A stretch of DNA of 64,000 nt from the NCBI RefSeq assembly GCF_021789175.1, contig NZ_CP084560.1:186001-250000 (forward strand). Reading direction: 5' to 3'. Shown here one piece after another: positions 1 through 64,000 of the stretch (positions within the stretch are counted from its first letter, which is position 1; the number at the start of each line of letters is the position of its first letter). This stretch comes from Arthrobacter sp. FW306-2-2C-D06B (GTDB lineage Bacteria > Actinomycetota > Actinomycetes > Actinomycetales > Micrococcaceae). The position numbers and the translations under genes were made by a program. The notes beneath the pieces are model-generated. The model was not told the origin of the DNA. It searched no databases and was given only the letters and a program-made list of their open reading frames with translations.

Positions 1-2
1 TT

Positions 3-1094
3 GGCCTGAGCCACGCGATCCACGCCGATCCGGAGCTCAGCGGGCAGGAATTCCGGGCCGCCAGGCGGGTTAGCGGGCTGCTCCGGAGGGCGGGCTTCGG
101 CTTTGACGGTCCGCAGCCGCTCCTCCCTGCCTCCTTCAGCGCGCGGTTCGGGACCGGTGAACTGGTGGTCGCCCTGTGCGTTGAATACGACGCTTTGCCG
201 ACCATTGGCCACGCGTGCGGACACAACGTGAACGCTGCCTGTGCTGTGGGCGCGGCACTCGCGCTCGCCTCCGTCGCCGACGAGCTCGGGATCACTGTCA
301 AGGTCCTCGGCACTCCGGCGGAAGAGACAAGCGGCGGCAAGGTCGATCTCATCGGCGAGGGCTTCTTCGAAGACGTATCCCTGGCGATGATGGCCCATGC
401 CGGCGCCGAGGACGTCATCGGCGGCTCGTCCCTGGCCATGGGTATGTGGGACGTGCTCTATGAAGGGCGCCCCGCGCATGCCGCAGCCGCTCCGTCCGAG
501 GGGGTCAATGCCCTCGACGCGCTCGTGATTGCACAGACGGCCATTGCCTTGGGGCGGCAGCAACTTCCGCCCGGTTCGGTTGTTTCGTTGATCGTGACGG
601 AAGGCGGGAGCGCCGTCAACGTCATACCGGAGCGGGCCCGGGCGAGCGTGGAAATGCGTTCACCGAGCCTCAAGAACCTGCGAACCATCGAGGAACGCGT
701 GCGGCGCTGCCTGGAGGCGGGCGCACTTGCCACCGGGAGCGCCCTCAAGGTCACGCCCATGGGCAATGCCTACGCCGAACTCAGGCAGGATCGGTACCTA
801 TCCGAGGCCTACCGGGAAGCGATGTCCGCCCGAGGGAGGGCTGTTGCGTTCAACGAAGATCCAGTAGCTTCCACGGATATGGGCAACGTCTCGCAACTGG
901 TCCCAAGCATTCATCCGCTGCTCGGCTACGACGTGGGCGGCGCCGCCCACCACACCGCCGAGTTTGCTGCCCACGGCTCCTCCGCTTCCGCCGACCGGGC
1001 GGTCCTGGACGGCGCCTTCGGCCTGGCCCTGGCGGCGTGCGCGGCGGCCAACGATCCGCGGCAACGGGAACGGCTGCTGAACGTCCGTCGCTAA
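3..1094 (+). CDS. M20-family amidohydrolase/peptidase, 5' end outside window
   Basis: The frame is open from the left edge and no start codon is visible, so the N-terminus is missing. The metal-binding motif GHACGHN lies at 207-227, followed by the acidic TPAEE segment. A PAHAAAAP stretch typical of the dimerisation domain comes next, and a late STDMGNVS/PSIHP segment carries further metal ligands. This is the pattern of M20 zinc metallohydrolases, which remove acyl or aminoacyl groups from small amides. The GHACGHN context resembles the aminoacylase-1-like-2/amidohydrolase branch. The substrate cannot be read from the sequence, and no partner gene is visible because the upstream side is cut. 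Confidence 0.85.
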   Translation, partial: GLSHAIHADPELSGQEFRAARRVSGLLRRAGFGFDGPQPLLPASFSARFGTGELVVALCVEYDALPTIGHACGHNVNAACAVGAALALASVADELGITVKVLGTPAEETSGGKVDLIGEGFFEDVSLAMMAHAGAEDVIGGSSLAMGMWDVLYEGRPAHAAAAPSEGVNALDALVIAQTAIALGRQQLPPGSVVSLIVTEGGSAVNVIPERARASVEMRSPSLKNLRTIEERVRRCLEAGALATGSALKVTPMGNAYAELRQDRYLSEAYREAMSARGRAVAFNEDPVASTDMGNVSQLVPSIHPLLGYDVGGAAHHTAEFAAHGSSASADRAVLDGAFGLALAACAAANDPRQRERLLNVRR

Positions 1095-1237
1095 AGCCGC
1101 GACCGTGGGTGCGGTTCCACAGCTGCGTTCCGGAACGCAGCCCCCGGGCCGCACCCACGAATTCTCGCCGGCCGCCCGCTCTGGCTCCGGCCGTCGAGCG
1201 GGCGGACAATGATCTCAGCAGTTCGCGAGGGAGCGTA

Positions 1238-2584
1238 ATGGGATTCTCGAGGCAACAAAAGACGTCCGTGGCCATGGCCGCATTGGGCCGCTCACGTGAT
1301 CCCGTGATCGATCTCGCCCGGTTCTTCTGCCTCATCCTGGTGGTGCTCTCGCATTGCATGATGGTCAGCCCGGTTCTACACCCGGACGGCACCGTCACCA
1401 CCGAAAACACGCTCATGGAGCAGCACTGGTTCGAACCCGTCCTGTGGGTGTTCCAAGTGATGCCGCTGTTCTTCGTCCTTGGCGGCATCACGGGACTGGA
1501 ATCGTGGCGTCGCCTGCGTGCGCGCGGCGGCTCCGGCGTCGACTATGCGCAACTGCGGCTCTTACGCCTCATCCGTCCGGCAACGGCGCTACTGGCCTCG
1601 ATGTTCGTGGGGCTGTGGGCCGCGCGGCTACTTGGCGTGGACCCGGAAGTGGTCCAGCTCATCGCGACTGGGGCGGGCATGCCCTTGTGGTTCCTGGCTG
1701 CGTACCTCGCCACTCAATTGAGCGTCCCCTTGCTGGCCAGGCTGCACGGACATGCCCCGTGGTTGACCCTCGGCGGGCTCGTGGCCGCCGTGATCACCCT
1801 TGACTCCCTGCGCGGGGCGTTTCCGATGCTCGCTTTCGTCAACATGCTCTTTGTGTGGTGCGCGGTCCAGCAATTCGGCTTCTTCATTGCCGATGGCATC
1901 TTCGCTGGACGCAGCCGGGGCTGGTTCGCGGGGTTGATCGTCGGCAGCAACCTGCTGTTGGGCTTCGTGACAGGGATCGGGGTCTACTCAGGAAACATGA
2001 TCGTGGACCTGAATCCGCCCAACTTCTGCATGCTGCTACTGGGACTGTCCCAGGCGGCAACGCTCCAATTGCTGCGCCCCGCCCTTGCCTGGGTGGCTGG
2101 GGTGCGCTGGATCCGTTGGGTCGTGGCCGTGGCGGGCCGGCGGTCCATGACGGTCTATCTGTGGCATTTGCCGCTGCTCGCAGCCATGGCGGGGCTGCTT
2201 CTCCTCACAGACTTCCCCAAGCCAGAGGCCGGTACCGCCGCATGGTGGTGGGCCCGCCCGCTGGTGTTGCTGGGCGTCCTCGTGCTTCTCGTCCCGGTCC
2301 TGCTGCTGTGCGGCAGGCTTGAAGAGCGCCCGACGGCGGCCAGCCACGCGCGCGGCAGGACGCATGTCGCGGTGGTGACTGCCGGCGTCGTGGTCTTCAT
2401 TCCGGTGGTGGACGCCGCCTTCAACGGACTCACGCTGACCCTTCTCGGTGGGGGAGCGGCGTGCTTTGCGCTGGGAGTGTTACTGCTGGGACGGGTGCCG
2501 GCCGGAGTCCTTTCCGCAGCGGTTCCCGACGGCCCTGCCGTCCCATTGCCAGAGCCCGGTTTACGTGCGAATCTCGACTCATGA
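1238..2584 (+). CDS. membrane acyltransferase (acyltransferase-3 family)
   Basis: The 448-residue protein begins at an ATG preceded by GAGGGAG; the frame is open further upstream but without a better start. The N-terminal DPVIDLARFFCLILVV..SH segment is the usual opening of acyltransferase-3 proteins, which transfer acyl groups to extracytoplasmic glycans or lipids. About ten hydrophobic helices follow, with the arginine-rich stretch expected after the first helix pair. The stop overlaps the start of the next gene in an ATGA junction, so the two are probably translationally coupled. The acyl acceptor is not predictable. Confidence 0.8.
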   Translation: MGFSRQQKTSVAMAALGRSRDPVIDLARFFCLILVVLSHCMMVSPVLHPDGTVTTENTLMEQHWFEPVLWVFQVMPLFFVLGGITGLESWRRLRARGGSGVDYAQLRLLRLIRPATALLASMFVGLWAARLLGVDPEVVQLIATGAGMPLWFLAAYLATQLSVPLLARLHGHAPWLTLGGLVAAVITLDSLRGAFPMLAFVNMLFVWCAVQQFGFFIADGIFAGRSRGWFAGLIVGSNLLLGFVTGIGVYSGNMIVDLNPPNFCMLLLGLSQAATLQLLRPALAWVAGVRWIRWVVAVAGRRSMTVYLWHLPLLAAMAGLLLLTDFPKPEAGTAAWWWARPLVLLGVLVLLVPVLLLCGRLEERPTAASHARGRTHVAVVTAGVVVFIPVVDAAFNGLTLTLLGGGAACFALGVLLLGRVPAGVLSAAVPDGPAVPLPEPGLRANLDS

Positions 2585-2937
2585 CTGAGTTCACGGATTC
2601 AACCGCAGAGTCGTTCAGCCCGGACGTGACAACGGTCAGGAACGACAAATTCCACCGCTACGAGCTTCTGGTTGACGGTGAAGTAGCCGTGATCTCGCAG
2701 TTTATGGACAAACCCGGCCACATCGACTTTCTCCACACAGAGACGCGCCCGCAGTTCAAAGGCCGCGGGCTGGCCAAGGTCCTGGCGCACTTTGCCTTGG
2801 ACGACGTCGTCGCCTCCGGCAAGCGGATCATTCCGCATTGCCCGTTCATTGCGGCCTATCTGCGCAAGCATGAGGGCTACGAGCTCGACGTTGATTGGCC
2901 ACCGGAACCGCCGGTGGGGGAACCGGACAACGAGTAG
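2581..2937 (+). CDS. small GNAT-like N-acetyltransferase
   Basis: A 118-residue protein starts inside the stop codon of the acyltransferase (ATGA overlap). The core ..HIDFLHTETRPQFKGRGLAKVL.. followed by ..IIPHCPFIAAYLRKHEGYE matches the compact YjdJ-like GNAT domain. RGLA forms the acetyl-CoA pyrophosphate loop and the PxCPF..Y segment follows. Family members are short and their substrates are mostly unknown. Coupling to a membrane acyltransferase suggests coordinated expression but not a shared substrate. Confidence 0.75.
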   Translation: MTEFTDSTAESFSPDVTTVRNDKFHRYELLVDGEVAVISQFMDKPGHIDFLHTETRPQFKGRGLAKVLAHFALDDVVASGKRIIPHCPFIAAYLRKHEGYELDVDWPPEPPVGEPDNE

Positions 2938-3101
2938 TCATTCGGCCGGCTGTGCTGCTCCAGCACCCAGGGCGCGTGCCTGTGTGCATGGCAAAGGCAA
3001 TGGCATACGGCGCACCCTGCGTGGACCCCGTCCCTGCAATCAAGGGTCAGGTAGAACACCTTGGACTTTCCGTCGCGGGCTCGCGGAGTGCGTTGAATCA
3101 T
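2877..3101 (-). CDS. possible small Cys/His-rich protein
   Basis: This 74-codon frame on the minus strand overlaps the end of the GNAT gene tail to tail. Its middle contains LDCRDGVHAGCAVCHCLCHA, a dense run of cysteines and histidines that could bind zinc. A GGGAAG stretch sits about six bases before the ATG. No family was recognised. The C-terminal third is low-complexity Ser/Gly/Thr and lies over the GNAT coding region, so the true end or the whole gene is uncertain. Confidence 0.4.
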   Translation of the reverse strand: MIQRTPRARDGKSKVFYLTLDCRDGVHAGCAVCHCLCHAHRHAPWVLEQHSRPNDYSLSGSPTGGSGGQSTSSS

Positions 3102-3186
3102 CTGAACTTCCCGTCGACTGCAATGAGTGTCGTGTCACTAATGAGTGGGTGCGGACGCGGGATCGTGACGCAGTTTTGCTTAAGAT

Positions 3187-3651
3187 CTATTGTTTGAGGG
3201 CCACAATGGCGTCGTGTTCGTCGCGGATTACCCGGCCGCGGGACATGGCCGTGACTCCCATGGCGCTGATAAGTTCGCCTCCGTGCCGGTGATCGGAGGC
3301 ACTGACCAGATACGAAAAGCTCAACATTGTTGATTCCCCGGCGCGCAACGTTCCGATGCGCAAGTCCTTGTCGAGGGGCCTCGACGTGTAATCAAGGCTC
3401 TCCATTCCTTCGTTGGTGAAGGAGCGAAGGATGAGGCACACATTGTGGAGTTGGCCCATGGAATCATTGATGATCCATGCGCTGAATATAATGGTCTCCC
3501 CCTGGGCCGCCACCGACTTGTCTGCCCCGTAAACGAGGACAATATTCCCGACATCTTTCTTTCGGGAGAGCGGTCCTGGGTGGAGTGCGGGAACTTCACG
3601 CCCGGCTGTGGCTTCTTGTGGTGGGCGGCGAAGACGGCGGAGCCAGTTCAT
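3187..3651 (-). CDS. hypothetical protein with a beta-sandwich-like domain
   Basis: The start is placed at the ATG giving MNWLRRLRR; an in-frame ATG at 3690 is the alternative and neither has a strong Shine-Dalgarno. The product is 154 residues with a basic N-terminus. After residue 35 comes a domain with alternating hydrophobic strands (IVLVYGADKSVAAQGETIIFSAWIIND..), reminiscent of CARDB/DUF11-like beta-sandwiches, although I cannot assign a family. It has no signal peptide or membrane segment. It is transcribed away from the sigma-pilin fusion gene, and the 91-base gap must hold both promoters. Confidence 0.6.
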   Translation of the reverse strand: MNWLRRLRRPPQEATAGREVPALHPGPLSRKKDVGNIVLVYGADKSVAAQGETIIFSAWIINDSMGQLHNVCLILRSFTNEGMESLDYTSRPLDKDLRIGTLRAGESTMLSFSYLVSASDHRHGGELISAMGVTAMSRGRVIRDEHDAIVALKQ

Positions 3652-3727
3652 GTCAGTTGAGTGTGGTCCGGGCCGGAATCGTGTTGCCATGGGTCAAACT
3701 CGCCGCCGCCGAATAACCGGGTCGGCG

Positions 3728-3745
3728 TAAGATTCAAGTCACATG
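3728..3745 (+). promoter_or_regulatory. candidate leaderless promoter of the sigma-pilin fusion
   Basis: TAAGAT at 3728-3733 resembles an actinobacterial -10 box and lies nine bases before the ATG at 3743. That places the expected transcription start within a few bases of the start codon. No Shine-Dalgarno is visible before this ATG or before the alternative ATG at 3773, which fits leaderless translation. No convincing -35 is seen. This is inference from spacing only. Confidence 0.3.
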
Positions 3746-6376
3746 CAATTTCGGCTGTCACACTGGGTTGCTATGGGGCAGGTTTCAGAGGACGGTTCGA
3801 CTGGCGGAGACGCATCGTTGGATGTCGGGCACAGCGACCCTCACATCATGGCCATGGTGCGTGACGGTGATGCTTCCGCCTTCGATGAGCTGTTCCGGCG
3901 ACACGTGGCAGCTGCCCAATTTGTTGCCCGCGCCCAGACGGACAATGTCAGCGACGCCGACGACGTTGTGTCCGAGGCGTTTGCTTCGATTTTCCAGGCC
4001 CTCACCGAGGGCAAGGGACCGGACCAGTTCTTTCGATCCTATCTTTTGACTGCAGTGCGGCGAATTGCCTACGACCGGAACCGGAAGGCCAGGCGTACTC
4101 AAGTCGTCGGCGACGTCGACGTCCTGGATACCGTTGCCATGGACGCGGACACCGTTCTAGACGCTTTTGAGTCCACCACCATGGCCAAGGCGTTCAGATC
4201 GCTTCCGGAACGCTGGCAGGCGGCCCTCTGGCACGTGGACATCGAAGGCCTGAAACCTGCCGCTGCCGCACCCTTCATCGGATTGAGCCCCAACGGCGTC
4301 TCGTCGCTCGTGATCCGGGCGCGAGAGGGGCTCCGGCAGGCCTACTTGCAAAACCACGTGACGGTGGTGAGCGACGACTCATGCGCTGAATTTTCGAGCC
4401 AGCTCGGAAAGTACGCCCGCGACGGCCTGAAGCGCGCGTCGCGGGAAAAGGTCAGGGCACACCTGGAAGAGTGTCCGAAGTGCACGGCTGTGCTGGTGGA
4501 ACTCAACGATGTCCAGGCAGGCATGAGGGCGCTTGTTTTCCCCTTGGTTGTCGGGGTGGTCTTCACACCGGCAGCGGCCGCCGGATTCCTCCCCGGAACC
4601 GCAATGCTGGAGACCCTTCTTTCTGGAGGGGTTCTCCCGGAGCCGTTCCTTCCCGAGCAGTTCGTTACGGGAGGGGCCGAACCGGCCGCCGCCGAACTGC
4701 GGTCGGTGGGGGGATTTTGGAAGATCGCAGTCGCCGCGCTGGTCCTTGGAGGCCTCGTGATTGCAGGCATCCTCATGTGGCTTGGACAGACTAGCCCGGC
4801 GCCCATCGCTGAAGCCGATGTTCCGAGCATCGCTCCGTCAGCCCCGCAGTCCGCGCCGGAACGTGCCCCGACGGCACCCCCGCCAAGCCCGGTGCCGACG
4901 CCGGACCCGCCCGCCATAGCGGTGCCGCGACCCCTTGCGCCCGTGCCCATCGCTCCCGAAGCGGCTCCTATGCCGCAGGCGACGGTAAGGGTGGCTGATC
5001 CCGGAACCGGCATCACGACACCCATTCCGCGGACGGGTTCCCTGACGATCCATAAGTATGAGAAGCCGGCGACGCCGACCGGCTTGCCTCACGACGGAAT
5101 GGCCCTGACTGCGGCCCAGTTGGAGGGAATGACACCTATGGCGGGGGTGACGTTCACGGTGCAGAAGGTCAACAACATTGACCTGACGACGAATGCGGGC
5201 TGGGCTGCGGCGGCCGCCTTGACTCCGGCGCAGGCCGCGGCGCAGGCGGCCACTCCGGGCTCCACGGCCACGACCGATGCGAGCGGAACAGCGACCCTGG
5301 GGAACCTTCCGCTGGGCCTGTATCTGGTGACGGAGACCGGTTACCCGGCGGGCGTGACTCCTTCGGCCCCGTTCCTGGTGACTCTTCCCATGACCGACCC
5401 CGCGGGCGGGAACGGCTGGATCTATGACGTGAACGTCTACCCCAAGAACGCCGTGACCACCGCGACGAAGACCGTGAATGATGCGTCGGTGGTCAAACTC
5501 GGCGACAACGTGCAGTGGACCATCACGTCAGATATCCCCAACGTCAATCCGATCGATGGGTACCGGATTGTCGACAAGCTCGATTCGAAGCTGAGCTACG
5601 CGAACTCGGCGGTGGCGCTCTCGAACAACGCGGCACTGGTGTTGGACACCGATTACACGGTCGTGTTCGATACGGCCTCGAACACGCTCATGATCGACTT
5701 CACCGCGAGCGGCCGGGCCATCTTGGCTGCGAACCCCACGGCCAAGGTCCTGGTGACGGTGAACTCCACCGTCAGTACGGTCGGTGAGATCGCGAACACG
5801 GCTCTTGTCTACCCGAACGCGGCCAGCTTCGCCATCACTCCGGGCCAGCCCGGCGGTCCCGTCCTCACTCCTCCCGTAAGCACCACCAAGTGGGGCGACA
5901 TCGTGCTGCACAAGAAGGATTCCCAGAGCTCCGCGGCCCTGTCCGGTGCCGTGTTCTCGGTCTACCCGAGCCGGGCCGATGCCCTGGCCGGCACCAAAGC
6001 GATCAGCGTCGGAGGGGTCAGTTCCTGGACCACCGATGCCAGCGGCAACCTGGTGATCTCCGGACTGCGCTACTCCAACTGGGCCAACGGAAAACCCGTG
6101 GGTCCGGGCCAGCCCGGCTACCAGAGCTACTGGCTTGTGGAGACCAAGGCCCCGGCCGGCTACGAGCTTCTCGCCCAGCCGGTCGAGACAGCGGTCACCA
6201 GCAACGATCCCTCCGCCGTGACGGTGACGATCGGGAACATCAAGCAGAACACCGGATTCCAGCTGCCACTCACGGGTGCGGGAACCTGGCCCCTGACCGC
6301 CGGCGGGATCCTCGTGCTGGCAGGAGCAGGCCTGTTCATGGCCACCGGCCGCCGGAAGCCGGCCGAAGCCAAATAG
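3743..6376 (+). CDS. ECF sigma factor fused to zinc finger, membrane helix and LPLTG pilin
   Basis: This single uninterrupted frame of 877 codons joins two functions. Residues about 32-115 form sigma-70 region 2 (ending YLLTAVRRIAYDRNRKARR) and about 150-205 form region 4. C214 and H240-x3-C244-x2-C247 make a zinc anti-sigma-like motif. Hydrophobic segments lie at 262-284 (with two prolines) and 325-348, followed by a Pro/Ala-rich linker (350-428). From about 430 the protein is a complete two-domain pilin. It carries an E-box-like YLVTETGYP, the pilin motif WIYDVNVYPK (W559 to K568), a second E box YWLVETKAP, LPLTG at 841-845, a final helix and an RRK tail. The pilin half is about 88% identical by eye to the separate major pilin at 10037. 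ECF proteins with a fused zinc finger and extracytoplasmic C-terminus are known, but I know of no described case with a sortase-type pilin. Start 3743 or 3773. Confidence 0.88.
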   Translation: MQFRLSHWVAMGQVSEDGSTGGDASLDVGHSDPHIMAMVRDGDASAFDELFRRHVAAAQFVARAQTDNVSDADDVVSEAFASIFQALTEGKGPDQFFRSYLLTAVRRIAYDRNRKARRTQVVGDVDVLDTVAMDADTVLDAFESTTMAKAFRSLPERWQAALWHVDIEGLKPAAAAPFIGLSPNGVSSLVIRAREGLRQAYLQNHVTVVSDDSCAEFSSQLGKYARDGLKRASREKVRAHLEECPKCTAVLVELNDVQAGMRALVFPLVVGVVFTPAAAAGFLPGTAMLETLLSGGVLPEPFLPEQFVTGGAEPAAAELRSVGGFWKIAVAALVLGGLVIAGILMWLGQTSPAPIAEADVPSIAPSAPQSAPERAPTAPPPSPVPTPDPPAIAVPRPLAPVPIAPEAAPMPQATVRVADPGTGITTPIPRTGSLTIHKYEKPATPTGLPHDGMALTAAQLEGMTPMAGVTFTVQKVNNIDLTTNAGWAAAAALTPAQAAAQAATPGSTATTDASGTATLGNLPLGLYLVTETGYPAGVTPSAPFLVTLPMTDPAGGNGWIYDVNVYPKNAVTTATKTVNDASVVKLGDNVQWTITSDIPNVNPIDGYRIVDKLDSKLSYANSAVALSNNAALVLDTDYTVVFDTASNTLMIDFTASGRAILAANPTAKVLVTVNSTVSTVGEIANTALVYPNAASFAITPGQPGGPVLTPPVSTTKWGDIVLHKKDSQSSAALSGAVFSVYPSRADALAGTKAISVGGVSSWTTDASGNLVISGLRYSNWANGKPVGPGQPGYQSYWLVETKAPAGYELLAQPVETAVTSNDPSAVTVTIGNIKQNTGFQLPLTGAGTWPLTAGGILVLAGAGLFMATGRRKPAEAK

Positions 6377-6420
6377 GCGGCTGCGGGCCGCCCGGGACAT
6401 GACCAAGGGATCTCACGCTC

Positions 6421-6442
6421 CGAAAATAGATTCCAATTTTCG
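6421..6442. promoter_or_regulatory. inverted repeat in the gap between fusion gene and tip-protein gene
   Basis: CGAAAAT at 6421-6427 pairs perfectly with ATTTTCG at 6436-6442 across an eight-base spacer. It lies 45 bases after the fusion gene and 20 bases before a stronger hairpin. It could be an operator or part of a termination structure; the sequence does not decide. Confidence 0.35.
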
Positions 6443-6461
6443 CGTCACGATCTACGAGTTG

Positions 6462-6482
6462 CACCCACTGTTCCAGTGGGTG
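6462..6482 (+). terminator. hairpin between sigma-pilin fusion and tip-protein gene
   Basis: CACCCACTG (6462-6470) pairs perfectly with CAGTGGGTG (6474-6482) around a three-base loop, and a short TTTC follows. It sits 86 bases after the fusion stop and 127 bases before the next start. It could terminate or attenuate transcription, separating the regulatory gene from the structural pilus genes. Confidence 0.5.
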
Positions 6483-6608
6483 GCCGTTTCTCCCCCACTT
6501 CATTCAAAAAATTGAACCCGTTTTCTGCGACACGAACCGCCGGAAGCGCGCACTTGATGGCTAGAGACCACCTGCGTGCCCGCTCCCGAAAGTGAAGCAA
6601 GAAAGCCT

Positions 6609-9600
6609 ATGAAGCAGTCCCTTCCAGCCAAGCTACTGGCAATTCTCCTCACCACAACGATTGTCGGCCTTGGCTTGGGCGGCACCCTGCTTTCACCCGC
6701 ATATGCGACGACGCCGGGAACCCCGGGAGTGCCTCAGGCGGGTACGCCGGTTTACACCGAAGACTTCAGCAGTCAGGATGCTTCGGCGGCTGCCATCAAC
6801 ATCCTGAACTACACCGGCGGTGCGGCAGCCGCGTTCTCGACGTACACGGCGGACCCGCAATGGACGCCGGCTGGAAACCAGTGCAACGGCTGGATCATGA
6901 GTTGGACCACGCCCAACCCTCCGGCCTCAGACGCTGGTTGCCAGCGCAACCTCGGCACGACGTGGCCCTCGCTACGGAGCATGGCCCAAGCGCTCGGCGT
7001 AGCGCAGGGGCAGAGCCCGGCGCAAGCACAAACGAATCAGGCTCTGACGGAGTACACGAATGCCTTGAGCGGTTCCATCACAGCCGGCACGGAATTCCGC
7101 ACAGTGAAGACCATTCCCGCGATCGCCGGGCACTACTACGCCGTGTCGGCCTATTTCGCGGCTGTGAACTGTCCTGCCCAGGGCGGCGCCAGTCAACCTC
7201 AGGAGACGTTCAGTCTTCTCGTGAACGGCACTCCGATCGTGCTGAGCTCCGGGCTGAACCCATGCACCAGTTCCACTGACTGGTCGACTCAGGTGACCAA
7301 ATTGCAGTCAGCGGCGTACATGATTCCGACCGGAACGACCGCGAACCTCGGGCTGTCTCTGTACAACGCCCAGACCAGTGGCTCGGGTAACGACGTGGCG
7401 TTCGACCTGCCCCAGATCGTCGACGTGACCCCGCAGTTGGACAAGTCGTTCAGTCCTGCGCTCATTGCCCCCGGCCAGGCCTCCACCGTGACGCTCACCG
7501 TGACCAATACCAGCGACCTGAAGGCGAAGAACGACTGGAGCATCACCGATACGCTGCCCGCCGGCGTCGTGATCGCCCCTAACCCCGCGATCGGCGGAAC
7601 GTGTGCCCAGGTGACCGGTGCCGCATTCGTCAAAACGGGAGCCGCCGGATCGAACACCTTCACGGCCACGGGCGGTGATCTTGCCGTAGGGCAGGCATCC
7701 TGCACCATCACGTTCAATGTGACGGCAGCTGGAGAGGGGACGTATGTCAACGGTCCCGCGAACATCGTGACCAACCTCAACCCGCCCGCGAACGCCACTC
7801 TTACCGTCCGGGCGCCGCGGATCACCTTGACCAAGGCCCTCGGAGCACCGCGTCAGGCGGCAACGGACCAGTTCGCCGTGCAGATCCGCACCGGCGGGGC
7901 GGCAGGCGCGGTGGTTAACAACACGACCAACTCGACCACGACAGGTACGGGATCGTCAGTAACTGCGGGAACCGGCACCACCGGCGCCTACGTGGCCACC
8001 GCTGGAACCGCGTATACCCTGACCGAAGCGGCCGCCGGTACGGCCAACCTTGCGAACTATGCCGGCACCATTACCTGTACGGACTCGTTCAGCCTGCAGA
8101 CCGGTTTGCCCGTCGGTGCAGCGTTCAGCGGTTCGCTGGCCATCACCCCGGTGGCCGGGGCGAACATTACCTGCACCCTGTCAAACACCGCCCAGCCGAT
8201 CATCAACGTAGCCAAGCAGCCCGGCACGGTCACCGGTCCGGATGCGAACGGCAACTTTGTCGCCAACTACACCGTCACCGTGGCCAACACCGGCTCGGTG
8301 GCCGGGACCTACGGCACCCTGGCCGACACTCCGGCGTTCGCCCCGAACCTGGCTGCAACGAGTGCTGCTTGGACGACTACCGGGAGCGGTGCTCCTGCTG
8401 GTGGGTCGTCGTCGACCGCCGGTCCTTACACCCTGGCTCCGGCGGGTTCTGCCATCGGTCCAGGGGTCACGCAGACCTTCAACCTCGCGGTGACGTTCCA
8501 CTACACCAACACCACTCCATTGCCGGCGTGCGCCGGCCCGGGGACAGGTCTGTTCAACTCGGTTGCGTTGCCGGCTGGCCAGGAGCAGGGCCCGACGACG
8601 GACAACTCCGCCTGTGACTCCCTGACGCCCAATCTGGTGGCCTCCAAAAACGTGGATCCGGTGGCCGGGACCATGGTCCAGCCCGGGCAGGTTCTGAGCT
8701 ACTCGCTGTCCTTTGACAACACCACCGGCACCGCCCCGGCTGCAGTCAGTTACACCGACTGGCTCGCGGACGTTCTGGATGCCTCGACTCTCGTAGCCAA
8801 CTCCATCACCACGACGGCCACGAGCGGGACTCCCTTGGTTGTCACGAACAACTCGGGGGCAGCGCCGAGAACCCTGGCCGTCACGGGCACCGTCGCTGCC
8901 GGCGCGAAGAGCGTCGTCACGTATCAGGTGAAGGTCAATAGCGCCGGCAATCTGGGTGATGCTTCGCTCGAGAACTACCTGACACCATCAACCACCATCA
9001 CTCCGCCAACGAGCTGCCCGGCCGGAAGTGCCACCTGCACGGTCAATCCCGTGGGCGTGTGGACCCTGGGCAAGACAGCATCCCCTGCTTCCGGAACCTC
9101 CATCAACCCGGGCGATCCAAGCGCAAACAGGGTGATCACGTATACGGTGACCGCCACCAACTCCACCGCCAATCCCATCACCGGTGTCATCCTCACCGAT
9201 GACCTGAGCCAGGTACTGAACAACGCCACGTTCACCGCCGGGTCCGCGAATCTGACCGTCAATGGCAGTACACCCCTCGCAGTCCCGGATCCGGGTACCG
9301 GCAGCACGTTGGCGACTCCTTCATTCACTCTGCCCGGCAACAGCACGGCAGTGTTGACCTACTCGGTGACGGTCAACGCGAATGCATGGCTCGTCACCGT
9401 GAAGAACGGGGCAACCGGCAACGGGATCGTCCCTCCGGCACGATGCGTCACCGGAGGCTCGGCGCCACTTGACCCTGCATGTTTCACCACGAATCCGACT
9501 ACCGGCCACCTGTTCGTGCAAAAGGCAGGACCCGGGACAACCCAGGGTTCCACCGTCCCGCTGACCGGCTCGACCTTTGAGATCCACAACGATGCTGCAG

Positions 9601-9992
9601 GGCAAATGGGTCCCACCGTCGTCGGAGTGAACAGCCCAGTATCGGGGTCACCCGGACTGGTCGAGGTCAGGAATTTGCTTCCTGGGACCTACTGGCTGCT
9701 CGAAACCAAAGCCCCGGTCGGCTACTCGCTTCTGGCCACCCCCGTGAAGTTCACCATTGCGCCGAACGGCAGCATCGCCTTGGACCCGGCCACCGCAGGA
9801 ACGTCAGTAACAGCAAACAACCGGACCATCACTGTTCTGGATATGGCGTCCGTCAAGCTTCCATTCGCCGGTGGGCCAGGCACTGCCGGCATCTTCGGCG
9901 GAACGGTTCTCGGGATCCTCGCGCTCATGACTTCCCTCGCCCTCATCGTCTTCAGGCGAGCGAACAAGACCCCACAAACCCAAACTCCTTAG
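6609..9992 (+). CDS. large surface adhesin / putative pilus tip protein, LPFAG signal
   Basis: The chosen start (MKQSLPAK) has AAGAAAG just upstream and gives a clear signal peptide ending near SPAYA; a start at 6576 would add 11 residues. The 1127-residue product has an N-terminal domain of about 36-268 with four or more cysteines (likely the adhesive head). About five DUF11-like beta-sandwich repeats follow (roughly 270-402, 403-530, 531-677, 680-815, 816-964), each opening with a strand such as LDKSFSPALIAPGQ or ASKNVDPVAG. A SpaA-like domain comes last, with E box YWLLETKAP. The cell-wall sorting region is LPFAG (1084-1088), a hydrophobic helix and an RRANK tail. Position before a major pilin and class C sortase supports a tip or minor pilin role. 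LPxAG rather than LPxTG is unusual. Confidence 0.8.
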   Translation: MKQSLPAKLLAILLTTTIVGLGLGGTLLSPAYATTPGTPGVPQAGTPVYTEDFSSQDASAAAINILNYTGGAAAAFSTYTADPQWTPAGNQCNGWIMSWTTPNPPASDAGCQRNLGTTWPSLRSMAQALGVAQGQSPAQAQTNQALTEYTNALSGSITAGTEFRTVKTIPAIAGHYYAVSAYFAAVNCPAQGGASQPQETFSLLVNGTPIVLSSGLNPCTSSTDWSTQVTKLQSAAYMIPTGTTANLGLSLYNAQTSGSGNDVAFDLPQIVDVTPQLDKSFSPALIAPGQASTVTLTVTNTSDLKAKNDWSITDTLPAGVVIAPNPAIGGTCAQVTGAAFVKTGAAGSNTFTATGGDLAVGQASCTITFNVTAAGEGTYVNGPANIVTNLNPPANATLTVRAPRITLTKALGAPRQAATDQFAVQIRTGGAAGAVVNNTTNSTTTGTGSSVTAGTGTTGAYVATAGTAYTLTEAAAGTANLANYAGTITCTDSFSLQTGLPVGAAFSGSLAITPVAGANITCTLSNTAQPIINVAKQPGTVTGPDANGNFVANYTVTVANTGSVAGTYGTLADTPAFAPNLAATSAAWTTTGSGAPAGGSSSTAGPYTLAPAGSAIGPGVTQTFNLAVTFHYTNTTPLPACAGPGTGLFNSVALPAGQEQGPTTDNSACDSLTPNLVASKNVDPVAGTMVQPGQVLSYSLSFDNTTGTAPAAVSYTDWLADVLDASTLVANSITTTATSGTPLVVTNNSGAAPRTLAVTGTVAAGAKSVVTYQVKVNSAGNLGDASLENYLTPSTTITPPTSCPAGSATCTVNPVGVWTLGKTASPASGTSINPGDPSANRVITYTVTATNSTANPITGVILTDDLSQVLNNATFTAGSANLTVNGSTPLAVPDPGTGSTLATPSFTLPGNSTAVLTYSVTVNANAWLVTVKNGATGNGIVPPARCVTGGSAPLDPACFTTNPTTGHLFVQKAGPGTTQGSTVPLTGSTFEIHNDAAGQMGPTVVGVNSPVSGSPGLVEVRNLLPGTYWLLETKAPVGYSLLATPVKFTIAPNGSIALDPATAGTSVTANNRTITVLDMASVKLPFAGGPGTAGIFGGTVLGILALMTSLALIVFRRANKTPQTQTP

Positions 9993-10036
9993 CGCAGCTC
10001 CGCGCAAATCAATGGGGGAAACAAGAAAGGAACACG

Positions 10037-11506
10037 ATGAAATCATCGAAGGTGAGGCGCGGCATAAGAGCCTCTCTGGCCGCAATAGCCTCAGCTGGGA
10101 TGCTCGCCCTCGGAGCCGGAGGTGCACACGCGGCGAACACCGCGAACATCGATCCGTCCAAGACAGGTTCGTTGACAATCCATAAGTACGAGAAGCCGGC
10201 GACGCCGACGAACCTGCCCAACGATGGAACGGCACTGACCCCGGCCCAGACCGCGGCACTGACCCCGATGGCCGGGGTGACGTTCACGGTGCAGAAGGTC
10301 AACAACATTGACCTGACGACCAACGCCGGCTGGACTGCCGCGGCAGCCTTGACGCCGGCCCAGGCCGCGGCGCAGGCGGCCACCCCGGGCTCCACGACCA
10401 CGACGGACGCGAGCGGAACGGCGAGCCTGGGGAACCTTCCGCTGGGCCTGTATCTGGTGACGGAGACCGGCTATCCTGCCGGTATCACTCCCTCGGCCCC
10501 GTTCCTGGTGACCCTTCCAATGACGGACCCCGCGGGCGGGAACGGCTGGCTGTATGACGTGAACGTCTACCCCAAGAACGCCGTGACTACAGCGACGAAG
10601 ACCGTGAACGACGCCTCCGCGATCAAGCTCGGTGACGCGGTAACGTGGACCATCACGTCCGACATTCCCAACGTCAACCCGATCGATGGGTACCGGATTG
10701 TCGATAAGCTCGATTCGAAGCTGAGCTACACCAGCTCGACAGTTGCGCTTTCGAACAACGCGGCACTGGTGTTGAACACCGATTACACGGTCGCGTTCGA
10801 TACGGCCACGAATACCCTCACGGTCGACTTCACCGCCACCGGCCGGGCCGTGCTCGCGGCCAACCCCACGGCCAAGGTCCTGGTCACAGTGAACACCACC
10901 GTCAGTACGGTCGGTGAGATCGCGAACACGGCTCTTGTCTACCCGAACGCGGCCAGCTTCGCCATCACTCCGGGCCAGCCCAACGGTCCGGTCGTCACTC
11001 CTCCAGTTATTACCAAGTGGGGCGACATCGTGCTGCACAAGAAGGATTCCCAGAGCTCCGCGGCCCTGGCCGGCGCCGTGTTCTCGGTCTACCCGACCCA
11101 GGCCGACGCCCTGGCCGGCACGAACGCGATCAGCGTCGGAGGGGTCAGTTCCTGGACCACCGATGCCAGCGGCAACCTGGTGATCTCCGGACTGCGCTAC
11201 TCCAACTGGGCCAACGGGGCAACAGTGACCCCGGGCCAGCCCGGCTACCAGAGCTACTGGCTTGTGGAGACCAAGGCCCCGTCCGGCTACGAGCTGCTCG
11301 CCCAGCCGGTCGAGACCACGGTCACCAGCAACGACCCGTCAGTGGTCACAGTGACGATCAACAACGTCCCGCATAACGCCGGGTTCCAGCTGCCCCTCAC
11401 CGGTGGTGTGGGAACCTGGGCCCTGACCGCCGGAGGGATCCTCGTGCTGGCAGGCGCCGGTCTCTTCATGGTCACCGGCCGACGGAAGCGCAACGAGGCA
11501 AAGTAA
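10037..11506 (+). CDS. major pilin of a sortase-assembled pilus (SpaA type)
   Basis: The 489-residue precursor starts 44 bases after the tip gene with AAGAAAGGAACACG before the ATG. It has a signal peptide (cleavage near AHA-ANTAN). Two isopeptide-type domains follow, with E boxes YLVTETGYP and YWLVETKAP and the pilin motif WLYDVNVYPK (W171 to K180), whose lysine is the expected polymerisation nucleophile. LPLTG at 452-456, a hydrophobic helix and an RRKRNEAK tail complete the sorting signal. These features match backbone pilins of Corynebacterium and Actinomyces. Sortase C would join the Thr of one subunit to the Lys of the next. The mature region closely matches the C-terminal half of the sigma fusion at 3743. 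Confidence 0.9.
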   Translation: MKSSKVRRGIRASLAAIASAGMLALGAGGAHAANTANIDPSKTGSLTIHKYEKPATPTNLPNDGTALTPAQTAALTPMAGVTFTVQKVNNIDLTTNAGWTAAAALTPAQAAAQAATPGSTTTTDASGTASLGNLPLGLYLVTETGYPAGITPSAPFLVTLPMTDPAGGNGWLYDVNVYPKNAVTTATKTVNDASAIKLGDAVTWTITSDIPNVNPIDGYRIVDKLDSKLSYTSSTVALSNNAALVLNTDYTVAFDTATNTLTVDFTATGRAVLAANPTAKVLVTVNTTVSTVGEIANTALVYPNAASFAITPGQPNGPVVTPPVITKWGDIVLHKKDSQSSAALAGAVFSVYPTQADALAGTNAISVGGVSSWTTDASGNLVISGLRYSNWANGATVTPGQPGYQSYWLVETKAPSGYELLAQPVETTVTSNDPSVVTVTINNVPHNAGFQLPLTGGVGTWALTAGGILVLAGAGLFMVTGRRKRNEAK

Positions 11507-11539
11507 ACACCCCTCGCTGACCCGCATCCCTTGATGCAG

Positions 11540-11578
11540 GGTATGGGTCATCCACCAGTATGGTGGATGCCCCATACC
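11540..11578 (+). terminator. long hairpin between major pilin and sortase genes
   Basis: GGTATGGG-T-CATCCACC (11540-11556) pairs with GGTGGATG-C-CCCATACC (11562-11578): 16 pairs, one mismatch and a five-base loop. There is no T-run. It sits 34 bases after the pilin stop and 30 bases before the sortase ATG. It may act as an attenuator or 3' stabiliser, giving more pilin than sortase message. Confidence 0.55.
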
Positions 11579-11607
11579 GCTCCCGTCCATCAAAGCAAGA
11601 GGCCCCA

Positions 11608-12567
11608 ATGACCCAAACCCTCAAAGAATTCATGGAGGGTTCCGAACCTGGCCCGGAAGGCCCTCCTCGGCGCCATAGGACGCGGAGACCGGCGGCGGGA
11701 AGCAAGCGCATCCGATCAGGTCTTGCTGACCGCAGGCTTTTCACGATGATGGTCATCGCCGCAATCGGCCTGGGCCTGGTCCTTTACCCCCAGGCAGCTG
11801 ACTGGTTCAGCTCGATATCCCACAGCAGCCAACTTTCCGGCTATGCGCAGGAAGTCGAACAGCTTGAACCCTCGGCCCGGACGAAAGTGTTGGACCGGGC
11901 ACGCGAATACAACTCCCGGATCCCCGGCGGACAACTGCGGGACCCCTACTCCGCCCAGGCCCCGATGCCGGCATTGGAAGGGCAGCTGCGGGATTATCAG
12001 AGCCAGTTGAACGTAGCCAACGACGACGTGGTCGGAAGATTCCGCTACCCGTCCCTGAACATTGATCTGCCGATCTTCCACGGAACCAGCGATGACGTTC
12101 TAGCCAAAGGCGTGGGCCACCTCTACGGCTCCTCCCTTCCCGTAGGCGGCCCGGGCACGCACAGCGTCCTGACATCGCACTCGGGGATTCCGAATGCGGA
12201 ACTCTTCAATCCCCTCCACAGCGCGAAAACGGGTGACATCTTCTCCACCGAAGTCATGGACCACACGTTCCTCTACAAGGTAAACAGGATCGAAGTGGTC
12301 AAACCGGATGACATTTCCTCACTGAAAATCACCGCGGGGGAGGACTCCATCACTTTGGTAACGTGTACCCCCATCGGAGTGAACTCGCACCGGCTCCTAG
12401 TTCACGCATCCCGGATCGCAGACATCCCCAAAGACGCACCGGAACAGAAAACGCTGGCAGGGCGCCAAGCCAACATTGGATTCCCGTACTGGATCGTCTA
12501 CTTCGTGGGAGGCTTGCTGGCCTTCTACCTGGCTTTTCTTGCCTGGAACCGTCGACGAGTCCGATGA
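11608..12567 (+). CDS. srtC: class C (pilus-polymerising) sortase
   Basis: The ATG with AAGAGG five bases upstream is chosen over an earlier in-frame ATG at 11560 that would lie inside the hairpin. The 319-residue protein has an N-terminal membrane segment (about 43-62). A DPY lid motif is at 112-114, as in class C sortases where DPF/DPW covers the active site. The catalytic residues are H191 (LTSHSG), C253 (TLVTCTP) and R262 (NSHRLLV). A second membrane helix ends in RRRVR at the C-terminus, also typical of the class. It should polymerise the LPLTG pilins encoded just upstream. No housekeeping sortase for wall attachment is present in the window. Confidence 0.92.
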   Translation: MTQTLKEFMEGSEPGPEGPPRRHRTRRPAAGSKRIRSGLADRRLFTMMVIAAIGLGLVLYPQAADWFSSISHSSQLSGYAQEVEQLEPSARTKVLDRAREYNSRIPGGQLRDPYSAQAPMPALEGQLRDYQSQLNVANDDVVGRFRYPSLNIDLPIFHGTSDDVLAKGVGHLYGSSLPVGGPGTHSVLTSHSGIPNAELFNPLHSAKTGDIFSTEVMDHTFLYKVNRIEVVKPDDISSLKITAGEDSITLVTCTPIGVNSHRLLVHASRIADIPKDAPEQKTLAGRQANIGFPYWIVYFVGGLLAFYLAFLAWNRRRVR

Positions 12568-12631
12568 ATCCAAAGGCCTGGGGCGTGCAAAGGCCCGGGG
12601 CGCATCTACCCCCAGACAAGGAAGCACCACA

Positions 12632-12841
12632 ATGGCCTCACAATTCAATCTCTACGTTGACGCGGATGCCTGTCTGCGGTTCCAACTTATTACCGGAAAT
12701 GGGGACGTGCTCCTCACCTCCAAGGCATTCAATGACGAGGATGCGGCAATCGCTGCGATCTGGTCAGTGCGCGAGGCCGCGGCCAACGGGCGCATCGTTG
12801 ATCTCACCGGTTCGGTGCCGGATGACCACCCCGCCAGCTAA
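12632..12841 (+). CDS. small DUF1508/YegP-like protein
   Basis: A 69-residue protein with AAGGAAG seven bases before the ATG. The sequence FNLYVDADACLRFQLITGNGDVLLTSKAFNDEDAAIAAI follows the DUF1508 pattern (F.lY.D..g.fRf.L...nG.vi..S..y.....a...I), a compact beta-beta-alpha fold of unknown role. It lies 64 bases after the sortase, and tandem hairpins follow 250 bases later. It may share the pilus transcript, although a functional link is not evident. Confidence 0.7.
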   Translation: MASQFNLYVDADACLRFQLITGNGDVLLTSKAFNDEDAAIAAIWSVREAAANGRIVDLTGSVPDDHPAS

Positions 12842-13092
12842 GTCATGGCCCCTGCATTGGGCCACTTGAGCAAGCCAAATATCGGCCTCGACGGACTTCC
12901 GCAGATATCTCGCGAGGTTCGCGACACGATTCACTCCCCGGCGACACATAGTTAGTGCCTGGCGTACGAGGATGCGAGGCTCCTCGCGGACCTGTTGGGG
13001 GCCGCTACGGAGGCTCCGTTCTCGACGGACCGGAATGCCAGGCCGTGCCCTATGCGGTCGTGCGCCCCCATGCGACTCACGGCCTGGGGCAC

Positions 13093-13118
13093 GTGTAGGG
13101 ATCTAAGGATCCCTACAC
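13093..13118. terminator. perfect hairpin, first of a tandem pair
   Basis: GTGTAGGGATC (13093-13103) and GATCCCTACAC (13108-13118) form an 11-bp stem with the loop TAAG. It lies between convergent genes and is followed two bases later by a second hairpin. There is no T-run, so termination from either side is inferred only from position. Confidence 0.55.
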
Positions 13119-13120
13119 GG

Positions 13121-13152
13121 CGTGCGGCTGGATCTGAGACCCCAGCCGCACG
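13121..13152. terminator. perfect hairpin, second of a tandem pair
   Basis: CGTGCGGCTGG (13121-13131) pairs with CCAGCCGCACG (13142-13152), an 11-bp stem with a ten-base loop. Together with the preceding hairpin it makes a double structure in the convergent gap. Confidence 0.55.
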
Positions 13153-13220
13153 CCACTTCCGTCTCTGCCGTAAGCAAGCCGAATTCCCGCCGCTTCTGTC
13201 CTGCCATTTCAGGCAGGTGC

Positions 13221-13556
13221 CTACTTCTGCGCTTTCTTTTTCTGCCATTGCCATGCGTGCCAGAACAGCAGTGTCGCCAGGATCAGAGCGGCGGCCTGGA
13301 GAAGCGGTGTGGTCATGGTTGTCAGGACGTAAGCCATCGGCATCGTATTTCCCGGACTGGGGGTGTACGGGGTCATTGCCTCATTGATGATCACCATGAT
13401 GGCTATGACGAGCGCCAGCTCCAGCACCCATAGCCCGATGATGAACGGGTTCACCGAGGCCCTCGTAGTCGCTTCAGGGTTCTCCAAGTGATGCTCCAGC
13501 GCATTTCCGTGCTCGTCGATTTCGCGGAATTCAATCCTGGCATGAGCCTCGTCCAT
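13221..13556 (-). CDS. small two-helix membrane protein
   Basis: The start is set at the ATG of MDEAHARIEF, which has GGGGGGAA upstream; a longer frame has no better start. The 111-residue product has an acidic, charged N-terminus (about 38 residues) that should be cytoplasmic. Two hydrophobic helices follow (about 40-60 and 78-98), and it ends in WQWQKKKAQK. No family was recognised. It is divergent from the short-chain dehydrogenase gene and convergent with the pilus locus. Confidence 0.65.
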   Translation of the reverse strand: MDEAHARIEFREIDEHGNALEHHLENPEATTRASVNPFIIGLWVLELALVIAIMVIINEAMTPYTPSPGNTMPMAYVLTTMTTPLLQAAALILATLLFWHAWQWQKKKAQK

Positions 13557-13699
13557 TGTCCGTTCCCCCCGGGTTTGGCGGCCGTTGTCCCGCCCCTCGG
13601 GCTTGTGCGGCTCACTTTTGAGGCACTCTACCGCGAGGGTGGGCAATGCACGAGTACCGCCGTCGAGACGGCACCCGCCACACGGACGGTCAACGGGGC

Positions 13700-13714
13700 T
13701 AGTCTGGGCGCATG
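13700..13714 (+). promoter_or_regulatory. candidate leaderless promoter of the SDR gene
   Basis: TAGTCT at 13700-13705 fits the TAnnnT -10 pattern and ends six bases before the ATG at 13712. There is no Shine-Dalgarno, so the transcript probably begins at or next to the start codon. Confidence 0.4.
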
Positions 13715-14488
13715 ACAACTCGTGCCAACGAACTCACCGCCTTGGTCACCGGGGCTACTGCCGGACTCGGTGCTCAATTCGCCCGCCAACTGGCCCAATC
13801 AGGTCATCACCTCGTCCTCGTGGCCCGCGACGAAGGGCGGTTGCGGACAAGCGCTGAGGTCCTTGAGCGGGACTTCAGTATCTCGGTGGAGGTCCTCCCC
13901 GCGGACTTGACCTCCGACGTCGGGGTTGAGGCCGTCGCGGCCAGGCTGCGTGACGCCTCGCGGCCTGTGGATGTGCTGGTCAACAATGCCGGAATCGGTT
14001 TGCTGGGCTCTTTCGAAAAGAACGATCTGGAAGACGAAAAACGGCATCTGCGGCTTCATGTCCAGACACCCATGGAGCTGTGCCACGCGGCCTTGGAGGT
14101 GATGTTGGCACGCAAGTCGGGCCGGATCATCAACGTCGCGAGCGTTGCGGCGTTCGCGAACCGGGGAAGCTATTCGGCAGCCAAGGCTTGGCAAGTCAGC
14201 TTCAGCCGTTGGGCGAACACTGCCTATGCCGGCAGCGGAGTGAAAGTCACCGCGGTATGCCCGGGCTTCACCCACACGGAATTCCACGATCGCATGGGCA
14301 TGGACAAGTCAGTGGCCCCGCGTTTCCTGTGGCTGAAGGCCGAGCGGGTTGTCCGGGAAGGACTGGAAGACAACGCCAAGGGCAAAGGGGTATCCATCCC
14401 GACGAAACGCTACAAAGCGATCACCGCTGTCATGCGTTTCCTGCCGGCGAAGCTTACGTCGGGTCCGCCCCGGAGGCCTCTGAAATAG
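13712..14488 (+). CDS. short-chain dehydrogenase/reductase
   Basis: The 258-residue protein has the Rossmann nucleotide-binding motif TGATAGLGAQFA near residue 10, the NNAG motif near 92 and the catalytic pair Y-S-A-A-K with a preceding serine (INVASVAAF). The early ARDE segment after the second strand suggests NADP preference. The family reduces or oxidises carbonyl and hydroxyl groups on many substrates, and no neighbour narrows this. It overlaps the convergent FUSC gene tail to tail by 35 bases. Confidence 0.85.
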   Translation: MTTRANELTALVTGATAGLGAQFARQLAQSGHHLVLVARDEGRLRTSAEVLERDFSISVEVLPADLTSDVGVEAVAARLRDASRPVDVLVNNAGIGLLGSFEKNDLEDEKRHLRLHVQTPMELCHAALEVMLARKSGRIINVASVAAFANRGSYSAAKAWQVSFSRWANTAYAGSGVKVTAVCPGFTHTEFHDRMGMDKSVAPRFLWLKAERVVREGLEDNAKGKGVSIPTKRYKAITAVMRFLPAKLTSGPPRRPLK

Positions 14489-15536
14489 ATCTGCGCCGCG
14501 AAGCAAGCCGGGGCACCTGGACCAGCACCGCCACCGCAATCCCGATCACGGCTCCCACGAACGTCTCCACCCCGCGTTCCAGGACGAGCACGCCAGGGTC
14601 CGCGGGCGCAGCCAGTTGGGTCATCAGCAGGATGACCGGGGTGAAGAACACCATCGCCCAGCCGTAGTGCCTGCTCATGAACAGCTCAGTAGGGAACTGG
14701 AAGCCGATCACCAGCAGGGCAAGGATGACGGTGGTTTGCCCTGGGAAATAGTGCAGCGGGGACAGCGGACCTGGAAAGAGCACGACGGCGACAATCGCCA
14801 AGCCGAGGAACGTCCCCACGATGCGGTGGATGCCGCGATGTAGCCGGCTGGGCATATCGGCTCCGGCGAGCGGAACGGCGGCGGCGGCCATGGCCCAGTG
14901 CGGATGCCCGCTGCCCGTGAGCACCCCGCAAGCACCTGCCGCGCCGACGGCGAGCACATACCGGGCCGCGTGAAGCCCGGCTGCCTGGCGTAGCTGAGTG
15001 CTGAATGCCGGAATATCCCGGATGGCGCCACGTTTCCACACCCGGTACCGAAGCCACCCGGCAAAACCGACCATTATCGAGAACGCTGCCGATGCCGCGC
15101 AGATCAGGACCGCGGCAATGAAGGGGATGGTCGCGGGAACGGAAGCGCATGCCCCCAGGGCCAGGATTCCGAAGAACGGGCCGTTGGGCTTGAGCCGTAC
15201 CTTGTCCGAGAACAGCGAGCCCACGCCTGCCAAGAGCGCCTCGACTACTACCAATCCCCATGAATGGATGTGCGAGACGGACAAGAACGTGCCCACCGAG
15301 ACGCCGGCCAAGAGCACGGCAGCGGCTTGCGCTTGGTGCTTGAGCCGCAGTTGGTGTGACTCGGCACGGCCGTACATGCCGGTCAGGGCGCCGAACACGG
15401 CGTAAATGATGAGGTCCGCCCGGCCAACCGCGAGAAGCACAAGCGCCGGCACGGCGACGCTCAGTGCGACGCGGACGGCAGCCAGGTGATCGTTGCTTGC
15501 CGGTGGAACGGTATTGAGCGCACGGAAATGGGCCAT
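14454..15536 (-). CDS. FUSC-family membrane protein (putative aromatic-compound exporter)
   Basis: The ATG of MAHFRALN is chosen; a TTG at 15566 would add ten residues and neither has a clear Shine-Dalgarno. The 360-residue product has two blocks of hydrophobic helices separated by a basic hydrophilic region (RYRVWKRGA). The second block contains the GADMPSRLHRGIHRIVGTFLG stretch typical of fusaric-acid-resistance/aromatic-acid-exporter domains. Such proteins are linked to efflux of aromatic acids. The substrate is unknown and no partner pump subunit is nearby. Confidence 0.75.
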   Translation of the reverse strand: MAHFRALNTVPPASNDHLAAVRVALSVAVPALVLLAVGRADLIIYAVFGALTGMYGRAESHQLRLKHQAQAAAVLLAGVSVGTFLSVSHIHSWGLVVVEALLAGVGSLFSDKVRLKPNGPFFGILALGACASVPATIPFIAAVLICAASAAFSIMVGFAGWLRYRVWKRGAIRDIPAFSTQLRQAAGLHAARYVLAVGAAGACGVLTGSGHPHWAMAAAAVPLAGADMPSRLHRGIHRIVGTFLGLAIVAVVLFPGPLSPLHYFPGQTTVILALLVIGFQFPTELFMSRHYGWAMVFFTPVILLMTQLAAPADPGVLVLERGVETFVGAVIGIAVAVLVQVPRLASRRRSISEASGADPT

Positions 15537-15674
15537 GATTGATCGCAACGGGACACCACCAATCAATTCAGCCGATCATTGAGAAGTTATCAACACCCCA
15601 AGATCCGCGCCATTAGTTGGGTCACAACGTTTCTTTGCGGGTCGCGCTGGCAGTTGTTATTGGTCGTAGCGAGG

Positions 15675-15893
15675 CTAGCGGCATCCCCCGGAATCCCATT
15701 TGTAATCGATCCAAGCGGTGAACCCTTCGCAGCGCTCGAACATCGTGCGGGGCTCGGCGCCGTGTCCCTCGATCCATAGGATGGCTCCGTCCGGGGTGAC
15801 GCCGTCGACGCGACCGGTGCGGACTGTCCTGTCATCCACCCTGATCTGGATCACTTCGCCGAGTAGCGCCACCCAGTCATGCTGGAGGTGCAT
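15675..15893 (-). CDS. small hypothetical protein
   Basis: The frame MHLQHDWVALLGEVIQIRVDDRTVRTGRV... encodes 72 residues rich in beta-strand pattern, with WIEGHG and a C-terminal FTAWIDYKWDSGGCR. No family was recognised. The start is uncertain because AAAAGG abuts the ATG directly and the frame is open further upstream. It follows the sugar isomerase on the same strand after 47 bases and may share its transcript. Confidence 0.5.
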   Translation of the reverse strand: MHLQHDWVALLGEVIQIRVDDRTVRTGRVDGVTPDGAILWIEGHGAEPRTMFERCEGFTAWIDYKWDSGGCR

Positions 15894-15940
15894 CCTTTTG
15901 GCGACCGCTTTTGTCGCGGCCGAAGTGCCCGAAAGGCTCG

Positions 15941-16801
15941 TCACGCCGGGAAGCATCGCAGCGCCGTCGAACGGGCGGATTCCAGCGCTTCGCGAACGGG
16001 ACGTGAGCGGTGCTGTTCGGAGAGGATTTCCACACCCCATGGCCCTTTGAAACCGATGGCTTGGAGCGTTTTGATAAACCCGGGGACGTCTTGGTCTCCT
16101 TCTCCACAAAGACGGCGATTGTCCCGGGTGTCCTCGAAGAGCGTCCCCTTGATCTCCGCGTCCGCATCATTGAGTTCGACGCCGAATATCTGCTCGGCGG
16201 TGAGGCTTCGGGACAGTTCCTCCAAGCTCGTTCCGGCCCGGAAGACATGCCAGTAGTCAACCACCAGGCCACATTCGGGCATGTCGACCGATCGCATCAG
16301 CTCGGCCGCAGCCGGCATCGACCCGACCATCGAGAACGGCATGGGCTCGAGGGCGATGCGCGTCCCTCTTTTGGAGGCCTCGGTTGCCAGCCGTCGCAGT
16401 GGCTCCACCAGGAAATCAAGGTCATCCAAGGGCTCGCCGAACGCTGTTCCAATCTTGATGAAGCGCGCCCCCAGTGTTTCGGCGGCGTCAAGGAGCAGCT
16501 CGAACTGCGGCATCCATTCATGGGACAGGGAGTCGTCCCACCAGTTGGTGAGCAACTCGACTTCGACGTGGCGGAAGCCTGCTTGGTCAATGAGATTCTT
16601 GAGCCCGGAGAAACCGATGGTGTCCCTTGCAGCGACGAGGTCGTCGTACGCCAATCCAAAGCCTGCCCATCCGGTTGAGGCGATTGCTTCCAAACGCTCG
16701 ACGATGGGGACGGGACTGATCTCTGGGCTATTCAACGGCGCGATATTCCCTGCGCTGGTCCAGCAGGTCGCGATTAGTTCGGGGGTGCTTGAGTACGTCA
16801 T
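15941..16801 (-). CDS. sugar phosphate isomerase/epimerase (xylose isomerase-like TIM barrel)
   Basis: The 286-residue protein starts at an ATG with GAGGAGA five bases upstream. The barrel shows the metal-ligand segments of the family: IALEPMPFS (Glu), LVVDYWHVFRAG (Asp and His), GVELND and WGVEILSE (final Glu). These enzymes act on inososes and keto-sugars, including IolI/IolH. Because it diverges from a sugar transporter and an iol cluster, inosose or keto-inositol isomerisation is the likely role, but this is inference. It shares the regulated divergent promoter region at 16860-16925. Confidence 0.8.
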   Translation of the reverse strand: MTYSSTPELIATCWTSAGNIAPLNSPEISPVPIVERLEAIASTGWAGFGLAYDDLVAARDTIGFSGLKNLIDQAGFRHVEVELLTNWWDDSLSHEWMPQFELLLDAAETLGARFIKIGTAFGEPLDDLDFLVEPLRRLATEASKRGTRIALEPMPFSMVGSMPAAAELMRSVDMPECGLVVDYWHVFRAGTSLEELSRSLTAEQIFGVELNDADAEIKGTLFEDTRDNRRLCGEGDQDVPGFIKTLQAIGFKGPWGVEILSEQHRSRPVREALESARSTALRCFPA

Positions 16802-16870
16802 CGTTCTCCTCGCGCCGGTGCGCGGCTAGTTGCGGCAGGTGAGGGCGTGGATACCCAGTCACCATCTAAT

Positions 16871-16882
16871 TGGAACGCTCCA
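16871..16882. promoter_or_regulatory. LacI-type operator O1
   Basis: TGGAACGCTCCA ends immediately before the TTGACA -35 hexamer. It has the central CG and inverted half sites of LacI-family operators and is the exact reverse complement of O2 at 16913. The LacI regulator encoded at 25573 is the obvious candidate to bind it. Confidence 0.65.
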
Positions 16883-16912
16883 TTGACAATTGGTCAAGCC
16901 TTGATTTAGCGT
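16883..16912 (+). promoter_or_regulatory. promoter of the sugar ABC transporter/iol operon
   Basis: TTGACA at 16883-16888 and TAGCGT at 16907-16912 are 18 bases apart. The expected start near 16919 falls inside operator O2. The -35 hexamer is also the left half of a 15-base inverted repeat, TTGACaattgGTCAA (16883-16897). Its right half supplies a minus-strand TTGACC, possibly serving the divergent isomerase gene. Confidence 0.55.
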
Positions 16913-16924
16913 TGGAGCGTTCCA
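16913..16924. promoter_or_regulatory. LacI-type operator O2
   Basis: TGGAGCGTTCCA lies directly after the -10 box and over the predicted transcription start. It is the exact reverse complement of O1, with centres 42 bases apart or about four helical turns. This arrangement would suit repression by looping or roadblock. Confidence 0.65.
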
Positions 16925-17041
16925 CAAAGCGATGTGGATCACATCCGTTCACAGCTAGATGGTTCCGTCCTCCCACCATGCCTTAGAAGGCACAGCAATG
17001 GGGTCGACGGTCGAAGTACGCGACATCAAAGGAGATCTCAC

Positions 17042-18037
17042 GTGGCAAAGTTCAATTGGCGGCGGGGCGCAGTGGCGCTGGCCGTAGTACCGCTTCTGGC
17101 CTTGGCAGCATGCTCAAGCGGGGGCGGGAAGCCGGCCGACACCGCCAATGCCGCCGGTGGTGGGCAGGCGGCAAGCACTCCGCGGATCAAGGTGGCGCTG
17201 ATTACCCACGCCGAGGCTGGCGACACGTTCTGGGACATCGTGCGCAAGGGTGCGGAGGCCGCGGCAGCGAAAGACAACGTCGAGGTTCTTTACACGAGTG
17301 ATGCCGACGCGGGGCGCCAGTCCCAGCTGGTGCAGCAGGCCATCGACCAGAAGGTTGACGGCATCGCGGTTACGATCGCCAACCCGGGCGCCATGAAGGA
17401 CGTCCTGAAGAAGGCCACCGACGCGGGCATCCCGGTGGTGAGCTTCAACGCTGGTGGGGACGTCTCCGCGCAGATGGGGGCGTTCACCCACTTCGGATCC
17501 AACGAGACCCTGGCTGGCGAGGCGGTCGGCGCCAAGCTGGCAGGGGGCGGCTACAAGCACCCGATCTGCGTGATCCAGTCACAGGGACAGGTGCAACTCG
17601 AACAGCGGTGCGCGGGTGTGAAGACGAAGGTGCCGGGCACTGAGATCCTGTATGTCAACGGGGCCGATATGACGGCGGTGCAGTCCACCGCGACGGCGAA
17701 GCTCCAGGCCAGCAAGGATGCTGACGTGATCATCGGGCTCGGCGCCCCTATCACCTTGACCGTTATCAAAGCCGTGGCAGATGCCAACAGCCCGATCAAG
17801 GTGGCCAGCTTCGACCTGAACCCTGCGCTGGCGCAGGCGATCAACGATGGCAAGGTCCTGTTCACTGTGGACCAGCAGCCGTGGCTCCAGGGCTACATGT
17901 CCATTGACGCGATCTGGCAGAACAAGCTTGGTGGTTTCAAGATCGGTGGCGGCCAGCCTGTCCTCACGGGCCCGACGATCGTCGACAAGTCCAATATTTC
18001 CGATGTGCTGAAGTTCGTTCAGCAGGGCATCCGCTAA
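17042..18037 (+). CDS. sugar ABC transporter substrate-binding lipoprotein
   Basis: The GTG start (MAKFNWRRG) has AAAGGAG seven bases upstream. The 331-residue product has a lipoprotein signal with lipobox LALAAC, then a type-I periplasmic binding fold of the ribose/inositol class (KVALITHAEAGDTFWDIVRKGAEAAA..., DADAGRQSQLVQQAID). The family binds monosaccharides or polyols outside the cell and delivers them to CUT2 permeases. It leads the operon that also encodes the permease, ATPase and iol enzymes, so inositol or a related cyclitol is the likely ligand. Confidence 0.88.
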   Translation: MAKFNWRRGAVALAVVPLLALAACSSGGGKPADTANAAGGGQAASTPRIKVALITHAEAGDTFWDIVRKGAEAAAAKDNVEVLYTSDADAGRQSQLVQQAIDQKVDGIAVTIANPGAMKDVLKKATDAGIPVVSFNAGGDVSAQMGAFTHFGSNETLAGEAVGAKLAGGGYKHPICVIQSQGQVQLEQRCAGVKTKVPGTEILYVNGADMTAVQSTATAKLQASKDADVIIGLGAPITLTVIKAVADANSPIKVASFDLNPALAQAINDGKVLFTVDQQPWLQGYMSIDAIWQNKLGGFKIGGGQPVLTGPTIVDKSNISDVLKFVQQGIR

Positions 18038-18050
18038 TCCGATGATGGTT

Positions 18051-18087
18051 CAGCTCGCGCGGCAAGACTTCCTTGCCGCGCGAGCTG
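18051..18087 (+). terminator. 16-bp hairpin between binding-protein and permease genes
   Basis: CAGCTCGCGCGGCAAG (18051-18066) pairs perfectly with CTTGCCGCGCGAGCTG (18072-18087) around a five-base loop. It begins 14 bases after the binding-protein stop and lies 22 bases before the permease ATG. There is no T-run. Such structures often protect the upstream message and lower downstream expression, which would favour the binding protein. Confidence 0.65.
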
Positions 18088-18108
18088 ACAGAGAAGGAAG
18101 TGTGTTCC

Positions 18109-19158
18109 ATGGCTTTAGTTACTGCCCCGGCACCCAAAACTGCCGCGGATGAGCGGGTCGCGAAGCGGAGCCCGTTGAGCAAGTTGATGGCCCGTCCTGA
18201 GGTCGGTGCCCTGGTGGGGGCGGTTGTCCTCTTCATTTTCTTTGCTTCGGTGTCCGGGACGTTCACCCAGCCGAATGCTTTGGCGACGATCCTTTATGGT
18301 TCCTCGACGATCGGGATCATGGCGGTGGGGGTGTCGTTGTTGATGATCGGTGGCGAGTTCGACCTCTCCACCGGTGTGGCCGTGATTTCCTCGGCCCTGA
18401 CCGCGTCGTTGTTCAGCTGGTATTTCTCCATGAACGCCTGGGTCGGGGTGGTCATTGCCCTGCTGGTTTCCCTGACGATCGGTTTCATCAATGGGTGGAT
18501 CCTGGTCAAGACGAAGCTGCCGTCCTTCATCGTGACGCTGGCGACGTTCCTGATGCTCACGGGCCTGAACCTGGCCCTGACCCGGCTGATCGGGGGCTCG
18601 GTGTCTTCCCCGTCGATTTCGAAGCTGGACGGTTTCGATTCGGCCCATGCGGTGTTCGCTTCCTCGATCAGCATCGGCGGGGTCGAGGTGAAGATCACGG
18701 TGTTCTTCTGGATCATCCTGGTCGCGGTCGCGTCCTGGGTGCTGCTGCGCACGAAGGTCGGCAACTGGATCTTCGCCGTGGGCGGGGACGCGAACGCGGC
18801 CCGCGCCGTGGGTGTGCCGGTCACGAAGACCAAGATCGGGTTGTTCATGGCGGTCGGGTTCTGCGGCTGGATCCTGGGCATGCACAACCTCTTCGCGTTC
18901 GACGCGGTGCAGTCCGGCGAGGGTGTGGGCAACGAGTTCCTGTACATCATCGCCGCGGTCATCGGCGGCTGCCTGCTCACCGGCGGCTACGGTTCGGCCG
19001 TGGGCGGGGCGATCGGCGCGTTCATCTTCGGGATGGCGAACAAGGGCATCGTGTACGCGCAGTGGAACCCGGACTGGTTCAAGTTCTTCCTGGGCCTGAT
19101 GCTGCTGCTGGCCACCATCGTGAACCTCATCGTCAAACGCCGCGCAGAGCTCAAGTAG
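18109..19158 (+). CDS. sugar ABC transporter permease (CUT2/RbsC-like)
   Basis: The ATG of MALVTAPAP has AAGGAAG eight bases upstream. The 349-residue protein has about ten hydrophobic helices and the family sequences [12 protein letters not shown] and GGVEVKI..., plus the conserved late [16 protein letters not shown]. It should form the membrane channel with the ATPase encoded 16 bases downstream. Confidence 0.87.
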
Positions 19159-19174
19159 AAAGGCCGCCGAAGAA

Positions 19175-20101
19175 ATGAATGCCAAACAGATCGACCAGCA
19201 GACCCTGCTCAAGGACGAGAAGGACCCGCTGACCCACACCCCCGTGCACCTGCTCTCCCTGGACGGCGTGGGCAAGCACTACGGGAACATCATCGCCCTG
19301 CGGGACGTGACCATGGCCGTGGACAACGGCCGCGTCACCTGCGTGCTGGGGGACAACGGCGCCGGCAAGTCCACGCTGATCAAGATCATCGCCGGCCTGC
19401 ACCAGCACGACGCCGGGACCCTGAAGATCATGGGCCAGGAGCGGAAGTTCAACTCGCCCCGCGACGCCCTGGACGCCGGCATCGCCACCGTGTACCAGGA
19501 CCTGGCCGTGGTCCCGTTGATGCCGATCTGGCGCAACTTCTTCCTCGGCTCGGAACTGACCACCGGGTTCGGGCCGTTCAAGTCCATGGACGTCCAGAAA
19601 ATGAAGGACATCACCCTGAAGGAACTGGCCGAGATGGGCATCGACCTGCGCGATGTCGAACAACCCATCGGCCAGCTCTCCGGCGGTGAACGCCAATGCG
19701 TCGCGATCGCCCGGGCCGTGTATTTCGGGGCGAAGGTGCTGATCCTGGACGAACCCACCGCCGCCCTGGGCGTCAAGCAGTCCGGTGTGGTGCTCCGCTA
19801 CATCCTGCAGGCCCGCGACCGGGGACTGGGCGTCATCTTCATCACCCACAACCCGCACCACGCCTTCCCGGTCGGGGACCGGTTCCTGCTGCTCAAGCGC
19901 GGCAAGTCGATCGGCTACTACGACAAGAAGGACATCACCCTGGACGAACTGACCGCCCAGATGGCCGGCGGCGCGGAACTGGCCGAACTCGCCCACGAAC
20001 TCGAACAACTCGGCGGACACACCCAAGCCCTCAAAGAAGTCCAAGCCGAAGTCGCCGAAGTCGCTGACGCGGCATACGAAAGCAACGCCAAGCGCCACTG
20101 A
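19175..20101 (+). CDS. sugar ABC transporter ATPase with a single nucleotide-binding domain
   Basis: The 308-residue protein carries Walker [10 protein letters not shown] (59-67), the signature LSGGE and Walker B VLILDEPT with a downstream H-loop ITHN. CUT2 sugar importers commonly use a double-length ATPase (as at 62107 in this window), whereas this one has a single domain and probably works as a homodimer. An acidic, alanine-rich tail ([14 protein letters not shown]..) may form a short coiled coil. It follows the permease gene closely and is presumably in the same operon. Confidence 0.87.
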
Positions 20102-20132
20102 GCGCAAAAGTTCACAACCTGATGGAGCAACC

Positions 20133-21563
20133 ATGGAAATGCTAATAGCTGGAAACTGGCGCGGTGCCGCCGACGGCAGGACCGAGGAAGTCCGCTCGCC
20201 CTTCGACGGCCGGACGATCGACACAGTCCCCGTGGCGACGGTCCAGGACGCCCAGGCGGCACTTGACCGGGCCGAGATCGGCGCCCACCTGCAAAGGACC
20301 ACGCCGGCCCATGTCCGCGTCGACATCCTCCTGCGGGCAGCCGCCCTGGCGGATGAACGCGCCGAGGACATCGCCCAGACCATTAGCGCCGAAACCGGGA
20401 AGCCCATCACGGAGGCGCGGGGCGAGGCCAGCCGCTCCGGCAACATCATCCGCCTTGCTGCCTATGAGGGAAGCCAGCTGTATGGTTCCACGCTTCCTTT
20501 GGACGCAAACGCCGGGACAGGCTTGGATAAGATCGGCTTCACGTTGCGGCAGCCCGTGGGCATCGTCGTCGCGATCACACCCTTCAACTACCCGGCCCTG
20601 CTGGTGTTGCACAAAATTGCACCCGCGCTGGCAGCCGGTAACGCCGTCGTACTTAAACCCGCCCGCGCAACGCCGCTGACGGCGCTGAAGCTGGCACAGT
20701 GCTTCGTCGACGCCGGCCTGCCGCCTGAAGCCCTGTCCGTGATCACCGGACCCGGCAGCTCCCTCGGCGACGTCCTGGTGACGGACCCGCGGGTCCGCAA
20801 GGTGTCCTTCACCGGATCCACCAGCACCGGGACGCGCATCAGTTCGATCGCGGGAGTGAAGAAACTGTCCCTCGAGTTGGGGGCCTCATGCCCGGTGATC
20901 ATCCTGCCGGACGCGGACCTCGAACTCGCCGCGACCGCGGTGGCTGCCGGCGGCTACGTCAACGCCGGGCAGGTATGCATTTCCGTTCAGCGGGTCATCG
21001 TTGACCGTCGGGTGGAGAAGGACTTCCTGGATGCGTTGGTCCCGAAGGTCGAAGCGATCGCCGTGGGCAACCCCAAGGAAGAAGACACCCGGCTCGGCTC
21101 GCTGATCTCCGAAGAGGAAGCAGCACGCGTCCACACGTCCATCCTTGAGGCCCGCCATTCGGGCGCCCGGGTACTCACCGGCGGTGAGCGCGACGGCGCC
21201 GTGGTGACTCCCGCCGTCGTCGCCGGGGTCGATCCCCGGTCGCCGCTGAGCCGGAACGAACTGTTCGGCCCCGCCGTCGCCGTTTCGTCCGCGCAGGACA
21301 TGGAAAGCGCCATCGCGATGGCGAACGACAACGAATACGGCCTGGGCGCCGGCATTTTCACGAACGACGTCGCCGGAGCGGTCCAGGCCATGCGGCAGAT
21401 CGACGCCGGCAACATCCACATCAACTGGTCGCCGCTGTGGCGGGCCGACCTCATGCCCTACGGCGGCTTGAAAGGCAGCGGCATCGGCAAGGAAGGCGTC
21501 CGCTCTGCTGTCCAGGAAATGACCGAAGAGAAGACGGTCGTCCTGCACGGGCGCCCCTGGTAA
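20133..21563 (+). CDS. NAD(P)-dependent aldehyde dehydrogenase
   Basis: The 476-residue protein has GGAG five bases before the ATG. ALDH landmarks are PFNYPALLVLHKIAPALAAGN, FTGSTSTG (cofactor loop), catalytic E248 in LELG and catalytic C282 in AGQVCISV. Two residues after the cysteine comes Ser rather than the usual Thr. It sits between the transporter and iolD, so it most likely oxidises an aldehyde made in this pathway. It is distinct from the CoA-acylating enzyme at 31456. Confidence 0.85.
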   Translation: MEMLIAGNWRGAADGRTEEVRSPFDGRTIDTVPVATVQDAQAALDRAEIGAHLQRTTPAHVRVDILLRAAALADERAEDIAQTISAETGKPITEARGEASRSGNIIRLAAYEGSQLYGSTLPLDANAGTGLDKIGFTLRQPVGIVVAITPFNYPALLVLHKIAPALAAGNAVVLKPARATPLTALKLAQCFVDAGLPPEALSVITGPGSSLGDVLVTDPRVRKVSFTGSTSTGTRISSIAGVKKLSLELGASCPVIILPDADLELAATAVAAGGYVNAGQVCISVQRVIVDRRVEKDFLDALVPKVEAIAVGNPKEEDTRLGSLISEEEAARVHTSILEARHSGARVLTGGERDGAVVTPAVVAGVDPRSPLSRNELFGPAVAVSSAQDMESAIAMANDNEYGLGAGIFTNDVAGAVQAMRQIDAGNIHINWSPLWRADLMPYGGLKGSGIGKEGVRSAVQEMTEEKTVVLHGRPW

Positions 21564-21585
21564 CCACGACAACGGGAATAAGGCA

Positions 21586-23535
21586 ATGACCACACCATCG
21601 CAGACCATCAGGCTCACCACGGCCCAAGCGGTCATCAAGTACCTGTCCGCTCAGTATTCGCTGGCCGACGGCGTCCGCCGCCGCCTGGTCCCCGCAGCCC
21701 TCGGTATCTTCGGCCACGGCAACGTGGCTGGCCTGGGACAGGCATTGGACGAACTGGCCGACGACATGCCGTTCATCCAAGGCCGGCATGAGCAGTACCT
21801 GGCCCATATCTCCACCGCGTATGCGAAGGCGAGCCGTCGCCAGGCAGTCCTCGCCGTCACGGCCTCCATCGGCCCGGGCGCCCTCAACCTCGTCACCGCC
21901 GCCGGCCTGGCAACGGTCAACCGGATCCCCCTGCTGCTCCTGCCCGGTGACACCTATGCCACCCGGCACCAGGGCCCGGTGCTGCAGCAGCTGGAACACC
22001 CCACCGAGGCTGATGCCACGGTCAACGACGCGTTCCGCCCTGTATCGCGCTTCTTCGACAGGATCAACCGTCCAGAGCAGCTCCTGACCGCGCTTCCGCA
22101 GGCCATGCGCGTGCTCACAAGCCCCACGGACACCGGCGCCGTGGTCCTTTCGCTGCCCCAGGACGTGCAGTCCCACGCCTACGACTTCCCGGCCGAATTC
22201 TTCGAGCCGCGCGACTGGAAGATCCGACGGCCGCTGCCGGACCTGGAAGAGGTCGACGACGTCGCCCGGCTCATCCGCTCAGCCGAGCGTCCGGTGATCA
22301 TCGCCGGCGGTGGCATCCACTACTCCGACGCCCACGCCGCACTCGAGGCGCTGGCGGGGCAGACGGGAATTCCCGTCGTCGAGACCTTCGGCGGCAAGGG
22401 CGCCGTGACCAAGGACGAATGGTGGCAAGTGGGCGGCGTCGGGCTGGAGGGCAACTTCGCGTCCAACACCCTCGTCAAGCAAGCCGACCTGGTCCTGAGC
22501 GTCGGCACGCGCCTCACCGACTTCGCCACCGGCTCCCAGTCGATCTTCGAAAACCCGGACGTCCGATTCGCGTCCTTGAACATCGTGGATGCCGATACCC
22601 GCAAGCAAGGTGCCACCGGCATCCTGGCGGACGCACGCCTCGGCCTGGAAGCACTTGCCCAGGCCTTGGAGGGCCACAGCACCAGCGAAAAGTGGCAGGA
22701 AACGGTCCATTCCGAGAAGGCAAAGTGGGCCCCCATCCGGTCCCAGTGGCTCGACGCCGACACTCCCTACCGCCCGGAAGACCACCCCGACGCGCCGGTC
22801 ACCGGTGCTGTCCTGACCCAGCCGCAGCTGATCGGCCTGATGCAGGAGCACGCCCGCTCCGGAGACACCATCATCGCCGCGGCCGGAGGACCTCCCGGTG
22901 ACCTGCAAAAAGTCTGGGACGCCACGGGCAACCGCAACTGCCACCTGGAATTCGGATTCTCCTGCATGGGCTACGAAATCGCGGCAGGCATGGGCGTCCG
23001 GCTGGCCGAGGGCAACAACGACAACCGCGTGGTCACCTTCATCGGTGACGGTACCTTCCTCATGGCACCCACCGAAATCCTCACCGCGGCCCAGGAAGGC
23101 CTCAACGTCACGATTGTCGTCTCCGAGAACCACGGCTACCAGGTCATCCACCGCCTCCAGATGAACCGCATGGGACGCGAGTTCGGCAACGAGTTCCGCT
23201 ACCGCACCACCGGTGGAAGCGTCGCCGTCGACGACGCCCCCAAGGCGCGGCTGGATGGTGATTACCTCAAGGTGGACCTCCGGCAGATCGCCGAAGGCCT
23301 CGGCGCCCTCGCCATCCGGGCAAGCACTGCGGCAGAGGTCCGGGAGGCGCTGGCTTCCACCCGCGACACCCAAGGACCAGTTGTCATCGTGGTGCCAACC
23401 GTTCCCCACGTTGACTTGCCCGGCGGCGATGTCTGGTGGGACGTGGCTCCCGCAGAAGTGTCCGGACAGGAATGGGTCCGTTCGTTGCGCTCGGACTACG
23501 AGCAGGCAAAGAGCCGCCAGCGGTGGTTCGGATGA
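21586..23535 (+). CDS. iolD: 3D-(3,5/4)-trihydroxycyclohexane-1,2-dione hydrolase
   Basis: The 649-residue protein is of the thiamine-diphosphate enzyme superfamily. The N-terminal segment GIFGHGNVAGLGQALDE is characteristic of IolD. The cofactor-binding part contains GFSCMGYEIAAGMG and VTFIGDGTFLM (GDG motif). In the known pathway IolD opens the ring of the diketone made from inosose by IolE, giving 5-deoxyglucuronate. Its stop overlaps the next start in ATGA. Confidence 0.93.
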   Translation: MTTPSQTIRLTTAQAVIKYLSAQYSLADGVRRRLVPAALGIFGHGNVAGLGQALDELADDMPFIQGRHEQYLAHISTAYAKASRRQAVLAVTASIGPGALNLVTAAGLATVNRIPLLLLPGDTYATRHQGPVLQQLEHPTEADATVNDAFRPVSRFFDRINRPEQLLTALPQAMRVLTSPTDTGAVVLSLPQDVQSHAYDFPAEFFEPRDWKIRRPLPDLEEVDDVARLIRSAERPVIIAGGGIHYSDAHAALEALAGQTGIPVVETFGGKGAVTKDEWWQVGGVGLEGNFASNTLVKQADLVLSVGTRLTDFATGSQSIFENPDVRFASLNIVDADTRKQGATGILADARLGLEALAQALEGHSTSEKWQETVHSEKAKWAPIRSQWLDADTPYRPEDHPDAPVTGAVLTQPQLIGLMQEHARSGDTIIAAAGGPPGDLQKVWDATGNRNCHLEFGFSCMGYEIAAGMGVRLAEGNNDNRVVTFIGDGTFLMAPTEILTAAQEGLNVTIVVSENHGYQVIHRLQMNRMGREFGNEFRYRTTGGSVAVDDAPKARLDGDYLKVDLRQIAEGLGALAIRASTAAEVREALASTRDTQGPVVIVVPTVPHVDLPGGDVWWDVAPAEVSGQEWVRSLRSDYEQAKSRQRWFG

Positions 23536-24329
23536 GCGCCTCGGGCGGCAGCAATTACGACGGCGGACCGCTCGACGGCGGCCGGCTGCGGCGCCGCTTG
23601 GCGGCCGGGGAAGTCACAGTGGGGACCTTCGTTGGCATGGCTTCGGCCACCGCGGTAGAAGTGTGCGCCGCTGCCGGCGCGGACTGGGTGCTGATCGATC
23701 TTGAGCACGGCTCCGGCGGTGAAGATGCCGTGCGCGATGGTGTCCTTGCGGCCGGAAGCTACGGCGTCTCCACCCTTGTTCGCGTGGAAAGCGCCGAGCG
23801 CATCCGCATCGGTCGCGTGCTGGATCAAGGCGCGGCAGGCATCATGGTGCCCCGCCTGAACTCCGTTGAAGAAGCCGGCCAAACCGTGAAGCACATGCTT
23901 TATCCGCCCTACGGCGACCGTGGAGTGGCAACGTACAACCGCTCCTGCCGCTGGGGCATGGACCGGGCTCCGCTGAGCGCGGACCAGCAATCAGCCGTGG
24001 GAATCATCCAGATCGAGACCCTCGACGCGCTGGAACACGTCGAGGAGATCGCGGCGCAGGACGGCGTGGATGTCCTCTTCGTCGGACCGATGGACATGTC
24101 CTTCGCTTTGGGTGTGCCGATGCAACTGGATAGCGGCGCCTTTCAAGAGGCGCTGCATCGGGTGGTCGCTGCCGCGCAACTGCATAACAAAGCGGCCGGG
24201 ATCCTCGCGGTGGACGGCATGGCGGCAGCCAAGTACGTCCGCCAAGGCTTCCGGTTCGTGGCCATCGGCTCGGACTCCACCATCATGGCGGCGGCGTTCC
24301 GCGACGCTTTTGACACCGCCCGCAACTGA
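23532..24329 (+). CDS. HpcH/HpaI-family aldolase
   Basis: The start lies inside the iolD stop (ATGA overlap), implying coupled translation. The 265-residue TIM-barrel protein shows WVLIDLEHGSG, GAAGIMVPRLNS, a GDRGVATYNR segment and QIETLDALEHVEEIAA, the metal and substrate motifs of class II 2-keto-acid aldolases. Standard inositol pathways end with IolJ, a different aldolase acting on a phosphorylated keto acid. Here an HpcH-type enzyme may cleave a non-phosphorylated 2-keto-3-deoxy acid. Confidence 0.85.
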   Translation: MSASGGSNYDGGPLDGGRLRRRLAAGEVTVGTFVGMASATAVEVCAAAGADWVLIDLEHGSGGEDAVRDGVLAAGSYGVSTLVRVESAERIRIGRVLDQGAAGIMVPRLNSVEEAGQTVKHMLYPPYGDRGVATYNRSCRWGMDRAPLSADQQSAVGIIQIETLDALEHVEEIAAQDGVDVLFVGPMDMSFALGVPMQLDSGAFQEALHRVVAAAQLHNKAAGILAVDGMAAAKYVRQGFRFVAIGSDSTIMAAAFRDAFDTARN

Positions 24330-24358
24330 CAAGAATTTTCAACGAGAAAGGCAATAAC

Positions 24359-25570
24359 GTGAGCCAAGAATCCCGCACAGTCGGTGTCGGCCTTATCAGC
24401 GTCGGGTGGATGGGAAAGCTCCACTCGCGCGCCTACCAGACGGTCCCGTACGCCTACCCGGAGCTTGGTTTGACCACCAAGCTGGTCATCGCGGCGGACA
24501 CGGCACCGGACCGGGTGGACTACGCCCGCGATGTCCTCGGCTTCGCGGAAGGAACCACGGACTACCACGATGTCCTGAACCACCCGGACGTGGACGTCGT
24601 TTCGATCTGCGCCCCCAACTTCCTGCATGCCGAAATCGGCATCGCAGCGGCCAAAGCCGGCAAGCATTTCTGGATCGAAAAGCCCGTTGGGCGTGGCTAC
24701 GAAGAAACCGCAGCCGTGCAGGAAGCAGCCGTGGAGGCCGGCGTCGTGACCTCCATCGGCTACAACTACCGGCATGCCCCCGCGGTAGAGCACGCCAGGA
24801 AGCTCATTGCGGACGGGCGCCTCGGCCGTATCACCAATGTCCGCGCGGTGTTTTTCTCAGGGTATGCGTCGGAGCCCAACGGCGCCCTGTCCTGGCGGTT
24901 CGACCGGAAACTAGCCGGCACCGGCGTGCTGGCGGACCTGTTCAGCCACGCAACGGACCTGTGCCAATATGTAGTTGGGCCCATCGCCGAGGTAACCGCG
25001 CTCACAAGTACGGTCTACACGCAGCGACCCAAGCTGGCGATGGGGTCAGGGACGCACTTCGCGGTGATCGAAAACGGTGAAATGGGAGAGGTCGAGAATG
25101 AGGACTACGCTGCAGCGCTGGTCCGCTTCGGCCCGTCCGCCCGCGGGGCAGGCGCCGTGGGCACCATCGAATCCTCACGCGTTGCCGTTGGACCCGAATG
25201 CGGTTACCAGATCGAGGTCTACGGGACCGAAGGCTCGCTCAAATGGGACTTCGAGCGCATGAACGAACTCAAGGTCTGCCTGGGCCGCAACAACGATGAG
25301 CAGGGCTACACCACGGTCAACGCCAGCCCCCGCCACGGCGACTACGCACACTTCCAGCCGGGTCCCGGCAACAGCATGGGCTTTGACGACCTCAAGGTCA
25401 TCGAGGCCAAGAAGTTCCTCGTCGCCGTCACCGGAGGAGCACAGGAAAACTCCAACATCCACGACGCCGCATCAGCCGCAGCCATTGTCAGCGCCGCGGA
25501 GGCATCCTCGCTGTCCGGTCAATGGCAGAAGATCGAGGAAATCCACGGCACCACGGCAGCGCGGGCGTAA
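24359..25570 (+). CDS. Gfo/Idh/MocA-family oxidoreductase (inositol-dehydrogenase-like)
   Basis: A GTG start follows GAGAAAGG. The 403-residue protein has an N-terminal Rossmann fold (VGLISVGWMGKLH), the family EKPVG motif and a C-terminal alpha/beta domain with DLFSHATDLCQYV. These NAD(P) enzymes oxidise cyclitols or sugars at a ring hydroxyl. It is one of three Gfo/Idh/MocA proteins in the island. It may handle a different inositol isomer, but the substrate cannot be fixed. Confidence 0.83.
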   Translation: MSQESRTVGVGLISVGWMGKLHSRAYQTVPYAYPELGLTTKLVIAADTAPDRVDYARDVLGFAEGTTDYHDVLNHPDVDVVSICAPNFLHAEIGIAAAKAGKHFWIEKPVGRGYEETAAVQEAAVEAGVVTSIGYNYRHAPAVEHARKLIADGRLGRITNVRAVFFSGYASEPNGALSWRFDRKLAGTGVLADLFSHATDLCQYVVGPIAEVTALTSTVYTQRPKLAMGSGTHFAVIENGEMGEVENEDYAAALVRFGPSARGAGAVGTIESSRVAVGPECGYQIEVYGTEGSLKWDFERMNELKVCLGRNNDEQGYTTVNASPRHGDYAHFQPGPGNSMGFDDLKVIEAKKFLVAVTGGAQENSNIHDAASAAAIVSAAEASSLSGQWQKIEEIHGTTAARA

Positions 25571-25572
25571 CC

Positions 25573-26589
25573 ATGGCACCTCCATCCGCCCGGCGGCCAA
25601 CGATCATGGACGTGGCCGAACGCGCCGGCGTTTCCAAGTCGTTGGTCTCACTCGTGCTGCGCGACTCACCGCGCGTCAGTGACGAACGCCGCCAGCGGGT
25701 GCTCAAGGCCGTCGAAGAGATGGGCTTCGAGTTGAACCTCGCAGCCCGGTCCCTGGCAACACGGGACAGCGGAACCATCGGTGTGCTGGTCAGCGATATG
25801 CACAACCCGTGGGCCTTTGACGTCGCCGACGCCGCACGGACCGTACTTGAAGAGGCCGGGCACACCGTCCTCTTCAGTGCGGTCACGGCGGCCGGCAGGG
25901 GAGTGGACCAGTCCATCCTCCAGGCCTTCCGGGACTTACGGGTCGCGGGCCTGCTCGTCGTCGGAACGGTGCCTGACAAGGCACCCTTCAACCGTGCTGT
26001 TTCCGGAGGGGCCGTGGTCTTTGCCGGTGGGGGACCGGATTACATCGACACGGCCGATATCGTTCGAAGCGACGATGCCCTTGGCATGTCCATGGTTGTT
26101 GAGCACTTGATCGCCCAGGGACACGAAAACATCGTGCACCTCGGCGGCCTTGGTGGTTCGGTTGGCCGGGAACGTGTGGACGGTTATTCGGCGGCAATGG
26201 AAGAGCACGGGTTGGCCCGCTATATCCGCGTGGTCGACGCCGACTTCTTCCAGGAGTCCGGCTATGTTGCCGCGCAACGGGCCTTGGGTTCGCGCTCCGA
26301 GCACCAGCGCCCCACAGCGCTGGCCTGCATCAACGACCTCGCCGCGTTTGGTGCCATGACAGCTGCCGATGAACGCGGAGTCGAAATAGCCGTCACTGGT
26401 TATGACAACATCGCGCTGGGTGCGATGCCGCGCCTGGGCCTGACCACCGTCGATCCCGACAGCTCCACCATTGGCGTCACAGGGGCCAAAACCCTCCTGG
26501 AACGCATCCATGGTGAAGGCAGCGGGTTCGTCCACCATTCCGTCACGCCCCACTTGGTCGTGCGGAAATCCAGCCTCCTCGGCCTTTAG
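25573..26589 (+). CDS. LacI-family transcriptional regulator
   Basis: It starts two bases after the preceding stop. The 338-residue protein has the LacI helix-turn-helix TIMDVAERAGVSKSLVSLVL (residues about 10-30), then the hinge and a periplasmic-binding-like ligand domain. Lying inside the catabolic cluster, it is the natural repressor for the TGGAACGCTCCA/TGGAGCGTTCCA operator pair at 16871-16924, presumably released by a pathway intermediate. That pairing is inferred. Confidence 0.87.
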   Translation: MAPPSARRPTIMDVAERAGVSKSLVSLVLRDSPRVSDERRQRVLKAVEEMGFELNLAARSLATRDSGTIGVLVSDMHNPWAFDVADAARTVLEEAGHTVLFSAVTAAGRGVDQSILQAFRDLRVAGLLVVGTVPDKAPFNRAVSGGAVVFAGGGPDYIDTADIVRSDDALGMSMVVEHLIAQGHENIVHLGGLGGSVGRERVDGYSAAMEEHGLARYIRVVDADFFQESGYVAAQRALGSRSEHQRPTALACINDLAAFGAMTAADERGVEIAVTGYDNIALGAMPRLGLTTVDPDSSTIGVTGAKTLLERIHGEGSGFVHHSVTPHLVVRKSSLLGL

Positions 26590-26644
26590 AACACACAGGC
26601 CTCTAGACCACACAGGCCTTTAGAACACACAGGCCTCTAGAAAC
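26584..26644. repeat. 17-bp tandem repeat, three copies plus a partial
   Basis: Units CTTTAGAACACACAGGC (26584), CTCTAGACCACACAGGC (26601) and CTTTAGAACACACAGGC (26618), then a partial unit from 26635. The array begins in the last codons and stop of the LacI gene and fills half of the gap before the next gene. Units 1 and 3 are identical, so duplication is recent or two-unit. There is no spacer, so this is not CRISPR. Confidence 0.85.
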
Positions 26645-26712
26645 GCCTCCAGCAACACCGATAACAGCGCAATTTCCGGCGCAATCCCATACCCACATCT
26701 TCAAGGATGACG

Positions 26713-27645
26713 ATGGCTTCCATAACCACACCCCAAATCTTTGTCGCTCTCGGCAGCGTAGAGCCGGACCTCGTGGAACCGCTCCTCTCCGAACACCAGC
26801 GGCTCATCCAGGACCCCACCGCCGAGGACCTGGCCAATGCCGATGCCGCGATCGTCAGGGCTGCCTACCGCGTGGACCGGGAACTGTTGGACCGCATGCC
26901 CGCCCTCAAAGTCATCGCCAGGACCGGCGTCGGAACCGACCTTGTGGACGTCGCCGAAGCCAGCCGACGCGGAATCCCGGTGGTCATCACGCCCGGAAGC
27001 AACACCGCCTCGGTGGCCGAAGGCGTGTTCGCCCACCTGCTGGCGCTCGTCAAGAAGCTCTCTCCACTGACCGCGCTGGTCCGCGAGGGACGCTGGGAGC
27101 AGCGTGCCGCCGTCGGCGTCGGAGACCTCGAGGGATTCACGCTCGGCATCATCGGTTACGGCCGCATTGGCCGCCGGGTGGCGCGTATCGCCGAGGCCTT
27201 CGAGCTGAAGGTACTGGCCTACGATCCTTTCGCCGAAATCCCCGCCGAGATCCGCTGTGACACCGTGGAGGAGCTCCTTGCAGGCAGCGACTTCGTCACC
27301 CTCCACGCGCCCCTCACACCGGAAAACCACAACCTCATCAACGCGGACCGGCTCAAGGCCATGAAGCCCGGAGCGATCCTCGTCAACTGCAGCCGCGGAG
27401 GCCTCGTCGACCTCGACGCCGCCCACGAAGCATTGCAGTCCGGCCATCTTTCCGGGCTCGGGCTGGACGTGTACGATCCCGAGCCGCCCGCCCACCACCC
27501 ATTGTTCGATCTCGAAAACGTCGTCCTGACTCCGCACCTGATGGGATTCACCCGCCAAGGCATGGCCCACACGGTCAGGGATGCTGCCCAAGGCGCGGTT
27601 GACGTCCTCGCGGGCCGCGCACCCGCCGCGGTGGCAACGCCGTGA
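26713..27645 (+). CDS. D-2-hydroxyacid dehydrogenase (phosphoglycerate-dehydrogenase-like)
   Basis: The second of two close ATGs is chosen because AAGGA lies five bases before it; the first, at 26707, abuts that sequence. The 310-residue protein has the NAD motif IIGYGRIGRRVARIAE. Catalytic residues sit in NCSRGGLVD (Arg), YDPEPP (Glu) and LTPHLMGFT (His). It interconverts a 2-keto acid and a D-2-hydroxy acid. Such an enzyme is not part of the standard inositol route, so its presence hints at a modified lower pathway. Confidence 0.85.
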   Translation: MASITTPQIFVALGSVEPDLVEPLLSEHQRLIQDPTAEDLANADAAIVRAAYRVDRELLDRMPALKVIARTGVGTDLVDVAEASRRGIPVVITPGSNTASVAEGVFAHLLALVKKLSPLTALVREGRWEQRAAVGVGDLEGFTLGIIGYGRIGRRVARIAEAFELKVLAYDPFAEIPAEIRCDTVEELLAGSDFVTLHAPLTPENHNLINADRLKAMKPGAILVNCSRGGLVDLDAAHEALQSGHLSGLGLDVYDPEPPAHHPLFDLENVVLTPHLMGFTRQGMAHTVRDAAQGAVDVLAGRAPAAVATP

Positions 27646-27736
27646 CGGCTCTGAACTTGGGCGCGTCCCCGTCCACCATCCAGAACCAACCCAAGTCCGG
27701 ATTTTCCCGGGCAACCCGCTAGAAAGGACCCCACAC

Positions 27737-28768
27737 ATGTCCACTGAACGCCTCCTGAAGGTCGCGCTGTTCGGTTCCGGCCGCATCGGGCAGGTCCACG
27801 CCCGGAACATTGCCGAGCACCCGGACCTGGAACTGGCATGGATCGCCGACCCATTCATTGAAGGAGCCCGCACGTTGGCGGCCGGGACCGGCGCTATCGC
27901 CGTCGAGTCAGCCGACGAGGTTTTCGCGAACGGTGACCTTGACGCCGTCGTGATCGGATCGCCCACCAGCACGCACGTGGACCTGATCTCGCGCGCCATG
28001 GCGCAAGGCGTGGCAGCCCTCTGCGAAAAGCCGATCGACCTCGACATCGAGCGGGCGCTCGCTTGCCGGGACGCGATCAAGGGCAACAACACGCCCCTCA
28101 TGCTCGGGTTCAACCGGCGCTTCGATCCCCACTTCGCGGCCATCCAGTCGCGCGTCGCTGCGGGTGAAATCGGCCGCCTCGAACAGCTGACCATCATCAG
28201 CCGCGATCCCGCTCCTGCACCCGCTGCCTACATCGCCACCTCTGGCGGGATCTTCCGGGACCAGAGCATCCACGACCTGGACATGGCCCGGTTCTTCGTC
28301 CCTGACATCATCGAGGTTTCGGCCACCGGCTCTAACTTGTTCTGCGACTACATCGAGGAAGCCGGGGACTTCGACTCGGTTGTCATCACCCTCAAGGGCC
28401 GCGACGGCGAGCTGGTCACCATCACCAACTCCCGCCACAGCGCCTTCGGCCACGACCAGCGACTGGAGGCGTTCGGCAGCGAGGGGATGCTCAGCGCAGG
28501 CAACGTCACCCCGACGACGGTGCGCAAGTATGGCGCCGCGGGCACCGAAGAGTCCGATGCCTACTTGCCGTTCTTCCTGGAGCGTTACGCCGCGGCTTAC
28601 CGGAACGAGTTGGACAGCTTCGCCAAGGCCATCCGCGCGGGCACCCCCTGCAGCCCGGGATTCGACGACGGCCTGCAGGCACTCGCTTTGGCCAACGCGG
28701 CCGAAGAGTCCGCCCGCTCCGGCCGCGCCGTCAGGATCGAAAATTCGGTCAAGATCGGGCAGCTGTAG
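27737..28768 (+). CDS. iolG: inositol 2-dehydrogenase
   Basis: The ATG with GAAAGGA eight bases upstream begins a 343-residue protein. It has the Rossmann motif ALFGSGRIGQVHARNI, the CEKPIDLD motif, LGFNRRFDPHF and GGIFRDQSIHDLDMARFF. The last is typical of IolG, with the catalytic Asp/His pair in the HDLDMARF segment. It oxidises myo-inositol to scyllo-inosose with NAD. It sits directly upstream of an SDR and iolE. Confidence 0.9.
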   Translation: MSTERLLKVALFGSGRIGQVHARNIAEHPDLELAWIADPFIEGARTLAAGTGAIAVESADEVFANGDLDAVVIGSPTSTHVDLISRAMAQGVAALCEKPIDLDIERALACRDAIKGNNTPLMLGFNRRFDPHFAAIQSRVAAGEIGRLEQLTIISRDPAPAPAAYIATSGGIFRDQSIHDLDMARFFVPDIIEVSATGSNLFCDYIEEAGDFDSVVITLKGRDGELVTITNSRHSAFGHDQRLEAFGSEGMLSAGNVTPTTVRKYGAAGTEESDAYLPFFLERYAAAYRNELDSFAKAIRAGTPCSPGFDDGLQALALANAAEESARSGRAVRIENSVKIGQL

Positions 28769-28770
28769 CC

Positions 28771-29550
28771 ATGCCACTTCTCCAGGACAAAGTCATCCTG
28801 ATCAGCGGGGGCACGCAGGGTTTGGGCGCCGGAGTCGCGAGACGCGCGGCGGCCGAGGGTGCAGCCGGGATCGCCGTCACAGGCCGGAACGCGGACTCGG
28901 GTGAGCGGCTCGCCGCGGAAATCACGGCATCCGGCGTCGAAACCCGGTTCATCAAGACCGATCTTACCGACGTCGAACAGGCCCGGAACTCGGTGCTCGA
29001 GACGATCAACGCCTTCGGCCAACTCGACTGTGCGGTCAATGCGGCCGGCCTGACCACCCGCGGCACCATGCTGGACACGACGCCCGAACTTTTCGACGCG
29101 CACATCGCGGTGAACCTGAAATCGCCGTTCTTCATCATGGCCGAAACCATCAAGCATCTTTGTAGCAGGGGTGTGCCAGGAAGCATCGTGAACGTGATCT
29201 CCATCGCCGAACTCGGCGGGCAGCCGTACTTGGCGCCGTATGTGGCCGCCAAGGCCGGCCTGGCCGGAGCAACCCGCAACGCGGCACATGCCCACCGTTG
29301 GGACAAGATCCGCATCAACGGGCTCGACATCGGCTGGACCGCCACGGACGGCGAAGCCGAAACCCAGAAGAAATTCCACGGCGCAGGGGACGACTGGCTG
29401 GAGAAAGCCAACGCATCCGTCCCCATGGGAAAGCTCGGACAAGTGGACGAGATCGCCGAATTCATTGTCTTTCTCCTCTCCGACCGGAGCGGTGTTGTCA
29501 CAGGTTCGGTCATCGACTGGGACCAGAACGTATATGGAGGATCAGATTGA
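28771..29550 (+). CDS. short-chain dehydrogenase/reductase in the inositol cluster
   Basis: It starts two bases after iolG. The 259-residue protein has the glycine motif SGGTQGLGAGVA near residue 12. The catalytic tyrosine and lysine are in YVAAKAG, with a Ser in NVISIAEL. The position of NAD-binding NAAG is conserved as VNAAGL. Its place between iolG and iolE suggests oxidation or reduction of a cyclitol or keto-cyclitol. The end overlaps the iolE TTG start. Confidence 0.85.
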   Translation: MPLLQDKVILISGGTQGLGAGVARRAAAEGAAGIAVTGRNADSGERLAAEITASGVETRFIKTDLTDVEQARNSVLETINAFGQLDCAVNAAGLTTRGTMLDTTPELFDAHIAVNLKSPFFIMAETIKHLCSRGVPGSIVNVISIAELGGQPYLAPYVAAKAGLAGATRNAAHAHRWDKIRINGLDIGWTATDGEAETQKKFHGAGDDWLEKANASVPMGKLGQVDEIAEFIVFLLSDRSGVVTGSVIDWDQNVYGGSD

Positions 29551-30434
29551 GTACCATCACCAAGCGCCTTGCCGCAGCACCCATTTCCTGGGGCGTCTGT
29601 GAAGTCCCCGGATGGGGCCACCAGCTCGAGGCGGAGCGGGTCCTGTCCGAAATGACCGCGCTGGGCATCAGCGCCACCGAGTTCGGCCCCGCCGGGTTTC
29701 TCCCCGAACAGGCCGCCCAACGCGCGGAAGTGCTGAAGCGGCACAACCTCCAGGCCATCGGCGGCTTCTTCCCCGTCATCCTGCACGACCCGTCCAAGAA
29801 CCCCTTGGACGTCATAGCGGCCGAGCTGGACGCATACGAAGCCGCCGGGGCTAGTGTCATGGTCCTCGCCGCGGAGACCGGCGTTGCAGGTTACGACCAG
29901 CGCCACGAGCTCGACGCCGAAGGCTGGGAACTGTTCGGCAGGAACCTTGACGCCGTGGTCAAGGCAGCCGCGGACAAGGGCATCCAGGCAGTGGTCCACC
30001 CGCACGTGGGAACCATGATCGAAAGCACCTCGGACGTGAACCGGGTCCTCAACGACACCGCCGCAAACCTGTGCCTGGACACCGGCCACCTGCTCATCGG
30101 CGGAACCGACCCCGCCCTTCTGGTTCGCGACTACGCCTCACGAATCGGCCATACCCACCTGAAGGACGTGCGCAAGGCCGTCGCGCAGCGGGTCCAGGCC
30201 GGCGAGATCTCCTATACGGACGGCGTCAAGGCAGGCATGTACGTGCCGCTGGGCCAAGGCGACGTCGGCATCGCCGGTATCGTCCGCGACCTGCTGGGCG
30301 CCGGGTACGAGGGCTGGTTCACCATGGAACAGGACACCATCCTCGAAGCCGAACCTACCGGCGACGGCCCGGTCCAGGATGTCCGCCAGTCAGTGGCCTT
30401 CCTGCGTCAACTCGAAACGGAAATCAACCGATGA
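29547..30434 (+). CDS. iolE: inosose dehydratase
   Basis: A TTG start is chosen because GGAGG lies six bases upstream and the codon overlaps the preceding stop (TTGA). It gives MSTITKRLAAAPISWGVCE. The PISWGVCEVPGWG opening is diagnostic of IolE, and the 295-residue TIM barrel has the later VHPHVGTMIES and HLKDVR metal-binding segments. IolE dehydrates scyllo-inosose to the diketone used by IolD. Use of TTG with a strong Shine-Dalgarno is notable. Confidence 0.92.
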   Translation: MSTITKRLAAAPISWGVCEVPGWGHQLEAERVLSEMTALGISATEFGPAGFLPEQAAQRAEVLKRHNLQAIGGFFPVILHDPSKNPLDVIAAELDAYEAAGASVMVLAAETGVAGYDQRHELDAEGWELFGRNLDAVVKAAADKGIQAVVHPHVGTMIESTSDVNRVLNDTAANLCLDTGHLLIGGTDPALLVRDYASRIGHTHLKDVRKAVAQRVQAGEISYTDGVKAGMYVPLGQGDVGIAGIVRDLLGAGYEGWFTMEQDTILEAEPTGDGPVQDVRQSVAFLRQLETEINR

Positions 30435-31456
30435 GCGCGGTCCGCTGGGGAGTGCTGACCACGGCGCGGATCGCCCAAGGCAGGTTCCTGCCCGCCATGA
30501 GCCGGGCCCGGAACGCGGTGGCATCGGCCATCAGCAGCCCGAACGGAAAAGCAGCCGAAGTCGCAGAGCGCTTCGGCATCCCGGCCGCCTATTCTTCCCA
30601 CGAGGAATTGCTGGCCGATCCAAGCATCGAAGCCGTCTACCTGCCCTTCCCCAATTCGCTGCACGCCGACTGGATTGTTGCGGCCGCGGAGGCTGGAAAG
30701 GACATCCTCTGCGAGAAGCCGCTCGTCGCCAACACCCACGACTATCGCCGGGTGCTCGAAGCCTGCGAACGCAACGGCGTGAACCTGATGGAAGCGTTCA
30801 TGTACCGCTTCCACCCCCAGCACCAGAAGGTCCGTGAGTTCATCGACTCGGGCAAGATCGGCGACTTGGTGTCCATGCATGCCCGCTTCCACTTCGTCAT
30901 GGACCGAAGCGAAGGCGAGGTCCGCCTCCAGCCGGGAATGGACGGAGGTGCACTCAACGACGTCGGATGCTACGCCGTCGACATCATGAACATGGTCATG
31001 GGCCGCGCGCCGCAAACCGTCTTCGGCAAAGGCACAAGCCGCACGGACGCGGTGGAAACCACTATGGCCGCGATCCTGGACTATGGGGACGTCCTGGGAA
31101 CGCTCGACTGCGGTTTCGAGGGCCCGCGCACCAACACGTTCCAGATCATCGGTACGAAAGGCCAGATCACCCTGGACAAGGCCTTCGACCCGGATCCGGG
31201 CGAAATTGCCCGCGTTACGGTGTCCTTCCGCGACGGCCGGACTGAGTCTGTCGACATCGGGGAAGACCCGTTCAAGACCGAAATCGAACGGTTCAGCGCG
31301 TGGGTGCGCAACTCCGGACCCGAACTCGTCCAGAGGGAATTGACCGAACAGAACCTGGCTGTGCGCCTGGCGCTCCAGGAATCACTTGCCACCGGCTTGC
31401 CACGGGATGTCAATGACGTACATGCCGTGGAGCACCACCTACTACAGGAGCAGTAA
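30431..31456 (+). CDS. Gfo/Idh/MocA-family oxidoreductase
   Basis: It overlaps the iolE stop in ATGA and ends in TAATG with iolA, so it is tightly coupled to both. The 341-residue protein has LTTARIAQGRFLPAM, LCEKPLVAN and MEAFMYRFHPQH. This pattern is closer to the glucose-fructose oxidoreductase/dihydrodiol dehydrogenase branch than to classical IolG. It is probably an NAD(P) dehydrogenase for an inositol isomer or derived sugar; the substrate is unknown. Confidence 0.83.
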   Translation: MSAVRWGVLTTARIAQGRFLPAMSRARNAVASAISSPNGKAAEVAERFGIPAAYSSHEELLADPSIEAVYLPFPNSLHADWIVAAAEAGKDILCEKPLVANTHDYRRVLEACERNGVNLMEAFMYRFHPQHQKVREFIDSGKIGDLVSMHARFHFVMDRSEGEVRLQPGMDGGALNDVGCYAVDIMNMVMGRAPQTVFGKGTSRTDAVETTMAAILDYGDVLGTLDCGFEGPRTNTFQIIGTKGQITLDKAFDPDPGEIARVTVSFRDGRTESVDIGEDPFKTEIERFSAWVRNSGPELVQRELTEQNLAVRLALQESLATGLPRDVNDVHAVEHHLLQEQ

Positions 31457-32949
31457 TGACCATCATCAACCACTTCATCAGCGGAGCCGAAGCTGCCGGT
31501 AGCGGAACGGGCACCAAGCCCGTCTACAACCCGGCCACGGGTGCCGTGACTGCCCAGCTTCGCCTGGCCGACCTGGCTGATCTCGACGCCACCGTCGCCG
31601 CCGCAAAGGAGGCCGCTGCGAGCTGGGGCGACATTTCGCTGGCCAAGCGCACTGCCGTGCTGTTCAAATTCCGTGAGCTTGTCGCCGCGCATGTGGACGA
31701 ACTCGCGGCCCTGATCACCGCCGAACACGGCAAGGTCCTCAACGACGCCAAGGGCGAGATCGGCCGCGGCCTGGAGGTCATCGAGTTCGCCTGCGGCATC
31801 CCGCAGTTGCTCAAGGGCGAGTACTCGGACCAGGTCTCCACCGGCATCGACGTGTTCTCGTTCCGGGAGCCCGTCGGCGTGGTGGCGGGCATTACCCCGT
31901 TCAATTTCCCGGTGATGGTGCCGCTGTGGATGGCTCCCATGGCGATCGCCACCGGCAACGCGTTCATCCTCAAGCCTTCCCACCGCGTGCCCTCGGCCGC
32001 GATGCTGTTGGCAAAGCTGTGGAAGGACGCCGGCCTGCCCGACGGGGTGTTCCAGGTCCTGCACGGTGACCGCGATGTCATCTCCGGGCTCCTGACGCAC
32101 CCGGACGTGGACGCCATTTCCTTCGTGGGCTCCACCCCTGTTGCGAAGCACATCCTTGAAGTGGCAACGGCCCACGGCAAGCGGGTCCAGGCCTTGGGCG
32201 GGGCGAAGAACCACGCGATCATCATGCCCGACGCCGACCTGGACAACGCTGCCGACCATCTGGCCGCAGCGGCCTTCGGTTCCGCCGGGCAGCGTTGCAT
32301 GGCAATCTCGGTTGCGGTCGCCGTCGGCGATGCCGCCGATCTGCTGGTGAAGAAGGTCGAAGAACGCGCCCTCGACGTCAAGGTCAAGAACGGCACCGAA
32401 GCCGACGCCGACATGGGTCCTGTCATCAGTCCCGCGTCCCGGGAGTTCATCGTCAAGACGGTGACCGAGGCGGAGCAGGCCGGCGCCGCGATGGTCGTGG
32501 ACGGCCGCGACCTCGTGGTCCCCGGCCACGAAGAGGGCTTCTGGGTCGGCCCCACCGTGATCGACCACGTCAAGACCGAAATGAGCGCCTACACGGAAGA
32601 AATCTTCGGCCCGGTCCTGGTCGTCCTCCGGGTCGAGGACCTCGACGAAGGCATCAAGCTGATCAATGCCAATCCCTACGGCAACGGCACGGCGATCTTC
32701 ACGTCCTCCGGCGCCAGCGCCCGCAAGTTCCAGCGTTCCGTGGACGTCGGCATGATCGGCATCAACGTGCCCTTGCCGGTTCCTGTTGCCTACTACTCCT
32801 TCGGCGGCTGGAAGGCCTCCCTCTTTGGAGACAAGCACATCTACGGTCCCGAAGGCGTCTCCTTCTACACCCGAGGCAAGGTCATCACGTCCCGCTGGCC
32901 TGAGTCGACCCACGCCTCGGGAGCGTCGTACAACTTCCCGTCGAACTAA
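31456..32949 (+). CDS. iolA: methylmalonate-semialdehyde dehydrogenase (CoA-acylating)
   Basis: The 497-residue protein begins in a TAATG overlap. ALDH landmarks include PFNFPVMVPLWMAPMA, FVGSTPVAKHI and catalytic C281 in SAGQRCMAIS, the RCM triad seen in MmsA/IolA. The enzyme converts malonate or methylmalonate semialdehyde to acetyl- or propionyl-CoA and is the last step of inositol and valine breakdown. It closes the apparent operon, and a palindromic repeat follows immediately. Confidence 0.92.
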   Translation: MTIINHFISGAEAAGSGTGTKPVYNPATGAVTAQLRLADLADLDATVAAAKEAAASWGDISLAKRTAVLFKFRELVAAHVDELAALITAEHGKVLNDAKGEIGRGLEVIEFACGIPQLLKGEYSDQVSTGIDVFSFREPVGVVAGITPFNFPVMVPLWMAPMAIATGNAFILKPSHRVPSAAMLLAKLWKDAGLPDGVFQVLHGDRDVISGLLTHPDVDAISFVGSTPVAKHILEVATAHGKRVQALGGAKNHAIIMPDADLDNAADHLAAAAFGSAGQRCMAISVAVAVGDAADLLVKKVEERALDVKVKNGTEADADMGPVISPASREFIVKTVTEAEQAGAAMVVDGRDLVVPGHEEGFWVGPTVIDHVKTEMSAYTEEIFGPVLVVLRVEDLDEGIKLINANPYGNGTAIFTSSGASARKFQRSVDVGMIGINVPLPVPVAYYSFGGWKASLFGDKHIYGPEGVSFYTRGKVITSRWPESTHASGASYNFPSN

Positions 32950-32959
32950 CCCCCACCGG

Positions 32960-33025
32960 CCCAACTGACTCGCAGTTAATGTCGTTTTGAGCCCGCATAA
33001 CGACAACTACTGCGGGTCAGTTGGG
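32960..33025. repeat. 66-bp palindromic repeat, family 1 copy A
   Basis: CCCAACTGACTCGCAGTTAA (from 32960) is mirrored by the end TACTGCGGGTCAGTTGGG, with an inner AATGTCGTT and matching AACGACA. The same 66-base element recurs at 41636-41701. It lies directly after iolA and would fold into one long hairpin, so it could also end the iol transcript. Confidence 0.85.
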
Positions 33026-33061
33026 TCGACGGGTGTTTCGAAACAGTGGCAGGATCGAACC

Positions 33062-33520
33062 ATGACTGTGTCGTTCACATGCCATACGCATATCGGAATG
33101 GAACCCGGGGAACTCTTCGACCTTGCCCGCAACGTCGACGCCCACGTTGGCTCGATGGCCACGTCCCGGGAGCGCGCAGTGGCCGGCGTCGTGTCCGGGC
33201 TGCTGTCGGAAGGCGACGAGGTCACCTGGCAGGCCTGGCATTTCGCTGTACCCCTGCGAATGAGCAGCCGCATCACCCGGTTTCGCTTCCCTGATTCGTT
33301 TACGGACGAGCAAGTGCGGGGTCCCTTCCGGTTCTTCCGGCACGTGCACGAGTTCCTTCCCGACGACGACGGCGGCACGCTCATGATCGATCGCGTCGAG
33401 TTCGCGGCGCCCTTCGGCGTCGTGGGCCGGCTTGCGGAGAAAGCTTTCCTGGGGCGATATCTGCGTAACCTCATCGAACGGCGCAACGAATACCTTGCCC
33501 GCAACGGTGCCGCCGCATGA
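33062..33520 (+). CDS. SRPBCC-like small-ligand-binding protein
   Basis: The 152-residue product starts at an ATG in a weak Shine-Dalgarno context. The pattern of an N-terminal strand, HIGMEPGELFDLARNVDAH, a central FRFPDSFTDEQVRGPFRFFRHVHEFLPDDDGGTLMIDRVEF and a long C-terminal helix (FLGRYLRNLIERRNEYL) is that of the START/SRPBCC fold. The ligand is unknown. Its stop overlaps the following GNAT start in ATGA. Confidence 0.72.
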   Translation: MTVSFTCHTHIGMEPGELFDLARNVDAHVGSMATSRERAVAGVVSGLLSEGDEVTWQAWHFAVPLRMSSRITRFRFPDSFTDEQVRGPFRFFRHVHEFLPDDDGGTLMIDRVEFAAPFGVVGRLAEKAFLGRYLRNLIERRNEYLARNGAAA

Positions 33521-34059
33521 TCAGGACGGCCCGAGCGGACGAACTGGAACGGCTTCGCGGGATCGAATTCGCGGCCGGGGAGATCTTCCGTTCCTGCGGA
33601 ATGGACGCCATCGCAGACGACGAGCCGTTGACCGTCACCGAGCTAGCTCTCTACCAGGCGCGCGGCGGTGTTTTGGTGTTTTCCGACGCGTCAGACGTGC
33701 CCGTGGCCTATCTCCTGCTTGAACGCCTCGACGGAAATGCCCACGTGGAGCAGTTGAGCGTCCACCCATCGCACGCGCGGCAAGGCCTCGGGAGCGAGCT
33801 GCTGGACGTCGCCGAAAAGTGGGCACACGCCGAGGGCTTGGAATGGCTGACCCTGACCACTTTCCGCGATGTTCCGTGGAATGCGCCCTACTATCGCAGG
33901 CTGGGTTTCGAGGAACTGGATCCGGAGATGTTGGAGGACGGACTCCGGGGCATCCTGGAATGCGAGGGCTTGGTGGGCCTCAGCCGTTGGCCGAGGATCG
34001 CCATGCGGCGGCGCGTCAGATCAATCCTCACTCAGGGGAATTCCGTCAGTCTGTATTGA
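33517..34059 (+). CDS. GNAT-family N-acetyltransferase
   Basis: The 180-residue protein starts inside the preceding stop. The acetyl-CoA loop is HPSHARQGLGSELL, preceded by the beta-4 strand HVEQLSV and followed by LTLTTFRDVPWNAPYYRRLGFEEL, all standard GNAT motifs. The substrate is unknown. It is probably co-transcribed with the SRPBCC gene and ends 31 bases before the HTH gene. Confidence 0.85.
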   Translation: MIRTARADELERLRGIEFAAGEIFRSCGMDAIADDEPLTVTELALYQARGGVLVFSDASDVPVAYLLLERLDGNAHVEQLSVHPSHARQGLGSELLDVAEKWAHAEGLEWLTLTTFRDVPWNAPYYRRLGFEELDPEMLEDGLRGILECEGLVGLSRWPRIAMRRRVRSILTQGNSVSLY

Positions 34060-34090
34060 CACGCGCATGCTGTCAGTTCAAACTGACAGC
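34045..34090. promoter_or_regulatory. doubled palindromic operator and promoter of the HTH/Clp-N pair
   Basis: GTCAGT-N4-ATTGAC (34045-34060) and GTCAGT-N4-ACTGAC (34072-34087) are two copies of one inverted repeat, 27 bases apart. The second extends to a perfect ten-base inverted repeat (GCTGTCAGTT / AACTGACAGC, 34069-34090) ending at the ATG. TTGACA at 34056-34061 and CAAACT at 34079-34084 (17-base spacing) would be the promoter, giving a leaderless message. The operator copies overlap the -35 and -10, so autoregulation is likely. Confidence 0.6.
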
Positions 34091-34294
34091 ATGAACGGTG
34101 ATGAGCTGACTTCCCACATCCCTGCGACGGATCCCGCAATCGGCCTCCGCGCGGTCGGTGCCCTGCATCGCTTGGCCGAAAAAGTCGAGGCCACCAACGT
34201 GGGCCTTGCGCGGCAGCAGGGCTGGTCCTGGGAGCAAATCGGTGATGCTTTGGGCGTCTCCAAGCAGTCGGTCCACGCCAAATACGGAAAGTGA
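34091..34294 (+). CDS. small helix-turn-helix protein
   Basis: A 67-residue protein whose ATG directly follows a perfect palindrome. The C-terminal half, RQQGWSWEQIGDALGVSKQS, is a helix-turn-helix, and the N-terminal half is a single helix (IGLRAVGALHRLAEKVEATN). Small HTH proteins paired with a stand-alone Clp N-terminal domain protein recur in actinobacteria. It probably binds the adjacent GTCAGT-N4-AYTGAC sites; that is inference. Confidence 0.78.
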   Translation: MNGDELTSHIPATDPAIGLRAVGALHRLAEKVEATNVGLARQQGWSWEQIGDALGVSKQSVHAKYGK

Positions 34295-34301
34295 GCCTGC
34301 C

Positions 34302-34766
34302 ATGTTTGAACGATTTGCCGGAGAAGCCAGGACGGCTGTCCATGCCGGCGCCGAGGAAGCCAAACGCCGCGGAGACCGGAGAATCGGCACGGACCATTTG
34401 CTGCTGGGATTGCTCCACGACCCCGAGAGCTGCCGTACTTTGGAGACGGACCTGGAGTCGGCCCGCGCCCAGCTCGATGCCCTCGACCAACAGGCGCTGG
34501 AAGCCGTGGGCATCACGCTGGGGGACTTCGGCCCGCTGGATGCGCCCAAGGGAAGCAGCCGAACCACCTTCACCTCGGCCGCCCGCTCAGTCATTCAAGA
34601 CTCCTTGGTACTGACCACCCGGGAGGAGGCCCGCAGGATCAGCGCGCGGCACCTGCTGCTCGCCCTGCTGGAGCGGCAGGAACCAGATCCGGCCGCCGTC
34701 CTGCTCCATACCCTGGGCGTGGATACGGCGACACTCAAGGCCCGGCTCCAGAATCCGGGTGCCTAG
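34302..34766 (+). CDS. stand-alone Clp N-terminal domain protein
   Basis: The 154-residue protein starts seven bases after the HTH gene. It contains two Clp-N repeats: MFERFAGEARTAVHAGAEEAKRRGDRRIGTDHLLLGLLHD and a second with FTSAARSVIQDSLVLTTREEARRISARHLLLALLERQEPDPAAVLL. This is the substrate/adaptor-docking domain of ClpC/ClpA, without ATPase modules. It could compete with or modulate ClpC adaptor binding, or partner the HTH protein. Confidence 0.85.
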   Translation: MFERFAGEARTAVHAGAEEAKRRGDRRIGTDHLLLGLLHDPESCRTLETDLESARAQLDALDQQALEAVGITLGDFGPLDAPKGSSRTTFTSAARSVIQDSLVLTTREEARRISARHLLLALLERQEPDPAAVLLHTLGVDTATLKARLQNPGA

Positions 34767-34772
34767 GCGCCC
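34757..34772. terminator. short hairpin at a convergent junction
   Basis: GGGTGCC (34757-34763) pairs with GGCGCCC (34766-34772), with one G-T pair and a two-base TA loop. It covers the stop of the Clp-N gene and the narrow gap to the convergent glyoxalase-like gene. Stability is modest. Confidence 0.3.
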
Positions 34773-34777
34773 GTCCC

Positions 34778-35179
34778 CTACCCCGCAACCAGTTCAACCT
34801 CGTAGCCGTCTGTATTCACCAAATAGGCGGCGTAGTGGTCGGCCCCGCCCGCGTGGGGATATTTGCTCTCGAACATCTCGTACCAGCCCGAGTCGGCCCC
34901 GAGCTCCCGGAGCCGGTCCACGTTCTCCCTGGTGCCAGCATGGAAGGCGAGGTGGTTGAGCCCGGGCTCTGTCCTGCGGTGCGTGCTTCCCGTGAGCGCC
35001 GTGGACTGTTCGATCACGATGTATGTTCCCCCGAGTTTCCAACTGCAGCCTTCGGGCCACTCCTGGAATCGTTCGTAGCCCATCTCGGCCAGCAGCCAGC
35101 CCCACTCTTCCTGCGCCCGGCCGATGTGAGGCACCCAAATCTCTACGTGGTGCAGCGAACCCACTGGAACATCAGCCAT
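34778..35179 (-). CDS. VOC-family (glyoxalase/bleomycin-resistance-like) protein
   Basis: The 133-residue protein has the paired beta-alpha-beta-beta-beta modules of the VOC fold. It begins LHHVEIWVPHIGRAQEEWGWLL, then YIVIEQ, GLNHLAFHAGTRENVDRL and HYAAYLVNTDGYEVELV. The His in LHHVE, His in LNHLAF and Glu in YEVELV are the expected metal ligands. The reaction is unknown. It lies just downstream of the sensor kinase on the same strand, nine bases away. Confidence 0.82.
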   Translation of the reverse strand: MADVPVGSLHHVEIWVPHIGRAQEEWGWLLAEMGYERFQEWPEGCSWKLGGTYIVIEQSTALTGSTHRRTEPGLNHLAFHAGTRENVDRLRELGADSGWYEMFESKYPHAGGADHYAAYLVNTDGYEVELVAG

Positions 35180-35188
35180 GCGCAGATT

Positions 35189-36556
35189 CTACGTTTGCCG
35201 GGAGCCGGCGGGAATGCCCGGCACCTCCACCACGAATGCCGCGCCGCCCTCGGGCGCAGAACGCACGCTGATGCGGCCACCCATCCGCTGCACGATCCTT
35301 GCGGCGATGGACAAACCCAGCCCGCTACCAACAGGCCGTTCTCCGCTGTATCTGGCAAAGAGCGCACCGCGTTCGAACGCGACGGCGGCATCCGCCTCCG
35401 TGAGGCCAGGGCCGCCGTCGCGCACTTCCACGGTGAGCCCGCTGCCGGAAGCGTATGCGGCGAGCACCACGGGAGAGCCTTCAGGTGTCACGCGCAGCGC
35501 GTTTTCCAGCAAGCCGTCCACCACTTGGCGCAGCCGTTGGCCATCGCTGCGGACCGGCAATGGCCCAAGAGGCAGTTCGAGCCGTCCCGCGACCCGGTTC
35601 TGGACGCACACCGCTTGCCAGGCCTGCCAACTCTCGCGCAGGATCAAGGATGCGTCCACGGGCTGGATTTCCACCCGGAAATCATCGGACTCGAGCCGGG
35701 CCAATTCCAGGAGATCGCGGACAAAGCGGTCGAGGCGGTTGGTTTCGGCCACGAGGGTCCGCCCCACCCCGCTCACGTCGTGTCCGCTCACCACTCCATC
35801 GGCAAGCGCCTCGGCATAGCCCCGGAGCGCGGTCAGGGGTGTCCGGATTTCATGCGAAATGGAGAGCAGGAACTCGCGTTGGCGCCCCTCGCTGGTCCGG
35901 AGCGCGGCGTCGAGGGCCGCCAGCGCTTGCGAAACCTCCACCACTTCGGCCGGGCCGCCGGGCGTCACGGCCACGGATCGTTCTCCGGCTGCGAGCCGAT
36001 GGGCCGAATGTGCCGTGCGCACCAAGGGCCGGCTCAACCATTGTGCCAACAGGCCGCCGGCCACAATGGCGAACACGAGGCAGACCGCGAGGGCGATCAG
36101 CATGCGGCTCAGCAGGGGAGCGGTGGCGGCGCGGATTTCGGACACAGGCTGAGCCAGTACTACGCCACCGCCAGCCGCCAACGGCCGGGCCTCGAGGACC
36201 ACGGTGTTCTGTGGACCGTTCACCGATGTGGAGACCGACTTTCCGGCGAGGACATCCGCCACTGTCTTGGCATCCACCAGCCTTGCCCCGCCGCCTGTCA
36301 CGCGGCCGTCGGTGCTGATTTGCGCCAGCCTCGCGCCGTGCGTGAGCAGGTCTGCGCGCAGGTCCTGCAGGCTTCCAATGCTTGACTGCTTGCTGAGGGA
36401 ATCGGCCTCGACCGCGAGATACTTCTTGGCTTCGTCCACCGCTGTGGCGTTGACCAGTTGCGCCGCCAGGAGGCCGGCAAGCACGACGGCGACAGTCGCG
36501 ACGGCGGCGATCACCGCCGTCGTGCGCCCGGCCAGTGTGCCGAACCAGCGCCTCAC
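35189..36556 (-). CDS. two-component sensor histidine kinase
   Basis: The GTG start overlaps the stop of the response-regulator gene (GTGA). The 455-residue protein has a first membrane helix (about 12-35), an extracytoplasmic sensor region of about 115 residues, a second helix (about 150-172), HAMP, and the dimerisation/phosphoacceptor segment SISHEIRTPL with H235. ATPase boxes follow: N in LLENALRVTP, DGGPGL and GSGLGLSIAARI. It is an intramembrane-type HisKA kinase signalling to the coupled OmpR-type regulator. Confidence 0.9.
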   Translation of the reverse strand: MRRWFGTLAGRTTAVIAAVATVAVVLAGLLAAQLVNATAVDEAKKYLAVEADSLSKQSSIGSLQDLRADLLTHGARLAQISTDGRVTGGGARLVDAKTVADVLAGKSVSTSVNGPQNTVVLEARPLAAGGGVVLAQPVSEIRAATAPLLSRMLIALAVCLVFAIVAGGLLAQWLSRPLVRTAHSAHRLAAGERSVAVTPGGPAEVVEVSQALAALDAALRTSEGRQREFLLSISHEIRTPLTALRGYAEALADGVVSGHDVSGVGRTLVAETNRLDRFVRDLLELARLESDDFRVEIQPVDASLILRESWQAWQAVCVQNRVAGRLELPLGPLPVRSDGQRLRQVVDGLLENALRVTPEGSPVVLAAYASGSGLTVEVRDGGPGLTEADAAVAFERGALFARYSGERPVGSGLGLSIAARIVQRMGGRISVRSAPEGGAAFVVEVPGIPAGSRQT

Positions 36557-37272
36557 GTTGCTTCCCCGGCGGCGGGGCGGGGGCCGGATGTTGCCGGAGC
36601 TGCGGCCGAATAGCCGACGCCACGGCTCGTGGCGATGGGGGAGTGTCCGCCGAGCTTGGCGCGGAGCTGCGCGATGTGCACATCCACTGTCCGCCCGGCG
36701 GCATAACTGGCCTGCCCCCACACGGCGGACAGGAGTTGCTCGCGGGAAAAGACCCGGCCGGGTTGGGCCATGAGGTACGCGAGGAGGTCGAATTCGGTGG
36801 CGGTCAGCGTGAGTTCCTCGGCGCCGGCGCGTGCGGTCCTGTTCAGCGGATCCAGTTCGACGCTGCCCAGCACCAGTGGTTTGGACCGCGGGGCGCCTTC
36901 GGTCCGGCGCAGGACCGCCTTGACCCGGGCGACCAGTTCGGAGGGCGAAAACGGCTTGGTGAGATAGTCGTCCGCGCCCAATTCCAAGCCAAGGACGCGG
37001 TCCACTTCCTCATCGCGGGCCGTGACGAACAGCACCGGAGTCCAGTCCTCCGCCTGCCGCAGTTGCCTGCAGAGCTCGATCCCGTCCATGCCGGGCAGCC
37101 CGACATCGAGGATCACCGCGACCGGCTTGAGCCGCTTGATCTGTGCCAGCGCGGAAATCCCGTCCCGCTCAACATGTACGCCGAAACCTGCGCGCCCCAG
37201 ATATAGGCGCTGGATATCGGCAATTGCCTGTTCATCCTCGGCAATCAACACCAATCCTCGGCTGTCCTCCAT
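36553..37272 (-). CDS. OmpR-family response regulator
   Basis: The ATG of MEDSRGLVLIAEDE is chosen; a TTG at 37284 is the alternative. The 239-residue protein has a receiver domain with acidic pair E12/D13 and phosphoacceptor D56 (ILDVGLPGMDG), with K in LTKPFSPSELVARV. A C-terminal winged helix follows (ELTLTATEFDLLAYLMAQPGRVFSREQLL). It is co-transcribed with the sensor kinase and diverges from a secreted-protein gene, a likely target. Confidence 0.92.
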   Translation of the reverse strand: MEDSRGLVLIAEDEQAIADIQRLYLGRAGFGVHVERDGISALAQIKRLKPVAVILDVGLPGMDGIELCRQLRQAEDWTPVLFVTARDEEVDRVLGLELGADDYLTKPFSPSELVARVKAVLRRTEGAPRSKPLVLGSVELDPLNRTARAGAEELTLTATEFDLLAYLMAQPGRVFSREQLLSAVWGQASYAAGRTVDVHIAQLRAKLGGHSPIATSRGVGYSAAAPATSGPRPAAGEAT

Positions 37273-37345
37273 GCGTCCATTCAACAGTAAGGACGGACTG
37301 CTTGGAGCGTCGTTGTCAGCCGGCGGGGACGGTTTTACATTCCTC

Positions 37346-37361
37346 GAACATTGGCCGAACA
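37346..37361. promoter_or_regulatory. possible OmpR-type direct repeat
   Basis: GAACA occurs at 37346-37350 and again at 37357-37361, eleven bases apart, within the divergent promoter region between the two-component system and the secreted protein. This is the spacing expected for two winged-helix subunits on one face of DNA. The motif is short, so the evidence is weak. Confidence 0.28.
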
Positions 37362-37440
37362 GTCAATTCATGCGGCCGGAGCAGAGTGAAGTGCAGAGCG
37401 CCGGCGGATCGACCACCGGCCGGAACAAAGGACACGGACC

Positions 37441-37953
37441 ATGAAGAACACCACCCCGAGCTCCAGTACCCCAGCCCCGGGCCGCAAACACACCAAGGCC
37501 CGCACCGCCGTCGTCGGGGTCCTGGCAGCAGGACTCCTGCTTGGCGGCGGCGTGATCGCCGCCAACGCAGCTACCCCAAGCGGCACAAGCCCGACGGCGG
37601 CAGCCACCTCCCAGCCCACTGCGACGGCTGCCGCTGCCGCCAAAACGGCCCTGACGCGGCACCCGCTGGCGGTTGGCCTGCGGTTCTTCGTGAACGGTGA
37701 CAGCAGCAAGCCGAACTACGGCCAACGCGCCGCGAAGATCGCCACCTTCATCCTGGACAAGCGCCCGAAGCTGGCCGCAAAGCTTCCAGCCGCGTTGCAG
37801 GCGGACCTGAAGGCGCTGAAGGAAGCGGCGGACGGAGACCGGGTTGCGAAAGCCACCCACATCAGGGACACCGCGCTGAACGGCGGCTACGGGCCGAAGA
37901 TCCAGGCGCAGGCAAAGCGGATGCAGGAGCAGAAAGCCGACCGCAAGGCTTAA
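37441..37953 (+). CDS. secreted protein of unknown function
   Basis: The ATG has AAAGGA eight bases upstream. The 170-residue precursor has a basic N-region (GRKHTKARTA), a hydrophobic core (VVGVLAAGLLLGGGVIA) and a probable cleavage after ANA. A Thr/Ser/Pro/Ala-rich linker follows, then a helical, lysine-rich domain (..RFFVNGDSSKPNYGQRAAKIATFILDKRPKLAAKLPAALQADLKALKEAAD..). No family was recognised. Divergence from a two-component system and the terminator just after it suggest a single-gene regulated unit. Confidence 0.7.
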   Translation: MKNTTPSSSTPAPGRKHTKARTAVVGVLAAGLLLGGGVIAANAATPSGTSPTAAATSQPTATAAAAAKTALTRHPLAVGLRFFVNGDSSKPNYGQRAAKIATFILDKRPKLAAKLPAALQADLKALKEAADGDRVAKATHIRDTALNGGYGPKIQAQAKRMQEQKADRKA

Positions 37954-37960
37954 ACGACGG

Positions 37961-38006
37961 CAAGGCTGGTTATTTGTGGCGATCCCGCTACAAATAACCA
38001 GCCTTG
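37961..38006. terminator. 17-bp bidirectional hairpin
   Basis: CAAGGCTGGTTATTTGT (37961-37977) pairs perfectly with ACAAATAACCAGCCTTG (37990-38006). The 12-base loop can pair further through GCG and CGC. It is placed between convergent genes eight bases after the secreted-protein stop and is the likely terminator for both. Its length and AT-rich core resemble the mobile palindromes elsewhere in the window, but no second copy is present here. Confidence 0.75.
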
Positions 38007-38048
38007 TTCTGCCGACGCGGGCCGCCCGCAGCCCGCGTCCGCCGGTGC

Positions 38049-39635
38049 CTAGGCCGGGACGTGCTCCCGGTCCGGCTCCGCTGCTACGAGGGTGCCGTCG
38101 TCGAACGGCATTTCGTCCAGGTCGATTAACGGGTTGGTGTCCTGGGTGGCCACCAGCTCGCGAGCCTCTGCCTGGGTGTCCACACTCGGCATGGAGCCCG
38201 GGAGCGGACGTTGGGCGGATTCGCGCAGGAAATAGATGGCGATAGCGCCGACCACGGACGTGCCCATGAGGTAATACGCGGGCATCATGTCGTTGCCGGT
38301 GCCTTGGATCAAGGCGGCGACAATGAACGGCGTGGTGCCGCCGAAGATCGCTACGGAGAAGTTGTAGGCGATGCCCATTCCCCCGTAGCGGCTCGAGGTC
38401 GGGAACAGTGCCGGCAGCGCAGAGGCGAGGTTTGCCACATAGAACGTGACCGGGAAGGCGATCAGGGCCAGGCCGGCTAGGGTGGACCAGATATCGCCGA
38501 TGCCGATCAGCAGGAAAGCCGGAATGGCGAATACAACGGTACTGATGGCACCGATCCACAGGACGGGCCGGCGGCCGATCCGGTCGGAGAGCTTGCCCGT
38601 CAGCGGGATGCAGACTGCCATGACGACCAACACAGGGATGGTCAGCAGCGTGCCGTGAACGGGGTCGTAGCCCTTGGACTCGGTCAGGTACGTGGGCATG
38701 TAGGAGGTCAGCATGTAGCCCACCGTGTTTGCGGCGGCGGCAAGGATCATGGCGAGGATGATCTGGCGCCAGTAAGCCTTCACGATGCCGATGGGGCCCT
38801 TGGCTACCGCGGCATCGCCCGCTGCGGCGTCCGCCGCGAGGGCTTCCTGGGCATCCAAAGTGGCTTGGAACTGGGGTGATTCCTCGATCTTGCTACGGAA
38901 GTACACGGCGATGACGCCAAGGGGACCCGCGAGGAGGAACGGCAGCCGCCAGCCCCAGTCCTCCATGGCCGATTGGCCGATGGTGAGCTGCAGGATGGAA
39001 ACGAGGGCCGCACCCAGGGCGAAGCCGATGTACGAGCCCATATCGAGGAAGCTCGCAAAGAAGCCGCGGCGCTTGTCCGGAGCGTATTCGCTCACGAACG
39101 TCGTGGCGCCGGCGTACTCGCCGCCGGTCGAGAAACCCTGGACGAGTTTCAGGATGACAAGCAGCACGGCTGCCCAGATGCCGATTTGTGCGTATCCGGG
39201 CAGGAGTCCGACGGCGAAGGTGCTTGCCGCCATGAGCAGGAGTGTTGTGGCGAGCACCTTCTGGCGGCCCACCTTGTCACCCAGCCAGCCGAAGACGACG
39301 CCGCCAAGCGGCCGTGCCACGAAGGTTGCGGCGAAGGTTCCCAGCAGGAACAGGGTCTGCACGGCCTTGTCGGCCTCGGGCAGGAAGACAGGCCCCATTG
39401 TGGTGATGAGGTAGCCGAACACGCCGACGTCGTACCACTCCATGGTGTTACCGACGATCGTGCCGCCAAGTGCTTTTTTCAGCATGGGCTGGTCAACGAC
39501 GTTGACGTCGGATACCTTGAGTCGACGGCGCGTTGGAAGTTTCAATCTTGAGGCACCGCGTGGTGCTGTCTTACTCGTTGCAGCGGCGTTCCTAGCGCCT
39601 GCTGAAGAGTCGGTAATGCTTCGGTCTGTGGGCAT
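38049..39635 (-). CDS. MFS transporter, metabolite:H+ symporter (proline/betaine type)
   Basis: The ATG of MPTDRSITD has AGGAG eight bases upstream, so it is preferred over a frame start at 39659. The 528-residue protein has a charged N-terminus of about 50 residues, then twelve hydrophobic helices. It has the MHS signature GNTMEWYDVGVFGYL and the GWLGDKVGRQKVL loop motif. A second loop copy, GKLSDRIGRRPVLW, follows helix 8. The family imports osmolytes or organic acids with protons; the substrate is undetermined. Confidence 0.87.
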   Translation of the reverse strand: MPTDRSITDSSAGARNAAATSKTAPRGASRLKLPTRRRLKVSDVNVVDQPMLKKALGGTIVGNTMEWYDVGVFGYLITTMGPVFLPEADKAVQTLFLLGTFAATFVARPLGGVVFGWLGDKVGRQKVLATTLLLMAASTFAVGLLPGYAQIGIWAAVLLVILKLVQGFSTGGEYAGATTFVSEYAPDKRRGFFASFLDMGSYIGFALGAALVSILQLTIGQSAMEDWGWRLPFLLAGPLGVIAVYFRSKIEESPQFQATLDAQEALAADAAAGDAAVAKGPIGIVKAYWRQIILAMILAAAANTVGYMLTSYMPTYLTESKGYDPVHGTLLTIPVLVVMAVCIPLTGKLSDRIGRRPVLWIGAISTVVFAIPAFLLIGIGDIWSTLAGLALIAFPVTFYVANLASALPALFPTSSRYGGMGIAYNFSVAIFGGTTPFIVAALIQGTGNDMMPAYYLMGTSVVGAIAIYFLRESAQRPLPGSMPSVDTQAEARELVATQDTNPLIDLDEMPFDDGTLVAAEPDREHVPA

Positions 39636-39711
39636 TTGTGTTTCTCCTAGGGAGATCATTTGCTTGCGACATACAGCTGCTCCGCTCTGGGCAGGGTTTC
39701 AATTTTACGCG

Positions 39712-39726
39712 AGATTCGTCGAATCT
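39712..39726. promoter_or_regulatory. perfect inverted repeat upstream of the MHS transporter
   Basis: AGATTCG (39712-39718) and CGAATCT (39720-39726) flank a single T. The site is about 80 bases upstream of the transporter start and suits a dimeric repressor or activator. The gap from 39636 to 39890 otherwise shows no gene. Confidence 0.4.
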
Positions 39727-39890
39727 GAGAGCCGGAGTCCCAATTCCGGGGCTATTCCGGCCCGCTTTGGGCACAAATGTCTGACATCCATTTGCCGCCT
39801 ACAGCCCCGGAATCACGCGGATTTTGGCGCGCTCCGGGGGTGCGTTACCAAATTGTTTGGTTCAGGACCCTGAAACGCACAGTTTGCTGA

Positions 39891-40694
39891 TCACTTCCGG
39901 TGGATATCCTGCCGTTTTCCCAGCACCACCGTTGCGTCGAATTCCTCAGAGCGGGCCACCCTCGCGGACAGGCCAGCTTGCCCGAACAGGGCAGCCGTCG
40001 TGGGGGCTTGCCGGACGCTCGTTTCGATCAGCAGCCTGCCCCCGGGAGCCAACCATAACGGAGCCTCCCGCGCGATCCGGCGCTGCACGTCCAAACCGTC
40101 GGCGCCGCCGTCGAGCGCCACCCGCGGTTCATGCAGCCGGGCCTCCGGCGGCATCATCCCGATCGAGTCCGTGGGGACGTAGGGGGCGTTGGCCACCAGG
40201 ACGTCCACCCGGCCGCGAAGAGTGTCCGGAAGGGCCGAAAAGAGATCGCCTTCATGCACTTGTCCGCCTGCGGGCCCGATGTTGCGGCGGGCGCAGCGGA
40301 CCGCCGCGGGGTCGACGTCGGCCGCATGAAGCTCGATGCCGCCGGCGGCGGCAGCCAAAGCGGCGCCCACGGCACCCGAACCACAGCAAAGATCGACGAC
40401 GACGGCGCCCGGCCGGACGAGGCGGGCAGCCTCCTGCACGAGGTACTCCGTGCGGCGGCGGGGGACGAAGACACCCGGGTCCACCGCAATGTGCTGGCCG
40501 CAGAACTCCGCCCAACCCAGAAGATATTCAAGGGGCAAGCCTGAGACGCGTTGTTCGAGCAACCGCTCTAGGTCCTCGGGGGCGTGCGCCGCGGCGATCA
40601 GGAGCCTGGCCTCGTCTTCGGCGAAGACGCAACCGGCCGAACGGAGCCGGGCCGTGACGGCGGAACGGGAAGGCTGGAACGTGGGTGCTGACAT
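39891..40694 (-). CDS. PrmC/HemK-related protein-glutamine methyltransferase-like protein
   Basis: GGAAGG lies seven bases before the ATG. The 267-residue protein has a PrmC-like helical N-terminal part and the SAM-binding motif VVVDLCCGSGAVG (98-110). The catalytic tetrapeptide is NAPY (169-172) where PrmC has NPPY. The family of PrmC-related methyltransferases with unknown substrate shows this kind of change. It probably methylates a glutamine or related amide, but the target is not release factor by default. Confidence 0.8.
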   Translation of the reverse strand: MSAPTFQPSRSAVTARLRSAGCVFAEDEARLLIAAAHAPEDLERLLEQRVSGLPLEYLLGWAEFCGQHIAVDPGVFVPRRRTEYLVQEAARLVRPGAVVVDLCCGSGAVGAALAAAAGGIELHAADVDPAAVRCARRNIGPAGGQVHEGDLFSALPDTLRGRVDVLVANAPYVPTDSIGMMPPEARLHEPRVALDGGADGLDVQRRIAREAPLWLAPGGRLLIETSVRQAPTTAALFGQAGLSARVARSEEFDATVVLGKRQDIHRK

Positions 40695-41055
40695 GGAGAG
40701 CCTTCCGGGATGCCGAGGGGTGCTCTCCGGGCCATGCTAGCCGAGAGCGGAGGTAGGGGCCACGCGTGAAACGGCTTCGACAAAAACCGGGGTTCACAAA
40801 CACGGCCCGGAGTGTCTAGGGTGGGTGCATGGGAACACTGATTTTTGAATAGACCAGCGGGTCCTGGTTCGTCGCAGATGCTGGTCACGGCGCTGTTGAC
40901 GTTGATCCGATGCCGCTGAGTTTGATCCGACAAAAATCCACGCCTGTTGAGGCTTCGCCTCCGCGCCGTTCCTGTTATTAGGCCCAGGGTCTCGCAGCGG
41001 ACGTCGCATCCCGATACCTCCTCCGGCAAATCAAGAGCTTCAAGGAGTCCACTGC
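40695..41055. other. 361-bp intergenic region
   Basis: No supported gene lies between the divergent methyltransferase gene and the small protein at 41056. GTTGATCCGA-like sequence appears twice (around 40900 and 40922) and there is a weak GAGGC-TTC-GCCTC hairpin at 40949-40961. Promoters for both flanking genes must lie here, but none is clear. Confidence 0.5.
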
Positions 41056-41283
41056 ATGACACCGAACACACCCGAAACCAACGCCGAGCAGGAATCAGTA
41101 GCGCAGGAAACCGAAGCACCGGCTGCCGGTGTCAGATCGAAACTGACTGACGCGCAGAAGGAGATGCTGGCCAGCAAGTCCCGTGGCGGGGCAGCGAATA
41201 GCTGGCAGAGCACCGGAAAAGGACACAAGCCCACTCAGGCGAGTGGCAAGCTGGCCAAGTCCGAGAAGAAAGTCCGCTGGTAA
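41056..41283 (+). CDS. small hydrophilic protein of unknown function
   Basis: AAGGAG lies eight bases before the ATG. The 75-residue product has an acidic N-terminal half (TPETNAEQESVAQETEAP) and a basic C-terminal half (LASKSRGGAANSWQSTGKGH..., ending SEKKVRW). It is probably disordered. No family is assigned. It lies 72 bases before another small gene of similar style. Confidence 0.65.
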   Translation: MTPNTPETNAEQESVAQETEAPAAGVRSKLTDAQKEMLASKSRGGAANSWQSTGKGHKPTQASGKLAKSEKKVRW

Positions 41284-41355
41284 ACGCTGCAGACAAGCGG
41301 ACCGCTCCCACCTAGTATGGAAAATCCCTTCGTTTCAATGCAGAAAGGAAGAACA

Positions 41356-41616
41356 ATGGCTGCGAAGCACGTTGAGCAACAGATCAACCCCGAGGTGGCC
41401 AGCCACTTGGTCGAGTCCATGGACAAGGCGCCGATGCCGGCCCCGGCAACCGTGGCGATGGCACTGGGCTCGACCCAAGGAACGGCCTGGCCAGACGGTA
41501 GCGGCAAGACCAGGCACCCCAAGGATCGCGGCGCCAGCCACGGCCGCGTAGGCCAGCAAGCGGCGGTCACTGCGGTCCACCGCACCAGCCGTCCCCAGAT
41601 GCCGCACTCTTCTTAG
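41356..41616 (+). CDS. small protein of unknown function
   Basis: AAAGGAAG precedes the ATG. The 86-residue product begins with a short helical part (EQQINPEVASHLVESMDKAP) and ends in a basic, His/Ser-rich region (GKTRHPKDRGASHGRVGQQAA..). There is no signal peptide or membrane helix. The good ribosome-binding site and codon use support a real gene. It ends 20 bases before a palindromic repeat. Confidence 0.6.
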   Translation: MAAKHVEQQINPEVASHLVESMDKAPMPAPATVAMALGSTQGTAWPDGSGKTRHPKDRGASHGRVGQQAAVTAVHRTSRPQMPHSS

Positions 41617-41630
41617 GAATATTCGCCCTC

Positions 41631-41706
41631 CTCAGCCCAACTGACTCGCACTTAATGTCGTTATGAGCCCTCATAACGACATCTGCTGCCAGTCAGTTGG
41701 GCTGAG
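41631..41706. repeat. 66-bp palindromic repeat, family 1 copy B, in a 76-bp hairpin
   Basis: The element CCCAACTGACTCGCACTTAA.. at 41636-41701 matches the copy at 32960-33025 in length and most positions. Here flanking bases extend the outer stem: CTCAGCCCAACTGACT (41631-41646) pairs perfectly with AGTCAGTTGGGCTGAG (41691-41706). It lies between convergent genes and probably also terminates both. Confidence 0.85.
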
Positions 41707-41758
41707 CTACGTGCGGGAGGCGGGGGAGGCGTGCGGGAGGCGTGCGCGTGGCGCTGGG

Positions 41759-44233
41759 CTAGGCGCGCTCGACGTCGGCGGGAGACTTGTCGGGGCGCCA
41801 TCCGCGCCAGACGGGATGGCGCATTCTCTCGGTGCCGGTCCAGTCCCCGAATGTCACCTCTCCCACGAGCTCGGGGGACACCCAGTGCGCGGTGGCGGCA
41901 TCCTCGGCCGGGATGTCATGGAAGGGGGAGTCCGGGCGGTCGAGCCCCTGCATGCGCTTCAGGATGTCGCGCAGCTGCCAGTCCTTGAAGCCAGTGCCCA
42001 CCCGGCCCGCGTAGCGCAGCTTGTCGCCGTCGGGAATCCCCACCAATAACGCACCAATGGTTCCGAGCCTCGCCCCGGCACCGGGCCGCCAGCCACCCAC
42101 CACCACCTCCTGCGTACGTTCCAGCTTGAGTTTGATCCAGGACCTGCTGCGCCGCCCCGGCTGGTAGCGGCTGTCCGCGCGCTTGGCCATGACGCCCTCC
42201 AAGCCGAGCTCGCCGGCGCTGTCCAGGATGTCGTCGAGGTCATGTTCCAGGATCTCGGATATATGGATCGGGGAGCCCTGGGCCGGCAGCTTGGCATGGA
42301 ACTCCGACAACTTGTTCCGGCGCTCGCTGAGCGGCAGGGAGGCGAGGTCGGCGCTGCCGCGGGATCCGGCGTCGTACAGGAGATCGAACACCATGAGCTG
42401 CACGGGGACCGCTGCCCGGGCGCGTTCGACGTCGCCGGGTTTGAAGAGGTTCATCCGCTTCTGGAGCAGCTCGAAGCTGGGCCGGCCGTTCTTGCTGAGT
42501 GCGACGATTTCGCCGTCCGCCACGAAGTCGTGGTCAGGCCAGTAGCGCGGGTCCGCCAGTTCGGGGTAGGTGGGAGTCATGTCGATCCCGGAACGGCTGG
42601 TCAACCTGATCGTGCCGCCAGCCCCTGAAACGATGGCCCGGAATCCGTCCCACTTGAGCTCGAACAGCCAGTCGCCGGAGGAGACATCGGCCGTGGTTCC
42701 GGATGTTGCGAGCATGGGCGCGTAGCTGGGGATCCCGTTGGGTTGTCGCTGGGCGTCAGGCAACAGCACCGCCCGATGGCCCGGTTTGTCCTTCATCAGG
42801 TGGATCAGCCATTGGGACGGCGACTCCCCGGTGTGGATGAGCGCGAAGCGCCGGGTGCCGTGCAATCCGCCGCCCGGGCTGCCGGTGAGGGTGGCAATGA
42901 CTTCCTTGCCGTCACGCCATTTTTCGCACTCGAACTCGCCGCTGTCCCAGATGCTGACCGTCCCGGCACCGTATTCGCCCTTCGGAATGATGCCCGCGAA
43001 TTCCGCATACTCCATCGGGTGGTCCTCAGTCCGCACCGCGAGATGGTTCTTGTCCGGAGTGTCCGGCACGCCCCGCGGCAATGCCCAGGACGCCAGGACT
43101 CCGTCGTGCTCCAGCCGGAAGTCCAAGTGGAAACGGCGCGCATGGTGCTCCTGGATGACGAAGATTCCGCCGGGCGGATGGGGTTCCGCGTCGGCTTGGA
43201 GCGGGCGCGAACCGGGGTGGTGTTCGACGCCGGGAAATGGTTCGGGGGTCCGCTGCGGATCGCGCTTGTCCACGTAACTGGCTAGCCGCGGGTTCACTGC
43301 GGTGGCCGCCGCCGTGCTGGTGGGGGTGCCGGCGGCGCTGGTGCCGGCCGCCACCGCGGCGAAGGGGTCCTTTCCCTCTTTGACGCGCTTCATGACGGCT
43401 GTGAAGTCCAGATGCTCGAGCGTGGGGGAGGCGAGTTCCCGCCACGTCCTCGGTGCGGCCACCATCGGGTGGGCCCGACCGCGGAGGGAGTACGGGACGA
43501 TGGTGGTCTTGTTCCCGCTGTTCTGGCTCCAGTCCACCAGCACCTTGCCGTTGCGCAGGGTCTTTTTCATATCACTGACCACGAGGTCAGGATGGTCGGC
43601 CTCGAGCGAGCGCGCCAACTCGTGCGCGAACGCGGAGACCTGCTCCCACTTGCGGGTGCCATCCAGCCCGGCGTAGAGATGGATGCCCTTGCTGCCGCTC
43701 GTCACAGGGACCGGATCGAGGCCCACGTCCTGCAGGATGCTGCGCGCCAACTTGGCGACTTCGACGCATTCGGGAAGGCCCGTGCCGGGACCGGGGTCGA
43801 GGTCCAGGACAAGGCGGTCCGGCGGCAGCATGGTTCCGTCGGGGTCCACTTGCCATTGCGGCACGTGGATTTCCAAGGCGGCAATCTGGGCCAGCCAGGT
43901 GAGCGTAGCGAGGTTGTTTACCAGCGGGTAAACGTTACTGTGTTCCCTGTGTTGGATGGTGACCCGCGGAACCCACGACGGCGCGGAGTCGTCCAGGTTC
44001 TTTTGGAAGAACATCTGCCCGGGATCCGACGTGGTCCCTACTCCGTGCACCCAGCGCTTCCGGGTGGCGGGCCGGTTGGCGGCAGCCGGGATCAGGGACG
44101 GGGCCACAGCGGCGTAGTATTCGAGCACTTCGGCCTTGGTGGTGCCAGTCTCCGGGTAGATGATTTTGCCCAGGTTGGTGAGCGTCAGTTCATGGCCTTC
44201 AACGTTGACGCGTTCCTTCTGGCTGGTTGCCAC
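41759..44233 (-). CDS. ligD: multifunctional ATP-dependent DNA ligase LigD (polymerase-phosphoesterase-ligase)
   Basis: A GTG start follows GGAGG by six bases. The 824-residue protein has an N-terminal primase/polymerase domain (LVLDLDPGPG metal site, SGSKGIHLYA). The phosphoesterase domain follows (IQEHHARRFHLDFRLEHDGV and the PMEYAEFAG segment), then the ATP-dependent ligase domain with nucleotidyl lysine K527 in ELKWDG and a C-terminal OB part (KLERTQEVVVGGWRPG). This order matches mycobacterial LigD. It acts with Ku in non-homologous end joining and is encoded 38 bases away, divergent from ku. Confidence 0.95.
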   Translation of the reverse strand: MATSQKERVNVEGHELTLTNLGKIIYPETGTTKAEVLEYYAAVAPSLIPAAANRPATRKRWVHGVGTTSDPGQMFFQKNLDDSAPSWVPRVTIQHREHSNVYPLVNNLATLTWLAQIAALEIHVPQWQVDPDGTMLPPDRLVLDLDPGPGTGLPECVEVAKLARSILQDVGLDPVPVTSGSKGIHLYAGLDGTRKWEQVSAFAHELARSLEADHPDLVVSDMKKTLRNGKVLVDWSQNSGNKTTIVPYSLRGRAHPMVAAPRTWRELASPTLEHLDFTAVMKRVKEGKDPFAAVAAGTSAAGTPTSTAAATAVNPRLASYVDKRDPQRTPEPFPGVEHHPGSRPLQADAEPHPPGGIFVIQEHHARRFHLDFRLEHDGVLASWALPRGVPDTPDKNHLAVRTEDHPMEYAEFAGIIPKGEYGAGTVSIWDSGEFECEKWRDGKEVIATLTGSPGGGLHGTRRFALIHTGESPSQWLIHLMKDKPGHRAVLLPDAQRQPNGIPSYAPMLATSGTTADVSSGDWLFELKWDGFRAIVSGAGGTIRLTSRSGIDMTPTYPELADPRYWPDHDFVADGEIVALSKNGRPSFELLQKRMNLFKPGDVERARAAVPVQLMVFDLLYDAGSRGSADLASLPLSERRNKLSEFHAKLPAQGSPIHISEILEHDLDDILDSAGELGLEGVMAKRADSRYQPGRRSRSWIKLKLERTQEVVVGGWRPGAGARLGTIGALLVGIPDGDKLRYAGRVGTGFKDWQLRDILKRMQGLDRPDSPFHDIPAEDAATAHWVSPELVGEVTFGDWTGTERMRHPVWRGWRPDKSPADVERA

Positions 44234-44271
44234 CTCTTCACCTCCGCCTTGTTGTGATGTTCACTTAGTGC

Positions 44272-45162
44272 ATGAGGGCCATATGGAAGGGTTCTATCGC
44301 GTTCGGGCTGGTCAACGTACCCGTCAAGCTCTACAGCGCCACCGAGGACCACGATGTCAGTCTCCACCAGGTCCACAACAAGGACGGAGGCCGCATCCGT
44401 TACCAGCGGAAGTGCGAAATCTGCGCCTCTGTTGTGGATTACGAGGATATCGACAAGGCCTACGAAGAGGAAGGCCGCACCGTGGTGCTCTCCGCAGCCG
44501 ACTTGAAGTCGCTTCCCGCGGAGAACAGCCGCGAGATCGAGGTGGTGGAGTTCGTTCCGGCCGAGCAGTTGGACCCCATCATGTACGAGCGGCCGTACTA
44601 CCTCGAGCCGGATTCCAAGTCGCCCAAGGCCTACATGCTGCTTTTGCGCACGCTGCAGGACACCGAGCGCGTGGCCATTGTGCAATATGCCCTCCGGCAG
44701 AAGACCAGGCTCGGTGCGCTGCGGGTACGTGGCGACGTGCTGATGCTGCAATCCCTGCTCTGGGACGACGAGGTCCGCGAAGCCAACTTCCCCTCGCTGG
44801 AAACAGACGTCAAGATCTCGGACAAGGAGCTCGAGATGTCCTCGGCTCTGGTGGACTCCATGGCGCGCGACTTCGAGCCCGAGCAATACACCGACAACTA
44901 CCAAGTTCAATTGCGTCAGCTCATCGCCGCCAAGCTCGAAAAGGGAGACTCCATCGACACCGAAGAGACGTTCGGTGCAGCAGCCAGCGAAGGTGAAGGC
45001 GGCGAGGTCATCGACCTCATGGAAGCGCTCAAGCGGAGTTTGGAGAAGAAACGCGGCAAAGAGGCCGGCGGGTCGTCCGCTGCTTCGTCCGCCGAAGAGT
45101 CCGACGACGGCGCCACGGCCAAAGCTGCCAGCAAGCCCAGGGCGAGGGTCAAGAAAGCCTGA
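44272..45162 (+). CDS. ku: Ku homodimer DNA end-binding protein
   Basis: The 296-residue protein begins MRAIWKGSIAFGLVNVPVKL, the conserved opening of bacterial Ku. The core beta-barrel includes RKCEICASVVDYEDIDKAYE and LRTLQDTERVAIVQYALRQKTRLGALR. The C-terminal tail from about 245 is low-complexity and ends basic (KPRARVKKA), as in other actinobacterial Ku where the tail aids DNA binding. It binds double-strand ends and recruits LigD, whose gene is divergent across a short shared promoter region. Confidence 0.95.
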   Translation: MRAIWKGSIAFGLVNVPVKLYSATEDHDVSLHQVHNKDGGRIRYQRKCEICASVVDYEDIDKAYEEEGRTVVLSAADLKSLPAENSREIEVVEFVPAEQLDPIMYERPYYLEPDSKSPKAYMLLLRTLQDTERVAIVQYALRQKTRLGALRVRGDVLMLQSLLWDDEVREANFPSLETDVKISDKELEMSSALVDSMARDFEPEQYTDNYQVQLRQLIAAKLEKGDSIDTEETFGAAASEGEGGEVIDLMEALKRSLEKKRGKEAGGSSAASSAEESDDGATAKAASKPRARVKKA

Positions 45163-45211
45163 CGCGCCGCCGTCGTGCGCTCCGCGAAAACCTCTGCGCC
45201 TCGCGAAAACT

Positions 45212-45489
45212 GGACATGTCCCTCTTGGCCCGCCCGGGAGCGAGGCACATGTCCCTTGTATGGTGCGAGGAGTGGACATAGCACGAATATGTCCACTCCT
45301 GGGCTCGAGCGGAGAGCATGTCCCTTGGGGACCTCCGCAGTTGTTCGCCGGGAGCAACGGACATGTCCCTTGTATGGTGCGAGGAGTGGACATAGCACGA
45401 ATATGTCCACTCCTGGGCTCGGGCGGAGAGCATGTCCCTTGGGGATTTCCGCAGTTCTTCCCCGCGAGCAACGGACATGTCCCTTGGAG
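45212..45489. repeat. 114-bp tandem repeat array with internal hairpins (family 2)
   Basis: ACATGTCCCTTG occurs at 45247, 45361 and 45475, exactly 114 bases apart; two full units and a partial third are present, with an earlier GGACATGTCC at 45212. Each full unit holds a perfect 13-bp hairpin, AGGAGTGGACATA / TATGTCCACTCCT (45268-45300 and 45382-45414, seven-base loop). A GAGCATGTCCCTTGGGG block follows. The array fills the gap between convergent ku and the Rho-N-like gene. A related element is at 48528. Confidence 0.9.
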
Positions 45490-45492
45490 GGC

Positions 45493-45759
45493 CTAGTGGT
45501 TTCGCAACGCCGAGATCAGCTCGGATTTCTTCTTAGCTGAGTACCCTGTGAGCCCCAGTTCCTTGGCCCGGGACTTCAATTGGGGCACGGTCCAGTCCTC
45601 ATAGTCACCCGAGATGCCACCACGATGGCCGATTTCCTTGCGGCCTTCCTTGGCCGCGGCATTCGAGATTCTGGCGGCCTTTTCCTTCGAGGCGCCATCC
45701 TCCCGGAGAGCTTCGTAGAGTTTCGGATCCTTGAGGCTGGGATTCTTCTTCTCTGGCAT
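45493..45759 (-). CDS. small Rho-N/SAP-like domain protein
   Basis: AGGAGG lies five bases before the ATG. The 88-residue product begins [20 protein letters not shown] and ends [37 protein letters not shown]. The latter is the helix-extended-loop-helix of Rho N-terminal/SAP-type nucleic-acid-binding domains. A role in nucleic acid binding under stress is plausible beside Ku/LigD but unproven. Confidence 0.82.
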
Positions 45760-45786
45760 CTGTTCCTCCTGCGGTCAAGATTCTGG

Positions 45787-46215
45787 CTAAGACGGAAGCT
45801 CCATCCGGAAACCGCAGCGGCATTGGAGCACCTTTGTCGCCAGGTACACGTCGAGAAGGTCCACAGCGGGGTCCTCAGTGGATATCGGCGCGTATACGCT
45901 GTGGAATCCGGTTCCCGAAATCTTCATCGGTTCGCCGCAGTGGATGTACTCGCCGCCGAATTGAAGCATGCCCGATACCGTGCCTCGTTGGTTCAGGATG
46001 GCTGCGACATCCTGGAACGTCGCAGCATGGGCGTAGAACATGTCGCATTCCACGCAGGTGTAAGCGACATCCACGAGCTCTGCCGTCGGTGGTTTGAGTG
46101 GCTCGATGGAATCCAGGATGACGTGCTCGGCAGTGTGGCACTTGCCGCACCAGATTCGTTCCGCTCTGGGGTGAGGTGCGCCGTTGGGAACGATCGGGTC
46201 AGAGATAGTCGGCAT
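45787..46215 (-). CDS. zinc-ribbon-type protein, paralogue of the 55021 gene
   Basis: The start at MPTISDPIV has AAGGAG eight bases upstream; a longer frame lacks this. The 142-residue protein has paired cysteines in RIWCGKCHTAEH, YTCVECDMFYAH, YIHCGEP and a C-terminal LQCRCGFRMELPS. These suggest two zinc sites. The protein at 55021-55452 shares the layout and the C-terminal CGF.xE.P ending. No named family was recognised. Confidence 0.75.
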   Translation of the reverse strand: MPTISDPIVPNGAPHPRAERIWCGKCHTAEHVILDSIEPLKPPTAELVDVAYTCVECDMFYAHAATFQDVAAILNQRGTVSGMLQFGGEYIHCGEPMKISGTGFHSVYAPISTEDPAVDLLDVYLATKVLQCRCGFRMELPS

Positions 46216-46281
46216 CGACTTAACTCCTTGAAGCGGGAAGTGCGGCTCCCGCACGAGGCGGAAGCCGCACTTCGAGCGGAT

Positions 46282-46458
46282 TTAGTCCTTCTTGAAAGCG
46301 TCCTTGACCTTTTCGCCGGCCGACTTCAGGTCGCTCTTGCTCTGATCCATCTTGCCTTCGGCTTCGAGCTTCTCGTTGCCCGTCAGCTTCCCAGCTGCTT
46401 CCTTGGATTTGCCTGCAAGCTTTTCTCCGGCGTTCTGGATCTTGTCATCTGCACCCAT
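46282..46458 (-). CDS. CsbD-family stress protein
   Basis: This 58-residue gene was read directly from the sequence: it begins MGADDKIQNAGEKLAGKSKE and ends KSAGEKVKDAFKKD. AAAGGAG lies eight bases before the ATG. The repeated K/E/G-rich helical pattern with AGK.KE..GK.T is that of CsbD-like proteins, which are induced by general stress in many bacteria and have no known biochemical activity. It sits among other stress genes (Dps, zinc ribbon, Ku). Confidence 0.88.
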   Translation of the reverse strand: MGADDKIQNAGEKLAGKSKEAAGKLTGNEKLEAEGKMDQSKSDLKSAGEKVKDAFKKD

Positions 46459-46554
46459 GGACGTACTCCTTTGCTGGTAATGGATTACTTCATTCCGCCA
46501 AGCACGCGGGGCCTGGCCGGAAAGGGGCCGGGTCGCCCTAACTGCTGTTGTCGG

Positions 46555-46725
46555 TCAAACGCCGTGTGACCGGCGGCCGGACATGAAGCTAAGGAGCCAG
46601 CCGATGGCCGCGACGATCAGGAGGACAACGCCGACCCAGAGGAGCCAGCTCACGGCCTGCGAGAATCCGCCGACGAGCAGAAGAACGATTGCCACAACGC
46701 CTGCAATGATCAGAAGAGTGTTCAC
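46555..46725 (-). CDS. small two-helix membrane protein
   Basis: A GTG start gives a 56-residue protein beginning MNTLLIIAGVVAIVLLLVGG and ending SFMSGRRSHGV. Two hydrophobic helices are joined by FSQAVSWLLW. AAGGA lies ten bases upstream, a long spacing. Similar tiny membrane proteins (DUF6131 type) accompany CsbD genes in actinobacteria. The function is unknown. Confidence 0.75.
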   Translation of the reverse strand: MNTLLIIAGVVAIVLLLVGGFSQAVSWLLWVGVVLLIVAAIGWLLSFMSGRRSHGV

Positions 46726-47054
46726 GATGACACATTCCTTAGTTCAGCGGGACCGCCGGCAAGCGCGCGGGCCCCTTGCGATGTATTCGGTTATCGGTTC
46801 GCTTGCGAACCGTGGTTCCCCGCCAGGCCCCCAGGCCCCGTGCAAGGTCTTGCTATAGCGGATGCCGCCCCGATTTTCGGGGTTTTCATCCGGAGGGACC
46901 GGCATCGACTTCCTCCATGGTACTACTAAGTACCCTTATCAAATCAAGTACTAAGTACACTTATAAAGATTTCTGGGTTTAGTCGTAGGCTAAACGCAAG
47001 GTCGTGCGCCGGGTTCCAGCGCACGCATCGGATGGTCGTCTAGGAGGAGAAAAC
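46726..47054. other. 329-bp divergent intergenic region upstream of dps
   Basis: The stretch separates the small membrane protein gene from dps. It holds a terminator-like hairpin CCCCGA-TTT-TCGGGG followed by TTTT (46868-46886), which belongs to no obvious upstream gene. An AT-rich block with direct repeats and a TATAAA box (46924-46967) follows. No coding frame is supported. Confidence 0.55.
46924..46967 (+). promoter_or_regulatory. direct repeats and -10 box of the dps promoter
   Basis: TACTAAGTACCCTTAT (46924-46939) and TACTAAGTACACTTAT (46949-46964) are near-identical 16-base units 25 bases apart. Each contains a TACTnAGTA mirror. The second runs into TATAAA (46962-46967), a good -10 box, giving a leader of about 80 bases. 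The region is far more AT-rich than its surroundings. A regulator binding both units would overlap the promoter. Confidence 0.5.
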
Positions 47055-47534
47055 GTGAAGGCATCGCAAACTCTGGCAGATAATCTCCAGCTGGTTTTGA
47101 CGGATCTGATTGAACTCCAGCTCCAAGGAAAACAGGCCCATTGGAACATTGTTGGGGCCAATTTCCGGGACCTGCATCTGCAACTTGACGAACTGGTCGC
47201 GGCGGCCCGGGAGTTCGCCGACGAAACCGCCGAAAGGATGCGGGCGCTCCATGCTCTTCCCGATGGCAGGAGCAGCACCATCGCTGCCTCAACCAGGCTG
47301 GAGCAATTCCCCGCGGGATTGACCAAAACCAAGGACGCCGTGAAGCTGATCACCGACCGCCTGGAGCGCACCGTCCAGACCATGCGTGATGTCCACGACG
47401 AAGTAGACGAAGAAGACCCCACGACGGCGGACCTCCTCCACGCGTTCATTGCCCGTTTGGAGCAGCTCGCCTGGATGATCAGTGCCGAGATCATGTCAGC
47501 CAGTGCCTCAGTGGCGGACCCACAGGAAGCCTAG
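47055..47534 (+). CDS. dps: Dps-family ferritin-like DNA protection protein
   Basis: A GTG start follows TAGGAGGAG. The 159-residue four-helix protein has the Dps ferroxidase-site segment KQAHWNIVGANFRDLHLQLDEL, with His in AHWN and His/Asp/Glu in FRDLHLQLDEL. The LHALPDGRSSTI stretch follows. Dps forms 12-subunit shells that oxidise iron with peroxide and protect DNA in starvation. Confidence 0.92.
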   Translation: MKASQTLADNLQLVLTDLIELQLQGKQAHWNIVGANFRDLHLQLDELVAAAREFADETAERMRALHALPDGRSSTIAASTRLEQFPAGLTKTKDAVKLITDRLERTVQTMRDVHDEVDEEDPTTADLLHAFIARLEQLAWMISAEIMSASASVADPQEA

Positions 47535-47567
47535 GAACCCGGGAAGCCAGGCAAGCGGCGCCAGGGC

Positions 47568-48518
47568 ATGCCACGACTCCGTCGCAGCAAACCCGGCACT
47601 CCGGGCATTTCCCGGCGAAGGTCCGGCCGCGGATTCAGCTACTACCATCCGGACGGATCGCTTATCGCGGGTGGGGATCGCAAGCGCCTTGACGCGCTGG
47701 CGATTCCTCCTGCGTGGTCCGATGTCTGGATATGTCCGTTCGAGAACGGGCACATCCAGGCAATGGGGGTGGACGACGCCGGCCGGAGCCAATACATCTA
47801 CCACCCGGACTGGCGGGCTCGCCAGGATGCTGAAAAGTTCGCCCGGGCCGCGCGGCTCGGGGCCCTCCTGCCGCAGGCGCGCCGACTGGTCTCCCGGCAT
47901 CTGCGGGAGTCAGCGTCGGAGAAGAGCAAAACCTTGGCCGCGGCCGTTCGGCTCATGGATCTCGGTGCCTTGCGCATCGGATCCGATGGTTACACGCGCA
48001 GCAACGGGTCGTACGGGCTGACCACGCTGAGGTGCAGGCACGTGAATGTCACGGGGGACACGGTTGCCCTGCATTTCCCAGGGAAAAGCGGTCAAACCTG
48101 GGATTCCAGCATCGAGGACCCTGTGCTGGCCCGATTCCTCGGACCCTTGGCAAGCAGGCCCGGCAAGGAGTCCCTGCTGGTCTTCGATGAGGGTGAGGGA
48201 CCGGTCTCCCTGAATGCCTCGATGGTCAACGAGTACCTTCGCCACCTCACCGGCGGCGACTATACGGCCAAGGACTTCCGCACGTGGAAAGGGACCGCGT
48301 CAGCCGGCATGGCGCTCGCAGGCAGATCGAAAGTGCCGCCCCGCCAGCGGGTCCTCGAGGCGATCAAGCAAACCGCCGAACTTCTCGGCAACACGCCCAC
48401 GGTGGCGAGGGCGGCCTACGTCGATCCGCGCGTCGTCGAGGGTTTCCTGGCCGGGGACCTCGAACAGCTCAAGGCCACCGAGTCGGAAATTGCGGCCTAC
48501 CTGAATAATCTGCCCTGA
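47568..48518 (+). CDS. type IB DNA topoisomerase (poxvirus-like)
   Basis: The 316-residue protein contains the type IB catalytic set: Arg in MDLGALRIGSDGYTRSNGSYG, Lys in HFPGKSGQ, Arg in DFRTWKGT and the nucleophile Tyr284 in TVARAAYVDPRV. The DFRTWKGT..A segment is highly diagnostic. The N-terminal part with YYHPDGSLI and RLDALAIPPAW is the usual DNA-binding domain. It relaxes supercoils through a 3'-phosphotyrosine intermediate. It starts 33 bases after dps and may share its transcript. Confidence 0.93.
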   Translation: MPRLRRSKPGTPGISRRRSGRGFSYYHPDGSLIAGGDRKRLDALAIPPAWSDVWICPFENGHIQAMGVDDAGRSQYIYHPDWRARQDAEKFARAARLGALLPQARRLVSRHLRESASEKSKTLAAAVRLMDLGALRIGSDGYTRSNGSYGLTTLRCRHVNVTGDTVALHFPGKSGQTWDSSIEDPVLARFLGPLASRPGKESLLVFDEGEGPVSLNASMVNEYLRHLTGGDYTAKDFRTWKGTASAGMALAGRSKVPPRQRVLEAIKQTAELLGNTPTVARAAYVDPRVVEGFLAGDLEQLKATESEIAAYLNNLP

Positions 48519-48527
48519 ATAGACAAT

Positions 48528-48606
48528 GAGCATGCTCCCCGTTGGCTGCGAGGGATGGACATATTAGGAATATGTCCATCCCTGAGTGCCAAGGGAGAGC
48601 ATGCTC
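48528..48606. repeat. palindromic element related to family 2
   Basis: Two copies of the self-complementary GAGCATGCTC (48528-48537 and 48597-48606) bracket a perfect 15-bp hairpin, AGGGATGGACATATT / AATATGTCCATCCCT (48551-48583, three-base loop). The hairpin core GGACATA/TATGTCC and the flanking CATG blocks match the design of the 114-bp array at 45212. It lies between convergent topoisomerase and HPr genes. Confidence 0.85.
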
Positions 48607-48613
48607 AGTGGGG

Positions 48614-48892
48614 TTACTCGGCGTCGTGGTCCGTTTCGAGGATCTTCACGAGACGGTCCAGGGCTTCGTCGGCCCCGGCACCCTCTGCCCGCAGCACGAC
48701 GACGTCGCCGAATGAAGCTCCGAGGCTCATGAGGGAGAGGATGCTGGCGGCGTCCATGGCATCGTCGGCGGGCTCGCCTTCGCGGGCGATCGTGACCTCG
48801 ATGTCCAGCTCGCCGGCGGCTTCGGCGAAGATGGCTGCCGGGCGTGCGTGCAGGCCGACGCGGCTGGCGATGGTGGCGGTACGTTCGGACAT
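48614..48892 (-). CDS. ptsH: HPr phosphocarrier protein
   Basis: AAGGAG lies six bases before the ATG. The 92-residue protein has the phosphorylation site H15 in RVGLHARPAA and the regulatory-serine region DAASILSLMSLG. HPr receives phosphate from enzyme I (encoded 33 bases upstream on the same strand) and passes it to EIIA domains such as that of FruA in this cluster. Confidence 0.93.
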   Translation of the reverse strand: MSERTATIASRVGLHARPAAIFAEAAGELDIEVTIAREGEPADDAMDAASILSLMSLGASFGDVVVLRAEGAGADEALDRLVKILETDHDAE

Positions 48893-48925
48893 TGTTGCTC
48901 CTTCGATTGTGGGCTTGGGGAAAGT

Positions 48926-50635
48926 CTAGAGACCCAGCTCGTCCAGGATAGGCAGCTGGGCGCGAACAACTTGGCGCGCGGCGGATGCACTCGGGGCGGC
49001 CAGCGCAGTCGTCGCGAGTTTTTGGGCCTGCGCCACGGTGACGGTTGCCAGGACAGCGGAAACGGCAGCCAGGGCGCGTGCACTCATGGAGAGCGTCGCG
49101 ACGCCCAGTCCAACGAGTACGACGGCGAGGGCGGGGTCCGCGGCTGCCTCGCCGCACACTCCCACGGGCCGGCCGGTGCCGCCCTCGCTGGCGGCGGCAG
49201 CGCCGTCGGCGGTCAACTTGACGAGCTGCAGCACGGCGGGCTGCCAGGGGTCATTGAGCGTGGCGAGCGGGCCGAGTTGGCGGTCCGCGGCCATCGCGTA
49301 CTGAGTGAGGTCGTTGGTGCCGAGCGACGCGAAGCTGACTTCGCGCAGTAAGGAGGCGGCGGTCAAGGCCGCCGACGGGACTTCAACCATGACGCCTGGG
49401 GTCTTCAATCCGGCGGCGGAGCAGAGGGCTGCGAAATGCGCGGCTTCCTCGGCCGTGGAGATCATGGGGGCCATGACCCACACTTCCGCCTGGTTGTTGG
49501 CCTCTGCCGCGGCGATCGCCGTCAGCTGGCGTTCGAGGACGCCGGGCGAGGTGAGGTCGGTGCGGTACCCGCGGACGCCCAGCGCGGGGTTGGGTTCGTC
49601 CGCGTTGGTGAGGAACGGCAGGGGTTTGTCCGCGCCGGCGTCGAGGGTTCGGACCACTACCTTCTTGCCCGGGAACGCGGCGAAGACGGCGCCGTAGGCG
49701 GTGATCTGCTCCTCGACGGTGGGTTCGTCGTCGCGATCCAGGAAACAGAATTCGGTGCGCAACAGACCGACGCCCTCGGCGCCGGCGTCGGCGGCCTTGA
49801 CTGCGTCGGCGCCCGTACCGACGTTGGCGAGCAGCGGAACCCGGAACCCGTCGGCCATGACGTTGTTCCCGCTGAAGGCGGCAATCGTAGACGCCTGGTT
49901 GGCCCACGCCTTGGCCGCGAGGCGGAGGTCTTCGCCGGGGTCAACTGTGATGGTGCCGGCGGCACCGTCGAGGTAGACCTCGGTGCCGTCCCCGATCTCG
50001 TCCACCCCCGGGGCGGCGACGATCGCGGGAAGCCCGAGGGCGTGGGCCAGGATGGCGGTGTGGGACTGCGGGCCGCCGCTTGAGGTGATCAGCGCGATCA
50101 CCTTGGTGGGGTCCAGGGTGGCGGTGTCTGCCGGGGCGAGGTCCTCGGCGGCCAGGATGAACGGAACATCCGACGCCGGGATCCCCGGCGCGGGCAGTCC
50201 GCGCAGTTCAGAGACGATGCGGGCGCGGACGTCCAAGACGTCGGCCACGCGCTCTGCCATGTAGCCGCCGAGGGCCTTCAACGAGTCCGCAACCGTGGCA
50301 GCTGCCTCCCAGACGGCCCGTTCGGCGGTACGTGCGCCGCCCGGCGCCTCGGGGGAGAGGAGCCTGATGGCCGATTTCACCAGCATGGGATCGGCGGCCA
50401 TCAGGGCAGTTGCTTCCAGGACCTCTTTGCCTTCGCCGGACGCCGTCGCGGCTCGGGCACGGAGTTCCGCCTGCACGGCCTTGGCGGCATCCTTGATGCG
50501 CTGGCCCTGCGATTCGACGGTAACGTCCGCAGGAATATTGACGTTCTCGTGCGGCTCCTGAACCGGCTTCGGCATCTGCCGCACCGGCCCCAGAACACGC
50601 CCGGGGGCAACGCCTACACCTGAAAAGGTCTGCAT
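48926..50635 (-). CDS. ptsI: phosphoenolpyruvate-protein phosphotransferase (enzyme I)
   Basis: AGAGGA precedes the ATG. The 569-residue protein has the N-terminal HPr-binding and phosphohistidine domain, with active His192 in GGPQSHTAILAHALGLPAIV. The PEP-binding barrel follows with GVGLLRTEFCFLDRDDEP, GVMVEVPSAAL and FASLGTNDLTQYAMAADR. It uses PEP to phosphorylate HPr. It lies between fruA and ptsH, so the cluster encodes a complete fructose phosphorelay. Confidence 0.94.
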   Translation of the reverse strand: MQTFSGVGVAPGRVLGPVRQMPKPVQEPHENVNIPADVTVESQGQRIKDAAKAVQAELRARAATASGEGKEVLEATALMAADPMLVKSAIRLLSPEAPGGARTAERAVWEAAATVADSLKALGGYMAERVADVLDVRARIVSELRGLPAPGIPASDVPFILAAEDLAPADTATLDPTKVIALITSSGGPQSHTAILAHALGLPAIVAAPGVDEIGDGTEVYLDGAAGTITVDPGEDLRLAAKAWANQASTIAAFSGNNVMADGFRVPLLANVGTGADAVKAADAGAEGVGLLRTEFCFLDRDDEPTVEEQITAYGAVFAAFPGKKVVVRTLDAGADKPLPFLTNADEPNPALGVRGYRTDLTSPGVLERQLTAIAAAEANNQAEVWVMAPMISTAEEAAHFAALCSAAGLKTPGVMVEVPSAALTAASLLREVSFASLGTNDLTQYAMAADRQLGPLATLNDPWQPAVLQLVKLTADGAAAASEGGTGRPVGVCGEAAADPALAVVLVGLGVATLSMSARALAAVSAVLATVTVAQAQKLATTALAAPSASAARQVVRAQLPILDELGL

Positions 50636-50669
50636 GGATTAGTCCTCTACTTGCTTGCTGACGGTGGGG

Positions 50670-52721
50670 TCAGGCTGCGACGACGGCCGGAACCGGCTCT
50701 GCCTCAACGGGCTTCCGGACTGCCCAGCGCTTGAGTGCGAGCAGGACCAGCGCGGTGACGACCACGCCGACTGCGATCGATGCGATGAACATGAACACGT
50801 TGCCGATAGCAAAGAAGACGAAGATGCCACCGTGGGGTGCCTGGGAGGTGACGCCGAAGGCCATGCTCAGCGCACCGGTTACGGCGCCGCCCACCATGCT
50901 TGCGGGGATCACGCGGAGCGGGTCGGCAGCTGCGAACGGGATGGCGCCTTCGGAGATGAACGAAGCACCCAGCAGCCAGGCGGCCTTGCCGTTCTCGCGC
51001 TCAGCAAGGCTGAATCCCTTCTTGTTCAGGGTGGTGGCCAATGCCATGGCGAGCGGCGGAACCATGCCGGCTGCCATAACAGCGGCCATGATCTGGAGCG
51101 GGGCCGGGTTGGCGAGGCTGCCGGCGCCGAGGCCGGCTACGGCGAAGGAGTAGGCAACCTTGTTGACCGGACCACCCAGGTCGAAGCACATCATGAGGCC
51201 AAGGATGATGCCGAGAACGATCGCCGAAGTACCGGTCATCCCGGAAAGCCAGGTGCTGAGGCCCTTGGAGATGGCCGCGATCGGGCCGCCGAGGAAGAGG
51301 AACATGGCGCCCGAAGCGACGATCGAGGCGACAAGCGGGATGATGACCACGGGCATGAGGCCGCGCAACCAACGTGGAACGGAGAACGTGCCGATCCAGT
51401 GTGCCGTCAGGCCAGCCAGCAGGCCACCTACCAGGCCACCGAGGAAGCCGGCGCCCATGTAGCCGGCGACCGCACCGGAGACGAAGCCCGGGGCGATACC
51501 AGGCCGGTCCGCGATGCCGTACGCGATGTAGCCAGCCAGGGCAGGGACGAGGAAGCCGAGGGACAACGCGCCGATCTTGAACAGCACAGCTCCGAGGTAG
51601 GCGCCGAACGGACCCCATGCATGGACCGGGTAATCGGTGGGCAGGTTGACGAGGGTGTTCGCAGCAAGGATCTTGTCCGCAACTCCGGCGATTTCGTAGC
51701 TGCCCAACAGGAAGCCCAAGGCAATGAGCAGGCCGCCACCGGCGACGAACGGGATCATGTAGCTGACACCGGTCAGGAGGACCTTCTTGACCTTGGTGCC
51801 GAGGTGCTCGCTGGCAGCCTCTGATGCATGTTCGGCGTTTTCTTCGGCACCGAAATGCGGAACGCGGTGGGCGTGGGGGTCGGCCGCGGCGGTGATGGCT
51901 TCCTGAACCATCTTGGCCGGCTCGTCAATGCCGCGCTTTACGGGCGCATTGATGACCGGCTTGCCGGCGAAGCGCTCCTTGCCGCGGACATCGACGTCTA
52001 CTGCGAAGATCACGGCGTCAGCAGCGGCAATGACAGCCGGGTCCAACGCGGTGAATCCGCCCGAACCCTGGGTTTCAACCTGAAGGTCGACACCCATTTC
52101 CTTGGCAGCGGCCACGAGGGAATCGGCTGCCATGTAGGTGTGGGCGATGCCGGTGGGGCAGGCCGTGACGGCGACGATGCGCTTCGGGGCCATGGCAGAC
52201 GCGGTACTTGCCGAAGCCGGGGCGGCCTCGGCGGCGGGTGTTGCCGCCCCTGCCGCATGCGCGGCGGGCTTGTCGGCGAGTGCGCCGTCAACCAGATCGA
52301 CGATGTCCTGCTCGGTGGAAGCCGCACGCAGGGCCGCCGTGAAGTCCTTCTTGATGAGGGAGCGGGCCAGCTTGGAGAGCAGTTTCAGGTGCTCCTGGTC
52401 TGCTCCTTCCGGGGCGGCGATGAAGAAGATGATGTCCGCAGGGCCGTCCTTGGCGCCGAAGTCCACCTTGTTCGAGAGGCGGGCCATTGCCAGGGCGGGC
52501 TCGGTAACCGCAACGGAGCGGCAGTGCGGGATGGCGATGCCGCCGGGTACGCCTGTGGCAGTCTTCTGCTCGCGGGCGAAGGCGTCCGCGAAGAGCCCTT
52601 CAACCTCGGAGGCGCGCCCGGCCGCGGCAACTTTGCCTGCCAGGAAGCGGATGACATCGGCGGGGGAATCGCCGAGGTTCTGGTCAAGGGAGACCAGTTG
52701 GGGGGTGATGAGCTGGGTCAC
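50670..52721 (-). CDS. fruA: fructose PTS permease, EIIA-EIIB-EIIC
   Basis: The GTG start (MTQLITPQLV) has GAAGGA in the preceding gap; longer frames run over fruK. The 683-residue protein has EIIA with H66 (IAIPHCRS). An Ala-rich linker and EIIB follow, with C188 in TACPTGIAHTYMAAD. The membrane EIIC (about 335-683) begins LLTGVSYMIPFVAGGGLLIALG and has FDLGGPVNKVAY. It imports fructose as fructose-1-phosphate, the substrate of the adjacent FruK. Confidence 0.93.
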   Translation of the reverse strand: MTQLITPQLVSLDQNLGDSPADVIRFLAGKVAAAGRASEVEGLFADAFAREQKTATGVPGGIAIPHCRSVAVTEPALAMARLSNKVDFGAKDGPADIIFFIAAPEGADQEHLKLLSKLARSLIKKDFTAALRAASTEQDIVDLVDGALADKPAAHAAGAATPAAEAAPASASTASAMAPKRIVAVTACPTGIAHTYMAADSLVAAAKEMGVDLQVETQGSGGFTALDPAVIAAADAVIFAVDVDVRGKERFAGKPVINAPVKRGIDEPAKMVQEAITAAADPHAHRVPHFGAEENAEHASEAASEHLGTKVKKVLLTGVSYMIPFVAGGGLLIALGFLLGSYEIAGVADKILAANTLVNLPTDYPVHAWGPFGAYLGAVLFKIGALSLGFLVPALAGYIAYGIADRPGIAPGFVSGAVAGYMGAGFLGGLVGGLLAGLTAHWIGTFSVPRWLRGLMPVVIIPLVASIVASGAMFLFLGGPIAAISKGLSTWLSGMTGTSAIVLGIILGLMMCFDLGGPVNKVAYSFAVAGLGAGSLANPAPLQIMAAVMAAGMVPPLAMALATTLNKKGFSLAERENGKAAWLLGASFISEGAIPFAAADPLRVIPASMVGGAVTGALSMAFGVTSQAPHGGIFVFFAIGNVFMFIASIAVGVVVTALVLLALKRWAVRKPVEAEPVPAVVAA

Positions 52722-52723
52722 TG

Positions 52724-53719
52724 TTAGTCCTTCTGAAGGGCCGTGATGGTAACGGCGTCGGGAGTTGTTTGGTGGACCGCCGGGACAGTGGAGCCCGGCA
52801 GGGAAGCAGCGGCGGCACCATGTGCCACAGCCTGACGGAGGCAGTCCTGCGAGGTTCCGCCGTTGGTGGCGGCCAGCAGATAGCCAGCAAGGGATGAATC
52901 GCCGGCACCAACTGTGCTGACGGCTTGGATCGGCGGATGCGTGGCGAACCACGCGCCGTCGGCGGTTACCAGGACGGCGCCCTTGGAACCGAGTGTTGCC
53001 AGTACTGCACCCACACCGCTGCCGACGACGGCGGCGGCAGCCCTGGCGGCAAGGCCCGGGTCCGCTTCCAGTTCGTCAGCCGTGTGGACGTCTGTGAGGC
53101 CCGCTGCGGCGGCCAGTTCGGCCAGTTCTTCCGCGTTGGGCTTCAGGAGATCGGGCTTGCCGCCGACGTTGCCGAGTGAATCGCCGCTGATGGCGGCCAC
53201 CAGAGGGGCGCCGGAGGAATCGATTGCGATAAGCGGGGCGTCGCCGTCGTGCGTAGAACGGATCCGGCGGGCGACTGTGGCGTAGAAATCCGCCGGAACT
53301 CCTGGTGGGAGCGATCCGGCGAGTACCACCCAGCTGGCGCCACGGGAGCGGTCCAGCAGCAGCCCGATCAGGGCTTCCTGCTCGTCCGGGCTCAACTCCG
53401 GGCCGGGTTCGTTGATCTTGGTCGTGACGCCGTCCGGTTCGGTGAGCGTCACGTTGCTGCGTAGCGGCGCACTGATGGGAAGCGCCGCATAGGGGACACC
53501 GTCGTCGAGCAGTCCAGCAAGGACGGGATCGGACTCCCCGCCCGGCAGGACCGCAACGGTGTCCAGGCCCGAGGCGACCAGCGCCCGGGAGACATTGACG
53601 CCCTTGCCACCGGAGTGCTGGTGGACGGCGACGGCGCGTTGCACCTCGCCGCGGGCCAAGGGGGCCGGGAGCTCCACGGTGCGGTCCAGGCTCGGGTTGG
53701 CGGTCAGGGTGACGATCAT
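52724..53719 (-). CDS. fruK: 1-phosphofructokinase (PfkB family)
   Basis: The ATG overlaps the stop of the DeoR regulator (ATGA). The 331-residue protein has the PfkB signatures HSGGKGVNVSRALVASG and STVGAGDSSLAGYLLA with the catalytic Asp in GAGDS. It starts MIVTLTANPSLDRTVEL, as FruK proteins do. It phosphorylates fructose-1-phosphate to the 1,6-bisphosphate. Only two bases separate its stop from the fruA start. Confidence 0.92.
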   Translation of the reverse strand: MIVTLTANPSLDRTVELPAPLARGEVQRAVAVHQHSGGKGVNVSRALVASGLDTVAVLPGGESDPVLAGLLDDGVPYAALPISAPLRSNVTLTEPDGVTTKINEPGPELSPDEQEALIGLLLDRSRGASWVVLAGSLPPGVPADFYATVARRIRSTHDGDAPLIAIDSSGAPLVAAISGDSLGNVGGKPDLLKPNAEELAELAAAAGLTDVHTADELEADPGLAARAAAAVVGSGVGAVLATLGSKGAVLVTADGAWFATHPPIQAVSTVGAGDSSLAGYLLAATNGGTSQDCLRQAVAHGAAAASLPGSTVPAVHQTTPDAVTITALQKD

Positions 53720-54528
53720 GCGATCACCACGTCGACGCCGGCCTCGGCCAAAGCGGCGGAGAGCTCTTCAGAGGGTTCGTGGTCAGTAATCACGGTGTCC
53801 ACATCTTTAAGGGCGGCGAACTGGACGAGGGTTTCCGCGTCCAGCTTGGAGGAATCCGCGAGGACGACGACGCGCCGTGCGGACGTGACGAAGGCGGCCT
53901 TGACGGCGGCTTCTTCGGGGTCAGGGGTGCTGAGCCCGAACGTGGCGTGGATACCGTTGGCGCCGACGAAGGCGATGTCCGGGCGGAGCCGGGAAGCGGC
54001 CTCGACCGTGGACTGCCCGACGGCGGCCTGGGTGAGGCCGCGCACGCGGCCGCCCAGGATCTGGAGGCCGATGTGGGGGTTGCCGGAAAGGCGTCCGGCA
54101 ATGGGGATGGCGTGGGTGATAACCACCAGTTCTTCTCGCGGGGCGTTCCCGTTGGAGGACGCCGTGCGCTGCGCGGTGCGCTGGTCCAGCAAGCGGGCGA
54201 GGGCCTCGGTGGTGGAGCCGGCGTCGATCAGGATGCTTCCGGCCGCGTTCTCGGGGATGAGGGCAAGGGCGGCCTCGGCGATGCGGAGCTTTTCCGGCTG
54301 GCGCTGGATGGCCCGCTCAACCACACTTTCCTCACGGGTGCTGAGGCGGTCCGATGGGACTGCCCCGCCGTGGACACGGCGAAGATTTCCGGCGGATTCG
54401 AGGGCAGCGAGGTCGCGGCGGACAGTCTCCGTGGTGATGCTGAATCGATCCGCAAGGTCCGTGACGCTGACCCGTCCACGCTCGGCGACGAGCTCGGAGA
54501 TCAGCTGTTGGCGCTCCTCGGCAAACAC
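53716..54528 (-). CDS. DeoR-family regulator of the fructose operon
   Basis: The GTG start (MFAEERQQLI) is preferred because GGAGG lies five bases upstream, although an in-frame ATG exists at 54561. The 270-residue protein has a DeoR helix-turn-helix (VSVTDLADRFSITTETVRRDL) and a sugar-phosphate-sensing domain with IDAGSTTEALARLL and VFVGANGIHATFGLSTP-type motifs. It leads the operon fruK-fruA-ptsI-ptsH and probably responds to fructose phosphates through the inverted repeat at 54600-54649. Confidence 0.9.
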   Translation of the reverse strand: MFAEERQQLISELVAERGRVSVTDLADRFSITTETVRRDLAALESAGNLRRVHGGAVPSDRLSTREESVVERAIQRQPEKLRIAEAALALIPENAAGSILIDAGSTTEALARLLDQRTAQRTASSNGNAPREELVVITHAIPIAGRLSGNPHIGLQILGGRVRGLTQAAVGQSTVEAASRLRPDIAFVGANGIHATFGLSTPDPEEAAVKAAFVTSARRVVVLADSSKLDAETLVQFAALKDVDTVITDHEPSEELSAALAEAGVDVVIA

Positions 54529-54595
54529 ATACCCTCCATTGCGTACAAGCTCTAGGTACACCAGTGACTGTGATCACATGATGTGGAATTGCTTG

Positions 54596-54649
54596 ACTCT
54601 ATCTTTGTTCATGTTGGTCTGTCAACAGAAAACAACATAAACAAAGATA
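54596..54649 (-). promoter_or_regulatory. fructose operon promoter with 16-bp inverted repeat
   Basis: On the minus strand TTGACA (54620-54625) and TAGAGT (54596-54601) are 18 bases apart. The promoter is framed by an inverted repeat: TATCTTTGTTCATGTT (54600-54615) against AACATAAACAAAGATA (54634-54649), 15 of 16 positions complementary. One arm lies between -35 and -10 and the other upstream. This is a good candidate operator for the DeoR protein. Confidence 0.65.
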
Positions 54650-54797
54650 TTGGGTTTGGTTTGGGTTTGTTGAGTGGTGGCTGGGATGGGTTCTGAATGC
54701 GCCCGAAGGACATAACCGGTCCGACGCAGTGCTGGCTAGCCCGGATGGGTTGGTCAAGTAAGGGGCTGGCTGCTCTAGCGCCGGACCGGAAGGTGTC

Positions 54798-54986
54798 CTA
54801 CGGCCACTCGATCTCCCGTAGGCCGGGGTAGTCGATGGGGAGGTTGTCCGGGTCCGGAGGGTCAGGCAAGCGGGGCCGGGGAGAGGAGTCCGTTTCTTGC
54901 CGGTGCTTGTTCCTCTTTTGGTCCAGCTCATCCGACTCTTGCCGGGAGTCTTCGGGTCGTCGCTGCTGTGTACTTTCGAGCTTCAT
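54798..54986 (-). CDS. small hydrophilic protein of unknown function
   Basis: AAGGAAG lies five bases before the ATG. The 62-residue product is highly charged (MKLESTQQRRPEDSRQESDE) with a Pro/Asp-rich C-terminal half ending YPGLREIEWP. It follows the zinc-ribbon gene by 34 bases on the same strand, so the pair may be co-transcribed. No family was recognised, and the start signal is the main support. Confidence 0.55.
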   Translation of the reverse strand: MKLESTQQRRPEDSRQESDELDQKRNKHRQETDSSPRPRLPDPPDPDNLPIDYPGLREIEWP

Positions 54987-55020
54987 GGGGCTTCCTTCGG
55001 ATAATGCTGCAAGTCGTTGG

Positions 55021-55452
55021 CTAAGCAGGTATTTCCAGCTCGAACCCGCAACTGCATCTCAAGATCTTGGTGCGGAGATGGGCTTCCGGGGGAGAACTGC
55101 GTGATGGGGGCCTGCCCGTCTGCGGTGCCCTGAAGCTTCGCAGTGCGGTTTTCACTTCACGGAGGGGTTCACTGCAGTGGAAATAGTGGCTCCCGAACTC
55201 CAGGAGGCCATCCTGAATCCCCCGACGATTCAGGATGGCCCCCGCCTGCTGGACAGTGGCCGGGTGGCTATAGGAAAACCCGCACGAAGTGCACGTGTAA
55301 AACACGGCAAGCTGTTGGGAAGACCTTGGAGCCTGGGCCTGGATGGATTCGATGTCCAGGTGCTTGTCTGTTCCACAAACGGCACACCAAAGGCGGCCAG
55401 CCCTGGGCTGGCGTGGTTCATGAGGGACGGCGGATTCGGAGAGGGTCGACAT
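55021..55452 (-). CDS. zinc-ribbon-type protein, paralogue of the 45787 gene
   Basis: GGAG lies about eight bases before the ATG. The 143-residue protein repeats the cysteine layout of the earlier paralogue: RLWCAVCGTDKH, FYTCTSCGFSYSH, YFHCSEP and the C-terminal ILRCSCGFELEIPA. The shared AAILNRRG-like and FHCSEP/IHCGEP segments show common descent. The function is unknown; zinc binding is inferred. Confidence 0.75.
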   Translation of the reverse strand: MSTLSESAVPHEPRQPRAGRLWCAVCGTDKHLDIESIQAQAPRSSQQLAVFYTCTSCGFSYSHPATVQQAGAILNRRGIQDGLLEFGSHYFHCSEPLREVKTALRSFRAPQTGRPPSRSSPPEAHLRTKILRCSCGFELEIPA

Positions 55453-55696
55453 CGACTAGCTCCGCGCCGGTAACAGGAATTTGCTCATCGGGCAGCACCT
55501 TCACGTTGAGTGACATGGCGCCCGGCTGCTTGAGCGAAAACAGGCCGAAGACCTCGGCCTTTGTCCGGAGTTCTGCACGGACTGTAGAAGAATTGTGCAC
55601 TGCGCGTCCACGGTGCGCAAGACCGGCCGGGCATTTGTCCAAGTTTCGGACCTTGTTTTGGCAGGCCTTTTTCCTCCATTGCCGCCCTGCTACTCG

Positions 55697-55710
55697 TAGA
55701 CTGAGCCATG
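55697..55710 (+). promoter_or_regulatory. candidate leaderless promoter of the GAF-ANTAR gene
   Basis: TAGACT (55697-55702) ends five bases before the ATG at 55708 and no Shine-Dalgarno is present, so the message may start at the ATG. Confidence 0.35.
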
Positions 55711-56445
55711 GACGAAATGGGCCTGAACGCGTCGGTCGCGGGCCGTCTCCAGGATCTGGTCATCGACAGCGAAGACGTTAGCGGCTTCCTCGAAGACCTT
55801 GCGGTGTTCACGGCGTCGTCGGTGTCCGCTGCGCGCGGTCAAGACGTCCTGTGTGGCATTACGTTGAGCAGGCGCCGCCGATCGATGACGGTGGCTGGAA
55901 GCAGCCGCGAAGCCCGCCTCGTTGACGAAGTGCAGCAAGCATACGGAGACGGACCTTGCTTGGAAGCGATGAGAACGGGGAAAACTGTACTCATTTCAGA
56001 TACGTCCGGGGACTCGCAATGGCCTGATTACTGCACCACCATCGCGGAACGCGGGCACTTGGCCGTGCTTTGCGTCCCCTTGGGCCTGGAAGAAGGCGCG
56101 ACGGCGGCTATCAACCTTTTCGCGCCGCAGCGCGATGCCTTCGACGAGGCCTCCGTACGCAGCTGCGAGCAGTTCGCAAGCCAGGCAGAAAAGGCTTTGA
56201 GGCTGGCTGTCCGGATCGGTGCCAGGCAACAACGCGCAGAGGACCTCGAGCAGGCGATGCGTTCCCGGACCGCCATCGATCTGGCAACTGGCGTCATCAT
56301 GGGCCAGAACAGGTGCAGCCAGGAAGAGGCTTTCAGGATTCTGAGCAAGGCCTCAAACGGCAGGAACCAGAAACTGAGGGACGTTGCGGAATCCCTTCTC
56401 CGGTCCTTGACAAACGAAGCGCCAGTCGTGCATTTCGAGCCTTAA
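55708..56445 (+). CDS. GAF and ANTAR domain regulator
   Basis: The 245-residue protein has a GAF domain (about 25-170; RRRSMTVAGSSREARLVDEVQ, GPCLEAMRTGKTVLISDT, VPLGLEEGATAAINLFAP). A short coiled region and a C-terminal ANTAR RNA-binding domain follow (AMRSRTAIDLATGVIMGQNR then CSQEEAFRILSKASNGRNQKLRDVAESLL). ANTAR proteins bind two-hairpin RNA to prevent termination. The GAF part is the sensor. No target RNA was found in the immediate neighbourhood. Confidence 0.9.
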   Translation: MDEMGLNASVAGRLQDLVIDSEDVSGFLEDLAVFTASSVSAARGQDVLCGITLSRRRRSMTVAGSSREARLVDEVQQAYGDGPCLEAMRTGKTVLISDTSGDSQWPDYCTTIAERGHLAVLCVPLGLEEGATAAINLFAPQRDAFDEASVRSCEQFASQAEKALRLAVRIGARQQRAEDLEQAMRSRTAIDLATGVIMGQNRCSQEEAFRILSKASNGRNQKLRDVAESLLRSLTNEAPVVHFEP

Positions 56446-56454
56446 GCGACTCTG

Positions 56455-56886
56455 CTAGCTGCGCTCCGCGATGTTTTTGACACTCTCCACGAGGCTGTCC
56501 CACATGCCCTTCGAATGCGCGGCTTCATCCGGACTGGCGTTGTTGTCCTGGGCCAAGGTCAGCTTGGTCATCCCGCCTGCAGGCTCGAGTGTCCACGTCA
56601 GGGTGTGGTAGTTCTCCGGGGCGTCGTCTTGTCCGGACAGCGGACTGAAATGCGTGTTTACCAGGCGCTTTCCGGGCTCGAATTCCAGGATGATGCCCTT
56701 GTCTTCGTACTCCTTGCCCTTCCAGGCACCGCGCCAGACGATGGGTCCGCCGACCGTCCAGTCGGTGACAACTTCGGTTCCGAACATGAACTCCTTGATG
56801 GCCTGGGGGTCGGTGAGCACTGACCACACCCGATCCGCGCTCGCATGGATCGTGATGGTTGAACTCGCGATGAAGTTGCCCGCCAT
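56455..56886 (-). CDS. SRPBCC/AHSA1-like protein
   Basis: The ATG of MAGNFIASSTITIHASADRVW has AAAAGGAG seven bases upstream, so a longer frame is rejected. The 143-residue product matches the Aha1-like START fold: VWSVLTDPQAIKEFMFG, WTVGGPIVWRGAWKGKEYEDKG, LEFEPGKRLVNTHFSPLSG, a TWTLEP segment and a long C-terminal helix GMWDSLVESVKNIAERS. These proteins bind hydrophobic ligands or act in stress responses. It is convergent with the GAF-ANTAR gene by a ten-base gap. Confidence 0.85.
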   Translation of the reverse strand: MAGNFIASSTITIHASADRVWSVLTDPQAIKEFMFGTEVVTDWTVGGPIVWRGAWKGKEYEDKGIILEFEPGKRLVNTHFSPLSGQDDAPENYHTLTWTLEPAGGMTKLTLAQDNNASPDEAAHSKGMWDSLVESVKNIAERS

Positions 56887-57203
56887 GTCGGTCTCCTTTT
56901 CAAATGGTCGGCGTCCGGGCGCCGGCGGAACAGAGTCTACGCCCGGGAGGGACTGCCAGCGGAGCCATGCCACATTGCGCTCTCGATCACGTCAAGAGAT
57001 TCAGGGTGTTTTCTCTTAGGGTCGGAGTACATCTCAGAATTGTGGCTCTGAACTGGGGCGATAGTCAGAGTTCGATGCTCGTTAGGCAGTTCGCCCTCGG
57101 AGTGCATGCAGCATCTTGCAGTTTGCCCACGTCTGGAAAAGCCGGGTCCGTAGCGTGATGTCTCACACATTGAGTTCCCATTCAGAACCATGAGGAGACA
57201 TAC

Positions 57204-59255
57204 ATGCCGAACTACAGGGTGTCTATGGACATCGGTGGAACGTTTACCGACATTGTCGCTTACGACCAGCACGCCGGAACCTACGCGGCCACCAAATCAT
57301 CCACTACGCCGGGGAATCTGAGCGCGGGCGTCATCGCCGGCCTCGAGTCCATTGTCGACGACCTGTCCGACATCGAGTTCCTGGTCCACGGCACAACCCA
57401 GGGATTGAATGCCTTCCTTGAGCGCCGCGGCGTCCCGGTGCTGCTGCTGGCCACCGCCGGTGTCGAAGACACTTATCACATTGCCCGCGGCCCACGCCTT
57501 GAGCTCTACAACGCCCAGTACCGCAAGCCTTCCCCGCTGCTCGAGCGCAAGGATGTCATCGGTGTTGGGGGACGCCTTGATGGGCAGGGCCTCGAGATCA
57601 GGCCTTTGGACGAAGTTGCTGTCCGACAGGCAGGCCGTCGGGCAGTTGCCGAAGGTTATGGCGCAGTCGCCGTCGCATTCCTGTTCAGCTACAAGAACCC
57701 CGCTCACGAGCTTCGGGCACGGGAAATCCTGCTCGAAGAACTAGGCGAAGATTTCACCGTTTCGCTTTCCCACGAGGCCGCGAAGGAATGGCGCGAATAC
57801 GAGCGCACTTCATCCGCCGTCGTCGAGGCCTATACCGGACCAGTGGTCCGCAACTACCTCCTGGACCTCGAAGAGAAGCTCGCAGACCGCGGTGTGGAAG
57901 CTCCGCTGCACATCATGCAGTCTTCCGGTGGGGTGCTTACCGCTGAGTCCGCACGGAAGCGTCCGCTCCAGACGCTGCTCTCGGGCCCGGTCGGGGGCGC
58001 CATGGGCGACGTCGAACTGGCCGGCGTTTCGGGCAACCGCAACCTGATCGGCGTCGACATGGGCGGAACGTCCTTCGATGTCTCCTTGGTAGTCGACGGC
58101 AAGCCCGACGTCTCCACGGAGGCACATCTTGAAGGCCTTCCGATGCTCATGAGCGTGGTCAACATCCACACCGTGGGCGCTGGCGGTGGCTCAGTCGCCT
58201 GGCTCGAAGCCGGCGGCCTCCGGGTTGGGCCGCGTTCCGCGGGAGCTACGCCCGGGCCTGCCTGCTACGGACGTGGAGGCACGGAACCTACCGTCACCGA
58301 CGCCAACCTGGTGCTGGGGCGAGTGGACCCGGACTGGTTCGCAGGCGGACAGGTCTCCCTGGACCGAGAAGCGGCGATCGCCGCCCTGAAAACGGTTGGC
58401 GACCGGCTCGGCCTGGACCCCATAGCCATGGCCGAGGGGATCTGCGACGTCGCCAACTCCCAGATGGCCCAGGCGATCCGGACCATCACGATCTCCCGCG
58501 GGATCGAACCCCGGGACTTCGCGCTCGTGGCATTCGGAGGCGCTGGACCCATGCACGCAGTCTTCCTCGCCAAGGAACTGGGCATCCCGGAAACAGTCGT
58601 CCCCCGGTTCCCCGGAGCGTTCTCGGCCTGGGGCATGCTGCAGACCAACATCCGCAAGGACTTCTCGGAGCCGTATTTCTACCTCGACGAGGATATCGAC
58701 GTGGCCCACATGGCCGGTGTGCTGCGCTCGATGGAGTTTGACGGCCTGGGCTCCCTGGCCTCCGAGGGGGTGCCGGAAGACAGCCGCCTCACCAATGCAT
58801 CAGTGGATGTCCGCTACCAATCGCAGGAATTCTCCCTGAATGTTCCGCTCGCCTCAGCTGACGAACCGGAATCCACCGGCTTCGTTGCCGCGTTGGCCGC
58901 GCGCTTCTCAGCGATGTACCACGAGCGCTATGGGCATTCAAACCCCGGGGCGCCCATCGAAATCGTGGCGCTACGGACACAGGCCGTCGGTGACCTGGGC
59001 CGACTTGATGCGCCACGTTTCGCCACCGCACAAAGCGCCGAGTTCAAGCATGAAATCCGTCCGGTGGTATTTGAACACGTCGAACACGAGACCACCGTAG
59101 TCCGCCGTGACGACTTGGCCGCCGGCCATGCCTTCGAAGGCCCCGCCATCATCGTGGAGCAGACCGCCACAACCGTGGTGCCCCCCGGCTTCGACGTCAT
59201 CGTCGACGAATTCGGCTCCCTGGTCATCCGCACTCAAGACGTCGAAGGAAACTGA
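57204..59255 (+). CDS. hydantoinase/oxoprolinase subunit A (HyuA family)
   Basis: AGGAGA precedes the ATG. The 683-residue protein has the ASKHA-type ATP site MDIGGTFTDIVAY, and FLVHGTTQGLNAFLERRG, IMQSSGGVLTAE, LLSGPVGGAMGD and IGVDMGGTSFDVSL. These are the marks of HyuA/acetone-carboxylase/5-oxoprolinase ATPase subunits. The enzyme uses ATP to open or carboxylate a cyclic amide or ketone. Substrate specificity is not readable. It pairs with the HyuB gene that starts ten bases later. Confidence 0.9.
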   Translation: MPNYRVSMDIGGTFTDIVAYDQHAGTYAATKSSTTPGNLSAGVIAGLESIVDDLSDIEFLVHGTTQGLNAFLERRGVPVLLLATAGVEDTYHIARGPRLELYNAQYRKPSPLLERKDVIGVGGRLDGQGLEIRPLDEVAVRQAGRRAVAEGYGAVAVAFLFSYKNPAHELRAREILLEELGEDFTVSLSHEAAKEWREYERTSSAVVEAYTGPVVRNYLLDLEEKLADRGVEAPLHIMQSSGGVLTAESARKRPLQTLLSGPVGGAMGDVELAGVSGNRNLIGVDMGGTSFDVSLVVDGKPDVSTEAHLEGLPMLMSVVNIHTVGAGGGSVAWLEAGGLRVGPRSAGATPGPACYGRGGTEPTVTDANLVLGRVDPDWFAGGQVSLDREAAIAALKTVGDRLGLDPIAMAEGICDVANSQMAQAIRTITISRGIEPRDFALVAFGGAGPMHAVFLAKELGIPETVVPRFPGAFSAWGMLQTNIRKDFSEPYFYLDEDIDVAHMAGVLRSMEFDGLGSLASEGVPEDSRLTNASVDVRYQSQEFSLNVPLASADEPESTGFVAALAARFSAMYHERYGHSNPGAPIEIVALRTQAVGDLGRLDAPRFATAQSAEFKHEIRPVVFEHVEHETTVVRRDDLAAGHAFEGPAIIVEQTATTVVPPGFDVIVDEFGSLVIRTQDVEGN

Positions 59256-59265
59256 GGTACCACCA

Positions 59266-60939
59266 ATGACAATCACTGCAGTCAAGACCCTGGATCCAGT
59301 CACCGTGGAGATCATCCGCAACGCGCTCACCAGCGCCGCGGACGACATGAACGCCACCCTCATCCGCTCCGCCTACTCACCCATCCTTTACGAAGGAGGG
59401 GACTGCGTCGTGGCGCTCCTGGACACCGAGCACCGCGTGCTCGGACAGTCCGCTGGGCTGCCACTTTTCTTGGGCAACCTGGAAACCTGTTCCATCGCGG
59501 TGGAAGAACTGTACGGCCGCGACGTCTGGAAGGAAGGGGATGTCTGGATCCTCAACGATTCCTATCTCGGCGGAACCCACCTGAACGACGTCACCATTTT
59601 TGCCCCTATCTTCGACGACGGCGCGGTGGTCGGCTTCGCGGCCACCCGTGCGCACTGGATGGACATGGGCTCCAAGGACGTCGGCGGTTCCATGGACGCG
59701 ACGGACATCTTCCAGGAGGGCTTCCGGATGGGCCCGGTCAAACTGATCGAGGCAGGCATCGAAACCTCCGTGGTCGACCTCATCCGGACCAACGTCCGCT
59801 TCCCCTACCAGACCATCGGCGACATGCACGCGATGATCGCCGCCCTCCGGATGGGTACCACCCGGATGAAGGAGCTCGTGGGCCGTTACGGGATGGACCA
59901 ACTGGACGCTGCCCGGGACGAGATCTTCCGTCAGACCGAGGAAATCGAGCGCGAGACCGTCCGCAACATTCCCGACGGCGTCTACGAAGCCGAAGGCGTG
60001 CTGGACAACGACGGCATCAACCTGGACACCCCGATTCCGATCAAGCTAAAAATCACCGTCTCCGGCGATACCGTTGATTTCGACGTCACCGGATCGGCTG
60101 ACCAGACCATGGGGCCGGTCAACTGTGGCGCCGCCCAGGCCGTCTCCGCACTGCGGGTCGGCTACAAACTCCTTGTCAGCCCGGACTCCAACTCGAACGG
60201 CGGATCCTTCCGGCCGTTGACCACCCAGGTGCGTTCAGGTTCAGTTCTTGGCGCGGTGGCACCGGCGCCGTGCCAGTGGTACTTCTCCCACCTAGGACTA
60301 TTGATCGACCTGGTTTCCAAGGCCATGGCGCCAGCCATGCCCGAGCGGGTTGCCAGCGCCAGCCACGGCGACTCGATGATCATCACTGCAGCCGGTTTCG
60401 ATCCGCGCTTCGGCCGGAACTTCGTGACCATGGAGGCCACACTGGGCGGTTGGGGGGCCTGGCAAGGCACCGACGGAGAGTCCGCCATGATCAACAACGT
60501 CAACGGCTCCCTCAAGGACCTGCCCATCGAAATGATGGAGACCCGCTACCCGTTCCGCATCAACGAGTACTCCATCCGCCCCAATTCCGGCGGCCCGGGC
60601 CAGTGGCGCGGCGGCAACGGAGTCATCCGTGAATACGAGTTCCTGGCCGACTGCGTCGTCGGGCTCTGGTTCGAAAGGTCCAAGACCCCGGCTTGGGGAC
60701 TCTTCGGCGGCTCAGACGCCCAAGGGCCCGAGGTCGTGTTCAACCCGGGCCGCAGCGATGAGGTGCGCACCCTGAAAGCGAACGCCCGCAAGGTCAAGGC
60801 CGGCGATATCGTGCGGCTCGCCGTCGGTGGCGGCGGCGGCTTCGGGGACGTCTCCCAGCGCTCCCGGGATGAGATCACCTACGACATCGTCAACGGGTTC
60901 ATCACCGAGGACTTCGCCAAGAGCCACTACGGATACTAA
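59266..60939 (+). CDS. hydantoinase/oxoprolinase subunit B (HyuB family)
   Basis: The ATG of MTITAVKTLDPVTVEIIRN has GAGG eight bases upstream; an upstream-extended frame overlaps HyuA. The 557-residue protein has NATLIRSAYSPILYEGGDC, NDSYLGGTHLNDVTI, ARAHW-type (ATRAHWMDMG) and NSGGPGQWRGGNG, plus the C-terminal VGGGGGFGD. These are standard for HyuB. It forms the catalytic complex with HyuA, and the two precede a complete ABC transporter that may import their substrate. Confidence 0.9.
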   Translation: MTITAVKTLDPVTVEIIRNALTSAADDMNATLIRSAYSPILYEGGDCVVALLDTEHRVLGQSAGLPLFLGNLETCSIAVEELYGRDVWKEGDVWILNDSYLGGTHLNDVTIFAPIFDDGAVVGFAATRAHWMDMGSKDVGGSMDATDIFQEGFRMGPVKLIEAGIETSVVDLIRTNVRFPYQTIGDMHAMIAALRMGTTRMKELVGRYGMDQLDAARDEIFRQTEEIERETVRNIPDGVYEAEGVLDNDGINLDTPIPIKLKITVSGDTVDFDVTGSADQTMGPVNCGAAQAVSALRVGYKLLVSPDSNSNGGSFRPLTTQVRSGSVLGAVAPAPCQWYFSHLGLLIDLVSKAMAPAMPERVASASHGDSMIITAAGFDPRFGRNFVTMEATLGGWGAWQGTDGESAMINNVNGSLKDLPIEMMETRYPFRINEYSIRPNSGGPGQWRGGNGVIREYEFLADCVVGLWFERSKTPAWGLFGGSDAQGPEVVFNPGRSDEVRTLKANARKVKAGDIVRLAVGGGGGFGDVSQRSRDEITYDIVNGFITEDFAKSHYGY

Positions 60940-60963
60940 GCCCCCCCACAGAAAGACACCCCA

Positions 60964-61986
60964 ATGAAAAACATCAAGCAATCAGCCGCAGCCGCGGCGC
61001 TCATCGGGCTAGCCCTCCTGACGTCAGCCTGCAGCCCACCCACCCAAGCGGCCGCGGGACCAGCTTCGACGGCGGACGCCGGTAAACCCCTCAACGTTGG
61101 ATTCTTCGGCTTCGCCAAGTCCAACGGCTTCGCCCAGGGTACCTTCCTCGGCGTACAGCAGGCGGCCAAGGCCAACAACGCCAGCGCCACGTTCGTAGAT
61201 CCCAACTTCAACGCCCAGACCCAGGTCCAGCAGATCCAGGACGCCGTCACCTCAAAACAGTTCGAGGTGATGGTCGTCCAGGCGAACGACAACCAGGCCC
61301 TCATCGCCCCACTGCAGCAGGCCGTCCAAGCCGGCATAACTGTTGTGGTCGAGTTCTCCGTTATCGGCCCGAAGTTCGACACTATCCAGCCCCAGGTTCC
61401 GGGCGCAATCAGCATCGTCGACCTTCCCATCAGCAACGGCAAGATGCTCGGCCAGATGGGCAAGGATGCCTGCGCCAAAGTCGCCAAAGACACCTGCAAG
61501 GTGGCATACCTCGAGGGATTCAAGTCCCTGCCGCTGGATAACGCCCGGACCGAAGCAGTGAAAGCTGAGCTGGCCACTGATCCGAAGATCAAGCTGGTGG
61601 CCAGTGTCGAAGGCGGATACACCCAGGACAGCGGCCGGCAGGCGTTCCAGAACGTTTCCCAGGCCAACCCGGACGTCGATGTCGTCATCGGCGCATCCCA
61701 GGCAATCACGGGTGCGGCAGCCGCGGCCGGCAATAGCAACATCAAGTTCATCGGCAACGGCGCATCCACCTCGAATGTAGAGGCTGTCCGGTCCGGTAAA
61801 TGGTTCTCCATCTACGTCAGCGATGTGGTGGCGAACGGCGCCAAGGCCACGGAACTCGGCCTTGCGAAGGCCCGGGGCCAGCAGGTGGAAACGGCAGTGG
61901 ACGAGTCGAGCTTGGCTCCCAACAAGGCCAAGGGCACGAAGGAAGCCCTCGACGCCGTGAACTACGTCTCGAAGTACTCGGACTAG
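60964..61986 (+). CDS. ABC transporter substrate-binding lipoprotein (sugar-type fold)
   Basis: The 340-residue precursor has a lipoprotein signal with lipobox LLTSAC. A type-I periplasmic binding fold follows (NVGFFGFAKSNGFAQGTFLG, VQQIQDAVTSKQFEVMVVQAND, SIVDLPISNGKMLGQMGKDAC). Four cysteines after the lipobox in KDACAKVAKDTCKVAYLEG could form a disulphide. It starts 24 bases after HyuB. Its ligand is likely the HyuAB substrate or a related compound rather than a plain sugar, but that is inference. Confidence 0.87.
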   Translation: MKNIKQSAAAAALIGLALLTSACSPPTQAAAGPASTADAGKPLNVGFFGFAKSNGFAQGTFLGVQQAAKANNASATFVDPNFNAQTQVQQIQDAVTSKQFEVMVVQANDNQALIAPLQQAVQAGITVVVEFSVIGPKFDTIQPQVPGAISIVDLPISNGKMLGQMGKDACAKVAKDTCKVAYLEGFKSLPLDNARTEAVKAELATDPKIKLVASVEGGYTQDSGRQAFQNVSQANPDVDVVIGASQAITGAAAAAGNSNIKFIGNGASTSNVEAVRSGKWFSIYVSDVVANGAKATELGLAKARGQQVETAVDESSLAPNKAKGTKEALDAVNYVSKYSD

Positions 61987-62006
61987 CCGACTTATCCCCC
62001 CCGCGT

Positions 62007-62048
62007 GCTCCTGTCCTGCCGGGGCTGAGGTCCCGGCAGGACAGGAGC
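62007..62048 (+). terminator. 17-bp hairpin between binding-protein and ATPase genes
   Basis: GCTCCTGTCCTGCCGGG (62007-62023) pairs perfectly with CCCGGCAGGACAGGAGC (62032-62048) around an eight-base loop. A further partial copy, GTCCCGGCAGGAC, follows near 62059 and could compete for pairing. There is no T-run. Placement mirrors the hairpin after the other transporter's binding-protein gene at 18051. Confidence 0.65.
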
Positions 62049-62106
62049 CCCCGCCCCGGTCCCGGCAGGACCGGCCAAAACGTCCATTCCATCTCCCGAG
62101 GTCAAA

Positions 62107-63633
62107 ATGGCTATACAACAGTTGGATTCACCAGAGCGAGTCAATCGGAGTGCCGCTCCGGAAATCACCGTCTCCGGAATCGGAAAGCGGTACGGTGCCA
62201 GCACTGTGCTGCGCGATATCACGTTGTCGGTGGCTCCGGGGGAAATCCACGGCATCATGGGGGAAAACGGCGCTGGCAAGAGCACGCTGCTGAAGATCCT
62301 CGGCGGCGCCATCGCGGCGGATTCCGGCGTCGTCAAGCTTGACGACCGGGAGGTGAAGATCACCGAGCCCCGGGACGCCATCGCACAAGGAATTTCCCTC
62401 ATATCCCAAGAGCTGGCACTCATTCCTGGGCTTTCAGTGCTGGAGAACGTCTTCCTGGGCCGATGGGCCAACACGGGAAGCCTGCTCCGTTCGCGGCGGG
62501 ACGCCGACCACTTCGAGCGACTCCTGGCCGAGACCGGCTTTGAGCTTGACCCCCGGGCGATGGCAGGGGACCTCCCCATCGGTCAGCAGCAGCAGGTCGA
62601 AATCCTGAAAGCCCTCGCCCGTGGCGCCAAGGTGCTGTGCATGGACGAGCCGACGGCGGTCCTGAACGAGGCCGAGAAAGCAAAGCTGTTGGAGGTGATC
62701 AGGAGCCTCGCGCGTTCAGGCACCACCGTCATCCTCGTATCGCACTATCTGGAGGAAGTCCTGGGTTTGGTGGATCGCGTGACCGTCCTCCGTGACGGAC
62801 AGCACATCACCACTGAAGACGCCTCGGGGCACACGCCGGAGTCGCTCGTCGGCTTGATGGTCGGCAGGGAGGTCGATTTCCTCATCCCGGAGGTTCGGCC
62901 GGTGCCTCCGGAAGCAAAAACGGTAGTCCAGGTGGCGGGACTGAGCAGCGCAAAAGTGCAAGACGTCTCCTTCACGGTCCGCCAAGGCGAAATCCTGGGC
63001 ATCGCGGGCTTGGTCGGCAGTGGCCGTAGCGAGACACTGCTCGCCATGTTCGGTGCTGATCGAATCACTGGTGGACATGTCCGGATCAACGGCCGACGCC
63101 TCCGGGGCAACTCCATCCGGGAAGCCATCAAAGCCGGAATGGCCCTCGTCCCCGAGTCGCGGAAAGAACAGGGCCTGGTCATGTCCCGGCCGGTGGACGA
63201 AAACATCGCCCTTTCCACCTTGTCGGGCCGATCATTGAGCGGTTTCGTCAGGGTAGCCCGGGAAAAGGCAGCCGTATCGGAGATCAGCCATTCCGTCGAC
63301 CTGCGCGGCGCCCGCCGCGGCTCGCTGATTGCCGATTTGTCCGGCGGAAACCAGCAGAAGGCGCTCTTCGCGAAGTGGCTGCTCAATCCTCCGGCGGTCC
63401 TGCTGGTGGACGAACCCACGCGTGGTGTCGACATCGCGGCCAAGGCGCGCATCCACGGCATGATTGCCGACCTCGCAGCAAAGGGCACGGCTGTCGTCGT
63501 CGTCAGCTCCGAACTCGAGGAAGTCATCGGCCTGTCCCACCGTATCCATGTCATGAGGCAAGGCCGCATCGTTGCTGAATTCGACCGGAACGCCTCCCGC
63601 GATGAAGTCATGACTTCCGCATTTCTGAAATAG
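62107..63633 (+). CDS. sugar-type ABC transporter ATPase with two nucleotide-binding domains (RbsA/MglA-like)
   Basis: The 508-residue protein has a first domain with Walker A GENGAGKST, signature region LPIGQQQQVEILKALARG and Walker B VLCMDEPTAVL. The second domain has a degenerate Walker A (GLVGSGRSETLLAMFG) but a good signature LSGGNQQKALFAKWL and Walker B VLLVDEPTRGVD. This asymmetry is normal for CUT2 ATPases. It powers the permease that follows. Confidence 0.92.
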   Translation: MAIQQLDSPERVNRSAAPEITVSGIGKRYGASTVLRDITLSVAPGEIHGIMGENGAGKSTLLKILGGAIAADSGVVKLDDREVKITEPRDAIAQGISLISQELALIPGLSVLENVFLGRWANTGSLLRSRRDADHFERLLAETGFELDPRAMAGDLPIGQQQQVEILKALARGAKVLCMDEPTAVLNEAEKAKLLEVIRSLARSGTTVILVSHYLEEVLGLVDRVTVLRDGQHITTEDASGHTPESLVGLMVGREVDFLIPEVRPVPPEAKTVVQVAGLSSAKVQDVSFTVRQGEILGIAGLVGSGRSETLLAMFGADRITGGHVRINGRRLRGNSIREAIKAGMALVPESRKEQGLVMSRPVDENIALSTLSGRSLSGFVRVAREKAAVSEISHSVDLRGARRGSLIADLSGGNQQKALFAKWLLNPPAVLLVDEPTRGVDIAAKARIHGMIADLAAKGTAVVVVSSELEEVIGLSHRIHVMRQGRIVAEFDRNASRDEVMTSAFLK

Positions 63634-63642
63634 GTGAATCAA

Positions 63643-64000
63643 ATGACCACAGTTACCGTTGCCGGGTCCGAGCCGGCCGAGAAGAAATTCAAGCTCAATG
63701 TCAGGGATTTCGGGATCGTCTTCGGACTGATCGCCATCATGCTGTTACTGACCCTCAATACCGGAACGTTCCTGACCGGCCGAAACTTCATCAACCTGTT
63801 CGACCAAGCCGCCATCGTGGGACTGTTGGCCTCTGCCGCCACACTGTGTATCGTCAGCGGTGTCTTCGATCTCTCCTCCACCGCAAACCTGGCGGTCTCC
63901 GCCATCGCCGGAGTGATGATTACCCAGCACTTCGGGGTGATAGCGGGATTCGTCGGCGCATTGTTGGTAGGAGCCGCACTGGGAACCGTCACCGGGCTGA
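63643..64000 (+). CDS. ABC transporter permease (CUT2/RbsC-like), 3' end outside window
   Basis: It starts nine bases after the ATPase with AGGTGA upstream of the ATG. The visible 119 codons encode a short cytoplasmic tail and at least three hydrophobic helices. The conserved segment ATLCIVSGVFDLSSTANLAVSAI corresponds to the permease EFDLS motif of this family. The gene continues past the right edge. Confidence 0.87.
   Translation, partial: MTTVTVAGSEPAEKKFKLNVRDFGIVFGLIAIMLLLTLNTGTFLTGRNFINLFDQAAIVGLLASAATLCIVSGVFDLSSTANLAVSAIAGVMITQHFGVIAGFVGALLVGAALGTVTGL

What the first reader, a model, noticed from the sequence alone, without database searches (positions are those of the whole stretch)
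3743..6376. Sigma factor, zinc anti-sigma domain and complete sortase pilin in one protein
Seen: one open frame encodes ECF sigma regions 2 and 4, an Hx3Cx2C zinc motif, a membrane helix and a full pilin with LPLTG signal. Known: membrane-bound ECF factors with fused zinc fingers and extracytoplasmic domains exist, and sortase pilins are normally separate secreted proteins. Inference: the protein is a one-piece pilus sensor. Its outer half could be built into, or compete with, the pilus made by the next genes. Proteolysis or tension on the membrane helix would then free the sigma domain to adjust pilus transcription. I know of no described example.
Basis: partly seen in the sequence, partly recalled or inferred. 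Interest (0 to 1): 0.96.

Follow-up and report, generated by a model that had tools for sequence, protein, structure and literature searches.

The report
Sigma factor fused to a pilin
In some Arthrobacter bacteria, one protein joins a gene-switching sigma factor to a complete surface-pilus subunit; the pilin half is predicted to sit outside the cell as the base of the pilus made by the neighbouring genes, so the pilus would likely report its own state directly to transcription.

Summary
One frame (3773-6376) encodes sigma regions 2 and 4, a zinc anti-sigma domain, one membrane helix, a proline-rich linker and a whole mature SpaH/FimA-type pilin with LPLTG. It is no assembly artefact: 9 of 206 genus genomes carry it, three on single contigs, each 5' of tip, major pilin and class C sortase.

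Elsewhere in the genus the same sigma gene ends in a ~115-residue beta-sandwich and precedes a wall adhesin; here that domain was replaced, apparently once, by a copy of the pilus's own pilin. The pilin half is under purifying selection like the free pilin, and 18 of 18 complete fused proteins keep the linking lysine. But 17 of 18 lack the Gly-x-Gly after LPxTG found in all free pilins and tips examined, which in Lactobacillus marks class C sortase substrates and is missing from basal pilins. The operon has no separate basal pilin. A conserved element, with one exact match in the genome, precedes the pilus genes.

Best reading: a membrane-tethered basal pilin that is also the operon's sigma factor, likely released by proteolysis. 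Assembly, release and promoter use are untested. A new variant of membrane-anchored ECF sigma factors.

The parts
   Evidence: open frame; P0001 867 aa; 9 of 206 genus genomes carry the fusion
3890..4099 (+). sigma region 2
   Evidence: PF04542 residues 50-119 of the 877-aa frame, E 1.3e-8
4187..4327 (+). sigma region 4
   Evidence: PF08281 residues 149-195, weak; TIGR02937 spans 46-200 at 6.9e-14
4382..4483 (+). zinc anti-sigma domain, C-x(n)-H-x3-C-x2-C
   Evidence: PF13490 7e-7; motif in 18 of 18 complete fused proteins
4724..4780 (+). single membrane helix, basic residues on the sigma side
   Evidence: hydropathy 2.54, estimated insertion energy favourable; earlier hydrophobic stretch unfavourable
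4784..5038 (+). proline-rich linker, 85 residues, 29% proline
5039..6373 (+). mature SpaH/EbpB-type pilin, in the place of the outer domain of the unfused relatives
   Evidence: NF033902 3.8e-110; 88% DNA identity to free pilin; PDB relatives FimP 3uxf, SpaD 4hss, SpaA 3hr6 (gene names recalled)
5417..5446 (+). pilin motif WIYDVNVYPK; linking lysine codon 5444-5446
   Evidence: located; motif present in 18 of 18 complete distinct fused proteins
6128..6163 (+). E-box YWLVETKAPAGY
   Evidence: 17 of 18; located
6263..6277 (+). LPLTG sorting signal, followed by AGT, not GxG
6437..6450 (+). conserved element TTTTCGCGTCACGA, putative promoter or operator of the pilus genes
   Evidence: only exact match in the 4.56-Mb genome; variants kept 3' of the sigma gene in relatives
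6464..6480 (.). inverted repeat CCCACTG-N3-CAGTGGG between element and tip gene
   Evidence: conserved in the 7 fused loci aligned; located
6521..6536 (+). second, similar element TTTTCTGCGACACGAA
   Evidence: alignment; located
6576..9992 (+). tip-type pilin, LPFAGGPG; N-terminal 600 residues resemble the adhesins next to unfused sigma genes
10037..11506 (+). free major pilin with signal peptide, LPLTGGVG
11560..12567 (+). class C sortase
   Evidence: NF033745 3.5e-72, above cut-off

Best explanation
The gene encodes a membrane-anchored ECF-type sigma factor whose outer half is a complete sortase pilin, and it is predicted to act as the basal subunit of the pilus made by the next three genes, so that the state of the pilus would likely control release of the sigma domain and transcription of those genes. 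Shown from sequence: the domain order, its conservation, the older outer domain at the same place in relatives, the intact linking lysine, the altered sorting signal, the lack of a separate basal pilin gene in the operon, and the conserved element in front of the pilus genes. Inferred steps: (0) one replacement of the older outer domain by the operon's own pilin; (1) sortase C joins the growing pilus to the linking lysine of the fused protein; (2) its LPxTG lacks the Gly-x-Gly, so polymerisation would stop there and the genome's other sortase (class E) would attach it to the wall; (3) the long linker and the helix then tie the pilus base to the zinc domain-sigma unit; (4) completion of the base, or pull on it, would start cleavage in the linker and then in the membrane; (5) freed sigma would transcribe tip, pilin and sortase from the element at 6437.
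For: Fusion in 9 of 206 genus genomes, each with tip, pilin and srtC downstream. Fused pilins form one clade nested in free pilins, support 93/91, not starred. dN/dS over 21 pairs of 7 genomes: fused pilin half 0.167, free mature pilin 0.161, sigma 0.108. Of 18 complete distinct fused proteins: linking lysine 18, E-box 17, zinc ligands 18, LPxTG 16, Gly-x-Gly 1 (1 of 19, which adds G107). Gly-x-Gly is present in 13 of 13 close and 8 of 8 distant free pilins and in all 14 distinct tip genes (13 strict, one LPESGGIG). In L. rhamnosus GG that tripeptide distinguishes backbone and tip pilins from basal pilins, and its substitution perturbs polymerisation (review PMC5536039, passages). The genome has two sortase matches, class C here and one class E, and site-2 protease (M50) matches. 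Element: one exact match in the genome; variants 3' of the sigma gene in 9 of 9 fused loci and 14 of 15 sigma-adhesin loci. Proteolytic activation is the published expectation for ECF48, ECF52 and ECF53 (PMC8999054, passages).
Against: No experiment shows the fused protein in a pilus, its cleavage, or the sigma's target. The Gly-x-Gly rule comes from Lactobacillus, and P0010 keeps the tripeptide. The genome has no class A sortase match, and class E sortases prefer LAxTG (recalled); the wall adhesins next to unfused sigma genes read LAxTG in 11 of 12 visible cases, whereas fused proteins read LPxTG in 16 of 18 (others LPFAG, LATTG), so step 2 is weak. The sorting-signal region of the fused proteins is less constrained than the rest of the pilin (dN/dS 0.417). 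Basal pilins usually have a proline-rich C-terminal tail (PMC5536039, passages); here the proline-rich stretch is N-terminal. The element does not look like a textbook ECF promoter, and no -35/-10 pair was established. The full-length structure model was poor (pLDDT 51). A membrane-fixed N-terminus in a pilus subunit has no precedent known to me.
Confidence: 0.42

Rival explanations
1. Same sigma factor for the pilus operon, but the pilin half acts as a free monomer sensor: it stands at the sortase C site like an ordinary pilin and reports pilin supply or sortase activity, a feedback gauge, without ending up at the pilus base.
For: The pilin half stays 79-92% identical in protein to the genome's own free pilin although synonymous codons differ at 0.14-0.38 (9 genomes). 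In 4 of 9 genomes the longest identical synonymous run exceeds shuffled expectation at p about 0.002-0.03, uncorrected, which hints at gene conversion. LPxTG rather than LAxTG in 16 of 18 fits sortase C.
Against: The lack of Gly-x-Gly in 17 of 18 is a difference from all sortase C substrates examined here, which a faithful monomer gauge would not need.
Confidence: 0.23
2. The pilin half is a passive anchor or general surface sensor domain: any beta-sandwich would do, and sortase attachment merely fixes the sensor to the wall so that the sigma reports envelope or adhesion stress rather than pilus state.
For: The family carries many unrelated outer domains: NPCBM, ricin lectin, Big_6, DUF11, and a pilin/adhesin-like sandwich in Arthrobacter.
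Against: The linking lysine motif is kept in 18 of 18 and dN/dS of the domain that holds it is 0.128, against 0.111 in free pilins; a mere anchor would not need the lysine.
Confidence: 0.19
3. Structural role only: the sigma part has become a membrane anchor for a basal pilin and no longer works in transcription.
For: Region 4 scores weakly in Pfam.
Against: Sigma part dN/dS 0.108, the lowest of the fused protein's parts; the conserved element remains next to the pilus genes; the ECF model is matched over its whole length.
Confidence: 0.08
4. Two products: an internal start gives a separately secreted pilin besides the sigma protein.
For: A Met-Arg followed by a hydrophobic stretch lies at codon 261 of the 877 frame (sequence; not tested).
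Against: A like stretch is also present in the unfused relatives printed, which have no pilin, so it does not serve this purpose there.
Confidence: 0.05

Closest known systems
ECF52 sigma factor SCO4117 (Streptomyces coelicolor) and the ECF48/52/53 groups
   Same: ECF sigma domain, zinc finger, membrane helix, proline-rich linker and outer domain in one chain; release by proteolysis proposed (PMC5826349 and PMC8999054, passages read). Streptomyces relatives L012 and L013, 42-43% identical over query residues 31-271, carry an NPCBM outer domain, which is, as I recall, the smart00776 type named for SCO4117.
   Different: Here the outer domain is a sortase pilin with linking lysine and LPxTG, and the gene sits in front of that pilus's operon. 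In 27 other family members checked, no convincing sortase signal was found at the C-terminus.
Arthrobacter sigma genes at the same site with a beta-sandwich outer domain
   Same: Same sigma, zinc and helix parts (50-72% identity in the six loci), same upstream neighbour in 14 of 15 sigma-adhesin loci, and in 14 of 15 a variant of the same intergenic element.
   Different: Outer domain of about 115 residues with two invariant cysteines, no sorting signal in the tails printed; next gene is a wall adhesin (15 of 15 fetched loci) or no surface gene (2 genomes), not a pilus operon.
SpaH/EbpB/FimA-type major pilins (FimP 3uxf, SpaD 4hss, SpaA 3hr6)
   Same: Whole mature pilin, pilin motif, E-box, LPxTG.
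   Different: No signal peptide; fused to a sigma factor through a membrane helix; lacks Gly-x-Gly after LPxTG in 17 of 18.
Basal pilins (such as SpaB of L. rhamnosus GG)
   Same: Linking lysine plus a sorting signal without Gly-x-Gly, as told in PMC5536039 (passages).
   Different: Larger, derived from the backbone pilin, membrane-fixed N-terminus, proline-rich stretch at the N- rather than the C-terminal side.
RsgI anti-sigma factors of Clostridium thermocellum
   Same: Outer sensing domain, trans-wall stretch and membrane helix controlling a sigma factor by stepwise proteolysis (PMC12203970, passages).
   Different: Separate sigma factor; carbohydrate-sensing domains; not sortase substrates as far as I know (recalled).

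Membership tests
Membrane-anchored ECF sigma factors of the ECF48/52/53 kind | ECF sigma regions 2 and 4 in the N-terminal part | tested here: met
   TIGR02937 residues 46-200, 6.9e-14; PF04542 1.3e-8; PF08281 weak
Membrane-anchored ECF sigma factors of the ECF48/52/53 kind | fused zinc anti-sigma finger | tested here: met
   PF13490 7e-7; ligands in 18 of 18
Membrane-anchored ECF sigma factors of the ECF48/52/53 kind | one or two membrane helices then an extracytoplasmic region | tested here: met
   one favourable helix between zinc finger and pilin; outer side inferred from the pilin's sorting signal and, in unfused relatives, two invariant cysteines
Membrane-anchored ECF sigma factors of the ECF48/52/53 kind | assignment to a numbered ECF group by its own model | not testable with these tools
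   no ECF group models among the libraries used; the paper looked up under doi 10.1093/nar/gkaa1229 is not held
Membrane-anchored ECF sigma factors of the ECF48/52/53 kind | activation by proteolysis | not testable with these tools
   only the presence of M50 protease matches in the genome was seen
Sortase-assembled pilin | pilin motif with linking lysine | tested here: met
   18 of 18 complete distinct fused proteins
Sortase-assembled pilin | LPxTG-type sorting signal, hydrophobic stretch, basic tail | tested here: met
   LPLTG here; LPxTG in 16 of 18, LPFAG and LATTG in the others
Sortase-assembled pilin | N-terminal signal peptide | tested here: not met
   replaced by the sigma protein's linker and helix; so it is not filed as an ordinary pilin
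Backbone pilin as class C sortase substrate | Gly-x-Gly after LPxTG | tested here: not met
   LPLTG-AGT in the window; 1 of 18 fused proteins has it
Basal pilin | linking lysine with a sorting signal lacking Gly-x-Gly | tested here: met
   rule from PMC5536039 passages
Basal pilin | proline-rich C-terminal tail | tested here: not met
   proline-rich stretch is N-terminal, 85 residues; so it is called basal-like, not a member
Basal pilin | location at the pilus base | not testable with these tools
   needs microscopy or mass spectrometry

The most novel reading that the evidence does not exclude
A sigma factor that is itself a covalent subunit of an extracellular organelle: the pilus is bonded, through its basal subunit, to the protein that transcribes its genes, so that completion or pulling of a single pilus is read out directly as sigma release. 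The sensor arose by swapping the sigma factor's outer domain for a copy of the structure it controls.
Probability: 0.35. Interest if true: 0.93.

Novelty: new variant of a known kind. Interest (0 to 1): 0.82.

Why it matters
How Gram-positive cells know whether their sortase pili are assembled, or under load, is open as far as I know (recalled). This protein puts a pilus subunit and the transcription switch in one chain and so makes the question testable with single-residue changes. It also suggests how a signalling system can be rewired: the outer domain of a membrane sigma factor replaced by a copy of the very product it appears to regulate, while the regulatory DNA between the genes was kept. 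In practice such fusions are named either plain 'major pilin' or plain 'sigma factor' by the sources (names), so one half is invisible in current annotation.

Tried and rejected
Assembly chimera between two pilin copies: rejected. The copies differ along their whole length and the fusion recurs in independent, including single-contig, genomes.

Wholesale concerted evolution of the two pilins: rejected. Fused and free pilins separate by one branch (86/87, 93/91; neither starred). Only patchy similarity runs remain, in 4 of 9 genomes (W, L005, L006, L091; uncorrected p).

Full-length structure prediction of the fused protein: too poor to use.

Other sortase-anchored sigma factors: of 27 proteins of the wider family (20 picked mainly for length from the 137 matching genomes of 396, and 7 fetched before) none has a convincing sorting signal; L173 shows a chance LPGAG, and a few frame ends (L173, L176, L178) look doubtful. 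The 104 unfused proteins P0017-P0120 were not tested for signals one by one; tails of 22 of them were looked at by eye.

Literature (open-licence PMC library only): searches found 0 papers; one search found 1, a Rhodococcus genome paper, not opened; one search found 48, of which 15 were listed, titles and starts of abstracts seen, none on such a fusion; one search found 22, 20 listed; one search was too loose (9,608 hits; its top two are ECF-related reviews). Searches served the comparison systems. The paper with doi 10.1093/nar/gkaa1229 (by recall the ECF reclassification) and Douillard 2014 are not held; the latter is cited through a review of which I read passages.

Rows left out or corrected: L006_fus and P0005 missed the start pattern and P0001, P0006, P0008 were left out as duplicate or truncated. 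In one search the L006 row of the identity tables is wrong (start missed; the dN/dS lines are not affected) and is replaced. In one search the 20 fused rows hold 16 distinct sequences, and P0004, P0005, P0012 were not in the tree. In one search, L128 and L132 are cut copies of the window's fused gene, L128 and L061 give cut pieces of the window's tip among the adhesins, most tips were seen twice through overlapping loci (26 frames, 14 genes), two adhesins (L098, L102) run off their stretch, and L184 was misread by the pattern (its signal is LPFTGGVG); the counts quoted take this into account.

Full report
WHAT IS THERE. The window's frame 3743-6376 is open over 877 codons; the conserved start is probably the ATG at 3773, giving 867 aa. 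Pfam and NCBIfam give sigma region 2, a weak region 4 (whole ECF model 6.9e-14), a zf-HC2 zinc finger and a SpaH/EbpB major pilin at 3.8e-110. Hydropathy gives one well-inserting helix between zinc finger and pilin, with basic residues on the sigma side. An 85-residue linker with 29% proline joins helix and pilin. By sequence the pilin half matches fimbrial subunits in the PDB (3uxf, 4hss, 3hr6 and others), with the pilin motif and E-box aligned in the two alignments shown.

SURROUNDINGS. The next genes on the same strand are a tip-type pilin ending LPFAGGPG (6576-9992), a free major pilin (10037-11506) and a class C sortase (11560-12567). The free pilin and the fused half share 1173 of 1331 bases, and the match begins at about residue 42 of the free pilin, just after its signal peptide and first residues. 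The genome search found only these two copies. The operon holds no separate basal pilin gene.

NOT AN ARTEFACT. The genome is one contig of 4.56 Mb. Of 206 genomes of the genus, 40 have the sigma part at E <= 1e-110, and 9 of these have an open frame of 876-943 aa, that is, the fusion: G000, G199, G064, G107, G200, G191, G059, G065, G184; G000, G107 and G184 are single contigs. The protein search found 509 proteins; among the 120 listed, 16 have both parts (P0001-P0016; P0006 and P0008 are truncated, P0001 is the window's). All 9 genomes have a free pilin on the same strand about 6 kb after the sigma gene's start, and tip and srtC in the same order. Eight of the 9 lie next to the same acyltransferase gene as the window; in G184 that gene was not in the stretch fetched, and the tip gene's N-terminal part differs.

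WHERE IT CAME FROM. In 15 genomes with an unfused sigma gene that I fetched (L043-L046, L098-L108; the genus scan has 31 unfused), the gene follows the same acyltransferase in 14 and stands before a large adhesin in 15; no sortase C gene appeared in those stretches. The adhesin's N-terminal part is 39-63% identical to the first ~600 residues of the window's tip (in L107 the adhesin frame is split in two). In two genomes (G189 = L011/L097, and G021 = L047), the sigma gene lies between the same acyltransferase and SDR genes with neither adhesin nor pilus genes. The unfused proteins end in a ~115-residue domain (profile; alignment A2 of 32 sequences with two invariant cysteines; model pLDDT 91.5) with an Ig-like adhesin/pilin fold. 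In the fused proteins the same linker (VVDSGT...) runs straight into the mature pilin. A rooted tree puts 20 fused rows (16 distinct) in one clade within the free pilins, support 93/91, not starred. So the outer domain was replaced, most likely once, by the pilus's own pilin (inference). The tip looks like a chimera too: adhesin-like N-terminal part and pilus-tip C-terminal part. Pilus operons of the same type without the fusion in G191, G021 and G189 also have an unfused sigma paralogue nearby (18 bp after srtC in G191; convergent in the other two), and G161 has a short sigma frame after srtC. The link between this sigma family and this pilus is therefore probably older than the fusion, or was made repeatedly.

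SELECTION. Over 21 pairs of 7 genomes, dN/dS is 0.108 for sigma, 0.174 for the zinc domain, 0.469 for the linker, 0.167 for the fused pilin, 0.417 for its sorting-signal region alone, and 0.161 for the free mature pilin. Between fused and free pilin of one genome, synonymous codons differ at 0.14-0.38 while protein identity is 79-92% (9 genomes). Both halves are maintained and the fusion is not recent.

THE DISCRIMINATING DETAIL. Of 18 complete distinct fused proteins, 18 keep the pilin motif lysine, 17 the E-box, 18 the zinc ligands, 16 LPxTG (the others LPFAG and LATTG), and 1 the Gly-x-Gly after the motif (1 of 19, which adds G107). Free pilins have it in 13 of 13 close and 8 of 8 distant proteins fetched, tips in 14 of 14 genes (one with the odd signal LPESGGIG), adhesins in 0 of 12 with a visible signal. 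A review (PMC5536039, passages) reports that in L. rhamnosus GG this tripeptide is present in backbone and tip pilins, missing in basal pilins, and that its substitution disturbs polymerisation. The one exception, P0010, has a C-terminus close to a free pilin's, which may be conversion (inference). The fused protein thus looks able to accept a pilus on its lysine but unlike a class C sortase substrate at its own end: the make-up expected of a basal subunit. The genome has one other sortase match, class E, and M50 protease matches. Against this, class E sortases prefer LAxTG (recalled); the adhesins read LAxTG in 11 of 12, the fused proteins mostly LPxTG, so which sortase would anchor the fused protein is uncertain.

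REGULATORY DNA. Between the fused gene and tip lies TTTTCGCGTCACGA (6437-6450). It has one exact match in the genome, three with one mismatch, and none for the reversed control. It or close variants (such as TTTTCTCCGTCACGA) follow the sigma gene, within about 300 nt, in 9 of 9 fused loci and 14 of 15 sigma-adhesin loci (L108 lacks it); the two sites without surface gene lack the full element (L011 has a bare CGTCACGA further on). It goes with the surface gene rather than with the sigma gene alone, which fits a target of this sigma. No -35/-10 pair was established.

HOW IT LIKELY WORKS. Committed model: sortase C passes the growing pilus to the lysine of the fused protein; the sorting signal then ends polymerisation and the class E sortase anchors it; the linker and helix tie this base to the zinc domain and sigma; completion of or pull on the base starts stepwise proteolysis, as expected for ECF48/52/53 (PMC8999054, passages) and described for RsgI (PMC12203970, passages); sigma then transcribes tip, pilin and srtC. 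Each of these steps is inferred. Rivals are a monomer gauge of pilin supply or sortase activity, a passive wall anchor, a dead sigma, and two products.

KNOWN OR NEW. One-piece sigma, zinc finger, helix and outer domain is known from ECF52 SCO4117 (PMC5826349, passages), and I found outer domains such as NPCBM, ricin lectin, Big_6 and DUF11 in relatives. A sortase pilin as the outer domain was not found in 27 other family members nor in the searched literature (open-licence library, listings only). Hence: new variant of a known kind, with a possibly new principle.

Noticed in passing
L043-L046, L098-L108: Pairs of a membrane sigma gene and a wall adhesin (about 900 to over 2700 aa; LAxTG in 11 of 12 visible signals) at one conserved site in 15 genomes, with the TTTTCGCGTCACGA element or a variant between them in 14; a candidate sigma-adhesin regulatory module.
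   Followed up: partly
window 6576-9992: The tip protein looks chimeric: first ~600 residues like the sigma-linked adhesins, last ~460 like tips of pilus operons without the fusion.
   Followed up: partly
L182 and L187 (G161): The pilus operon lies inverted beside the acyltransferase gene, with only a 231-aa sigma frame after srtC and one copy of the element on the other strand.
   Followed up: no
L188 7415-10138 (G191): An unfused sigma paralogue begins 18 bp after srtC of a second pilus operon in a genome that also has the fusion.
   Followed up: partly
L162-L171: Related membrane sigma proteins of about 1000-1640 aa in other families of the order, with long outer regions and no sorting signal seen.
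   Followed up: partly
window 6464-6480: Inverted repeat conserved in the fused loci between the element and the tip gene; terminator-like or operator, undecided.
   Followed up: no
L107 4784-7701: Adhesin gene split into two overlapping frames, possibly a frameshift.
   Followed up: no
window 3187-3690, - strand: 167-aa frame just upstream of the fused gene on the other strand; not identified.
   Followed up: no
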